This document shows, in pieces, positions 1 through 41,019 of a DNA stretch of 41,019 nt. Each line of letters starts with the position of its first letter. The stretch's first letter is position 1. The stretch spans positions 1 to 41,019 of the IMG/VR virus record IMGVR_UViG_3300020463_001175; one strand, 5' to 3'. The DNA is from a virus. The position numbers and the translations under genes were made by a program. The notes below the pieces were generated by a model. That model was not told the DNA's origin. It saw only the letters and a list, made by a program, of their open reading frames with translations, and did no database searches.

Positions 1-955
1 TATTTTTACCATTTGGTAATTTCAAGTCAGCATCAAACTTTACTTTTTTAATTTCTTTATGTGCAGATTCAGCCATTTTTGTCAATTCTCTCTCCGTAGC
101 TGGTTGTTCAAAATATTGTTTTAAATTTTTAGCAGTTCTTTCAAACTTATGATCTTTATGTTTAAATCCTACACCACCTGATGCTTCCCACTTACTAACG
201 TTCTGACCAAAGTCATCAATCAGTATGTTTGGAGTGCCATCTGAATTTTTAGCATACTTGCTTTTTTGTGCAGTAATAATTACTTCTTTTGGTGGAAATG
301 CTTTTAGGTTCTTTTCAACCCATTCTTTTTTACTAGGTTCTACTCTAGGATCATCAGCCATTGGTGCTGAAAGTATAGAGTACTCACCTTTAATATCTTT
401 AATAATAGATAGTAAGTTATCTGCATTAGAAGTAGGTTTTAAATTAATCCAAAAGTCTTTTGTATCTCTAATCTTTTGTAGTGCGGCATCTACGTCTTTA
501 ATTTCTTTCCAATCGCTTACGCCCATCATCTTAGTCCATGGACCAAAGAAGTCTACAAGAACTCCGTCCATGTCAACGTATATTTTACTTGCACTTGATA
601 ATTCTGTTTCGTCCTCGTTAGCTTTGTTATTGCCTTTGTTCTTAAAGTCAAACCTGTTGTTAGGTCCTTTTCCTGCTTTATGTACTAAACCCATTGGCTT
701 AATAGTTTGAGGCATAATCTTCCATTCGTTCCATATTTCTTTCCTAGACTCTGCCATGCCCAAATTAAATAATGTATTTGGGTCACTGTTTTTATGAGCC
801 TTCTTGTGCATATTATATACTGGAACTCCTTTTTTGTCAACCTTTAATCCTAGTTTGGCCGCTTGTTTCTTGATTTCGTCAGGACCTACGTCTGGTGTAG
901 TGTTAACACCCGGTACAATTAATCCAACACCTTCGTAGAGTTGACGTAGCTTCAT
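1..955 (-). CDS. HAD-family 5'(3')-nucleotidase-like enzyme, C-terminus cut by window edge
   Basis: The reading frame starts at ATG 955 and runs open off the left edge (318 codons visible). Residues 125-135 carry the HAD motif I, VDMDGVLVDF, with Asp128 and Asp130 as expected nucleophile and acid/base. Later come a motif II-like region (YSILSAP), a Lys-containing stretch (KSKYAK) and an acidic motif IV (LIDDFG). This order matches the deoxyribonucleotidase (NT5C-like) branch, which dephosphorylates nucleoside monophosphates. About 120 extra residues precede the catalytic domain. They begin with MKLRQLYEG, which resembles a T4 capsid-targeting leader with an LYE|G cleavage site. The start overlaps the stop of the preceding gene (ATGA), so translation is probably coupled. 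Substrate is not determinable; HAD membership is fairly sure. Confidence 0.75.
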   Translation of the reverse strand, partial: MKLRQLYEGVGLIVPGVNTTPDVGPDEIKKQAAKLGLKVDKKGVPVYNMHKKAHKNSDPNTLFNLGMAESRKEIWNEWKIMPQTIKPMGLVHKAGKGPNNRFDFKNKGNNKANEDETELSSASKIYVDMDGVLVDFFGPWTKMMGVSDWKEIKDVDAALQKIRDTKDFWINLKPTSNADNLLSIIKDIKGEYSILSAPMADDPRVEPSKKEWVEKNLKAFPPKEVIITAQKSKYAKNSDGTPNILIDDFGQNVSKWEASGGVGFKHKDHKFERTAKNLKQYFEQPATERELTKMAESAHKEIKKVKFDADLKLPNGKN

Positions 956-1173
956 TTCTTTTTTCTTCCTCTAAAACTAGGAACACCAGTCATATAAGGT
1001 TTACCAAACCAAAGTTTAAACCAATCCTTGTCGCCTGGCTTAACACCAAGTTTCTTTTCCTTGGCTTTTAAGGCAGTTGCAGTTATGCTTGGATTCTCAT
1101 CTACCTTATACTCGGTATATCCTTTGAACTCTCCAATACCTGCTAGTTTCTGTAATCTCTTTATATCGTCCAT
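952..1173 (-). CDS. Small basic protein of unknown function (73 aa)
   Basis: I do not recognise a function. The protein starts MDDIKRLQKLAGI, an N-terminal pattern I recall from other short marine T4-like phage proteins, and ends in a basic tail (SFRGRKKK). It is Lys-rich and has no membrane segment. The start codon shares a base with the stop of the nucleotidyltransferase gene upstream (TAATG), and its own stop overlaps the nucleotidase start (ATGA). It is therefore translated within the late operon that starts near 2923. The coupling and late promoter suggest a role in virion assembly or co-packaging, but that is inference. Confidence 0.6.
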   Translation of the reverse strand: MDDIKRLQKLAGIGEFKGYTEYKVDENPSITATALKAKEKKLGVKPGDKDWFKLWFGKPYMTGVPSFRGRKKK

Positions 1174-2201
1174 TACTTCTTCTTGCCGCTTTTCATATTA
1201 GCACACCAGTGATACATCTTTGCTTTTTCACCTGATGCCTTTTTTGCTTTTGCTCTTAAACTTGTTACTGATCCGTTACAACTAGCACCTGACTTTTTTA
1301 CTCTACCTGGTCTGCTTTTACCTTTTTTTTTACCGTCTGCAAAGTTTTCATCTTGCTTGTACGTAAATTTAAAGTTTAAATTCTTAAAAAGATTTACAGT
1401 TGTCTTTGCACTTCTTAAAGCCTTTTGCATAAGCTCTTGTTCGTCTTCTGATCTTTCATCATAAAAACGTAAAAATTTGTTTGCTTCAGATGGTTCAATA
1501 TAAACTTTACCACCTACACTTATTTCATTTGAATCTGCATTCCAACTTAATGGAAAGGGTTTGCCGTCACTTCTACTTGCTATGTTATTAAGTACATCTA
1601 GTTTAGGTTTCTGTTGTTTAACTACTAGCTCATCTAGGTTTTCTTGTACACCCATACCAGCCTTAACTTTAGTAAACATCATCTGTGCTAGTTTCTCATC
1701 TCCAGCAACACCTTGTTTGAAAGTTTCAAAATCATCTTCAGCGGCCGCGGCTTTCATTTTACTTGCACTCATTCCTTCTGCACCTTCGGCATCAGGATCA
1801 CGTTGACCTGCACTTACAATATTAATGCTGTCAAAGTTATAATCTTTTCCATTGTAATCATTTAAAAGTTTTGTAAAGCTATCAACTCTATCACTACCAG
1901 CTACATAAATTATATCTGTGTAACCTTTTGCTTCTAAACTTTTCATAGCATCGATAATAGTTCTTACTTTATTATCACCAATAGTAACACCACTAAAACT
2001 TTTTTGTGCAAAGAATACTTTTTCTGCAAATGACAAAGGATCGGTCTTAGGTTTTTGTGTATGTGTTAAGAATAGAAAAGGTTCGCCTTGTTGACCTTTT
2101 ATTACGTCAACTAATTTTGCGTGTCCTATAGTAGGTGGGTTCATTCGCCCAAAGGCAAATACGGCAGTCTTAGAAGCTTCGAATAGCTCTCGCAGAAACA
2201 C
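1173..2201 (-). CDS. Nucleotidyltransferase (cytidylyl/NMN-adenylyltransferase fold) with basic Cys-containing C-terminal domain
   Basis: The N-terminal domain has the nucleotidyltransferase signature FGRMNPPTIGH at residues 17-27, with the (T/H)xGH nucleotide-binding motif, and later an SASKMK segment in place of the usual ISST/R motif. Such enzymes transfer NMP from NTP to a phosphorylated acceptor; the acceptor here is unknown. The last ~50 residues form a separate Lys/Cys-rich module (SGASCNGSV, MYHWCANMKSGKKK) that I recognise as the small DUF5872-type phage domain. The start is GTG at 2201 inside TAGTG, coupled to the upstream gene. The first nine residues, MFLRELFEA, look like a capsid-targeting leader with an LFE|A prohead-protease site. 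Fold assignment is good; packaging is inference. Confidence 0.8.
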   Translation of the reverse strand: MFLRELFEASKTAVFAFGRMNPPTIGHAKLVDVIKGQQGEPFLFLTHTQKPKTDPLSFAEKVFFAQKSFSGVTIGDNKVRTIIDAMKSLEAKGYTDIIYVAGSDRVDSFTKLLNDYNGKDYNFDSINIVSAGQRDPDAEGAEGMSASKMKAAAAEDDFETFKQGVAGDEKLAQMMFTKVKAGMGVQENLDELVVKQQKPKLDVLNNIASRSDGKPFPLSWNADSNEISVGGKVYIEPSEANKFLRFYDERSEDEQELMQKALRSAKTTVNLFKNLNFKFTYKQDENFADGKKKGKSRPGRVKKSGASCNGSVTSLRAKAKKASGEKAKMYHWCANMKSGKKK

Positions 2202-2539
2202 TAGTACTCTCCATCTCTAATCATCTCCATTTCGTCACCATATATCTTTTCGATGATCGCTGTTTTGTCATCGTCACTTAAAAGTTCTTCTGGTCTTTTT
2301 GGGATATCATACTTTGAGCAATAATGTTGACAGGCTTTCTCAATCATTGGCCCCATGTGTTGCATTTGATCAATTGGCTCGCCTTTTTTAAGTTTATCCT
2401 GCATAGTTGCCATTGTTGGATAATACATTTTACGATAGAAGATAGGATCGTTTCTCATGTGTTGACATAAGTCTTCAACAACATTGAATCCTAAATCTTG
2501 TTCGTATTTGTCTTCAGAAAATTCAACTAGCTTTACCAT
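2201..2539 (-). CDS. Conserved-looking acidic phage protein, function unknown (112 aa)
   Basis: No recognised domain. The sequence is soluble, predicted helical and rich in Met, Asp and Glu, with Cys/His residues (DLCQHM, ACQHYCSKY) that could bind metal but form no clear motif. It overlaps the preceding gene by 7 bases and the following one by one base (TAGTG), so it sits firmly in the late operon. It lacks the capsid-leader pattern of its neighbours. A scaffold or virion-assembly role is possible from context only. Confidence 0.6.
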   Translation of the reverse strand: MVKLVEFSEDKYEQDLGFNVVEDLCQHMRNDPIFYRKMYYPTMATMQDKLKKGEPIDQMQHMGPMIEKACQHYCSKYDIPKRPEELLSDDDKTAIIEKIYGDEMEMIRDGEY

Positions 2540-2907
2540 TTACGACAACTCCAATATCTTGCTTTTGTTCTTGGTCCTGGATTATCGCAGTTGTGTCTAG
2601 CTCTAAAGCTTCTGCGTCTTGCAGGGTTTGATTTTTTGATTCTCATATTAGGATCACCAAAGTTTACTTTTTTAACATTTTTAGTTTTTGGATCTTTGAC
2701 GTATACTTTAAACTTCTTGACATCGCCTTGCATTGGCTTTCCAAGTTTTACTTTACGTCCTTGGTATTCAGCTTCGTCTATGATCTCGTCTTCGTTAAAC
2801 CACATATCACCATATGCAATATAAAAATCATCACCGTCGTAAGTTTCTTCAACCCAGCGGTTTTGTTCCTCTGTTTCTTTTAAATAATCAGTAAATGTTT
2901 TAGACAT
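2533..2907 (-). CDS. Late basic protein with capsid-targeting-like leader and Cys-rich basic C-terminus
   Basis: The protein (124 aa) begins MSKTFTDYLKET. This resembles the T4 internal-protein leader, an MKTYQEF-type segment followed by xxE|, although Thr rather than Ala/Gly/Ser follows the Glu. The C-terminal 35 residues are very basic with two cysteines (RRRSFRARHNC and ARYWSCRKW), a tail I recall from several marine T4-like phage proteins. The middle is acidic at first, then Lys-rich beta-like sequence. It is the first gene after a late promoter at 2929-2936, with a good Shine-Dalgarno (AGGAG). Function is unknown. DNA binding in the capsid is a reasonable inference from charge. Confidence 0.65.
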   Translation of the reverse strand: MSKTFTDYLKETEEQNRWVEETYDGDDFYIAYGDMWFNEDEIIDEAEYQGRKVKLGKPMQGDVKKFKVYVKDPKTKNVKKVNFGDPNMRIKKSNPARRRSFRARHNCDNPGPRTKARYWSCRKW

Positions 2908-2928
2908 AGAATACTCCTGTACTAAGAG

Positions 2929-2936
2929 TATTTATC
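2929..2936 (-). promoter_or_regulatory. T4-type late promoter GATAAATA
   Basis: Reads GATAAATA on the minus strand. By T4 rules (-13 to -6) transcription would start at 2923, giving a 16-nt leader with AGGAG before the ATG at 2907. It would drive the 2907-to-1 operon. Confidence 0.7.
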
Positions 2937-2947
2937 ACAGTTTAAGA

Positions 2948-3220
2948 CTAGACGGAAATTTCGATATCGAAGTTATTGTGGCCTAAATCAAACAATTTGT
3001 GTGCTAAACGTTCAGCTATGACGCTTGATTCTTCATCGTTTAGCTGTTTATGTAGCTCTACAGCAAGTACAGAGCCACCCTCTATAGTATCATATGTTTC
3101 GTAGTTAGTTTCTTCTTCTAATAAGGCCTCATCAGCACACTCTAGCACAGTATCAACTAGATAATCGTCTACTTCACTTAAATCTTTGTTTTCCCATACT
3201 ATATTAATAAAATGTTTCAT
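2948..3220 (-). CDS. Small acidic protein of unknown function (90 aa)
   Basis: Strongly acidic (runs such as EALLEEETN), no membrane segment, no recognised motif. The start ATG at 3220 is preceded by AAGG about 8 nt upstream. No promoter of its own is visible, and it lies 9 nt after the upstream virion-like gene, so it is probably co-transcribed from 3568. The N-terminus MKHFINIVWEN only faintly resembles the capsid leader (VWE|N does not match the consensus), so I do not count it as one. Confidence 0.55.
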   Translation of the reverse strand: MKHFINIVWENKDLSEVDDYLVDTVLECADEALLEEETNYETYDTIEGGSVLAVELHKQLNDEESSVIAERLAHKLFDLGHNNFDIEISV

Positions 3221-3229
3221 GATTATACC

Positions 3230-3568
3230 TTAATGGTTCAGCAATATGCTTTGTACAGTTCCGCTTGTAAATGTTACTACTGCTCTAACCCATACAAAGT
3301 TACCTGTAAAATTATAAAAATAAGAACCTTCTGTCCCCATAGATTCAGTACCATCAATGTCAAAGTAGTCAGCTTCTACAGGATCAGTTGCAAGTGTTCC
3401 TTGCATTTTTAAAGTACCGTTAAAGCCTGCAACGTTGTATTGTACTGTATGAAATCCATCTGCTCTGCCATAGTAACCGTCACCTTTAAACTTGGTACCT
3501 GTTACTGTAGAAGAAGTAGAGTCTCCTGCGTGTACTTGGTTTGACATTATTGTTTCTGAACTGGACAT
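3230..3568 (-). CDS. Probable small virion protein, beta-rich (112 aa)
   Basis: The sequence is rich in Gly, Thr, Ser and aromatic residues with alternating beta-strand character (DGYYGRADGFHTVQYNV), typical of small phage decoration or tail proteins. No enzyme motif is seen. The ATG at 3568 lies exactly 6 nt after a GATAAATA late box with no Shine-Dalgarno, so either the message is leaderless or translation starts at the in-frame ATG at 3547 (MSNQVHAGD). I keep 3568 because the same box-to-ATG spacing recurs at other genes. Structural role is inferred from composition and late promoter. Confidence 0.5.
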   Translation of the reverse strand: MSSSETIMSNQVHAGDSTSSTVTGTKFKGDGYYGRADGFHTVQYNVAGFNGTLKMQGTLATDPVEADYFDIDGTESMGTEGSYFYNFTGNFVWVRAVVTFTSGTVQSILLNH

Positions 3569-3572
3569 ATTA

Positions 3573-3731
3573 TTATTTATCCGAATAATCCAGACCTGGA
3601 TATTGGTATTCTTTTGGCACTTTTCCGTATCCTACTACTCTATCCCAGTCTCTTTGTGTATAATAATATGGTTTAGGTTCAAATGCAACCTGCTTCTTTT
3701 TCTTCCCAAACTGTTTCTTTTTCTTTATCAT
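3573..3731 (-). CDS. Very small Lys/Tyr-rich protein (52 aa)
   Basis: A short frame from ATG 3731 to TAA 3573, filling the gap between two genes on the same strand. The N-terminus is extremely basic (MIKKKKQFGKKKKQ), followed by an aromatic, acidic C-terminal half (EYQYPGLDYSDK). No known domain. Its start has the same GATAAGTAATAATATG context as other predicted leaderless late genes, which supports it being real. The basic tail could contact nucleic acid; that is only inference. Confidence 0.55.
   Translation of the reverse strand: MIKKKKQFGKKKKQVAFEPKPYYYTQRDWDRVVGYGKVPKEYQYPGLDYSDK
3574..3581 (-). promoter_or_regulatory. Late promoter GATAAATA, predicted leaderless start at 3568
   Basis: Reads GATAAATA on the minus strand and overlaps the TAA stop of the upstream 52-aa gene. 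Predicted +1 is 3568, the A of the ATG. The context GATAAATAATAATATG is almost identical to those at 3731 and 8001. Confidence 0.55.
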
Positions 3732-3735
3732 ATTA

Positions 3736-4389
3736 TTACTTATCTTTGTAAACTAGCCTATCGATCCTCATGATATTGTTATGTAAGAACAATCTAACTA
3801 TGGTAAGTATCTTGTCATCTTTTACATACAAGTACTTTCCTTTTAGATCTCTACCTAGTTGTAAATCACGTATAAGCCTATCACCTGCTTTAACTTTACT
3901 ATTGTTTTTTAGACAATAATCTGCAAAGTTTCTATCAGCTGTTCCGTTTAAGTTTATCTTGTAATTATATTCTGAAGGCTTATCTAAGTAAATTGTGTTT
4001 TTTTCTAGGGTATCTACTGTTGGTTCCCATAACCAAGGAACATCATTAATCTTCTTTGAAATCTTCTTAAGCCAATCGATATCATTAGAATATATACCAA
4101 GTCTTGATCCTTCACATCTTAACATAAAGTCTACATCATCTTGGAAAGCATTTACGAGTATCTTAAGATCTTCAAAGTCTTTAGATTCTATCTCTTGTTC
4201 TTTTTGAGACCACCTATGCATTTTGAAAGTTAATGGTTCACCGTGACTAGACTTACGTTGCAGTTGATCTATAATAACTCTAGCATTGTCAAGACGTTTG
4301 TTTCTAAAGATATGTGTGCCAGAATTATACACACCTAGCTTATAAGCATACTTGTCCCAGAAGAGTTTATTAGTTTGTCTTTTGATCAA
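3736..4389 (-). CDS. Protein of unknown function downstream of ClpA (217 aa)
   Basis: No domain recognised. It is a charged, soluble protein with a mixed alpha/beta appearance and basic segments (DRLIRDLQLGRDLKGKYLYVKDD). The start codon lies inside the end of the ClpA-like gene (20-base overlap), so it is translationally coupled to the chaperone operon and might act as an adaptor or substrate-selecting partner of that unfoldase. That idea rests on gene order alone. It is followed directly by the 52-aa gene whose promoter-like box overlaps this stop codon. Confidence 0.6.
   Translation of the reverse strand: MIKRQTNKLFWDKYAYKLGVYNSGTHIFRNKRLDNARVIIDQLQRKSSHGEPLTFKMHRWSQKEQEIESKDFEDLKILVNAFQDDVDFMLRCEGSRLGIYSNDIDWLKKISKKINDVPWLWEPTVDTLEKNTIYLDKPSEYNYKINLNGTADRNFADYCLKNNSKVKAGDRLIRDLQLGRDLKGKYLYVKDDKILTIVRLFLHNNIMRIDRLVYKDK
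3737..3744 (-). promoter_or_regulatory. Late-promoter variant GATAAGTA, predicted leaderless start at 3731
   Basis: Reads GATAAGTA on the minus strand and overlaps the stop of the 217-aa gene. Predicted +1 is 3731, the A of the ATG. No Shine-Dalgarno is present. Confidence 0.45.
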
Positions 4390-6628
4390 CTTTCTCTCGC
4401 TCCTTAACTTTGGTATTTAATACAAATTCTTTTTCTTTAATATCTATATTTAAAGTACCACCATCTTTTAAGTCACCAAACAAGAGTTTTTTGGATAAAG
4501 GTGTCTTGATATCTCTATCAATTACACGTTGTAAAGGTCTTGCACCCATCTTAGCATCAAAGCCTTTGTCAACTAGTAAGTCAATAGCACTATCAGATAC
4601 AGTAGTTGTAACACCTTTCTCTGTAAGCATATTTTTTAGTTCTAGTAAGAACTTGCCAACAATCTTGATCATAGTATTCTTTTCAAGTTTGTTAAATGTC
4701 ATTGTTCCGTCTAATCTATTTCTAAATTCAGGTGCAAAGAATTTCTTAAGTTCTTTATCTTCGTATTCTTTTTCCATTTCACCAAAGCCAATAGCATTAG
4801 TTTCAGCTTCTTGTGAACCTAAGTTAGTAGTTAGGATTAAAACAATATTTCTACAGTCGGCTGTCTTACCATTAGATCCAGTAACAAATCCATTGTCCAT
4901 AATTTGTAGTAATAATGAACTTACGTCAGGATGTGACTTTTCAATTTCATCTAATAATAGTACACAGTTAGGATGTTCTTGTAATTTAGTAATTAACAAT
5001 CCTGCATTTTCTTCAAAGCCAACATAGCCCGGAGGAGAACCAATTAGTTTTGATACAGAATGTTTCTCTTGGTATTCTGACATATCAAATCTAACAAGTT
5101 TTACACCAAGTTGTTTGGATAGTTGTCTAGCAGTTTCAGTTTTACCAACACCTGTTGGACCCATAAACACAAACGACCCAATTGGTTTGTTTTCTGCTTT
5201 AAGTCCTGCTTGAGCAACAAGTATCTTATCAACTATTTGATCTACTGCTTTATCTTGACCGTATATTTCGCCTTTTAGATTCTTTTCTAAGTTAGCAAGG
5301 TTGCTTGATTCTTTTTCTTTAACTGTTTCCTCTGGCAAGTTAACTGCTTTAGAAAGTTCAAATTGTATTTCTTCTTCAGTAATAACTTTCTCTGCCTTAG
5401 GATCTTTTAAATTAAATCTTGAACAAGCACAGTCAATCAAATCAATTGCTTTATCAGGAAGTTTCTTATCTGACTGATACTTAACACTTAATTTAATCGC
5501 ACTTTCAATAGCTTCTTCTGTAATAGTTGTCTTATGAAACTCTTCGTAATACTTTTTAATACCTAATAAGATATCTTTTGTCATCTCTTTACTAGGCTCG
5601 TCTACAGTTACTCTAGCAAATCTACGCATCAATGCTCTATCTTTTTCAAAATACTTTCTGTATTCTTCCCAAGTAGTTGATGCAACGACTTTAATATTAC
5701 CTTTAGTTAATACAGGCTTTAACATATTAGCAAGATCGTTGGAACTTTGTCCACCACCTGCACCTGCACCATTCATCATATGTGCTTCATCAATAAACAC
5801 GATAGTTTTACCACGTTTCTTAAGAGCGGCCATAACTAATTTAAAACGTTCTTCAAAGTCTCCTCTGTATTTAGAACCTGCTAACATTGATCCAATGTCT
5901 AAGTTGTAAACACTATACTCTTTTAGAAACTCTGGTACTGTTTTATTAACGATGTTCCAGGCAAGGCCTTCAGCAATAGCTGTTTTACCTACACCTGGAT
6001 CACCTACTAGCAACACGTTATTCTTTGCACGTCTACCTAAGGCAAGTGCAATAGAATCTAATTCGTCTATTCGTCCTATAACAGGATCTATTTTTCCTTG
6101 ATCAACTTCAGCATTAAGATTAGTTGTAAATGAACGTAAAGCTCTAGTAGCCATACCTGCCATTTCCTCATCTTCATAGTTGTCAGCCATCTCATTGTTA
6201 AGATAGTCAGCAAACTTATCCTTATCGATATTAGTTTTTGCAATATGATAGTATGACCAGCTTTTCTTTTCATTCATGATGCTTAAGAAAACATCTGAAC
6301 AATCAATATGGCTTCTACCACTAAACAATACTTGAGTAAATGCCCTATTCAACACTCTTTCTACTGCGTGTGTTTTCTTAGGCTTATACTTTTTAGCTAC
6401 TGCTGGATCCATCTGAATTTTTTCAGTCTGTGTCTTTAGATAGTTCTCAACATTCTTTTTAAGGAACTCTGGATCTGCTCCATATCCTTCTATAATTTTA
6501 GCAAATGAGGCCTCACAAAGCATAGCAAATAATAAATGCTCAAGGGTAACGTACTCATGCTGTAGCTTCTTAGCTACATCAACTGCTTTATCAAATACTA
6601 ACTGTAACTGTTCGCTCGGTTCAACCAT
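4370..6628 (-). CDS. clpA: ClpA-like double AAA+ unfoldase with retained ClpP-docking loop
   Basis: 752 residues, close to E. coli ClpA and without the ClpB middle domain. Residues 1-150 are a Clp N-domain (VTLEHLLFAML). D1 has Walker A GDPGVGKT (209-216), pore loop KYRG near 253 and Walker B VFIDEAH (277-283). D2 has Walker A GPTGVGKT (490-497), pore loop GYVG near 534, LLLDEIEKSHPD near 557 and the arginine-finger region FAPEFRNRLD. An IGF tripeptide at 613-615 sits where ClpA/ClpX carry the ClpP-binding (L/I/V)G(F/L) loop, so docking on host ClpP is plausible. No ClpP gene is in the window. The gene overlaps peptide deformylase by 8 bases and the next gene by 20. Confidence 0.93.
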   Translation of the reverse strand: MVEPSEQLQLVFDKAVDVAKKLQHEYVTLEHLLFAMLCEASFAKIIEGYGADPEFLKKNVENYLKTQTEKIQMDPAVAKKYKPKKTHAVERVLNRAFTQVLFSGRSHIDCSDVFLSIMNEKKSWSYYHIAKTNIDKDKFADYLNNEMADNYEDEEMAGMATRALRSFTTNLNAEVDQGKIDPVIGRIDELDSIALALGRRAKNNVLLVGDPGVGKTAIAEGLAWNIVNKTVPEFLKEYSVYNLDIGSMLAGSKYRGDFEERFKLVMAALKKRGKTIVFIDEAHMMNGAGAGGGQSSNDLANMLKPVLTKGNIKVVASTTWEEYRKYFEKDRALMRRFARVTVDEPSKEMTKDILLGIKKYYEEFHKTTITEEAIESAIKLSVKYQSDKKLPDKAIDLIDCACSRFNLKDPKAEKVITEEEIQFELSKAVNLPEETVKEKESSNLANLEKNLKGEIYGQDKAVDQIVDKILVAQAGLKAENKPIGSFVFMGPTGVGKTETARQLSKQLGVKLVRFDMSEYQEKHSVSKLIGSPPGYVGFEENAGLLITKLQEHPNCVLLLDEIEKSHPDVSSLLLQIMDNGFVTGSNGKTADCRNIVLILTTNLGSQEAETNAIGFGEMEKEYEDKELKKFFAPEFRNRLDGTMTFNKLEKNTMIKIVGKFLLELKNMLTEKGVTTTVSDSAIDLLVDKGFDAKMGARPLQRVIDRDIKTPLSKKLLFGDLKDGGTLNIDIKEKEFVLNTKVKEREKVDQKTN

Positions 6629-7160
6629 ATAACTTTGTGTCCTTAACTTGTCTCGTAATCCGTTTCATTAATTTTTCCTGCTTTCTCTTAGCCATATCTA
6701 ATCTCAACTTACTTATTCTATCTATGTAGTTGATTCCGTATAGATGATCATATTCATGACCAAAGATTCTTGCATTCCAACCTTGTAACTCTATTGTACA
6801 CTCTTTTCCGCTAGAGTCAAGACACTCTGTTACCAATCCAACTGGTCTTTTAACTTTAAAGTACAATAAAGGAAAACTTAAACAACCTTCTTCGCCTTCT
6901 ATCATCTCCTCACTCACCGCAGTAATTTTAGGATTGATGATTGCAAATGGTTTGCCGTCCTCATAGTCTTTTAAACCTTCTGGTTTGATAATGAATATCT
7001 GTGAATCAAGTTCAACTTGATTAGCCGCTAATCCTACTCCTTGATTCTTGTCCATGATATCAATCATTTCAGATTCAATCTTTTTAGCGTCTTGTTTGTC
7101 AAAGTCAAAAGGTTTAACCTTTTTCTCTAACCAATCATTTGGGTGATATATCAATTTCAT
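6621..7160 (-). CDS. def: Peptide deformylase
   Basis: Removes the N-terminal formyl group from nascent proteins. All three family motifs are intact: GVGLAANQ (41-48), EGCLSFP (91-97, Cys93 metal ligand) and HEYDH (135-139, two His ligands and catalytic Glu136). 179 residues is ordinary length, slightly longer than many phage versions because of a basic C-terminal helix (KRKQEKLMKRITRQ). The ATG at 7160 lies within the end of dnaJ (26-base overlap), and the stop overlaps the clpA start, so the three are translated as a unit. Phage-encoded deformylases are known from marine myoviruses; their benefit may be faster processing of viral or organellar-type proteins. Confidence 0.95.
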   Translation of the reverse strand: MKLIYHPNDWLEKKVKPFDFDKQDAKKIESEMIDIMDKNQGVGLAANQVELDSQIFIIKPEGLKDYEDGKPFAIINPKITAVSEEMIEGEEGCLSFPLLYFKVKRPVGLVTECLDSSGKECTIELQGWNARIFGHEYDHLYGINYIDRISKLRLDMAKRKQEKLMKRITRQVKDTKLYG

Positions 7161-8001
7161 CTTTTATCTTTGCTAGTTTCTCTCTTGTTTGTTCATCATT
7201 AATCGTTGGCGTTATGCCTAATACCTTAACAAATAAGTTTCCCGTTTGTCCTGATCTTTGATCTGGTAATCCTTGTCCGCTTATACTAAAAGTTGTGTTG
7301 GAGTTTGTGCCTGATGGAACATTAACACTTAAGGTTCTTCCGTGTAATGTTTCTACTCTTATGTTTGTGCCTAATAACAAATCGAATACACTTACATTCC
7401 TTGTTATATATAAATTTATGCCTTCCACGTCATACTCGGGGTGCCTTTTGACTCTTACTTTAACCAATAAGTTTCCTCTTGGCACTTGTGGTACTTGGTC
7501 TCCGCCCATTCCTGGATAACGTATAGTGTCTCCTGGACGTACACCCTTAGGTAATGTTATGTTTACTGTTTGTTGTTTGCCACTTGGTAATCTAAAATTG
7601 GCAATTAGGTCTTTACCTTTTATAATATCTTCTAGTTCAATATCTGCGGCTATGGTTATATCTTGATTACGCATTTGCCTTTGTCTAAAAGGACTATTTG
7701 GCTGTGCAAATCCGTCGCCAAAGAATGTAGAAAAGATATCATTCATATCTCCGCCGTTGAAATGGAAAGTTGTACCGTTTTGTGAGAAGCCTTGTTGTTG
7801 TGGATCAGTAGTTCCAAACTGATCATACATCTGTCGCTTCTGTGGATCTTTTAATGCTGTGTAGGCTTCATTAACTTGTTTGAATTTGGACTCGTCACCC
7901 CCTCTGTCAGGGTGGTGTTGCATACTTTGTTTCTTATATGCTTTCTTTAATTCAGAGTCTGAAGCTGTTTTATCAACACCTAATATATTGTAATAGTCCA
8001 T
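7135..8001 (-). CDS. dnaJ: DnaJ-type co-chaperone lacking the zinc-finger domain
   Basis: The J-domain occupies residues 1-65 with the HPD tripeptide at 30-32, which stimulates DnaK ATPase. A Gly/Phe/Gln-rich linker follows (FHFNGGDMNDIF region), then the two C-terminal beta domains that hold substrate (LPSGKQQTVNITLPKG, VSVFDLLLG). No CxxCxGxG repeats are present, so it is type B (CbpA-like). 288 residues fits that class. The start is fixed by the J-domain (MDYYNILGV), yet no Shine-Dalgarno precedes it; instead a GATAAGTA box lies exactly 6 nt upstream. It heads the deformylase-ClpA operon and presumably works with host DnaK, since no phage DnaK is visible here. Confidence 0.93.
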   Translation of the reverse strand: MDYYNILGVDKTASDSELKKAYKKQSMQHHPDRGGDESKFKQVNEAYTALKDPQKRQMYDQFGTTDPQQQGFSQNGTTFHFNGGDMNDIFSTFFGDGFAQPNSPFRQRQMRNQDITIAADIELEDIIKGKDLIANFRLPSGKQQTVNITLPKGVRPGDTIRYPGMGGDQVPQVPRGNLLVKVRVKRHPEYDVEGINLYITRNVSVFDLLLGTNIRVETLHGRTLSVNVPSGTNSNTTFSISGQGLPDQRSGQTGNLFVKVLGITPTINDEQTREKLAKIKDEIDISPK

Positions 8002-8006
8002 ACTAT

Positions 8007-8014
8007 TACTTATC
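8007..8014 (-). promoter_or_regulatory. Late-promoter variant GATAAGTA, predicted leaderless start at 8001
   Basis: Reads GATAAGTA on the minus strand in the short gap before dnaJ. The predicted +1 is 8001, the A of the dnaJ ATG. The dnaJ start is independently fixed by its J-domain, which strengthens this spacing. Confidence 0.5.
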
Positions 8015-8024
8015 GGTGTCTATG

Positions 8025-8363
8025 TTACTTTTTACCTGATCGTGAACCTGTATATAGTCCAAACCAAGCCGCACCAGCACCTACTACAATGCTAACCAAA
8101 CCTGATTGTTCCATTGTTGGTTGCGGTAAAGCCATATACCATATTACTACTTTGTATAATAAAAATATATAAGTTGTAATAAAAATACGTGGAAATATTC
8201 TCCAACTATCTACTGCTTTCGCAAGATCGATAAGTCCTTGATACTTGTTTTTTGAACTGTCAACTACATTAGTATCAACCTCTAATTCTATATTCACTTT
8301 TTTCGTAGTGTCTGCCACAGGCTTCGCCCCCTTTTTGTCTATTACTTTATTTTCTTTTTCCAT
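8025..8363 (-). CDS. Small membrane protein, possible holin (112 aa)
   Basis: The first ~45 residues are charged and cytoplasmic-looking. Two hydrophobic segments follow, at about 56-78 (RIFITTYIFLLYKVVIWYMA) and 88-105 (GLVSIVVGAGAAWFGLY), then a short basic tail (GSRSGKK). Two membrane spans, small size, a basic C-terminus and a position in the lysis cluster with endolysin and spanins are compatible with a holin, but no family signature proves it. The start overlaps the end of the MscS-like gene by 17 bases. Confidence 0.55.
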   Translation of the reverse strand: MEKENKVIDKKGAKPVADTTKKVNIELEVDTNVVDSSKNKYQGLIDLAKAVDSWRIFPRIFITTYIFLLYKVVIWYMALPQPTMEQSGLVSIVVGAGAAWFGLYTGSRSGKK

Positions 8364-8781
8364 TTTTTAATTCTTGTATATGTTCTTGGTTTTCTTTTAT
8401 CTTTTGTGTTTGTGCCTTGTCGATCATTTCTTGTAGTCTTCGCCCTTTTTCTGCTTTGCTGTCCAAGTGTAAATCTTTGTTTATAATCTTTTCAAGTTTA
8501 TGAAATTTTAATCTATCATTTGGTATAAATTGCCACACATAACCTTTATCTTTATAAACACCAAACACACTTTCTCTAAATCCTATTCTTACTATAATTG
8601 CATCATGGTCATCTAGTATGATATGATCGCCTTCATTAAATGCAGGATTAAATTTAAACTTTAATCCACTCATTAAATTAGTTGCAAAGTCTTTAAACCA
8701 AAAAACTGCTGATAGCGATATTAAAATAGCTATCCAGGGAGCAAGTACATCTGCAAGGTCTAGTCCTAATTGGTCAAACAT
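8347..8781 (-). CDS. MscS-like mini-channel protein (144 aa)
   Basis: One strong membrane segment (about residues 9-30, VLAPWIAILISLSAVFWF) is followed by an amphipathic stretch. Then comes a beta domain resembling the middle (Sm-like) domain of MscS mechanosensitive channels: FNEGDHIILDDHDAIIVRIG, then FIPNDRLKFHKLEKI, which parallels the IPN(S/x)xL signature. A Lys/Gln-rich coiled C-terminus replaces the MscS alpha/beta cage. Full MscS has about 286 residues and three spans; this has only the pore-helix-plus-beta part. It lies between spanins and a putative holin, so a membrane-permeability role in lysis or osmotic control is a fair inference. The fold call is by eye. Confidence 0.6.
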   Translation of the reverse strand: MFDQLGLDLADVLAPWIAILISLSAVFWFKDFATNLMSGLKFKFNPAFNEGDHIILDDHDAIIVRIGFRESVFGVYKDKGYVWQFIPNDRLKFHKLEKIINKDLHLDSKAEKGRRLQEMIDKAQTQKIKENQEHIQELKNGKRK

Positions 8782-8782
8782 T

Positions 8783-9028
8783 TTACTTCTTCTCTAATGC
8801 TTTCAATCTCTTTTCCATAGCATCTAATTTTGTCTTTAGTGCTGGAAACTTCTGCATAGTTTTTTCTTCAGCAGTTAATATTTTAAGATCATATCTTTCT
8901 GCCGCCCAGTTGTACCATGATTCCATCTTTCCATAGAACCATTTACCCATTGCTGTCTTTTTGAACCAGGCATTTGTAGCCTGTCCAAGTACTGCACCTA
9001 CTATTGATTTAATTAAGAAAAACCACAT
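8783..9028 (-). CDS. Small membrane-anchored protein with C-terminal coiled coil (81 aa)
   Basis: Residues 1-20 are a hydrophobic, glycine-containing segment (MWFFLIKSIVGAVLGQ). An aromatic amphipathic middle follows (WFYGKMESWYNWAAERY), then a short Lys/Glu coiled coil (KTKLDAMEKRLKALEKK). No family recognised. It is the first gene after the late promoter at 9051-9058, with AAAGGAT as ribosome site, and leads into the MscS-like and holin-like genes. It may oligomerise at the membrane as a lysis factor; this is inference from context. Confidence 0.6.
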   Translation of the reverse strand: MWFFLIKSIVGAVLGQATNAWFKKTAMGKWFYGKMESWYNWAAERYDLKILTAEEKTMQKFPALKTKLDAMEKRLKALEKK

Positions 9029-9050
9029 ATAATATCCTTTGTTATATGTG

Positions 9051-9058
9051 TATTTATC
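9051..9058 (-). promoter_or_regulatory. T4-type late promoter GATAAATA
   Basis: GATAAATA on the minus strand; predicted +1 at 9045 and a 17-nt leader containing AAAGGAT before the ATG at 9028. It would drive 9028 to 8025. Confidence 0.7.
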
Positions 9059-9070
9059 GAAGAGAAGTGG

Positions 9071-9460
9071 TTATTTGCTGTTGGGCTTGTTCTTGGTACC
9101 TTCGTAGTACTCTTTGTAAGACTTGATTATTTCGTCTTGCTGTAGCATATATGCACGTATTTGTGCGAAGTTTTTAGCTAGAGCTTCGTATCCTTCGTCA
9201 GTTAAGCCAAATAACACAGGATCTACTCCACCTGCTTTCAGCTTTTCAAACACTTCATCAGCATTATCAGACGTAATGATAGTCCATTTAAGTTCTTCTA
9301 ACTTAGGTGTTAGAGGAGCAGGAAGCTCAAGAGGTTGTCTTTCGACTTCTGTCTTAAAAACGTCTAGTTGTCTAACACTACTACATCCACTAATAAGGAA
9401 CGTACTTAGGATTAGCAATACTAGGACACTCTGAGTTGATTTCAGACTTTTTAGTAGCAT
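9071..9460 (-). CDS. Outer-membrane spanin-like lipoprotein (o-spanin)
   Basis: The N-terminus is a signal peptide with a lipobox LISG|C at about residues 23-27 (FLISGCSS), so the mature protein should be lipid-anchored, presumably in the outer membrane. The mature part is ~100 residues, Pro-rich at first (LELPAPLTPKLEELKW), then helical. It starts inside the upstream gene (71-base overlap), whose product has the i-spanin layout. Overlapping i-/o-spanin genes are the classic Rz/Rz1 arrangement that fuses inner and outer membranes at the end of lysis. The partly folded, longer mature domain is unlike the tiny lambda Rz1, so identity rests on lipobox and overlap. Confidence 0.7.
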   Translation of the reverse strand: MLLKSLKSTQSVLVLLILSTFLISGCSSVRQLDVFKTEVERQPLELPAPLTPKLEELKWTIITSDNADEVFEKLKAGGVDPVLFGLTDEGYEALAKNFAQIRAYMLQQDEIIKSYKEYYEGTKNKPNSK

Positions 9461-9875
9461 TTTTCTCTTTCTCCGTTAGCGGACTTCCCATGGCAATTTC
9501 ATTACATCTATTGCCTTCGGAACTTCCTTTATTAATTATTCGTTCAACGGAACCTGGTCTTTCATTTGCGAGTGAACCAATATCACGCACTTCACCTTTT
9601 CCGTTTATTTTATTGAATTTCTTGTCTAAGTTTGCAAATTCTTTTTTAAGATCATCATGTTGCTTTTGTAAGTTTGCTTTGATGTTAGCCTGTGCTTCAA
9701 AATCTGCTTTCATCTGTGTAATGACAGCTTTTTGATCTTCAACACTCTGCTCTAACTTGGCATTGTTAGCTTCTGATGTAGCCAAGTCTGCTTTTAGATT
9801 CTTTACATATATAAAGCCTCCGCCTGCACCTGCTAACATTACTACTACTAATGCAATCTTTATAGAACTAAACAC
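9390..9875 (-). CDS. Inner-membrane spanin-like protein (i-spanin)
   Basis: An N-terminal membrane anchor (residues 5-24, IKIALVVVMLAGAGGGFIYV) is followed by a long periplasmic coiled coil to about residue 90 (LEQSVEDQKAVITQMK, LKKEFANLDKKFNK). A C-terminal tail with two cysteines (NRCNEIA, NSECPSI) completes it. This is the i-spanin architecture; length 161 fits. The start is GTG at 9875, supported by GGAGAG just upstream. The o-spanin gene begins within its 3' end. Partner of the lipoprotein above in outer-membrane disruption. Confidence 0.7.
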   Translation of the reverse strand: MFSSIKIALVVVMLAGAGGGFIYVKNLKADLATSEANNAKLEQSVEDQKAVITQMKADFEAQANIKANLQKQHDDLKKEFANLDKKFNKINGKGEVRDIGSLANERPGSVERIINKGSSEGNRCNEIAMGSPLTEKEKNATKKSEINSECPSIANPKYVPY

Positions 9876-10092
9876 TTTTGCTCTCCACTAGTTTGATAAA
9901 GTCGCCAACAGTTACTACTTCAGCTTCTTCTTGCTCAGAAATTTTTACACCTGTTGCATTTTGTATTGCAATGGTCATCTCAACGATATCAAAGTCGTCA
10001 GCATTTAAGTCATCTACTAAAGATGCACCTGGTACGACCTTAGACGCATCAATGCCTAAGTGTTCTGCTATTGCTTTAACTACTTTTTCCAT
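9868..10092 (-). CDS. Acyl-carrier-protein homologue lacking the phosphopantetheine serine
   Basis: 74 residues align along their full length with bacterial ACP: LVDDLNADDFDIVEM against the canonical EDLGADSLDTVEL, followed by acidic helix III. At the invariant DSL position the sequence is Asp32-Asp33-Phe34-Asp35, so the Ser that carries 4'-phosphopantetheine is Asp (codon GAC on the minus strand). It should therefore be unable to carry acyl chains by the usual chemistry. It could act as an ACP mimic or regulator, or have a purely structural role. It overlaps the i-spanin start by 8 bases and the small Cys protein by 17, placing it in the lysis cluster. Family call is strong, function unknown. 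Confidence 0.8.
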   Translation of the reverse strand: MEKVVKAIAEHLGIDASKVVPGASLVDDLNADDFDIVEMTIAIQNATGVKISEQEEAEVVTVGDFIKLVESKSV

Positions 10093-10222
10093 CTTTTTCC
10101 TCTTCTAAGTAACGTGGATTTTCACAGACAACTATTTCAATTGGTCTGTTATCTCCATCTCTAAATTCTTCGATTAATCTGCCTTCGTGCTGTCTTCCGC
10201 AGTTTTGGCAATAACCAATCAT
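10076..10222 (-). CDS. Very small Cys-containing protein (48 aa)
   Basis: I place the start at ATG 10222, which overlaps the endolysin stop (ATGA) and gives MIGYCQNCGRQH; an upstream in-frame ATG at 10270 would add 16 residues. The CQNCGR knuckle plus His and a later Cys (VVCENP) suggest a single zinc-binding turn. The rest is acidic (LEEEKDGKSS). Function unknown. The gene bridges endolysin and the ACP-like gene in one overlapping unit. Confidence 0.5.
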   Translation of the reverse strand: MIGYCQNCGRQHEGRLIEEFRDGDNRPIEIVVCENPRYLEEEKDGKSS

Positions 10223-10728
10223 ATCATTGTTTTTGCTAAATCTGTTGTCTCGGTGACACGTCTTGTCCAACCCTTACCAAACGTTGCAAAGGTACTTAAT
10301 TGTTCATAGTAACTTTGTCTAGCCTGTTGGAAACTCTCAATACTTTGCTCAATGCCATTTGCCTCAACATACTCAGCAACCTTTTTTAATGTATTAGGAC
10401 CAATCCCACCGTCAACTGTTGTACCTATCATTCTTTGTAGGTATTTTGCTGAACGTCCTGGACCTGCGTTAACACCAAAGTCGAATACACATAAGTCTAA
10501 TCCACCTGGTAAGTCATCGCCTTTTACTTTATCCCAATAATTCTTTTTATAAATTGGAGCAACATCTTCGACTAATAAGTCTTTCATGTCTTTACTTCCG
10601 CCCCATTCCTCGTAAACTCTTTTTGTAACACCTAAGTTAGTTTCACCACCTGGATCTTTTGGGTGGTTTACATATCCACCTTCGTGATGCAGAATAGTCT
10701 CTAGGCATTTTTGATAATTTGATTCCAT
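10219..10728 (-). CDS. Endolysin, glycoside hydrolase 108 type
   Basis: A lysozyme-like muramidase of the GH108 family. Near the N-terminus is the HHEGGYVNHPKDPGG motif with catalytic Glu16, then TNLGVT and NYWDKVKGDDLPGGLD, all typical of the family. The C-terminal half has the small peptidoglycan-binding-3 pattern (GTTVDGGIGPNTLKKV). No signal peptide, so release would need a holin. I choose ATG 10728 (MESNYQKCLE, 169 aa) because AAGGAA lies just upstream; the longer frame from 10797 adds a non-homologous segment inside the preceding gene. It heads the lysis cluster that continues into the spanins. Confidence 0.9.
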   Translation of the reverse strand: MESNYQKCLETILHHEGGYVNHPKDPGGETNLGVTKRVYEEWGGSKDMKDLLVEDVAPIYKKNYWDKVKGDDLPGGLDLCVFDFGVNAGPGRSAKYLQRMIGTTVDGGIGPNTLKKVAEYVEANGIEQSIESFQQARQSYYEQLSTFATFGKGWTRRVTETTDLAKTMI

Positions 10729-10729
10729 C

Positions 10730-11443
10730 TTAATTCCTTTTAGTAACGACTGTATAGCCTTCGTTGGTAATAAGAATCTTATCACCATATTTTTCAATAT
10801 CGTAGTCGCCTAAGTATTTAGTAAGGTAAATTGTCTCAGCCCAAGAATTGACATTGTATGATTCTGTAACTGCTTTATCCATTTCATCAGCTTTACCAAA
10901 ATCTTCAACCTTTAGTGTTAATGGGTCAGCATATATCTTTTTAAAAGTAATATGGTCTTGTAACATTTCAATACTATCTAAGTAACTTTTATTAAAAAAG
11001 TTCTTATAGTTTTCCATATTATTTTCATTTACTTTAATATCATAAGCATCATTGTCTAAAGGTACTGTTTCTGCAATAGCTTCTGGACTACAATCATTGC
11101 TTTTAAAACTTTTGTAATATCTAAATTTCATTCCGTCTAGTTCGGATAACTTCTGTACACCGTCAACAATCTCGTGTATCTGTTTAGGTACATCTTTGTT
11201 ACGTTCCATCTCAACAAATACTTTGTAAGTTCCGTCTGCTTGTTCACCTGATGTAGTGTCAGCATCTAAAATAAAACTATAACCTTTTTCTAAAAAGTTT
11301 TCTAGGTCTTTTGCTGATTCTCTTGTTCTAGCTGAAAAGCTCAATACAACGATATTCTTATCATCACCCATCTTAGATTTAAATGAATCTATTTCAAATA
11401 TATCGTAAACTAATGACCTAAGGTCGCCTTTGTTTAGTCCCAT
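10730..11443 (-). CDS. Late protein of unknown function (237 aa)
   Basis: Not recognised. The N-terminal half looks like an alpha/beta fold (NIVVLSFSARTRESAKDL, YKVFVEMERNKDVPKQI); the C-terminal half is more polar. There is no membrane segment or catalytic motif. It is joined to the upstream gene by TAATG and to endolysin by near-overlap, so it is expressed from the late promoter at 11987. A virion or assembly role is suggested by that expression alone. Confidence 0.6.
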   Translation of the reverse strand: MGLNKGDLRSLVYDIFEIDSFKSKMGDDKNIVVLSFSARTRESAKDLENFLEKGYSFILDADTTSGEQADGTYKVFVEMERNKDVPKQIHEIVDGVQKLSELDGMKFRYYKSFKSNDCSPEAIAETVPLDNDAYDIKVNENNMENYKNFFNKSYLDSIEMLQDHITFKKIYADPLTLKVEDFGKADEMDKAVTESYNVNSWAETIYLTKYLGDYDIEKYGDKILITNEGYTVVTKRN

Positions 11444-11961
11444 TATACTGCTCCACCTTCTGCATTAACTTCTGCATCTTGTGGAACGTCATCTACTGCT
11501 GGTTGCGTTGATGCAGTAGCAGGTTCTTTAACAAAATCTAGTTGCTCTTTGTATCCACTGTAAATGTTAAGTATTAGGTCCTTAGGCATTGTAATATTTA
11601 CTAACCAAATAGGTAGTCTATCAAGTTTACCTTTTTTAGAACCCGGTCTAATATCATCTGGTTTACGTATCCTACGTGGCTTTAATAATGAGCTCTTTTT
11701 GTATGACACTTTACAGTCATAATCTAATAGTCTTTTACCACCCATTGGGTCTGGCATCTTATCTTTAGGCCACATAAATTCACAAGATACCCAATGCTTT
11801 TCGATCTTTGGACCTGATGCTAATTCACCATCTTCCCAGTTATCGTATACATATAAATCTAATTCGTCTAGAACACGTTCGAAGTCTTTTAATACACTAA
11901 AAGCGGTATCGCTTTCGTATATTCCTTCTACGTTTTTAACTATGTCCATTACATCTTGCAT
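11443..11961 (-). CDS. Late protein of unknown function with disordered acidic tail (172 aa)
   Basis: I place the start at ATG 11961 (MQDVMDIVKNVEG) because AGGTGA lies 5 nt upstream; the frame also allows GTG 11970, which would overlap that site. The body has Trp-rich and basic segments (HWVSCEFMWPKDKMPDP, LLKPRRIRKPDDIRPG); the last ~25 residues are Ala/Pro/Glu-rich and probably disordered. I recall similar unassigned proteins in marine T4-like phages but no function. Confidence 0.6.
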   Translation of the reverse strand: MQDVMDIVKNVEGIYESDTAFSVLKDFERVLDELDLYVYDNWEDGELASGPKIEKHWVSCEFMWPKDKMPDPMGGKRLLDYDCKVSYKKSSLLKPRRIRKPDDIRPGSKKGKLDRLPIWLVNITMPKDLILNIYSGYKEQLDFVKEPATASTQPAVDDVPQDAEVNAEGGAV

Positions 11962-11986
11962 TCGTCTCACCTATAGCTTATACACT

Positions 11987-11994
11987 TATTTATC
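11987..11994 (-). promoter_or_regulatory. T4-type late promoter GATAAATA
   Basis: GATAAATA on the minus strand; predicted +1 at 11981 and a 20-nt leader with AGGTGA before ATG 11961. It would feed the endolysin-spanin cluster. Confidence 0.7.
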
Positions 11995-12127
11995 CACTTT
12001 ACTTTTATAACCACGCACTTTTGTTTCTGGTCCAACCAGGTAAATATTTGTGTAGAGACGCATATTAGTTGTTTTCTATATAGCTAAGATGTTCCTTTAC
12101 GTGATTAACTCATAAAGGAGATACTTA
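11995..12127 (+). promoter_or_regulatory. Divergent intergenic region upstream of phoH, with a small palindrome
   Basis: About 130 bases between the minus-strand late promoter and the phoH ATG. It contains a perfect 5-bp inverted repeat with a 3-base loop, CTGGTCCAACCAG at 12027-12039, possibly an operator. AT-rich stretches such as CTATATAG near 12076 could hold a -10 element, but I see no -35 at good spacing. AAGGAGAT just before the ATG is a strong ribosome site. Confidence 0.4.
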
Positions 12128-12841
12128 ATGGGTGCTAAAAGAGCCAAAAGACGTTACGAACAGCAACGTTCGAACATTATTAACTTTCAACCAAACAAAC
12201 ACAAACAAGTACAAATATTACCCAGAAATAAAAATCAAGAAACATATATGCTAAAACTGTTGGACGCCCGAAAAGACATAGTCTTTGGAATAGGTCCTGC
12301 GGGAACCGGTAAGACCTTATTAGCGGTCCAGGTGGCTATTAAGAATTTTAAAGAAGGATTGTTTGACAAGATTGTGATCACAAGACCAGCTGTGTCAGTA
12401 GACGAGGATTTAGGGTTTCTTCCAGGAAGTATGGAAGAAAAGATGGCGCCTTGGACTAGACCAATTTTTGACGTATTTAAAGAATATTTTCATCCAAAGG
12501 AAATATCAAGTATGCTTGAAGATGACATAGTAGAAATTGCTCCACTCTCTTATATGCGAGGGCGTACTTTCAAAAAGGCATTTATCGTTGCTGATGAAAT
12601 GCAAAATGCAACGGCAAGTCAAATGAAAATGTTATTAACTAGAATAGGTGAGAAATCACAGATGGCAGTTACAGGAGACTTGAACCAAGCAGACAGAATG
12701 TCAAATAACGGACTACTAGATTTTGTAAAAAAATTAGAAGGACATAGAGAAACATCACATATTGATATTGTGCGGTTCCAACATGGGGACATTGAAAGAC
12801 ACAAGGCAGTTAGTGAAGTTTTAGATATCTACGGAGATTAG
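12128..12841 (+). CDS. phoH: PhoH-like ATPase
   Basis: A P-loop protein of the PhoH family, common in marine phages and probably acting on RNA or in stress metabolism, though its phage role is unsettled. Walker A GPAGTGKT is at residues 56-63, Walker B is in FIVADEMQN, and the family-specific TRPAVSVDEDLGFLPG and TGDLNQAD segments are present. 237 residues is typical. It is the only large plus-strand gene in the first 39 kb and has its own ribosome site (AAGGAG). Its stop overlaps the stop of the convergent minus-strand gene by 3-4 bases, leaving no room for a dedicated terminator. Confidence 0.93.
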   Translation: MGAKRAKRRYEQQRSNIINFQPNKHKQVQILPRNKNQETYMLKLLDARKDIVFGIGPAGTGKTLLAVQVAIKNFKEGLFDKIVITRPAVSVDEDLGFLPGSMEEKMAPWTRPIFDVFKEYFHPKEISSMLEDDIVEIAPLSYMRGRTFKKAFIVADEMQNATASQMKMLLTRIGEKSQMAVTGDLNQADRMSNNGLLDFVKKLEGHRETSHIDIVRFQHGDIERHKAVSEVLDIYGD

Positions 12842-13611
12842 GCTTTATCGCCAGGAAGGTCTGTATCGTGTGAATCAACAGTATAGCTCTTTCTGGCGTG
12901 TTGCCATTTAGACCAACCGTTAAATGTAATTTTATTTGTTTGTATTATAGCATTATGTCTATCAACGGCAGTTTTAGTTAGCTCACTTGTACGAGCAACA
13001 ATCTTTTCACGTTTAATAGGAATAACTTGTACTATAGGATCACCTAATTTAATTAAAGTTCTTTTCTTTTCAAGCATCATAATATTAATAGGACTCATCA
13101 AAGCACCTAAGTCATGATCTATTACGCCAGGTACTGCCTCCCAGTTTCTTCCTTCAAAGAAATACATTGGAAAGTATAATAAACTCCAGTCCTTAGGTTG
13201 CCATATCTTCCAAGGACAATCTAATTTTACTGCCGAACGTACACCAAACTTTTGCATAACAGAACTATACTCATTAGTAACTTGATCTGCTGGATGATAG
13301 GCACTATTGTAATTGGTATCTGAATATCTAGTTTCAACCATCTGTCCATCTTCACTAGGAAGAAGTTCCATATCACACCAAGCTGGAATAATGAAGCCAG
13401 TCTTCATATAGTCACCTATACCAGGACAACCTCTTACAGTTTGTTCACTATCAATCTTATGTTTTTCCTTCTTTGTAAAGGTAGGCATCTTTTTCCATTG
13501 GCTAGGAACGAATTCAGAAGCAGGTTTAATGGGTGCGTACTTTCGTACAGCCCAATTTTCTGTTTCAAAATTTACAACAGGTTCCTGTTTTTTCTTAAAC
13601 CAATTAAACAT
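12838..13611 (-). CDS. Conserved-looking protein of unknown function (257 aa)
   Basis: The start is ATG 13611 (MFNWFKKKQEP), with AAGGAAC upstream; a TTG three bases earlier is unlikely. The protein is rich in Trp, Pro and aromatic residues (DWSLLYFPMYFFEGRNWEAV) and reads like a compact beta protein, with a repeated emphasis on straight Pro-Ile/Val strands (KLGDPIVQVIPIKRE). I do not recognise a catalytic motif and assign no function. It is the last gene of the sigma70-driven operon and follows thyX with a short overlap, so early or middle expression is likely. Confidence 0.6.
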   Translation of the reverse strand: MFNWFKKKQEPVVNFETENWAVRKYAPIKPASEFVPSQWKKMPTFTKKEKHKIDSEQTVRGCPGIGDYMKTGFIIPAWCDMELLPSEDGQMVETRYSDTNYNSAYHPADQVTNEYSSVMQKFGVRSAVKLDCPWKIWQPKDWSLLYFPMYFFEGRNWEAVPGVIDHDLGALMSPINIMMLEKKRTLIKLGDPIVQVIPIKREKIVARTSELTKTAVDRHNAIIQTNKITFNGWSKWQHARKSYTVDSHDTDLPGDKA

Positions 13612-14278
13612 CAAGTTCCTTCATTAGTGGAAATATTTTTGCAATTACTTTGGCACATTCATGAGCAATTTCCATGTGTTCTTTTTGTGTACCATTTGCA
13701 CCACGTAGCTCAATATAGTGTACCCAACTTCTTAAGGTACCATTCATGTATAATTTAGTCTTGGTCAAGCCTTCTGGTAGTACGACTCTGGCTTGTTCTT
13801 TAGCAATACCATTTTTAATTGCCCAATCATATGCTTCTTTGGACATTTTGATTACTTCCTTTTGCATATGACCCCAACCCATTTCTAATTGTTGATCATG
13901 TACTTCAATTGAGTTTTGTCTATTCTTTGTATCCTGTAATCTTGGTTCTCTGTATGTAAATGCTTCTTCCATGTCTTGTGGATTTGCATAACGTTGACTA
14001 AACTCTTGAAAGCTAAAACTTCTATGACGCACTATTTGATGTGCAATATCTCTTGTTGTTTCAATTTCTAAACAAGCACTAACCATCTCTAATGGTGACC
14101 AATGTTTGTGTTTAATTAGATACTTAATTAGTTTAGCACTAGTTTCTTTATTCATCTGATTAGATGGATTACTTACTCTTGCACAAAAGGCAATTAAGTC
14201 TTGCAAGTCTAGTAAGCCTCCGTCTTCGTAAGTTTCAAATTCACTTGCCTTACTATACGAGATTAACTTAACTTTCAT
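13604..14278 (-). CDS. thyX: Flavin-dependent thymidylate synthase ThyX
   Basis: Makes dTMP from dUMP using FAD and methylene-tetrahydrofolate. The ThyX signature RHRSFSFQEFSQRY is complete at residues 84-97 (family RHRxxSxxxxSxR). The C-terminal LPEGLTKTKLYMNGTLRSW region supplies the substrate-binding residues. Start ATG 14278 (MKVKLISYSK, 224 aa) has AGGATAG upstream, which overlaps the parvulin stop; a longer frame to 14326 would run through the parvulin gene. It provides thymidine nucleotides for phage DNA synthesis within the early operon. Confidence 0.95.
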   Translation of the reverse strand: MKVKLISYSKASEFETYEDGGLLDLQDLIAFCARVSNPSNQMNKETSAKLIKYLIKHKHWSPLEMVSACLEIETTRDIAHQIVRHRSFSFQEFSQRYANPQDMEEAFTYREPRLQDTKNRQNSIEVHDQQLEMGWGHMQKEVIKMSKEAYDWAIKNGIAKEQARVVLPEGLTKTKLYMNGTLRSWVHYIELRGANGTQKEHMEIAHECAKVIAKIFPLMKELDV

Positions 14279-14282
14279 TTTT

Positions 14283-14606
14283 CTATCCTGTTCTATATAT
14301 GATGTGTACACCGAACTCGGTGACAATAGGGTGTAGTCCCATTTCGCCCTTGGGTATTGATTGGCAGGCTGTTGAAAATTCTATTACCATATCTTCTGGT
14401 AAAAACCAACCTAAATCACCGCCTGATCTTTTTCCACTTGGACAAGCACTATTCTCTTTTGCGGCGGTCTCGAAAGAAATTCCTCCATCTTGGATTTCTT
14501 TTTGTACACGTTCAGCTTCTTTCATTGCAAACGCAATACCTCTACTGTGAGTACTGTTTTTCGCACCGGCATAAGAAAAAAGTATATGTGAAGCTCTCAT
14601 TTTCAT
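14283..14606 (-). CDS. Parvulin-type peptidyl-prolyl isomerase
   Basis: A single rotamase domain of 107 residues without signal peptide: MRASHILFSY at the N-terminus (SHIL family motif), SFETAAKENSACPSGKRSGGDLGWF (first part of the canonical parvulin core, Gly-Gly-Asp-Leu-Gly) and VTEFGVHIIYRTG at the C-terminus. It is like the free-standing E. coli PpiC. It catalyses proline cis-trans isomerisation, presumably in the cytoplasm, adding to the folding factors of this phage (DnaJ, GroES, ClpA). AAGGAG precedes the ATG at 14606. Confidence 0.92.
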   Translation of the reverse strand: MKMRASHILFSYAGAKNSTHSRGIAFAMKEAERVQKEIQDGGISFETAAKENSACPSGKRSGGDLGWFLPEDMVIEFSTACQSIPKGEMGLHPIVTEFGVHIIYRTG

Positions 14607-14609
14607 AGT

Positions 14610-14933
14610 TTAATCTCCTTTACCTGGTTTATCCGACATCTCAATATTAACAGCCGGAATCCTATCAGCCAACACATCTTCATCTCGCTTCTTTGTTATT
14701 TGTGGCCATTCTACACTATATTTACTATTCCACTGCATCCAAGTACCATCGTCCTGAGACTCTTCTATAATAGCATCTACTGGACATTCTGGAACACATA
14801 CTCCGCAGTCAATACATTCATCTGGATTAATTACAAGCATATTTTCGCCTTCGTAAAAACAATCCACCGGACAAACTTCTACACAATCCATGTGCTTACA
14901 GTTTACACAATCCTTATTTACTAGGTACGTCAT
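14610..14933 (-). CDS. fdxA: 7Fe ferredoxin (FdxA type)
   Basis: Nine cysteines at 9, 12, 17, 21, 25, 40, 43, 46 and 50 reproduce the spacing of Azotobacter ferredoxin I and alphaproteobacterial FdxA, which bind one [3Fe-4S] and one [4Fe-4S] cluster. The segments [18 protein letters not shown] and [10 protein letters not shown] are almost canonical, and a ~50-residue C-terminal extension follows, as in that family. It is a low-potential electron carrier; the partner here could be a reductase for nucleotide or other metabolism. It sits among DNA-replication genes in the early operon. Close resemblance to the cellular type suggests acquisition from a bacterial host. Confidence 0.93.
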
Positions 14934-15179
14934 TTATACTATCCAGTTATATATACCCCTAATTGCTAATAACAAATAAAATAGTTCCATTAAAGCACGA
15001 GGAAGATCCTTGTCTTTTATACCCATATATATCCAAATAGAACAAGAAAAGGTTGCTATTAACCAACCCATCCATTGTACACTAGGATCACCGCCACTTA
15101 AAATAAAGGCACCTACCATTGCTAGTACGAACCCTAACCATCTCCAACCATCAATCTTGTGATAGTATCTGATTTTCAT
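14934..15179 (-). CDS. Small membrane protein with about three spans (81 aa)
   Basis: Hydrophobic segments lie near residues 13-28 (WLGFVLAMVGAFILSG), 35-52 (WMGWLIATFSCSIWIYMG) and 62-80 (LMELFYLLLAIRGIYNWI). The size and Trp-rich helix ends recall one half of small solute transporters such as PnuC, but the similarity is too slight to name it. It lies between gp44 and ferredoxin, joined closely to both, so it is expressed early. Function unknown. Confidence 0.55.
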   Translation of the reverse strand: MKIRYYHKIDGWRWLGFVLAMVGAFILSGGDPSVQWMGWLIATFSCSIWIYMGIKDKDLPRALMELFYLLLAIRGIYNWIV

Positions 15180-16094
15180 TTATAGCCTTGCTAGTTTAAT
15201 TAATGTTGCCGCTAAATTGATCTCTGGATCTACGACTAGTGTGTGATCTACTAGTCCTTGTTTGATTATAATAACTGCCTTGTCCTGCTTTTCTTCATCG
15301 CCGAACAATTCAATGTTGTCATAAAGCCATCTATATACTTCTTCCATCTCTTCTGCTCTAGCACTTGCACAAACAAGTTTTCTTGCTTCGCTGATCTTAC
15401 CTGCTTTAAACAGTTCGACCATATCAAGTTTCCAGTCAGCTTCGTTTTTGTCGCTTTCGTTTGGCTTTAATAGTTTACCATCTTGTGAATTCATTTGTAC
15501 TGTATTAATACACTTACGTAGATCAGGATAACTTGCTTTTACATAAGTGTCTAGTGTATCCAAGTCTGGAGTAACACCTTCTGTGATTAGTATCTCTGCC
15601 ACTCTTGCAGTAAACTCTGTCATGTCTACTTTTGCAATATGAAAGCCCTGACATCTTGAATGTAATGCAGGAATAATTCTGTTTGGATAGTTACAAGTTA
15701 AAATAAATCTGCTAGTTGTATGATATTCTTCCATCACACCACGTAGTGCCGCCTGTGCATTTGGACTTAGATAATCTGCCTCATCAAGTAGTACAACCTT
15801 AAATGGACCAAATGGAATCATTTGCACAAAGTTTACAATCTTATCTCTTACGTCATCAACACTATTTGTACGACTTGCATTTATTTCAAGAACATCTAAG
15901 TCATTAATTTCAAGCTCATTAAACAATAATTTTGCAAGTGTTGTCTTACCAATACCTGCATTACCACTGAATAATAAGTGTGGAATAGTTTGTTCTTTAA
16001 TCCACTGCTTTACCTGTGCTTTTTGATGTTCATCTCTAAACACATATCCGTCAACCGTTTTAGGACGATACTTTTCTACCCATAAATCTTTCAC
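15180..16094 (-). CDS. 44: Sliding-clamp loader ATPase subunit, T4 gp44 type
   Basis: An AAA+ clamp-loader subunit of 304 residues (T4 gp44 has 319). Motifs: Walker A GNAGIGKT (44-51), Walker B VLLDEADYLS with the DEAD box at 104-107, sensor 1 TCNYPNRI near 133-140 and the SRC arginine-finger motif at 146-148. It loads the gp45 clamp onto primed DNA with gp62; neither partner is in the window. The start is GTG at 16094, overlapping the TagD-like stop (GTGA), with GGAGG upstream. Confidence 0.95.
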   Translation of the reverse strand: MKDLWVEKYRPKTVDGYVFRDEHQKAQVKQWIKEQTIPHLLFSGNAGIGKTTLAKLLFNELEINDLDVLEINASRTNSVDDVRDKIVNFVQMIPFGPFKVVLLDEADYLSPNAQAALRGVMEEYHTTSRFILTCNYPNRIIPALHSRCQGFHIAKVDMTEFTARVAEILITEGVTPDLDTLDTYVKASYPDLRKCINTVQMNSQDGKLLKPNESDKNEADWKLDMVELFKAGKISEARKLVCASARAEEMEEVYRWLYDNIELFGDEEKQDKAVIIIKQGLVDHTLVVDPEINLAATLIKLARL

Positions 16095-16504
16095 TTATTT
16101 GCCTCCACTATTCTTGTTCTCAAATTAGTTGTACTAAAAGAGTGTTGTCTTTTATTATAGTATAATTCTATGTCGTTGTCAACACATAATTGCTTACCAG
16201 TGAACTCTTTTGTCTTATATTCTTCACCAATAAAACGTTTATCAATTTTGTATGTTAAGAGTATATCTTCAATTTCTTTTTCTGTTGCATAAGGAACAAT
16301 TTGGTCAATGTATTTGCAACCTTCTAGTTGTACATATCTTTCAAACACACTTTGGATTGGTTTATTCTTTTCTGGGCGATCAACTGTTGGATCAGTTTGT
16401 ACACCTACCATTAAATGATCGCAATTAGACTTTGCTTCTTTAAGCATAGCAACATGACCTGAATGAAATAAATCAAATGAACTAAACGTAATACCTACAA
16501 TCAT
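16091..16504 (-). CDS. tagD: Glycerol-3-phosphate cytidylyltransferase-like nucleotidyltransferase
   Basis: A compact cytidylyltransferase-fold enzyme of 137 residues (TagD ~130). The HSGH motif (14-17) binds the CTP phosphates, GVQTD matches the following strand, RFIGEEYK resembles the GxD/E-y loop, and FSTTNLRTRI (123-132) is the family ISTTxxxxRI motif. It should form a CDP-alcohol from CTP and a sugar or polyol phosphate; the true substrate cannot be read. It begins with ATGA coupling to a small membrane protein gene, second in the early operon. The symbol reflects homology, not proven teichoic-acid function. Confidence 0.85.
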   Translation of the reverse strand: MIVGITFSSFDLFHSGHVAMLKEAKSNCDHLMVGVQTDPTVDRPEKNKPIQSVFERYVQLEGCKYIDQIVPYATEKEIEDILLTYKIDKRFIGEEYKTKEFTGKQLCVDNDIELYYNKRQHSFSTTNLRTRIVEANK

Positions 16505-16671
16505 TTCTTAGTGGCACCACGTTCTTGTCCAATGCCCATCAAAATTAAAATAACATAAAGTATGGGCCATGCCCAACCTGTTAGATATCCTAAAATATGT
16601 AAGGTCATCAGTACAATGCCTGTAGCACCAGTGGTACCGATTCCTTGTAATTCCGTTGCTGGAAGTTTCAT
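16501..16671 (-). CDS. Very small membrane protein (56 aa), first gene of early operon
   Basis: ATG 16671 to TGA 16501, with AGGAG seven bases before the start and the stop overlapping the next ATG (ATGA). About residues 14-47 are hydrophobic (GATGIVLMTLHILGYL then WAWPILYVILILMGIG), enough for one long or two short spans, followed by a charged tail (GQERGATKK). No family recognised. It sits directly behind a near-consensus sigma70 promoter, so it is probably made early after infection, which makes a host-membrane target plausible. Confidence 0.65.
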   Translation of the reverse strand: MKLPATELQGIGTTGATGIVLMTLHILGYLTGWAWPILYVILILMGIGQERGATKK

Positions 16672-16691
16672 ATATACTCCTATTTTGTTAT

Positions 16692-16720
16692 ATTATACAA
16701 TAAAGTTTAATAAAAGTCAA
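16692..16720 (-). promoter_or_regulatory. Near-consensus sigma70 promoter (TTGACT-N17-TATAAT)
   Basis: On the minus strand the -35 TTGACT (16720-16715) is separated by exactly 17 bases from a perfect -10 TATAAT (16697-16692). It overlaps the 3' end of the oxygenase-like gene and precedes the operon of small membrane protein, tagD-like, gp44, ferredoxin, parvulin and thyX. It is the only such promoter I see in the window. Confidence 0.85.
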
Positions 16721-17247
16721 GCATATAATCCTGAAAAAAGGAAAGATATACTAAATCTCGGAGTAAGTTTTTTTGGCTTTAGTTCTTTATGTACAGTTCG
16801 AGCAGGAAAGGCTATGCATCTACCTTTTTTGAAATCAACTGTTTCAAAAATAGTTTTACCATCTCTATGATAAAATTCCATTCCACTGTCACCTTGTAAC
16901 ATATAATAAAATACCCAATTAGACTTCTCAGAGTAAACCGTTTTACCTGAAGCATCAGTATCATATGGTTCGTCAAATGCAATTATGTCAGGAAAATGTT
17001 CTTCTGTTGACATTATTGTTTTTACATTTAACAAAGATAAAAATCCAGCTTTTCCAAATAAAGGAATCTTAGCTTTGATATCATGTCTTCTATAATTAAA
17101 TGCACACCAAAGGGCTTTTATTTCCCAAGGTAAATTATTCATATCTGGCCAATGAGAACTAAATCCGTTTTCACCAAACACTACTGGCTGATGTGGTAAT
17201 GTAGCTTCACATTGTTCTTGTAACCAATCAGGAACGATATCGTCCAT
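16717..17247 (-). CDS. 2OG-Fe(II) oxygenase-like paralogue, iron site degraded
   Basis: Clearly related to the upstream gene: MDDIVPDWLQ against LDDVVPKWLH, LQGDSGMEFY against VCGDSGMDFW, and GRCIAFPARTVH against GRCIVFPSKFIH. These are parts of a prolyl-4-hydroxylase-type double-stranded beta helix. The distal His (TVH) and Arg (LTPRFSISF) remain, but the HxD iron motif is replaced by an AFD-like segment near residues 90-92, so normal iron chemistry is doubtful. I start at ATG 17247 (176 aa), right after the neighbour's stop; the longer frame lies inside that gene. Likely a tandem duplicate with a new or structural role. Confidence 0.7.
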   Translation of the reverse strand: MDDIVPDWLQEQCEATLPHQPVVFGENGFSSHWPDMNNLPWEIKALWCAFNYRRHDIKAKIPLFGKAGFLSLLNVKTIMSTEEHFPDIIAFDEPYDTDASGKTVYSEKSNWVFYYMLQGDSGMEFYHRDGKTIFETVDFKKGRCIAFPARTVHKELKPKKLTPRFSISFLFSGLYA

Positions 17248-17257
17248 TACTATAATA

Positions 17258-18046
17258 TTATTTGACAATGTTCTCTTGCTCCTTTTTAAATATCGGCATA
17301 ATGACTCCCCTATCTCTAGCAAACTCAGAAGCCCTTCCACTAAAAATATATCCTATAGTTACTCTTGGACTAAACTTTTTAGGTGGTAATCCTTGATGTA
17401 TAAACTTACTAGGAAATACAATACATCTTCCGTCTTTGTATCCAACTGAATGCCACTTGTATGAGTCTAGTTCACCTTCATGATTACTAAAGTCGTCTGC
17501 GTACCAAGTAGCGTCTTTTGTTCTTAATCCACCTTCTGCACTTGCACGTTCTTTTGTCTTACGCATTTCTTCTTCTACTTCTTCTTGCGTAGCTTCTCCT
17601 TTGCCAACCTTGTCAGCCAACTCAGCAATACGTGGATTGATATGTTCTGGATTGTTACTCCAGAAGTCCATGCCACTATCACCGCATACGGAATATACCA
17701 TAGTGTATGCTTCTGTACCGTCATGAATATCTACATGAAGACCACCTATATGGTCCTTAGTTGTTAAGTTAATTTGAACTTGGTTAAGTTGTAGGTCACC
17801 AACATCGGGTCCGATAAGGTGTTTATTCTCTTCAAACGCCAACCATATGGCTTGTAGCACCCAAGGTGCTTTTTCAATTTCTTCGTGTTTCCATTGATTA
17901 CTAAAGAACTGATAACCTTGTGAAGGTCCTAGTCCTCGGTGTCCCCATTTGAGAGGAAGGTAAGGTACAGTTTCTACTGCCTTTTGATGCAACCATTTTG
18001 GTACAACATCATCTAATACTTTGATTTTTTCTAGTTCCAGTTCCAT
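17258..18046 (-). CDS. 2-oxoglutarate/Fe(II)-dependent oxygenase (prolyl-4-hydroxylase-like fold)
   Basis: The iron-binding facial triad is complete: His104 and Asp106 in GGLHVDIHDG, distal His217 in SKFIHQG and the 2-oxoglutarate Arg228 in SPRVTIGY. The fold is therefore a double-stranded beta helix that hydroxylates a protein, nucleotide or small molecule; substrate unknown. 262 residues, with a charged insertion at ~135-175 (KVGKGEATQEEVEEEM) absent from its shorter downstream paralogue. The ATG at 18046 has no Shine-Dalgarno but lies 6 nt after an ATTAAATA box, like other predicted leaderless late genes. Oxygenases of this class are frequent in marine T4-like phages. Confidence 0.85.
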   Translation of the reverse strand: MELELEKIKVLDDVVPKWLHQKAVETVPYLPLKWGHRGLGPSQGYQFFSNQWKHEEIEKAPWVLQAIWLAFEENKHLIGPDVGDLQLNQVQINLTTKDHIGGLHVDIHDGTEAYTMVYSVCGDSGMDFWSNNPEHINPRIAELADKVGKGEATQEEVEEEMRKTKERASAEGGLRTKDATWYADDFSNHEGELDSYKWHSVGYKDGRCIVFPSKFIHQGLPPKKFSPRVTIGYIFSGRASEFARDRGVIMPIFKKEQENIVK

Positions 18047-18051
18047 GACAG

Positions 18052-18059
18052 TATTTAAT
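18052..18059 (-). promoter_or_regulatory. Possible late-promoter variant ATTAAATA, leaderless spacing
   Basis: ATTAAATA on the minus strand (one mismatch to NATAAATA), followed by ACTGTC and then the ATG at 18046. The predicted +1 coincides with the A of ATG. The downstream bases TACTGT also follow the box at 24246. Confidence 0.35.
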
Positions 18060-18070
18060 CTGCCAATGTT

Positions 18071-18475
18071 TTATAGATCACCATCCTGGCGGTTTTCTGA
18101 ATAATGTACATCAAATTCTCCGTCTGGATATCTTGATTCTAACTTTTTAACGTTTTCTTCAATTACTTCGTTTGGGTTGAGACCAAGGCTACGGCAAGTA
18201 CTAATCCAATACCAAATAATATCACCAAGTTCTCGTTTACAATGAAATATAGTTTCATCGTCCATCGGTTTACCTTGGAAGATACATTTTTTAATAATTT
18301 CATTTAGTTCTCCTGTTTCCGACGATAGGCCAATTCCGCCCGTCATCAATAGTGAAATATTTACTTTATCATTAAGCTCATGTAGTCGAGCCTGGGTGTA
18401 TGCCCAATCGTTGCTTTCCTCTGAAGTTACCTTCTCAACGAAGTGTTCATATTTTTTGAGATCTATATTAGGCAA
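18071..18475 (-). CDS. mazG: MazG-like nucleotide pyrophosphohydrolase
   Basis: The all-alpha NTP pyrophosphatase fold is shown by GLSSETGELNEIIKK (ExxxE metal-binding helix) and KRELGDIIWYW (ExxD helix). The enzyme hydrolyses (d)NTPs to monophosphates, and phage versions have been proposed to act on alarmones or dCTP/dGTP. I choose TTG 18475 as start (134 aa, MPNIDLKKYE) because AAAGGAA lies at ideal distance after the groES-like stop. The longer frame from 18562 would overlap that gene by 71 bases and add unrelated sequence. MazG is a common marine phage auxiliary gene. Confidence 0.85.
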   Translation of the reverse strand: MPNIDLKKYEHFVEKVTSEESNDWAYTQARLHELNDKVNISLLMTGGIGLSSETGELNEIIKKCIFQGKPMDDETIFHCKRELGDIIWYWISTCRSLGLNPNEVIEENVKKLESRYPDGEFDVHYSENRQDGDL

Positions 18476-18491
18476 GATAATTCCTTTCTTG

Positions 18492-18920
18492 TTATTCGCT
18501 AACGAATTCGCTAGGATCGATTGATGGTTGTGATAAGTCTGTAGTATGCCCCATGCCGTCATCGTCGGGGACTTCTTTGCTCATTAAAAGAACATCTTTT
18601 GTATCAATAAGTCTAACTTCAATTTTGCCTAAGTCAGGCTCATCAAGCATTACGCCTCTACTCCAACGACCATGATCTACGTAAATCCAATCACCTACTT
18701 CATAGTCATCTTTGTTATCTGGACCTTTAGCATATACTTGACACCAACGAGAACGTATACCACGTTCTTGTCCATCGTCACTAGTTAGAATGATACCACC
18801 TTTAGTCGTACGTTCACCAAAGTTCATGTTATAACCAAGAACACGATCTTTGATAGGTCGTAGTGTACCTTTTAGATTCGGTTTGAGCTTAGGCCCAGCA
18901 CCTAGTGAGGTTGCGTCCAT
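18492..18920 (-). CDS. GroES-like co-chaperonin (T4 gp31 analogue)
   Basis: The central ~90 residues follow the chaperonin-10 fold: LRPIKDRVLGYNM at the start, a mobile loop ending in KGGIILTSDDG (GroES GGIVLT), then RWCQVYAKGPDN and VGDWIYVDHG (GroES VGDxVLF). Like T4 gp31 it has extra sequence: ~18 residues before the domain and an acidic C-terminal tail. It probably caps the host GroEL chamber to fold the major capsid protein. It lies in a late unit after the 138-aa gene, separated by 3 bases. Confidence 0.85.
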   Translation of the reverse strand: MDATSLGAGPKLKPNLKGTLRPIKDRVLGYNMNFGERTTKGGIILTSDDGQERGIRSRWCQVYAKGPDNKDDYEVGDWIYVDHGRWSRGVMLDEPDLGKIEVRLIDTKDVLLMSKEVPDDDGMGHTTDLSQPSIDPSEFVSE

Positions 18921-18923
18921 TAA

Positions 18924-19340
18924 CTACTTGTCCTTTTTTACAAAATTACCATCGGCATCTTCTACCCATGCTGTACCTGTTTCATCAGCTTCAGCATCGA
19001 TCTCTGCCATCTCATCACTTGCTTCGTCCGCCTTTACCGCTGGTGCAGTTTCTTCAGCTACTTTTTTAATAGCATCTTTACTTTCTGCATCTGGTTCTGA
19101 AATACCTTCTCCTGGTACTTCATTGGGAACGGCTTGTGGATGATCTCTATAGTATTCACCTAAAACATCTTCACGTTTTTTGATGATCTTACCACCCGGA
19201 CCTAATTCATCGCCACGTGCATTTACACGAGCATTTCCTACAGCCGGAGTAAGTTCATTTCTTTGTCTAAGCAAATCCATATCAACCATTTTACCTTGCA
19301 TTGATTTATATTGCTTTCGACCGCTTTGTTTTACTGCCAT
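18924..19340 (-). CDS. Conserved-looking marine T4-like protein with acidic disordered tail (138 aa)
   Basis: The N-terminal ~60 residues are basic and look well conserved (GRKQYKSMQGKMVDMDLLR, ARGDELGPGGKIIKKREDV); I recall very similar N-termini in cyanophage genomes but no assigned function. The C-terminal ~70 residues are Ala/Glu/Asp-rich and probably unstructured. The ATG at 19340 has AGGAGA upstream and a late promoter at 19362. An assembly or virion role is likely given late expression and position before groES. Confidence 0.65.
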   Translation of the reverse strand: MAVKQSGRKQYKSMQGKMVDMDLLRQRNELTPAVGNARVNARGDELGPGGKIIKKREDVLGEYYRDHPQAVPNEVPGEGISEPDAESKDAIKKVAEETAPAVKADEASDEMAEIDAEADETGTAWVEDADGNFVKKDK

Positions 19341-19361
19341 AACATTCTCCTATTATATACG

Positions 19362-19369
19362 TATTTATC
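19362..19369 (-). promoter_or_regulatory. T4-type late promoter GATAAATA
   Basis: GATAAATA on the minus strand, overlapping the TAA stop of the DnaE-like gene; predicted +1 at 19356 and a 16-nt leader with AGGAGA before ATG 19340. Confidence 0.7.
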
Positions 19370-19886
19370 TAAGGAACTCACGCCAGTCTAGTCCAAACTG
19401 GATTGAGTCTATCTTGTGTATTCCAATCAAATATAAAACGTAACTAGCAGTACTAGATCCACGTCCTACACCCCATAGTATGTTGTTATCACGCATATAG
19501 CTTACCAAATAAACCATATAACGTAATAAGTTATACATATCTCTTTCTTCAAAAGCTCTTAATTCTGATTCTACCCTTACTATTTCTTCTGGGTTTTTAC
19601 ATTTACCAATAACGTAGTTTTCAATATCTAGGTTCTTATATTCGTTTGGCATAAACCATTCTGATTGTAATGTTTTATCAAACTTGTCTTTGTCAACATC
19701 AATTGGAACATACTTTTTAAGTGTATCAATTCCATTTTCTTTTGCATGGATATTAAATTTATCTATATCATCATTAGGATCACATAGTACGACATGACAC
19801 TTATCAATATGACCTGTATAGATCATATCTAATAAATCCTTGTTACTAAATCGTGGTATTCCTAGGTTATCTGTTTTCATCAGCAT
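19365..19886 (-). CDS. Stand-alone fragment of DNA polymerase III alpha (DnaE) palm region
   Basis: The C-terminal third matches the DnaE stretch before the first catalytic aspartates: LVSYMRDNNILWGVGRGSS (DnaE ...IPVGPGRGSGAGS), then YVLYLIGIHKIDSIQFGLDWREFLR (DnaE ...TDLDPLxFxLLFERFL). The protein stops exactly there, before the PDFDxDF motif, so it cannot polymerise. The preceding ~110 residues are less recognisable. 173 residues compared with more than 1,100 for DnaE. It may be a domesticated remnant that binds nucleotides or DNA, or an interaction module. The reading frame is clean, with no sign of recent decay. Confidence 0.65.
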   Translation of the reverse strand: MLMKTDNLGIPRFSNKDLLDMIYTGHIDKCHVVLCDPNDDIDKFNIHAKENGIDTLKKYVPIDVDKDKFDKTLQSEWFMPNEYKNLDIENYVIGKCKNPEEIVRVESELRAFEERDMYNLLRYMVYLVSYMRDNNILWGVGRGSSTASYVLYLIGIHKIDSIQFGLDWREFLR

Positions 19887-19895
19887 ATATATAGT

Positions 19896-20120
19896 TTACT
19901 CGATGTTGATTAATTTGTCAAGATCATTATTGGATCCATTTGCTCGTTTTTTCAAAAGTCGATCCCTGCTCTCAAGTTTGTACATATCGAGCATTAAATT
20001 TATTTGTGATTTGGCTTCCGGATTTCTAGTTTGGAAATATTTTTTTGTCAGCATACTAATCTTTTCTTGTATCTGTTCGTCTGACATAACCGAGGTATCT
20101 TCACCTAGCGGATGATCCAT
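19896..20120 (-). CDS. Small helical protein of unknown function (74 aa)
   Basis: Charged and predicted mostly alpha-helical (DEQIQEKISMLTKKYFQTRN, INLMLDMYKLESRDRLLKKR), ending in an acidic tail. No domain recognised. TAGGTAA serves as ribosome site. It lies between a virion protein and the DnaE fragment and is probably co-transcribed with both from the late promoter at 20722. Confidence 0.55.
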   Translation of the reverse strand: MDHPLGEDTSVMSDEQIQEKISMLTKKYFQTRNPEAKSQINLMLDMYKLESRDRLLKKRANGSNNDLDKLINIE

Positions 20121-20132
20121 AATAATTACCTA

Positions 20133-20699
20133 TTAAGTAAATACGCCAACGTACTCTGCATACACAGTAGTTCCACCATCGTCAGTCCAAAAGTCTACTA
20201 CTACTGGATTAACATTTGAAGCAACGTTAAATGGGCTAGGAAAGCCAGGACCATATTTAATAGTTCCGCCACCTGTTGTTGCCCAAGTTACAACTCTAGT
20301 TGTACTGTCGCCTAGTGTATCTAATAAGACTAATCTTATTTTTCCTACTTTGTTTGCTGTTGGCCAATCTGCAAATGTAAGTGTAAGGTTGTTCCCAATA
20401 GTAAACGTCTGATAATTACCATTTGTAAAGCTGACGTTTTGTGGGCCTGTAATTGTTCCACCTGCATATAATTTTTGCGTGTTAGCAATTAAATTTGCAC
20501 CACTAACATCATTTCCTAGAAAGTCGTTTGCGGCATTTAGCTTTGCAGTATTTGTTTGAAGAGATTCAATTTCACTCTTTGCCGCTGTAAAGTTATTTTT
20601 AACAGTATTGAAGTTATTTCTAAATCCCTGCGAGTCGTTGTCTTGACCTGCTATAGGAAATGTTGCATCAATGCTGGTTGCGTCTATATTACTTGCCAT
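20133..20699 (-). CDS. Virion protein with shared N-terminal adaptor repeat (188 aa)
   Basis: The N-terminus (GQDNDSQGFRNNFNTVKNNF) belongs to the same short repeat seen at the start of three other proteins here (NDGTGDxxRxAFxKxNxNF pattern). A coiled-coil linker (AAKSEIESLQTNTAKLNA) and a C-terminal beta domain rich in Thr/Gly follow. This is a small fibre or baseplate-attached protein layout. AGAGGAA precedes the ATG, and a late promoter lies at 20722. Confidence 0.7.
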   Translation of the reverse strand: MASNIDATSIDATFPIAGQDNDSQGFRNNFNTVKNNFTAAKSEIESLQTNTAKLNAANDFLGNDVSGANLIANTQKLYAGGTITGPQNVSFTNGNYQTFTIGNNLTLTFADWPTANKVGKIRLVLLDTLGDSTTRVVTWATTGGGTIKYGPGFPSPFNVASNVNPVVVDFWTDDGGTTVYAEYVGVFT

Positions 20700-20721
20700 T
20701 TTTGTTCCTCTCTAGTGTATA

Positions 20722-20729
20722 TATTTATC
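20722..20729 (-). promoter_or_regulatory. T4-type late promoter GATAAATA
   Basis: GATAAATA on the minus strand, just after the stop of the large hydrolase-bearing gene; predicted +1 at 20716, 17-nt leader with GAGAGGAA before ATG 20699. Confidence 0.7.
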
Positions 20730-20732
20730 CTG

Positions 20733-23700
20733 CTAAACATTAAAGCTGTAATTCCCGAACGGAATATACTGCTCTAAGCTGTTTCCAGTGGTGTTATCAA
20801 TAACATATCTGTCAATTTCGAAGTCTAGCTGTCTAAAATCAAAGCCATTATTCTGTATATTTAACAGTATTTGGGCACTTGTACCTGGTTTACAGTAGCA
20901 TAGCGGAATAGCACTTACATAACCTAGTTCTTCTACAGTATTGGTCTGTGCAGTAGACATCCATAATGGTAAGAAGTTTTGCTCTGTAGTTCCTACTTTG
21001 CTTAAATTTTCTCTCATATTAGTTATGTTACTAATGTATCTAGTTTGGCTACTTGGATCACTAATTTTAATTGCATCACTTGATACCTTAATTGGTGTTC
21101 CGTCCGGTCTAAATCTAAATGGATCACTTGATGTTGTAGCTACTAGTCCTGCTGTTAGTTCAGCACCACTTCTTGTAGTTACTTGTATAATACCATTAGC
21201 GTCAATAGTAACACTACCACCGTTTCTAGATAGAATATTTAGATCATTTCCAAATGCTCTAACTAATACTGTTTGACCAATTGAATTAGTAATTTCAAAT
21301 ACTGCCAATCCAGCACCTTCTTTAGATGCATCATCTCCTGTTTCGTACTCTACACTATCAACAGTAATTTTTCTGTCATTTAAAATAGTTTGTTTAGATG
21401 CCACTGAAGTAACGCCTGATGTTATATCACTAGGATCAATAACTTCAACATATATAACTTCGTATATTGTATCTGTACTTCCTGATTTTCTTGCTATCGC
21501 AGATTTTATTGCACCCATTTTAAATCTTTTTCTTTTATGATTTTTTCTAGTTGCCGCGATGTATTCTCTAATCTCTTTTGTTTCCAATCCTGAATAAACT
21601 AACATCTTAACCTGCTTTTGTAAACCAAATTCTGGGTCGTTTGGTCTATAAATTGATGCGGGTGTAAACACATTAGGATCACCGATGAAGTTGCTGTATG
21701 CAGACCTCTGTGTGCTTTTAAGAAGGGGTTTTACGTAGAGATTGCTGTACGTTATGTTGTCAGGATCGCTTACTACGATATTGAATTCTCTAGTAGTAGC
21801 ACTAAATCCAAATCTATCTCTTGCTCGAATTGTAAACTTAAATTTTCTATCAGTAGTAGTTGTACCACCGTCCATTGAAAAGTCATTGCCATCAATGGTT
21901 GTTAGTCCTAGTAGTGTACCACTAGCAAACTGTCTTACTTTACCTACTATCTCACCATTATAATTTAATACGAGTCCTGGTGGTAAACTTCCTGCTGTAA
22001 CATCATACAACAATGATGATGTTGAAACTGTTGTTGTAGCACTTACGGCAAATGTACTGATAAAGTTTGCATTGATGCTACCAAGTGCCGCCGCAGTATT
22101 CCAAGTAATTGTACTTTCTACTTCACCTAATATTTTAATTGTAAATGTTTTTTGTTTTTCAGCTATCAAAGATGCTTTACTAATACTTGTATATCTTTTA
22201 GCTGATACAGTAAATTTATATTCTTTAGTTACGGCAGGCATATAAGGTACTCGTCCTGCAATCTCACCACTTGTTGGATCTATTGTCATTCCTGGTGGTA
22301 TGGTACTTGTTGTACCGTCATCATTATTCTGTTGTAGTTCATATGACAATACACCAGTAAGTGTATTAGGATCAAATACTTCTAAGAATATTGTTACATA
22401 ATTGTTTGCTCTTTTGAAACCTAAGTCTGCTGGAGTTAACCATAATGGTGTTCTTAGATATGTGTTGTCAGCAGTAAATATTCCTGTTCCTATCTGCATG
22501 ATAGTATTATCTGCACGTAGGAAATCATCTCCAACTAAAAATATTTGAAACTTACGTTTTTCAATAGTATCGCCATCACTAACACTTACAGTAAACTCGT
22601 ATATTCTGTTTAATTTCTTTGGACTTTGTGTAGGTATTGCGTAGTCATAACCTTGAGTATCATAGTAGTAACTTTCAAAACCGTTTGCACTTCTCATTCC
22701 ATAATCAAAAGCAAAGGTATCATATTGTGTTTGATCGTAATATCCATTTCCACTTCTAGCATCTAAGGCCATTATAGGGTCAACAATACCAACTAGCTTA
22801 CCATCTGTGGTTAGCGTTATTCCTGGAGGTAGCGTACCGTCACCATCTGATATGAAATATTCTAAACTTTGTCCTGTTGGTAAATCAGCATCAATGGCAC
22901 TCAATTGGAAGTCAACTATGCTACTATCTAATATGTAAAAACTGTTGTTAGGTCCTAAAGGTAGTTTACCTGTGTTAGTTGTCCATACTGGATTGTCAGC
23001 ACCTTGTACTTGAATCTTAAATGTTCTATCTCTAGTACCATCATTGTTTTTTGCTCTAAGAACAAATTCGTAGTCTGTATCTCTTGCTACTTCGAAAGGT
23101 GTTCCTACAATTTTATTATCTAGTAAACGCATACCATCTGGTAATGATCCACTAATAACTGTAATAACATCTGTGTTTAAATTAATATCTGTAACAGAAC
23201 CAGATTCTAAAAATATGTCTGGAGCACTTGCTTGAGTATAAGTTAAAGCTGTACCAATAATCTGTTTCATGTAATCTTCTACGCCATGTGCGGCATTTGT
23301 TTTATAATGTAGTACCTGACCTGCTAGATATGAATAATAGTAAACACCAGTAACACCATAATATACACCACCAGCATCTGGAATAATGCCACCTGTGTAT
23401 CCTTGTGACTTTGCTACTTGGTATACACTATTTTGAGCTTCTAAGAAACTATATCCAAACGCATGGGATCCACCTGCGTATGGAATAACTGTATCTGCTG
23501 TACCATGTATGTTTAAAAACTTTCTTGGCTTGTAAGGTGTCTTTGCAGTATTATATTCTGCTGTTGTAATACCTGTTTGTCCAGATGGAATATAAAATGT
23601 GTCATTTCTAAACATAGGATCAAAGAATTGTGTTCCTATTGTACAAACAACATCTAAAGATGTATTATCTATTTGTACGTATGCTCTGTTAGCCAGTGCC

Positions 23701-24224
23701 GCACCATTACTAAATCCTACTATTCTAATTTTAGTATTATCAACGTTTGAATAATTTGTTAATTGTGTAATTAAGTCTTGCAACATTTCAACGTCTGGTG
23801 CTTTTGAATTTTCGTGTGCAACGTTCCAAGCATTATTATAACCAGTTGGTGCAACAAGAATATGATCACCTAAGTAATTTTCCCAAGCAGTAATTTCGTT
23901 AGGACCATTACCACCATTACCGTGTAATAATATAGCGACTGGTAAACGTTTATTTGTTAATGCAGGTATTGTTGGAATTCTAATAGCAAAAGGATATGTG
24001 TATGATACTTCTGAACCATTCTGTGTCCAGGTTTTTGTAATACCTACAGATGTAGCATTTTGTATTCTTGATTGAGCTGGAAGACTGATAGATGTTGTTC
24101 CTGGGTCAAAGCCTGAGCCACTTGCTGAACCTGGAGCAATAGGTAATGTAATAGAACTCGTAACTCTTTCTTGCAGAGTTGCTAGTCTATATCCTGAATT
24201 TTGTGTCCACTGTGGTACTGCCAT
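20733..24224 (-). CDS. Large tail/baseplate protein with an inserted alpha/beta-hydrolase (esterase) domain
   Basis: 1,163 residues. After a ~50-residue structural start (WTQNSGYRLATLQERV), residues ~55-325 form an alpha/beta-hydrolase like PHB depolymerase/feruloyl-esterase (LpqC-like) enzymes: oxyanion loop HGNGGNG (101-107), nucleophile Ser172 in GFSNG, Asp244 in HGTADTV and His313 in AAHGVED. The rest repeats a putative-Ig/cadherin-like module with the recurring (S/T)LPxG(M/I/L) and GxIxGxx pattern (SGSLPDGMRL, GTLPPGITL, STIPPGMTI, AGSLPPGLV). The enzyme seems spliced into the first module. It could cleave ester bonds in host surface polymer during adsorption. Late promoter at 24246 with AAGGAT leader. 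Confidence 0.85.
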   Translation of the reverse strand: MAVPQWTQNSGYRLATLQERVTSSITLPIAPGSASGSGFDPGTTSISLPAQSRIQNATSVGITKTWTQNGSEVSYTYPFAIRIPTIPALTNKRLPVAILLHGNGGNGPNEITAWENYLGDHILVAPTGYNNAWNVAHENSKAPDVEMLQDLITQLTNYSNVDNTKIRIVGFSNGAALANRAYVQIDNTSLDVVCTIGTQFFDPMFRNDTFYIPSGQTGITTAEYNTAKTPYKPRKFLNIHGTADTVIPYAGGSHAFGYSFLEAQNSVYQVAKSQGYTGGIIPDAGGVYYGVTGVYYYSYLAGQVLHYKTNAAHGVEDYMKQIIGTALTYTQASAPDIFLESGSVTDINLNTDVITVISGSLPDGMRLLDNKIVGTPFEVARDTDYEFVLRAKNNDGTRDRTFKIQVQGADNPVWTTNTGKLPLGPNNSFYILDSSIVDFQLSAIDADLPTGQSLEYFISDGDGTLPPGITLTTDGKLVGIVDPIMALDARSGNGYYDQTQYDTFAFDYGMRSANGFESYYYDTQGYDYAIPTQSPKKLNRIYEFTVSVSDGDTIEKRKFQIFLVGDDFLRADNTIMQIGTGIFTADNTYLRTPLWLTPADLGFKRANNYVTIFLEVFDPNTLTGVLSYELQQNNDDGTTSTIPPGMTIDPTSGEIAGRVPYMPAVTKEYKFTVSAKRYTSISKASLIAEKQKTFTIKILGEVESTITWNTAAALGSINANFISTFAVSATTTVSTSSLLYDVTAGSLPPGLVLNYNGEIVGKVRQFASGTLLGLTTIDGNDFSMDGGTTTTDRKFKFTIRARDRFGFSATTREFNIVVSDPDNITYSNLYVKPLLKSTQRSAYSNFIGDPNVFTPASIYRPNDPEFGLQKQVKMLVYSGLETKEIREYIAATRKNHKRKRFKMGAIKSAIARKSGSTDTIYEVIYVEVIDPSDITSGVTSVASKQTILNDRKITVDSVEYETGDDASKEGAGLAVFEITNSIGQTVLVRAFGNDLNILSRNGGSVTIDANGIIQVTTRSGAELTAGLVATTSSDPFRFRPDGTPIKVSSDAIKISDPSSQTRYISNITNMRENLSKVGTTEQNFLPLWMSTAQTNTVEELGYVSAIPLCYCKPGTSAQILLNIQNNGFDFRQLDFEIDRYVIDNTTGNSLEQYIPFGNYSFNV

Positions 24225-24245
24225 ATCAAATCCTTACTGTTACAG

Positions 24246-24253
24246 TATTTATC
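24246..24253 (-). promoter_or_regulatory. T4-type late promoter GATAAATA
   Basis: GATAAATA on the minus strand, predicted +1 at 24240 and a 16-nt leader with AAGGAT before ATG 24224. Confidence 0.7.
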
Positions 24254-24268
24254 GGATCGTGATGGCTA

Positions 24269-25144
24269 TTAAAATGCTCTTTGTTGTTTTGTGCTAGGGC
24301 CAACAATATATGGATATACGGGCTGTAAACTTGAATCTACTGTTACATGATAACAGTATGTACCGTTAACATATTCTGGTGTTTTTTCAAATCTACCGTT
24401 GTATTCATCTAATAAACCTGTACCAATTTGATACTCATGATCGTTAACAAATGTACCTGCTGTTTTGGCACCGTACAAGTAACCTCTACCTGTAGGTTCT
24501 GTTGAATAGTATTGATAAGAGCTTGTCATTCTAACTACTGTTGATGCTGGATCATTGTAGTCTGAATAACCATAAGGTCCGTAAATAGGATAACCGTCAA
24601 AACAATATCCTAAAATTTTACTGTGTCCATCTGCGTGTCTAAAGTGATCTCCACTAAAGTTACTTGCTGTATAATATGTCGCCGCCGGAGTTGCACCTGT
24701 AACCATTGCTGTATTCCAGCCTGCACTTGCTTCTGATGAACCTGTTGGTAAGTTTAAAAACTGTCCTGACATATAATGATATTGTCCTGAAAGTTCTGGC
24801 CATCCACCTGCATCATCTCCGCCATAGTTTGTTCTAAATTGTACAGCATTATATTCAAACCCTGTACCTGGTGCGTCTGCACTTGGATCTAGTCCTGGAG
24901 GTACTGCGGCAACTCCCGCTGATGGGCTAAAAAATACAACACCATTGTTCATAATTCCAATTGGTGTAAGAGCAGTTACTAATTGTGGGTTAGACGTATT
25001 AGTTCCACCTCTGTAAGTAAATGAATAGTTATATGTTTGTGCCGCCGCTGTATTGGCGCTTGGTGAAAATGTGTTATTACCGAATGCCTTTCCAAATTGT
25101 GCTGGATTAGGTAAACCGTTTGATGATACTGTTAGTGTTGCCAT
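24269..25144 (-). CDS. YHYH-domain protein
   Basis: 291 residues with the hallmark of the YHYH family: GQYHYMSG near the middle, DGHSKILGYCFDGYPIYGPYGY, then LDEYNGRFEKTPEY and GTYCYHVT. Such proteins occur in marine bacteria and in phage tail regions; their biochemical role is not established, though conserved His and Asp suggest metal binding. No signal peptide. The ATG shares a base region with the upstream stop (one-base overlap at 25144). Between two fibre-type genes, a virion surface role is likely. Confidence 0.88.
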   Translation of the reverse strand: MATLTVSSNGLPNPAQFGKAFGNNTFSPSANTAAAQTYNYSFTYRGGTNTSNPQLVTALTPIGIMNNGVVFFSPSAGVAAVPPGLDPSADAPGTGFEYNAVQFRTNYGGDDAGGWPELSGQYHYMSGQFLNLPTGSSEASAGWNTAMVTGATPAATYYTASNFSGDHFRHADGHSKILGYCFDGYPIYGPYGYSDYNDPASTVVRMTSSYQYYSTEPTGRGYLYGAKTAGTFVNDHEYQIGTGLLDEYNGRFEKTPEYVNGTYCYHVTVDSSLQPVYPYIVGPSTKQQRAF

Positions 25145-25848
25145 TAGCTTATTACTCCTGCGTCAAAGGATCTTGGATCTGGTGTTAATGTAGCACCAAA
25201 GTCAATATCAGTTTGATATATTAACCAATCTGACAAACCTCTAACATCGTTGCTTAAAGATCCAAAATCAAATCCAGCTGTATTAGGTTCAATGTTTCTA
25301 ATATCAACCCCGTATACTAAACCTTGTACGTTACCAGTTAAGGCACCTGCAAAGTTACTTGCTGTAAGTGTATTTACGTTTGAAATATCATTTCCTTGAG
25401 CATCTAAGTTTCCACCTAATTGTGGTGTAGTGTCTGATACAACATCAGCAGTAGAATTAATTGTTAAAATGTTTCCACTTACACTAGTGTTTGCACCTGC
25501 TCCACCTTGAATGTTTAATGTTTGTCCATCTGCTAACTGCATACTTCCTACATCAGAAACAACATTTAATTGTTGTAATCCGCCTGTAGCATTTATAGTA
25601 ATACCTGTAGTAGAACTAGTTAGTGTTACGTTAGATCCTTGAACTAGTTTTTTTAATTGTAAAGCTGAACCAACCTTTTGTGCAAAAACACCCTCACCTG
25701 TATTACCTAAATTAGATACAGTTGTTGACTCTGGTGAACGAAGATCTAAATCATCAAAGTTTTGATTAACTTTAATAAATGCTTCACGCAGATCATCACC
25801 TGTTCCGTCGTTTGCTAGTGTTCCTATATTAATTGTTTGTAAAGCCAT
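25144..25848 (-). CDS. Fibre-type virion protein with N-terminal adaptor repeat (234 aa)
   Basis: The protein starts QTINIGTLANDGTGDDLREAF, the shared adaptor repeat, followed by coiled/beta fibre sequence with regular Thr/Val/Gly/Asn strands (VSGNILTINSTADVV, GGNLDAQGNDISNVNTLTA). The GGNLDxxGxxIxNV segment is a common phage tail-fibre repeat. The C-terminal ~40 residues are a different, compact segment (SDWLIYQTDIDFGATLTPD). Probably a short fibre or a connector to the YHYH protein, which is directly coupled. Late promoter at 25868. Confidence 0.75.
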   Translation of the reverse strand: MALQTINIGTLANDGTGDDLREAFIKVNQNFDDLDLRSPESTTVSNLGNTGEGVFAQKVGSALQLKKLVQGSNVTLTSSTTGITINATGGLQQLNVVSDVGSMQLADGQTLNIQGGAGANTSVSGNILTINSTADVVSDTTPQLGGNLDAQGNDISNVNTLTASNFAGALTGNVQGLVYGVDIRNIEPNTAGFDFGSLSNDVRGLSDWLIYQTDIDFGATLTPDPRSFDAGVIS

Positions 25849-25867
25849 ATTTTCTTATCCTATACTG

Positions 25868-25875
25868 TATTTATG
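25868..25875 (-). promoter_or_regulatory. T4-type late promoter CATAAATA
   Basis: CATAAATA on the minus strand; predicted +1 at 25862, 14-nt leader with AGGATAAG before ATG 25848. Confidence 0.6.
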
Positions 25876-25877
25876 CT

Positions 25878-27488
25878 CTATAAGTCCGTTTGATCATTAC
25901 CGCTAGTACCTCTAAATTTAAGAGGATTTGGACTGCTATAAGGCCAGTGTGCTACTCTGTTAGGAGCACCGTATAAACGTGGATAACTGTTACCATAGCT
26001 AAAACTTTCTGCTGTACCACTGTCATATGCTGTTGGTGTAGAATTTTGTGTTAAAAAGTTCTTAAACTGTGCCGCTGTACCGCCTGGGTTTGCTTGTAAC
26101 CATAATGCACCCATTCCACATATCTGTGGCGCCGCCATGCTAGTTCCACCAATCTTAGCCATGTAGTGTGTTGAACTTCCTGGATATAATTGTTTACTTC
26201 CGTATGCACTTACTTGGCTAGTTGCACTAGAAATATCATCACCTGCGGCAATAATATCTATCCTTGGTCCACGTTCACTATCTATTCTAACCTTTTCTTC
26301 ACTACCGTATTGTACCGTATCCATATTTGCAACAAATAAAGTATCTTCACTATGTGGTGAACTAGGACGATTGTAATAGAATCGATATGCTCCATAACTA
26401 GTTGCGGTGTAATAACTGTCATAGATACTACTTCCATATTGTCCTGTTGTTAGATACGCACAAGGGTGATATGCGTTACCGGCCGCCTTGACACAAATGA
26501 TTCCTGCATCAGTTAGCTGTTGTTGTTCTACGTCTGCTGAACTACTTTGTACAGGGTATTTACTATTAACCATTCCATAGTTTACAAATGCACTTGAAAA
26601 ATTTGCTGGTGTAATATTTTGAGCAACACCTTTGAAATAGATTTCTGATATTTGTCCATAAGTTGAATAGTTAGCAGAGTATCCCCAACTTTGATTTACA
26701 ATAGTAGGACGTCTAAATCCTGTGTTAGGATCAATAGGTTTTTTCAGATGCCATTCTCTGATAACATCATAAATGTCATTACCATTCATAGCACTTGTTC
26801 CACCGAAAACTCTTACTGAATATAGTTGTGCATTCTTGGCCCAACCGTAAGTTGCTCCAGCGGCAATACCACAACAATGACTACCGTGAGCACCTGCTCT
26901 ATTTGTATCCGAATAGTTGTTTGTATAGTGACCAGTTGGCATAGTTCCAGCAACACCTGATGCCGCATACCAATCTATTTGTTGAAATCTTGTTGTACCA
27001 TTATAATCATCCCATTCAGGATGTCCTGTAGGATCAACACCATCGTCTTGTATAACAATGTCAACACCTGTTCCATCTAATGTGTAATTATAATCTCCCA
27101 TGAAAGTCTGGTCTGCCGCTTGATCGGCTTGCCATTCTCTAAATATGTGTCTATACAATCCCCAATTCTTATCAGTTTGTTGATCAACTGTTGTTCTTTG
27201 GAAATTATCATTTTGTACTGCAAATAATTCTCTGTCGTTATCCTTGCTTGAAGGTTCAACGTCAAGTATTCTTCCATCAGCTTTTAATTTTTCTGCTTCT
27301 GCTGGTTCAAGCATATAACAAGTTATTCTATTGTTAGTTGCTTTTGCGTGTGAAACATCACAGGTTCTATCAGGAAAGACATTTGAGTCAACGCCAGCAT
27401 CACTGCTAGTATCTCTTTGTAAGTCGTAGTCTATTTCAGCTACGTCTATTCCTTTGTTTGTTATAACTCTAAATTCTTCTTGTGCCAT
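25878..27488 (-). CDS. Subtilisin-like serine protease (S8), full triad
   Basis: 536 residues. An N-terminal ~130-residue segment (EEFRVITNKGIDVAEIDYDL) resembles an inhibitor-like prodomain. The catalytic domain has Asp148 in VIQDDGVD, His201 in GAHGSHCCG, oxyanion Asn338 in KAAGNAY and Ser450 in GGTSMAAP, so it should be active. There is no signal peptide; in the fibre locus, it could be a virion-associated protease that matures fibres or cuts host surface proteins. It is coupled by a one-base overlap to its upstream paralogue. Confidence 0.9.
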   Translation of the reverse strand: MAQEEFRVITNKGIDVAEIDYDLQRDTSSDAGVDSNVFPDRTCDVSHAKATNNRITCYMLEPAEAEKLKADGRILDVEPSSKDNDRELFAVQNDNFQRTTVDQQTDKNWGLYRHIFREWQADQAADQTFMGDYNYTLDGTGVDIVIQDDGVDPTGHPEWDDYNGTTRFQQIDWYAASGVAGTMPTGHYTNNYSDTNRAGAHGSHCCGIAAGATYGWAKNAQLYSVRVFGGTSAMNGNDIYDVIREWHLKKPIDPNTGFRRPTIVNQSWGYSANYSTYGQISEIYFKGVAQNITPANFSSAFVNYGMVNSKYPVQSSSADVEQQQLTDAGIICVKAAGNAYHPCAYLTTGQYGSSIYDSYYTATSYGAYRFYYNRPSSPHSEDTLFVANMDTVQYGSEEKVRIDSERGPRIDIIAAGDDISSATSQVSAYGSKQLYPGSSTHYMAKIGGTSMAAPQICGMGALWLQANPGGTAAQFKNFLTQNSTPTAYDSGTAESFSYGNSYPRLYGAPNRVAHWPYSSPNPLKFRGTSGNDQTDL

Positions 27489-29029
27489 TAGTTACCACTC
27501 GCTTTAAATCCTGTTGGACCTGTTGTGTCTAAACCTTTTTTCTTACTAAACGTTTTACTCTTATCTAAGTTTCCAAAGAATGCAATTCTATTTGAAGTTG
27601 CATCTGGACTCATCAAGTTTCTGGTATTGTTAAAGAAGTTAGATGGTGTACTTTCATCTGTTGAACCTTGATATAATAATCCTTTGATACTATTCTTATG
27701 CCACCAGTTACGTAATTGTGATGGAGTATACCCTGGATTAAGTTGTAATACCAAACAACTCATTCCTGCTACATTAGGAGTACTCATTGATGTTCCACTA
27801 AGATTTAATATTGCAGTACTGTTAGTATTATGGGCACTAACAATATTCGTACCTGCCGCATAAACATCTACTCTTGGTCCCTTATCACTTGAACTTGAAC
27901 AGGCTTCTGAACTTGAATATAATGCACTATCTAAGTTACCACAAACAATAGTGTCTGGACCAATGTTACCTGCACCTCTGTTATAGTATATAGGATTACC
28001 TGCTGTGATATTTCCTGAGTTAATACTTCTTGTAATATAGTTGTTATAGTCCACATCACCTGAGTAACAAAGTTTTTGTCCTTGGTTACCTGCACTCTTA
28101 TGATAGTGTACACCTTCGTCTTGCATTTCTTCTACTTCTGCCATCAAGTTGTAAATCTGTGCATTAAATCTATTTGAACCATCTCCAATCATTCCGTATT
28201 GTGATTGTTTTACAGAACCAACACTTGATCCTCTAAAGTTTATATCAGTGATACTTGAGAAGTAACTTTTATATCCCCAACTAGCACTTACCACTGTTGG
28301 TCTCTTATGTCCTGTAATTGGATTAACAGTTTTTGCTTTGTGAAATTCTTTGATAGCATCAAACCAATAGCTTGAGTTTACTGTATTCATATCCAAACAA
28401 AATATGTTTGCGTTCTTGGCCCAACCATAAGTCTTGCCAACTGCTGTTCCGGCACAGTGAGTTGCATGGTAGCTAGAACCACTGACATTGGTATAGTCTA
28501 ATGTTGATATTGCGGAACAGTTAGGAAGTGTGTTCCATTGAAACTGTTGTAAGCGACTGTTACCGTTCTTGTCTTGCCATTCTTCGTGATCGTATCTAAA
28601 TTTTGTTTCTTGGTGTATGTAATCAATACCACTACCATCTAAATGATAATCATGTGATCCGCCTATGTCACTTGTAACATTAGTACCCCATTCATTTGTT
28701 GTTGCCGAGTGTCTCTTGAAACCCCAATTATCTCTTGATGTTCCTGTACTGTTTCTAATAAACGTTCCAGGCTGTTCGTAGTCTAACCATTCATCGTCCC
28801 ATACTAAAGGTTCGTTCACACCACCTACTCTTGAGTCACTCATCAATGTAGTTGCTTCTTCATCTGTAAGAGAAACTTCTAACATTCTTTTACTGCTTGG
28901 TCTTGCGTTTACTGTTGAAACTTCTCTGTCAGGAATGTCAGTAATAGATGTAGAAGTATTCAGTTCATTTAAGAACTGTTCCTTGTCTACCCCTTTATGT
29001 AATGAAACAACGTAATGTTTTTCTGACAT
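27488..29029 (-). CDS. Subtilisin-like paralogue with altered catalytic Asp
   Basis: 513 residues, homologous to the downstream protease throughout (LDGSGIDYIHQ against LDGTGVDIVIQ; KTYGWAKNANIF against ATYGWAKNAQLY). His188 in SYHATHCAGT, Asn315 in KSAGNQG and Ser414 in SGTSMSTP are kept. The Asp motif is HQETKF where the paralogue has IQDDGVD, putting Glu141 at the catalytic Asp position and losing the following Gly. It may be slow, inactive or a structural partner of the active copy. The N-terminal prodomain-like part is present (YVVSLHKGVDKEQFL). The start at 29029 has AGGGG before it. Confidence 0.85.
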   Translation of the reverse strand: MSEKHYVVSLHKGVDKEQFLNELNTSTSITDIPDREVSTVNARPSSKRMLEVSLTDEEATTLMSDSRVGGVNEPLVWDDEWLDYEQPGTFIRNSTGTSRDNWGFKRHSATTNEWGTNVTSDIGGSHDYHLDGSGIDYIHQETKFRYDHEEWQDKNGNSRLQQFQWNTLPNCSAISTLDYTNVSGSSYHATHCAGTAVGKTYGWAKNANIFCLDMNTVNSSYWFDAIKEFHKAKTVNPITGHKRPTVVSASWGYKSYFSSITDINFRGSSVGSVKQSQYGMIGDGSNRFNAQIYNLMAEVEEMQDEGVHYHKSAGNQGQKLCYSGDVDYNNYITRSINSGNITAGNPIYYNRGAGNIGPDTIVCGNLDSALYSSSEACSSSSDKGPRVDVYAAGTNIVSAHNTNSTAILNLSGTSMSTPNVAGMSCLVLQLNPGYTPSQLRNWWHKNSIKGLLYQGSTDESTPSNFFNNTRNLMSPDATSNRIAFFGNLDKSKTFSKKKGLDTTGPTGFKASGN

Positions 29030-29037
29030 AGTAACCC

Positions 29038-31668
29038 CTAAACTATTGTTAAGTTACCTACCATGCCCCCGTGGATAGTACACTGGTATACCAATGACGT
29101 ATCAGTAGGTTCATGTGGTACTGTAAATACTTGCGTTCCTGTAGTACTTCCACTAACACCTTCTGTGAATGAACTACCACCATTTGATACTCTAATTGCA
29201 AATGGATGTCCTGATCCAGTAGTGTTATTAAAGATATAAGTAGCACCCTTGTACAATGTAAAGTTTGGATTGTCAGCTGTTGCACTAACACCTGGTCCTG
29301 CAAATCTATATGAACTTGCACCATTCGACGTTACTGTGTAATAATAAACTGGTCCTTGTGTTGCCGCCCAAGCACTACCATTGTAATAAACCATGTCTCC
29401 AGCACTTGGAGAACTTATTGAAATGCCTGATATTGAATCGTTAACCCAAGCACTACCATTCCATTTTAAGAACTGTCCTGAACTTGGAGTTGATATAGTA
29501 ACATCTGCTAGATCATCTAGATCAGTATTACCTGCATTAATTGTTATGTTACCTTCTGTATCACTTGCAGTTGTTATTCTTGTACCACCGCTAATTTTAA
29601 TTGATTCGTTGCTGTTGATTGTAATCATCGAAGAGTCATCAGCACCTATGCTAAAGCTAAATTGACCACCTGTGCTTTTCCATGTACTACCATTGTAGAA
29701 TACAACATCACCTACGTTGGCATCATATACCATATCACCTGCTTGTCCTGTTAAACCATTTATTCCATCTTGGTCATAACTTCCTAGTCTTAAAGGTGTT
29801 CTTTGTAATACCACAGCATTCGCGGCATCAAATATAATATTACTTGCACTTGTAAATGTTGGTACACCAGTTCCTGATGTTTGCATTGTGTCTGCTGTAA
29901 TAGTTGTTGCTGTAATAGTTGTTGCGGCAACGTTAACACCTGTTAGTGTATCAGTTGTTTTGTTATAAACTAATCCTGAGTCACCACCAAATGAACTTGC
30001 ATCATTAAACTGAACCTGTGTATCAGAACCTCCTGGAGATCCTCCACCACCACCGCCACCTGATGAATTAATTGTAATTGTATCTGTACCTGAGTCAGTT
30101 GTAATTGTTACGTTGGTTCCTCCAACAAGAGTTAATGTATCTGTTGTTGAGTCTGCTGTAACTGTACTTTGTCCTGCTACTGCTATGTTGGCAAATAAGT
30201 TTTGTGTTCCACCGCTACCAGTTTGATCAGTCCAAGTAAGTACTCCTGATCCGTTTGTTTTTAAAACTTGATCTGCACTTCCATCACCGTCTGGTAAAAT
30301 AAATGTTGTGTTAGCTGTTAGTGTAGCTGGTGCTCTAAAGGCACTATAGTTTCCATTGTCACCTGCATAGTATCTAGTTTCTGCGGCACTTGCCATCTTA
30401 AAGTGTGTGCCAACTGTAATTTCGTTTGTTCCGTTATCTAGTGTGCCACTTACGTTTACGTCTGTTGCATTTATTGTTGTACTGTTTAAAGTTACAGCCG
30501 CTAATGTATTTGTATTAGGATTATAATTAAAGTTTGCATCTGTTCTAGCTGTTTGAGTACCGCCACCGTTAGAACCTACAAACATTGGATATTGTGTTGC
30601 CGCACTATTGTCAGTTGTTACTGTGATAGTTGCCGCATCAATATTGTTTAATGCACGAGGTCTCCATTTGTTTGCACTTGCTACCCAACTTAATGCATAA
30701 TCATTTTGTGGAGCAACCGTAGTAACATCAACATCTGATAAGTCACCAATTTCTGAAATAGAACTTGATACTGTTCCTGGTTCCCATCTGCTTTGTGCAT
30801 TGTCCCAAATAAGAGCTTGTCCATTGTTAGCACCTGCTGTAACTACATCATTTATATCACCTAAGTTTAATGATGCTGTAATTGTAATTTTTCCTTCTGC
30901 GTCTGAGGCTGTAGTTATTCCACCGCCACCTGCAATTTGTAATGTTTCACCGTAGCCAATACTTCTAACTGTTGAATCATCAGCCGCTACCTGTATTAAT
31001 GTTCCACCACTTTCTTGTGCTAGTGGTATCCAAGCACCTGCGTGTGCAAAGTAGGCTTTACCTGTTGCGTGTACGTGTACAAACATTCCGTGCCAATCTG
31101 ATGCACTTGGTAAGTCTCCCAATGTTGCGAATACGTTTTTAAAATAAACTTTACCAACTGATATATCTCTAGTTGAAGTTGCACCTCTGGCTAAAACTGT
31201 ATCTAGTGTATCAGCTTCTGTAACTGTTGTTCTATATTTGAAAGTTTGTGAAGCATGATCATAATAAAGAACTTTACCATCATCACTTGATACCGGAGTA
31301 GTTACGTTAGCTAATGTTTGTATGTTTGCCGCTTGTATACGTGCATCTGATCTTGCATTTGAAAAGAATAAATTAGTTGTTCCTTCTACTATTTGATCTG
31401 ATGTTGTACCTGTTGCTAGATATCCAATGTCGTTTGCAAAGGCACTTATAGCACTTGGTACAGTAGGAATAATTGGCTTATTAGATAAGTCGTTATAATC
31501 ACCACTGAACGGATTGTTAAATGATACGTTATTAATTCTTACGTCTGTTGCGTTTACTGTTCCTACGTTAGTAAGTCCAGATCCACCAAGATCTAAATTA
31601 TCACCGACTGGTAATTCTTTAATCTTTTTATCCGTTGTATCTACTACTAGTGGTATTCTATTTGCCAT
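29038..31668 (-). CDS. Tail fibre protein with C-terminal cupredoxin-like domain
   Basis: 876 residues. The start MANRIPLVVDTTDKKIKELP and repeats such as LSDVDVTT and GQALIWDNAQSRWEPG are typical of marine T4-like tail fibres; Gly/Ser-rich hinges (GGGGGGSPGGSD) interrupt them. The last ~100 residues resemble a blue-copper protein: YRFAGPG, strand NPNFTLYKGATYIFNN, His821 in SGHPFAIRV and the end VYQCTIHGGMVGNLTIV with Cys863-x2-His866-x2-Met869. That is the type-1 copper ligand set with amicyanin-like spacing. Whether it binds copper or is just a stable fibre tip is unknown. Late promoter TATAAATA at 31687. Confidence 0.85.
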   Translation of the reverse strand: MANRIPLVVDTTDKKIKELPVGDNLDLGGSGLTNVGTVNATDVRINNVSFNNPFSGDYNDLSNKPIIPTVPSAISAFANDIGYLATGTTSDQIVEGTTNLFFSNARSDARIQAANIQTLANVTTPVSSDDGKVLYYDHASQTFKYRTTVTEADTLDTVLARGATSTRDISVGKVYFKNVFATLGDLPSASDWHGMFVHVHATGKAYFAHAGAWIPLAQESGGTLIQVAADDSTVRSIGYGETLQIAGGGGITTASDAEGKITITASLNLGDINDVVTAGANNGQALIWDNAQSRWEPGTVSSSISEIGDLSDVDVTTVAPQNDYALSWVASANKWRPRALNNIDAATITVTTDNSAATQYPMFVGSNGGGTQTARTDANFNYNPNTNTLAAVTLNSTTINATDVNVSGTLDNGTNEITVGTHFKMASAAETRYYAGDNGNYSAFRAPATLTANTTFILPDGDGSADQVLKTNGSGVLTWTDQTGSGGTQNLFANIAVAGQSTVTADSTTDTLTLVGGTNVTITTDSGTDTITINSSGGGGGGGSPGGSDTQVQFNDASSFGGDSGLVYNKTTDTLTGVNVAATTITATTITADTMQTSGTGVPTFTSASNIIFDAANAVVLQRTPLRLGSYDQDGINGLTGQAGDMVYDANVGDVVFYNGSTWKSTGGQFSFSIGADDSSMITINSNESIKISGGTRITTASDTEGNITINAGNTDLDDLADVTISTPSSGQFLKWNGSAWVNDSISGISISSPSAGDMVYYNGSAWAATQGPVYYYTVTSNGASSYRFAGPGVSATADNPNFTLYKGATYIFNNTTGSGHPFAIRVSNGGSSFTEGVSGSTTGTQVFTVPHEPTDTSLVYQCTIHGGMVGNLTIV

Positions 31669-31686
31669 TTTGTTTTCCTACTAACA

Positions 31687-31694
31687 TATTTATA
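31687..31694 (-). promoter_or_regulatory. T4-type late promoter, exact TATAAATA consensus
   Basis: TATAAATA on the minus strand, overlapping the TAA stop of the 188-aa gene; predicted +1 at 31681, 13-nt leader with TAGGAA before ATG 31668. Confidence 0.75.
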
Positions 31695-32256
31695 ATGCCG
31701 CTATCCTAGTTTTAAAGTCAGCGAAATCTGTACTTGCCGCTACCTCTGTTTTAAGTGTTGTTAACGTAATTGTTTCAGCCGTTAAGTAATTACTATCGTT
31801 TGTAAACATTGATACGTTACCTGATTTGTTTGTTAAAGCTTCTGTTGAACTTGCAGTAATAAATCCAGCACCGTTTGTTAACGTGTTATTGTTTGTTGGT
31901 ATAGTTGGTGTACCACTTAATACTGAATAAGGAATAGTACCACTTACACCGTCAATAATTACTGTTGAATCATCTGCTACAACTGAACCTTTTAAATTTC
32001 CTACTATGTTTTGTGCTGTGACTGTGCTTGTAGCATGGTTAACAATTACAGTTGAATCACTTCCTATAACATCTCCAATGATGCTTTGTTGTATAGTAGC
32101 ACCACCTTGATTTGAAACACCTAATTGGCCTTCAGCAACAATCAATCTTGTATAGATATCTGTAAAGTTGCTCTCTGCTTTACTAAAGGCTGTTCTTATC
32201 GGATCTCCATCACCTTTGTTTGCACTTGAACCTATGTTTATATTTTGCTGTGCCAT
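31690..32256 (-). CDS. Fibre-type virion protein with N-terminal adaptor repeat (188 aa)
   Basis: It begins QNINIGSSANKGDGDPIRTAFSKAESNF, the shared adaptor repeat, then a helical linker and beta-repeat fibre (DVIGSDSTVIVNHAT, GNLKGSVVADDSTVIID) ending in a helical tail (LKTEVAASTDFADFKTRIA). Short, it may be a collar or connector for the longer fibres. The ATG is in TAATG with the giant fibre's stop, so it is translationally coupled to it. Confidence 0.75.
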   Translation of the reverse strand: MAQQNINIGSSANKGDGDPIRTAFSKAESNFTDIYTRLIVAEGQLGVSNQGGATIQQSIIGDVIGSDSTVIVNHATSTVTAQNIVGNLKGSVVADDSTVIIDGVSGTIPYSVLSGTPTIPTNNNTLTNGAGFITASSTEALTNKSGNVSMFTNDSNYLTAETITLTTLKTEVAASTDFADFKTRIAAL

Positions 32257-35200
32257 TATACTCTACCTACCACTATTTCAATTTCACCGTGTCCAGGTTC
32301 TAAATGATCTTGTAATGCTTTACCAATAACTGATCCAACAGTTGGATCAATACCTTTTGATGCGTGTCCTGGTACACTAGAAGCTACTAACATATCTCCT
32401 TTGTGTATGATTCCTGCCACCTTAACTTTTACTCTACCTGTTAATGCTACTGGAATAACAAATTCACCTTCTTGATGTGAATTCATTAAGTAAGCTGGAT
32501 GTTCTGAAACAACACCTGCTACTCTTGTATCCTTGTGTAATGAACTTTGTGTAACTTCTTTGTCGCCACCAAATATAATAACTGTACCTGGTTGGTAGTT
32601 TGCATCTGCAACGTAGTTCTCTGCCAAGTCAGCATATTGAGCCGTTGTTGCAGTACCACTGAATGTTGTTGCGTAAACTGTATTCCATTTAGCTGTTGAA
32701 GTACCTAGTGTGTAAACATTGTTTAGTCCTGGTATTACACTTGTTGCGTTAACTTTAAGTGGAGTAGCACCATCGGCCACAACAGCAACTTCGCCTGCCG
32801 CACTATAACCTGTGTTAGCACCTATACCTATACCTGTTGAGTTTGCATCAAGCTCTCCTGGAGCTTCAATAAATGAACTGTGTATCCAGTCAACTGCTAA
32901 TCTACTTTCACCTGCTAATGCAGAGTTAGTTTGGAATGAACCTTGTGTAACTCCTGTGTTACCTATGTTAACACTTCCTGGTATTGCTACTGTAGGAGTA
33001 ACTGTACCAGCCGCTGTCATAAACTGAGCACCACCTGGTGTACTAAATTGTACTTCTGTACCTGACGTATCAATAATTAAGTAACTGTCAACTTTCAATC
33101 CTTGCATTGACGCATTACCGTTACCATCTGTTTTAACTAGAGCATTCGCGGCACCTGTTGTTGAAACAGTTTCAATAACACCGCCACCACCTTGTACAAC
33201 ATCTGCAAAGGTTACTTCAGCAACGTCACCTGTACTTGAATCCTGTACAGATCTACCAAGTACTGTTTGGTCAGCTATGTTAATTAATTTTCTATAATCT
33301 AATTTGCCGTTGTCAATAGTTATCCAACCGTTAGTTGCTGTAAAGATACTGCTATCTAAACTTACAACACCTAAGTCATTTTGTGAAATACCTGTTGCGT
33401 TAGCTCTTGTAGTTGCCGCATTTAAATTTAACTTACTTTGTGCAATAGCCGCCGCTGAATTTACATCTGCGTTTACAATGCTATCTGCTCTAAGTTGCAT
33501 ATCAACTGTAACTGCACTTGTAGTTCTTTCAACCTGAATGTTTACATCTGAAACTGCTTCTTCTACCGCAGTAGCAAATTCATAATGTGGTCCATTGTTA
33601 ACCTGAGCTGTAACTGTACCACTCTGTGCTGAAACTATATCAGCTGTTGTAAATGCTCCTGATGTTGCTGTGTATATTAATAAGTTTTCTGCAACGCCTT
33701 GTCTTGATACGTTCTTAACTTCAACAATAGTACCAGCCGCACCTGAGTTGCTTCCTGCTATCACGTTACCTGCAACAAAGTTACCACCTGTTGCTGGTGC
33801 TGTATAAAGTCTAAATTTACCTGTTAAAAGAAATGCCTGATTAGCCGCAGGTGCTTTCATTTCAACATCAATGTTTTCTGGAATAGTATCACCAGCCGCA
33901 ATCAATCCGTCAACATATGATTTAGTTGCCGCGTCTTGGTTACTTGATGGATCACTTAAATTAGTAATCTTAAATCCGCCTGCTGGTATGTTTGCAGTAA
34001 ATGATGTTGAACCATCTCTTGCTACTGCACCTGGTCCTATTGGACTACCAACTACATTACCAGCATGATCCCAACCTAATCTCTTATTAACGTAACCTCT
34101 AACTGCTGACTCTGTTGGAACAGCATCAGTGGCATTATCAGTCATTGTGTCGTCAGCACTAAATTCGCCTACAACAACACCACGTTTAAATCCAATACCA
34201 TCTAAGTTACTTAAGGCAATACTTGCTGAGAATGTAACTGTACCAGTACCTTGATCAACTGTAAAGAATTTACCAACTCTAAAGAATCCATCTTGGTCTG
34301 TACTTACGTAGAATACTCTACCTTTATCTCTTTCGTCTGTTTCTTTTGTTTGGTCTTTTGTTTGTGTAGCTTGACCAAAAGTTGAATTTGGATAGTTTGA
34401 ACTATTAAATCCACCTGTACCAATGTTTAAGAAATCATGTCCTGTTGCTCTACAAGTTGAAATATTAATTGTAATTTCTGCACCTTCAGTAGAAGCCAAT
34501 CCAGCTCTTAAAGTTACAACCGATTGTGTATTAACCAATGTACTGTGAATACCAGTTTGTAAACTAGTTGTGTTAATTTCTTTACCAGCAACGTCTGTAA
34601 TTGCAATAGTACCAAATCCTGATCTTTGTGTGTATCCTGTAATTTTGTGTGTCTTACCATCCCAAACAAATATCATATCACCTGAGTTAAGTCTATCTTT
34701 TTGTGCTTGTGATGTAATGGTTACAACAGCAATAACATCGTCACCTGCTGTGTTACCCATTGTAGTACCACCTGCACCTGCAAAGGTTGTCAGTGCGGCG
34801 TTTGTGTTATCAATAACTAGTTTAATGTAATCATATGGACTATCAAATCTAATATGTCTTACACCTGAAGCCAATGTAGCCCCTAATGAGTCTGTAGTAT
34901 TAAATGCTAATGTTCTGTAAACTGTTTCTGCTTCGTCAAATATTAAAGCTGAACTTGGTCTTGTTGTAGTTGACTCAACACCTGAGAATTGGAATGATGA
35001 ACTTGAACGTATCATTACCTTCTGGTCGTTTGCCAATACTGCTTTTAGTCCTGTTGAACTTGTAGTATTAGCACCACTTGTTGCCAAGTTTAATTTGTAA
35101 ACTGTATTACTTCTAGTTCCTGTTGGAGGTGAACCAGGTTGTGTTGGATTTTGTACAGTTGTAACTTCGTATCTAGTTGTACCAAGTGTACCACCGTGAT

Positions 35201-38200
35201 CTATTTCAATTTCTGATCCTACTAAAGGAACGTATTCTGTGTCGTACACATAAACATATAATTGATCTATTGCATGATTAAATGTTGCACCACCATCGTC
35301 AAAGACCTTGGCAGTCTGTATCATGTTATTGTCTAAGACAATATCGTCTGGTACTTCGTTTGGATCTGATCCTGTTGATACTAATCCGTATGTACCATAA
35401 GCATTAGATCCGTTTAATGATCTAATCTCAGCACCTGTTCCTGCATAGTAGGCCGCTTCGTTGTAATATGTAAACTGTGATACAAGTTCTGATAATGCTG
35501 TATTAATTGCAATAGTACCATAACCTAGATCGTTAACCTGTGTAAAGTCGTTTGCCAACATACTTCTGTTACCAGCAGTTTGTAATGTAATTGCGTAAGG
35601 TGTGTTTAGAGTGTAACCAACACCTGATGGTCCTGATGTTGGATCTAATATTAGTGTAGCACTTCCATTTGCTTGGTCATAAGCTGTAACGGCATTAACT
35701 TGATAACGTACACCATCAACATAGAATGGACAAGGTACTTGAGGTCTTTTTATTCTTAGACCTTCACCGGTTTCACTCTGTACGTTAATGCTGTATGCTG
35801 TATTTGTACTTAAAATTTTTGTTCTTAGGTTTCCTACAAAACCATCAATAAACATACCACCTGCAAAACGTTTCTTGTTAATGCTTTGTGAGAAACTTGA
35901 AGCAGTTTGTATGTAAGGTGATTTAGTTAATACTGATCCTTCTGGATCAAGTACACACATAAACCCGCCATGTCCTTTAACACTGATGTTTCTTAATATT
36001 GTTGCATCACCCATTAAGAAGACATCCATGTCTTTGTTATTCTTAGCTGTGCTTGATGAGTTTGTATGATCTGTTAAGTAATGATAACCATAACTGCTAG
36101 ATTCTAAAGTAGGTAAACTTCCTAAGCCACTTGATAGAACACTTCCAAGGAATGTAAATTCTGTATTTGTTTTTGTAACTGCGGCAGTTTCACCTGCTGT
36201 TGAATCAATTGTTTGTGTTGTAACACTTTGCAAACTTGTATAAGCCGCATTGGTTAAAATATATGTTCTAATAATGGAACTTAATTGATCAAACGCCGCT
36301 TTTGTTTGTGCTTCTCTACCACTGATGTTTGAACTTGTTCCGTCGTAGTATGTGTTAGCATGATCCCAAAACTTTTCATTACCACCATGTTTAATATCAT
36401 AGATTAATGCATCAAGAACTCTACCAGTGTCTACTTCAAACTTTTTCTTATCATAAGTAAAGCCACTCCATATACCTGCGGCACCGGCTATCTGTGCATC
36501 AATCCATGCAACAGTTTCATCTTTTAAATATTCTTTGTTTAAAGTTAAAAGTTCTACTGCACTTGGATTAAAAGTTGCTTTTAAGTCAATGCTATCAAAC
36601 GTAGGCTCTCTGTAGAAATAAACGTTACGCCATTGTGAAGTTGAAACTCCGTCTACTGGTTCAATTATAACACGTCTAAATTCATCACCTTTTATTGATA
36701 CACCGTTTGGTACTCTAATTGGAAACTGTTCTTTGTATGTTCCTGATTCAACATGAATACTAATATTCTTTATTGAAGTTTTGTTACCGTAATCTAGTTC
36801 TTCACCTACTGCAAATGTTAACGGTTCTAATAATTCTAATTCTAATGTGTCGTGTGTTGCACCTGCTGTAATTTTTACTAGTCTACCAACTGCTCCAGAT
36901 GTTTTACCTATAACAAGTTTACCTGGGATTAAGTCTTGGTTGCTTGATATGTTTTGATCAACATAACCAACACTACCATTTGTAATTGTGATTGACCATG
37001 TGCTACCTTCAACAAGTTGTGGAGCACTTGCAATAGTTGGGCCTGTAATAATTGTTGAAACAATATCCCATTTTGCCGCTACTGCTGATTGTCCTACTGC
37101 ATCAACTACCTGTGCATTGTCAGTTGTTTGTACATGAACTTCTGGATATACTTTGTTACCTAATGAACAGTTCCAAGTTATGTTTGCTACTGTAACAATG
37201 TCACCTGCTACTGCACCGTGAGTGGTTGCAGTTGTAATAGTAACAACACCATTAACATGATCGTATGTTGCACCTGTAATAGTATGTGCAACGCCATTAA
37301 ATGTAACTGTACCACCACTTACATAAGTGTGAGCATAGTTATTGCTACCTGTGTTTATTGATATAGTGTTTGCACCTAAGCCAATTGTTCTTACTGCAAA
37401 TTGACCTTGGTATAATGTTGTTTCCATTACATTGGTAATAACTTTTGCGTGTAGAGCCTTAGCAAATGTAATAGCCGCTAATGTTTCTGTTCTTTGTGAC
37501 TGTCTTGCTTTTTGTCCACTTGCAGTACTGTAATATCTTAAACCTGCATTTCTACTGTGATAGTTTGCAGTTGTACCATCTAGTATGTCTAGTATAATAC
37601 CGTTAGCAATTCTTGTTAAGTCATTTCTACATTGACTTCTATCAAACAAGTACGTTGGATAAGTTGCGTTCAAGTAACTGATAGTTTCTTCTCTGATGAA
37701 CTTTAAGTTAGCATCTGTAAGAACTTTTACTTCTTCGTATCCACTTGAACTAGTAACACCACTTGTTGCTACTGTTGAATTACTTGCACCACTGTTATAT
37801 GTAATTGTTTGTTTGTATGGGCCAATCGTTAAAGGAGAAGTTGTTATAACTTCTTCTGCTTTAGCCGCCGCGGCCGCTATTGATTTGTAAGCATAGTTCC
37901 AAGCTCTACCTTCACTACCAACTGGCACGTTAGCCATTGCGTCATCACCCTTGGTGCTAACATATAAGTTTGTAGCACTTGCAAATGCTGAATTGTCTAC
38001 GTAGTATTTTGTAACTGCTTGTCTATCTGTAATTCCGTTTGGTTGTCCTGCACCTGCAAATGAACCTGGGTGATCATTCAAGTACAATGTACCAGTCATC
38101 TCGTCACCTTGACGTCTAGTAATCGATTCTCTTGGTAATGCTTCTGATTTAATCCAATACCCTGCTAACGTTGGATCAAAGTCAGCATCAGTCATTGTCT

Positions 38201-38999
38201 GTGTTCCAGAACCTCCTGAAGCTACAATTCTTACTCTAGTGCCATCGTCATTGTTTTGTGCTTCTGCCTTTGAAGCATGAATTGACATTTCAGTAGCACT
38301 TACGTATCTTAGATAATAAGTTGTTCCTGTTGTTAGGTTAGTTGCATCTGTACCTATTGATTTGTATTTGTATGCAATACCATTTGAAGTAGTTGTAAAT
38401 CCGTGAGCCGCACTAGCAACAACGTTACCGTTGTTAAAACTTGCAATAGTAAATGTATAACCTGATGCGTCAGCTGGTTCACTTCTAACTCTAACTTGTC
38501 CAGACGCACCTGGCGATCCTGTTGAAGTTAAGTATCTACCATCTGCAAAACCTTTTGTAATAACAAGGTCGTCTTCTGTAAAACTTGTTCCGTGTGCTGA
38601 GTTTAATGCGTTAATGGCCGCTTGTGAAATGTTAACGTTAGCAATACCTTGGTTTGCCGCGTTAAGTGGTCCACCTAAACTTGGTATACCATCAGTACTA
38701 ACTATTGATCCACTATTTGTAATTGTAATTGCATTTGAACTTTGTGTAACAGTAATACCTATTCCACCTTGTAATGCTTTCATCTCAAGAGCATCACCTG
38801 CCGCATTTACTTGAGGTACCGTATTGGCTGTTAGTGTATCAGGAACATCACTTAATGCTCTAAATGATATTGATCCACCTTGTCCAAATACTGCATATAA
38901 TTCTGTAAAGTTTTCGTTAGCTTTTCTAAACGAATTTCTAATACTATCACCAGTACCGTCATTACCCTCTACACCAATATTAATTATTTGTTTAGCCAT
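32256..38999 (-). CDS. Giant tail fibre protein (2,247 aa)
   Basis: The largest gene in the window. It opens with the adaptor repeat (INIGVEGNDGTGDSIRNSF) and continues with a long series of beta-rich fibre segments. Around residues 745-790, IHVESGTYKEQFPIRVPNG and KGDEFRRVIIEP look like pectate-lyase-type right-handed beta helix. Several near-C-terminal repeats mark the fibre shaft (DPSSNQDAATKSYVDGLIAA is the collar-type KSYVD motif). The end (YADLAENYVADANYQPGTVI, GDKEVTQSS, VAGVVSEHPAYLMN) resembles a C-terminal fibre domain widespread in marine phages, perhaps a self-cleaving chaperone. Likely the long host-recognition fibre or a distal tail component. Confidence 0.85.
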   Translation of the reverse strand: MAKQIINIGVEGNDGTGDSIRNSFRKANENFTELYAVFGQGGSISFRALSDVPDTLTANTVPQVNAAGDALEMKALQGGIGITVTQSSNAITITNSGSIVSTDGIPSLGGPLNAANQGIANVNISQAAINALNSAHGTSFTEDDLVITKGFADGRYLTSTGSPGASGQVRVRSEPADASGYTFTIASFNNGNVVASAAHGFTTTSNGIAYKYKSIGTDATNLTTGTTYYLRYVSATEMSIHASKAEAQNNDDGTRVRIVASGGSGTQTMTDADFDPTLAGYWIKSEALPRESITRRQGDEMTGTLYLNDHPGSFAGAGQPNGITDRQAVTKYYVDNSAFASATNLYVSTKGDDAMANVPVGSEGRAWNYAYKSIAAAAAKAEEVITTSPLTIGPYKQTITYNSGASNSTVATSGVTSSSGYEEVKVLTDANLKFIREETISYLNATYPTYLFDRSQCRNDLTRIANGIILDILDGTTANYHSRNAGLRYYSTASGQKARQSQRTETLAAITFAKALHAKVITNVMETTLYQGQFAVRTIGLGANTISINTGSNNYAHTYVSGGTVTFNGVAHTITGATYDHVNGVVTITTATTHGAVAGDIVTVANITWNCSLGNKVYPEVHVQTTDNAQVVDAVGQSAVAAKWDIVSTIITGPTIASAPQLVEGSTWSITITNGSVGYVDQNISSNQDLIPGKLVIGKTSGAVGRLVKITAGATHDTLELELLEPLTFAVGEELDYGNKTSIKNISIHVESGTYKEQFPIRVPNGVSIKGDEFRRVIIEPVDGVSTSQWRNVYFYREPTFDSIDLKATFNPSAVELLTLNKEYLKDETVAWIDAQIAGAAGIWSGFTYDKKKFEVDTGRVLDALIYDIKHGGNEKFWDHANTYYDGTSSNISGREAQTKAAFDQLSSIIRTYILTNAAYTSLQSVTTQTIDSTAGETAAVTKTNTEFTFLGSVLSSGLGSLPTLESSSYGYHYLTDHTNSSSTAKNNKDMDVFLMGDATILRNISVKGHGGFMCVLDPEGSVLTKSPYIQTASSFSQSINKKRFAGGMFIDGFVGNLRTKILSTNTAYSINVQSETGEGLRIKRPQVPCPFYVDGVRYQVNAVTAYDQANGSATLILDPTSGPSGVGYTLNTPYAITLQTAGNRSMLANDFTQVNDLGYGTIAINTALSELVSQFTYYNEAAYYAGTGAEIRSLNGSNAYGTYGLVSTGSDPNEVPDDIVLDNNMIQTAKVFDDGGATFNHAIDQLYVYVYDTEYVPLVGSEIEIDHGGTLGTTRYEVTTVQNPTQPGSPPTGTRSNTVYKLNLATSGANTTSSTGLKAVLANDQKVMIRSSSSFQFSGVESTTTRPSSALIFDEAETVYRTLAFNTTDSLGATLASGVRHIRFDSPYDYIKLVIDNTNAALTTFAGAGGTTMGNTAGDDVIAVVTITSQAQKDRLNSGDMIFVWDGKTHKITGYTQRSGFGTIAITDVAGKEINTTSLQTGIHSTLVNTQSVVTLRAGLASTEGAEITINISTCRATGHDFLNIGTGGFNSSNYPNSTFGQATQTKDQTKETDERDKGRVFYVSTDQDGFFRVGKFFTVDQGTGTVTFSASIALSNLDGIGFKRGVVVGEFSADDTMTDNATDAVPTESAVRGYVNKRLGWDHAGNVVGSPIGPGAVARDGSTSFTANIPAGGFKITNLSDPSSNQDAATKSYVDGLIAAGDTIPENIDVEMKAPAANQAFLLTGKFRLYTAPATGGNFVAGNVIAGSNSGAAGTIVEVKNVSRQGVAENLLIYTATSGAFTTADIVSAQSGTVTAQVNNGPHYEFATAVEEAVSDVNIQVERTTSAVTVDMQLRADSIVNADVNSAAAIAQSKLNLNAATTRANATGISQNDLGVVSLDSSIFTATNGWITIDNGKLDYRKLINIADQTVLGRSVQDSSTGDVAEVTFADVVQGGGGVIETVSTTGAANALVKTDGNGNASMQGLKVDSYLIIDTSGTEVQFSTPGGAQFMTAAGTVTPTVAIPGSVNIGNTGVTQGSFQTNSALAGESRLAVDWIHSSFIEAPGELDANSTGIGIGANTGYSAAGEVAVVADGATPLKVNATSVIPGLNNVYTLGTSTAKWNTVYATTFSGTATTAQYADLAENYVADANYQPGTVIIFGGDKEVTQSSLHKDTRVAGVVSEHPAYLMNSHQEGEFVIPVALTGRVKVKVAGIIHKGDMLVASSVPGHASKGIDPTVGSVIGKALQDHLEPGHGEIEIVVGRV

Positions 39000-39002
39000 T
39001 TA

Positions 39003-39326
39003 CTAAAATCCTACACTTTCACCACAACCGCAACTTGATGTTGCATTAGGGCTTTTAATATCAAAATATGATCCAAATACTTCTTTCTTATAATCTATTG
39101 TAGTACCTAATAAGTACATAACACTCGCAGGATCCACAACAAACAAACCTCCATCTACCTTAATTTGTTCGTCATCGCTCTTGATTTCGTCTTCAAGACT
39201 CCACTCGTATTTGAATCCAGCACAGCCACCACCTTTTAATCCTAGCCTAATAGCCGGTTTATCGTGTTCTTTAAGCATTGTTGCCATGTGCTCCTTTGCT
39301 GTTTCTGTTAGATTTACAATTGACAT
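39003..39326 (-). CDS. A-type Fe-S carrier (IscA/HesB/ErpA family)
   Basis: 107 residues with the three conserved cysteines: Cys35 in GGGCAGF and Cys99/Cys101 in the SSCGCGES C-terminus, as in IscA/SufA/ErpA. It carries a [2Fe-2S] or [4Fe-4S] cluster, or iron, to apoproteins; in this phage the 7Fe ferredoxin is an obvious possible client. Late promoter at 39345 with a GAGAG leader. HesB-like genes are known from marine T4-like phages. It probably also serves the giant fibre gene downstream as the first gene of the transcript. Confidence 0.92.
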   Translation of the reverse strand: MSIVNLTETAKEHMATMLKEHDKPAIRLGLKGGGCAGFKYEWSLEDEIKSDDEQIKVDGGLFVVDPASVMYLLGTTIDYKKEVFGSYFDIKSPNATSSCGCGESVGF

Positions 39327-39344
39327 AGTATCTCTCTTTGCTTT

Positions 39345-39352
39345 TATTTATC
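39345..39352 (-). promoter_or_regulatory. T4-type late promoter GATAAATA
   Basis: GATAAATA on the minus strand; predicted +1 at 39339 and a 13-nt leader before ATG 39326. It would drive iscA-like and the 38999-31690 fibre genes. Confidence 0.7.
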
Positions 39353-39379
39353 CTATCCTTTATAATCCGAATGTAATCT

Positions 39380-39387
39380 TATAAATA
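39380..39387 (+). promoter_or_regulatory. Plus-strand late promoter TATAAATA, near-leaderless
   Basis: Exact TATAAATA on the plus strand. Predicted +1 is 39393, only 3 nt before ATG 39396, with no Shine-Dalgarno. It is divergent from the 39345 promoter, 27 bases away. Confidence 0.6.
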
Positions 39388-39395
39388 TTGTTGTT

Positions 39396-39686
39396 ATGTT
39401 TTTAAGAACTGAACGCAAAATACAATACTTTTTACGTAAAGGTAAAAAGGGTCAACACCATACATACAAGCGAAAAAAGACGTTAGTAGTATTTAAGTGC
39501 GACGATTGTCATGAGGAGTTTATCCGAGACAAGGGTAAAGTAGACCCTAAAAGACTAGCAGACGACTATAGTCACGTTTGTCCTAGTTGTGATCCTAAAA
39601 GATTTGCACAAAAGAAAGGTGTTGAGCAACGCAAGAAATTGAATATGCGTATAGATGCTGACACGATTGATATTAGTAAATTATAA
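39396..39686 (+). CDS. Small zinc-ribbon protein (96 aa)
   Basis: Two CxxC knuckles, CDDCHEEF at about 35-38 and CPSC at about 62-65, form a zinc-ribbon pattern, flanked by a very basic N-terminal half (RKGKKGQHHTYKRKK) and basic C-terminus (FAQKKGVEQRKKLNMR). Nucleic-acid binding is likely; I see no HNH nuclease residues. It is one of only two plus-strand genes. Its late-type promoter gives almost no leader. Exact role unknown; a transcription accessory or DNA-packaging factor are both possible. Confidence 0.7.
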   Translation: MFLRTERKIQYFLRKGKKGQHHTYKRKKTLVVFKCDDCHEEFIRDKGKVDPKRLADDYSHVCPSCDPKRFAQKKGVEQRKKLNMRIDADTIDISKL

Positions 39687-39710
39687 TACCAACCGTGTAA
39701 GCTATTTTGA

Positions 39711-39884
39711 TTATTTCTCTTTTTTCCAAAGAGTCCAAGCACCATAACCGATTGCGGCGTAGGCGGCAATTTTAGCAAATGGTCCTGCAATAAGAACAAT
39801 TACTCCGATGGCTATAAGCATAGCACCATCCCAAGATGTTCTTTCGTCTAATCTGGATTTGATCCAGTTTATTGGATTGATCAT
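39711..39884 (-). CDS. Very small membrane protein (57 aa)
   Basis: ATG 39884 to TAA 39711, with AAGGAG upstream. An amphipathic charged start (NPINWIKSRLDERTSWDG) precedes a hydrophobic segment (AMLIAIGVIVLIAG, then AYAAIGYGAWTLW), ending in KKEK. Very similar tiny proteins (RTSWDG followed by one or two spans) occur in marine T4-like phages as far as I recall; function unknown. It follows the superoxide dismutase gene by 11 bases and converges on the zinc-ribbon gene. Confidence 0.65.
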   Translation of the reverse strand: MINPINWIKSRLDERTSWDGAMLIAIGVIVLIAGPFAKIAAYAAIGYGAWTLWKKEK

Positions 39885-39895
39885 AATATTTCTCC

Positions 39896-40447
39896 TTATA
39901 TTGATTGTAGTCTGTTATTAATAACTTCCCAGTTAATTAACTTCATCGTGCTAGTGAGATATTTCTTTTTGCACCCTTTACCTTCTTTGGTATAATCTGA
40001 AAATGAATGTTCCCACATATCCACAGGCATCAGTATATCTGATTTGAAAGATTGGTTTGGTGTTGTTTTAAGTTCGCCTTTCTTAGAAAGATAAACCCAA
40101 CCCGATCCTTGTATGCCCATAGCAGTTTTAACAAGCTCTTCTTGGAAATTTTTATAATCACTAAATTTGTCTTTAATAAGTTCCAAAATTGAACCTGTAG
40201 GTGTATTAGTTCCTGTTGGTTTCTTTAATTGTGTCCACCATAAATTATGTAGCTTTGCACCACCATAATTAAATTTAGGATCTCCTTCACCTGCATTGTA
40301 TCTATCTACATATCCTTTTGACAGAACATTGTAATGATAGTCTACGTTCTCCTTTGATAATATAGGAGCCAAGTCACCTATTGAATACGGTAACTTCTCT
40401 AGAGTTAGTGATTGCTCTTTGGCTTCTAATAGTTCTCTTATTATCAT
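39896..40447 (-). CDS. sod: Fe/Mn superoxide dismutase with capsid-targeting-like leader
   Basis: 183 residues of the Fe/Mn SOD family, converting superoxide to oxygen and hydrogen peroxide. All four metal ligands can be placed: His38 (VDYHYN), His67 (GGAKLHNLWW), Asp143 and His147 (PVDMWEHSF). LPYSIGDLAPILS is the typical start of the fold. Ahead of it are ~15 extra residues beginning MIIRELLEA, a T4-like capsid leader with an LLE|A cleavage site. The ATG has no Shine-Dalgarno but lies 6 nt after a GCTAAATA late-like box, implying late expression, consistent with packaging. No secretion signal. Confidence 0.92.
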   Translation of the reverse strand: MIIRELLEAKEQSLTLEKLPYSIGDLAPILSKENVDYHYNVLSKGYVDRYNAGEGDPKFNYGGAKLHNLWWTQLKKPTGTNTPTGSILELIKDKFSDYKNFQEELVKTAMGIQGSGWVYLSKKGELKTTPNQSFKSDILMPVDMWEHSFSDYTKEGKGCKKKYLTSTMKLINWEVINNRLQSI

Positions 40448-40452
40448 GCTAA

Positions 40453-40460
40453 TATTTAGC
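40453..40460 (-). promoter_or_regulatory. Possible late-promoter variant GCTAAATA, leaderless spacing
   Basis: GCTAAATA on the minus strand (one mismatch to NATAAATA). The predicted +1 is 40447, the A of the superoxide dismutase ATG. No ribosome site between. Confidence 0.35.
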
Positions 40461-40465
40461 TGATA

Positions 40466-41019
40466 TTATGCGGCTTCTAATAGTGCTGAGTTGGCTAGAT
40501 TCTTGTGTTTGGATTCTACCATGATGTCTGCTGACGGTTTAAACGTTAATGCCCAGTCATTTACTGCATGATTCCACATCATATCACTGTGGGCACGTAG
40601 TTTAGCTTTCTTGTAACCTTGTTCTAGTAGCTCGTCCATGTTAGGAAGTGTATTAGCATCATGACCTACAAGTAGATCTTCACGTGATACAGAATAATGT
40701 ATGACAGGTCTAACGCCACGCCAACTATCTACTATGCGTAGAAATCTATCGTCGGTGGGGTGTATGTATTCACCTGTGCGGACCCAGTGATGGTGTATGT
40801 CAAGTACGAGAGCGAGATCCTTTTGGAGTTCGAGCGATGCTTCGATGCCCCACGACATTTCGTCATTCTCAATCGTAATCGTGTTTCTCGCTTCTTGAGA
40901 TAATCTTGGGAGGACTCGTTGGATACCGGCTGGACCTTGCCTACCTGATATATGGACGTTGCATTTAAAGTCCTGGAATTGTTGGCCGTAGCCCATCCAT
41001 CTGATGCAATCAACATGAT
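40466..41019 (-). CDS. uvdE: UV-damage endonuclease UvdE, N-terminus cut by window edge
   Basis: The frame is open from the right edge to its stop at 40466 (184 codons visible). TIM-barrel features of UvdE are present: CNVHISGRQGP, ITIENDEMSWG (metal-binding Glu), LVLDIHHHWVRTGEYI (Asp and His ligands) and RPVIHYSVSRED (His). It nicks DNA 5' of pyrimidine dimers and other lesions, useful for a sunlit-ocean phage. An internal ATG at 40996 is not the start, because homologous sequence continues upstream (HVDCIRWMGYG). Full bacterial proteins are ~300 residues, so 100 or more are missing. It lies 18 bases before the dismutase ATG. Confidence 0.9.
   Translation of the reverse strand, partial: HVDCIRWMGYGQQFQDFKCNVHISGRQGPAGIQRVLPRLSQEARNTITIENDEMSWGIEASLELQKDLALVLDIHHHWVRTGEYIHPTDDRFLRIVDSWRGVRPVIHYSVSREDLLVGHDANTLPNMDELLEQGYKKAKLRAHSDMMWNHAVNDWALTFKPSADIMVESKHKNLANSALLEAA

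Follow-up and report, generated by a model that had tools for sequence, protein, structure and literature searches.

Why should enzymes of unrelated fold, encoded by one phage, begin with nearly the same peptide? The question is raised by a 41,019-nucleotide fragment of a virus record (the window, meaning the whole stretch analysed), whose gene content is that of a T4-like marine phage; all features located below by coordinates lie on its minus strand, and bars mark the proposed cut. As the preliminary description claimed, near-identical N-termini are present at the starts given for three enzymes (955, 2201 and 40447). One of these, MKLRQLYE|G (932..955, ATG start), opens a 5'(3')-deoxyribonucleotidase (NT5C; PF06941, 9e-7) whose frame exits the left end of the window, and its E8 is nearly invariant in the NT5C family alignment. 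MFLRELFE|A (2178..2201, GTG start) opens an NMNAT/cytidyltransferase-like protein (PHROGs 3041/395, 6e-52 and 6e-40), and an (LIVMF)xE lies ahead of the fold in 45 of the 52 distinct leaders of the window's nucleotidyltransferase homologues. A Pfam OAR match on the tail of the nucleotidyltransferase falls below the cut-off and was dismissed as chance. The remaining one, MIIRELLE|A (40424..40447, ATG start), is followed by an Fe/Mn superoxide dismutase (SOD) fold at 39896..40423 (PF02777, 7e-17; PF00081, 3e-10). The SOD gene lies outside positions 1 to 2907, the interval to which the original finding had been assigned. The NT5C, nucleotidyltransferase and Fe/Mn-SOD folds are mutually unrelated. 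A fourth product, a small protein with no assigned function, begins with MSKTFTDYLKE|T (2875..2907, ATG start), again as first reported, and the leaders of its relatives are alike (MSKTFKDYLKE, MTKTFKDYLKE|A, MTKTFKDYLLE and MKNFKEYLSE|S).

Written as M-x-phi-x-x-phi-x-E, where phi is hydrophobic, the leader starts 3 of the 51 called genes of the window, where the internal positions of these proteins would predict 0.21-0.26 (Poisson p ~0.001). The sample of relatives comprised 80 nucleotidyltransferase-relative loci, 30 SOD-relative loci and six large viral contigs, with genes called by one simple caller, and held 1685 proteins after dereplication. In these, [LI]xE rises above background at residues 5, 8 and 9 alone (68, 67 and 46, against ~18.5 expected per position), and it stands at residue 8 in none of the 286 proteins of a bacterial control. 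The consensus leader in the relatives is M-(K/R)-(L/I)-(R/K)-(E/D)-(L/I)-x-E-(D/A/G/S). Single-linkage clustering produced one cluster of 621 members, since modules chain proteins together, and coverage-limited clusters were used instead. With one member taken per cluster, 46 leaders are counted against 0.6 in shuffled N-termini (maximum 3 in 200 shuffles). Because this first sample is biased toward the neighbourhood of the query gene, sampling was repeated around gp21 genes, where the leader occurs in 7 of 271 against 0.11 expected. The controls gave one leader in 286 bacterial proteins and, for the subtype with glutamate at residue 8 (E8), one in 354 in two cyanophages. Some homologues lack the full site, namely those of HTVC008M (MKTLKELLRK), L069 (MQLRELFNQ) and L106-L108 (MRATDLNTAV). 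The leader on unrelated enzymes is hence confirmed as real and is wider than first described.

In T4, the targeting signal of the internal protein IPIII is its first ten residues, of which residues 4 and 7 serve targeting and residues 8 and 10 cutting, and the site of gp21 is (L/I)xE (PMC9026906). Set against this scheme of hydrophobics at 4 and 7 and an (L/I)xE ending at 10, the 2907 leader fits with one extra residue; the NT5C, nucleotidyltransferase and SOD leaders keep the T4 order but have their hydrophobics at 3 and 6 and the glutamate at 8. As read, the T4 N-termini are MKTYQEFIAE|A for IPIII, MKTFKEFTSTTTPVSTITE|A for IPI and MAKINELLRE|S for gp24, with bars at what we take to be the cut positions, and the gp24 N-terminus is the nearest T4 match of the E8 leader. 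The T4-type match proposed earlier therefore holds for the 2907 leader, but the E8 leaders are spaced differently from the internal-protein leader with its E10. Sharing by otherwise unrelated proteins, itself a trait of T4 capsid targeting, is seen in the relatives, where the leader is present in 64 of 979 clusters.

The proposal of T4-like processing had included a check for a gp21-like protease. This was found in large relatives, with Peptidase_S77 above the cut-off in 4 of the 20 contigs examined (G002, G003, G005 and G006), and not in the window or the same-species contigs examined, all of which are incomplete fragments. The absence of Peptidase_S77 from the window itself is uninformative, the record being a fragment and the control set being blank as well; the gp21 contigs show no DNA overlap with the window species. 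In the large relatives, the gene order is core, gp21, gp22 and capsid (gp23), with the portal gene (gp20) adjacent where it was called, and the His and Ser blocks are conserved when their gp21 is aligned to that of T4. Two gp21 contigs encode a leader protein of 66-71 residues (MRYKELKE|A, MKLFEFFE|A) immediately before the core gene, and one small leader-bearing gene is positioned between the portal and core genes. Further, a site of the type YLxE|(S/T/A)..AGATSAGN is kept in the capsid proteins of all 60 of 60 gp21 loci (for example YLSE|SATAGATSAGN in the large relatives), and by its sequence would correspond to FLTE|AEIGG of T4. Leader proteins of 72-76 aa repeat the peptide found downstream of this capsid site right behind the glutamate of their leader, as in MRIRDIISE|VASAGATSAGNIATVANP.

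Similar joints recur within the leader-bearing proteins. Many of them are chains consisting of the leader, a module A ending in FNLG(L/M/I)xE|(S/G/D), a variable cargo and a basic Cys tail (E|NFADG). In the window, module A (GVGLIVPGVNTTPDVG...TLFNLGMAE|S) occupies 749..931 of the NT5C gene and ends at an (M/L)xE site, downstream of which the sequence varies among relatives; similarity between them stops at the module A glutamate or shortly past it. The cargo that follows differs between phages and includes NT5C, Cu/Zn SOD, ParB-like and other domains. Thus, L066:7702 joins leader, module A, a Cu/Zn SOD (E 3e-46) and the basic tail, L015 and L063 being similar, and the NT5C gene of the window has an allele, L001, in which MAE|SRK and LVE|SRK are separated by an inserted ParB-like module. 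In an AlphaFold2 model of the window's NT5C protein (mean pLDDT 64), residues 1-24 are disordered, module A is of low confidence, a disordered linker spans 68-119, and the NT5C fold (104..598, residues ~120-284) is modelled confidently, pLDDT being mostly 83-93 as far as residue 260 and falling beyond. The fold assignment rests on PF06941, on this model and on Foldseek, which retrieves the mitochondrial deoxyribonucleotidase 4mwo (E 2.5e-5).

Of the 37 dissimilar contexts that precede the ENFADG tail, 26 have a hydrophobic residue at P3, the third residue upstream of the joint (p=4.5e-8), as do all 10 of those preceding the AEYQG module in the 2907 family (p=1.9e-6); elsewhere upstream there is no significant excess. 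In the window, the latter module follows IIDE|A in the 2907 protein (2536..2772). The basic Cys C-terminal tail, NFADGKKKGKSRPGRVKK...YHWCANMKSGKKK (1176..1346), is a module common to many cargo proteins; its own boundary in the window has Q at P3, which is not hydrophobic and which we count against the pattern. The earlier suggestion that such tails hold DNA is a guess. In the family of a small basic protein, MDDIKRLQKLAGIGE|F... (952..1173), the glutamate after LAG(I/V)x is kept in 29 of 37 distinct members. A Pfam scan of 47 leader proteins matched no peptidase family. Tat-like signals occur just behind such sites in five proteins of about two families, a small count; they are internal in three (residues 586, 506 and 185) and in the other two start at residue 10-11, directly behind the leader. 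A Tat signal functions at an N-terminus, and hence the position of these signals would be understandable if the chains were processed.

Cargo enclosed with the assembling head would be made late, and all of these genes had been predicted to be late. A T4-late-promoter-like element, GATAAATACTCT (2925..2936) or GATAAATACT, is found 29 nt upstream of the 2907 start and heads the run of genes from 2907 to 1; elements resembling GATAAATACT also precede tail genes, so that this run is probably expressed late. No such promoter is seen directly upstream of the SOD gene, and the earlier prediction stands only for the 2907-to-1 run.

The proposal that these enzymes bear T4-like capsid-targeting leaders is well supported: beyond the family-wide enrichment, the gp21-type protease of relatives and the matching sites at module joints, it gains from virion mass spectrometry of leader-bearing homologues. 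A protein of the nucleotidyltransferase family is detected in virions of the cyanophages S-SM1 (PMC3037559), S-SCSM1 (PMC9602691) and S-CREM2 (PMC10665884). The N-termini of all three are of the T4 type: MKKFSAFLNE|A in S-SM1, MKSFLQFLKE|A in S-SCSM1 and MKNFSSFLTE|A in S-CREM2. A SAM hydrolase, a kinase and two hypothetical proteins of the S-CREM2 virion bear like leaders (MKDFDSFLEE, MKRFDAFLTE, MKDLHSFLTE and MQTFSMFFSE). Of the 52 virion proteins of this phage, 5 have the T4 motif with fixed spacing, against 1 among the 167 remaining proteins (p=0.003); if (L/I)xE is allowed to end at any of residues 8-13, the two sets are not separated (p=0.17). The corresponding comparison in S-SCSM1 (1 of 47 against 1 of 225) is a weak test with too few leaders. 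S-CRM01 has a neighbouring run of genes with T4-type leaders, and the nucleotidyltransferase homologues of GAP32 and Deifobo have no matching leader. The S-CREM2 authors note that virion enzymes could be co-purified contaminants (PMC10665884). This virion support concerns homologues with T4-type leaders, and none of it comes from phages with E8 leaders or from the present phage. As for the SODs, a short leader is not clearly visible in those of the jumbo phages Paride and Vibrio 2.275.O, and hence SOD packaging is not general; a peptide-pattern search of bacterial genomes returned no relatives of the SOD.

Could the leaders act without being cut? Their role might be to guide proteins to the head, or to some other assembly of the phage, with the glutamate being a residue of a docking helix and the module joints merely resembling protease sites. 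Acidic residues are indeed favoured at leader position 5 too, as in an amphipathic docking helix. However, in contexts unrelated to one another the internal joints between modules repeatedly show a hydrophobic P3 and a glutamate, the peptide downstream of some leaders equals that of the putative gp23 maturation site, and the Tat signals come after the sites; we hence regard uncut docking as unlikely. A tag for docking inside the cell, to a host or phage complex such as that of replication or late transcription, would account equally well for one tag across many unrelated enzymes. With no virion role, it does not sit well with the detection of homologues in purified virions or with the small leader-bearing gene between the portal and core genes, and those replication genes of S-CREM2 and HTVC008M that were inspected all lack the leader. 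Its probability appears to us lower still.

The least probable of the alternatives, and one we consider very improbable, is that leaders spread without any function as proteins, by recombination at gene starts involving a DNA-level or translation-start element. The leucine at residue 6 uses all six codons, which argues that selection acts on the protein and not on the DNA. Moreover, the pattern is kept while both the DNA and the amino acids of the leaders differ, and one fold carries both T4-type and E8-type leaders. In favour of such spread, the modules clearly shuffle, as the ParB-like insertion of L001 at MAE|SRK shows, and 112 of 118 leaders encode Glu8 by GAA, a skew that exceeds that of Glu5 and that we also count against the explanation preferred below.

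We therefore favour, as the probable explanation, that the leaders are T4-like capsid-targeting propeptides, whose tagged and often polyprotein-like cargo is packed in the head and cut by gp21. The leaders would bind the prohead core (gp22 and its partners), so that the enzyme is enclosed as the head assembles; a gp21-type prohead protease would then cut behind the glutamate of (L/I/V)xE and free the enzyme, which could enter the host along with the DNA. Since further (hydrophobic)-x-E sites link the leader, the small recurring modules, the enzyme domains and the basic Cys tail to one another, the long cargo products may act as gp21-processed polyproteins. Core binding, cutting and injection, and the whole scheme for this exact phage, are what we infer. 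We lean slightly toward an extension of this explanation, in which marine T4-like phages have cargo polyproteins cut in the prohead into enzymes and basic modules, some pieces of which then expose a Tat signal and are exported by the host to the periplasm after injection. If these ideas are correct, the virus may carry enzymes in finished form and inject them at infection, and NT5C, SOD and NMNAT, usually listed as infection-time metabolic genes, would be active within minutes of the start of the following infection. For a widespread group of marine phages, the leader would also allow virion-borne enzymes to be predicted from sequence, and it suggests that cargo polyproteins can be processed by a prohead protease.

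Our search of the open literature on capsid targeting in cyanophages or pelagiphages found no description of these leaders. In cyanophages, the virion NMNAT/cytidyltransferase and kinase provide a homologous enzyme with published virion detection (PMC3037559, PMC9602691, PMC10665884); the leader is not named in the parts of those accounts drawn on here, and it could possibly explain this puzzling detection. Like the propeptides of T4 IPI/IPII/IPIII, Alt and gp24, the leaders comprise 8-11 N-terminal residues with a Lys-rich start, and like the T4 targeting sequences they have two hydrophobics three apart and an (L/I)xE followed by A/G/S. The 2907 leader is of a near-exact T4 type, whereas the E8 subtype is two residues shorter than the internal-protein leader; and while T4 has three small proteins and Alt, the leader here is on many enzymes, with repeated internal sites. 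The inner-head proteins of phiKZ and SPN3US likewise bear propeptides on packaged proteins, which the head protease cuts after xxE, but these are mostly >100 residues long, have the motif (S/A)xE and do not form modular enzyme sets (PMC5694885). Another parallel is offered by the polyvalent proteins that phages and conjugative elements encode, multi-domain, modular and predicted to be packaged in the virion (Iyer et al. 2017, PMC5512222), which also combine ParB-like and enzyme domains, several to a polypeptide. These are said to be released by embedded peptidase domains (PMC5512222), of which none is seen in the leader proteins scanned; cutting here would instead fall to gp21, a protease encoded separately, at (L/I/V)xE.

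The S-CREM2 protein gp12 (L174:7704-10313; 869 residues), which is annotated as Cas9 and was detected in the virion, has no Pfam match and carries within its N-terminus a T4-like leader, RFASFMAE|A; the start of S-CRM01 g128 resembles that of gp12. Among the leader proteins of the cyanophages S-SCSM1, S-CREM2, S-CRM01, S-N03 and S-PRM1, kinases, nucleotidyltransferases and others seem to have in common an 'MGL...G.G.W.D..G....KT..GKL.F'-like module behind the leader. At the codon level, Glu8 is specified by GAA in 112 of 118 leaders, as against 47 of 65 for Glu5.

A further short motif, RLKxLAG(I/V)xE, is repeated in the window (952-1173) and in the compared loci L019, L006, L015 and L063, where it occupies protein starts, positions ahead of modules or the extreme protein end. 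Putative protease sites of the form (L/I/V)xE also directly precede Tat-like signal sequences at L064:14101, L108:10528, L015:11688, L006:2443 and L106:10522, three of the five being mid-protein, in longer proteins.

Immediately upstream of the leader gene run, the window codes consecutively for a ClpA/B-like ATPase, a peptide deformylase and DnaJ (4370-8001), and its tail-fibre region includes two adjacent subtilase-like genes (25878-29029), with Pfam S8 confirmed for one. A multi-module phage protein of 639 residues (L066:7702-9621) incorporates a superoxide dismutase of the Cu/Zn type as an internal domain (E 3e-46), whereas the dismutase of the window phage is a stand-alone Fe/Mn enzyme.
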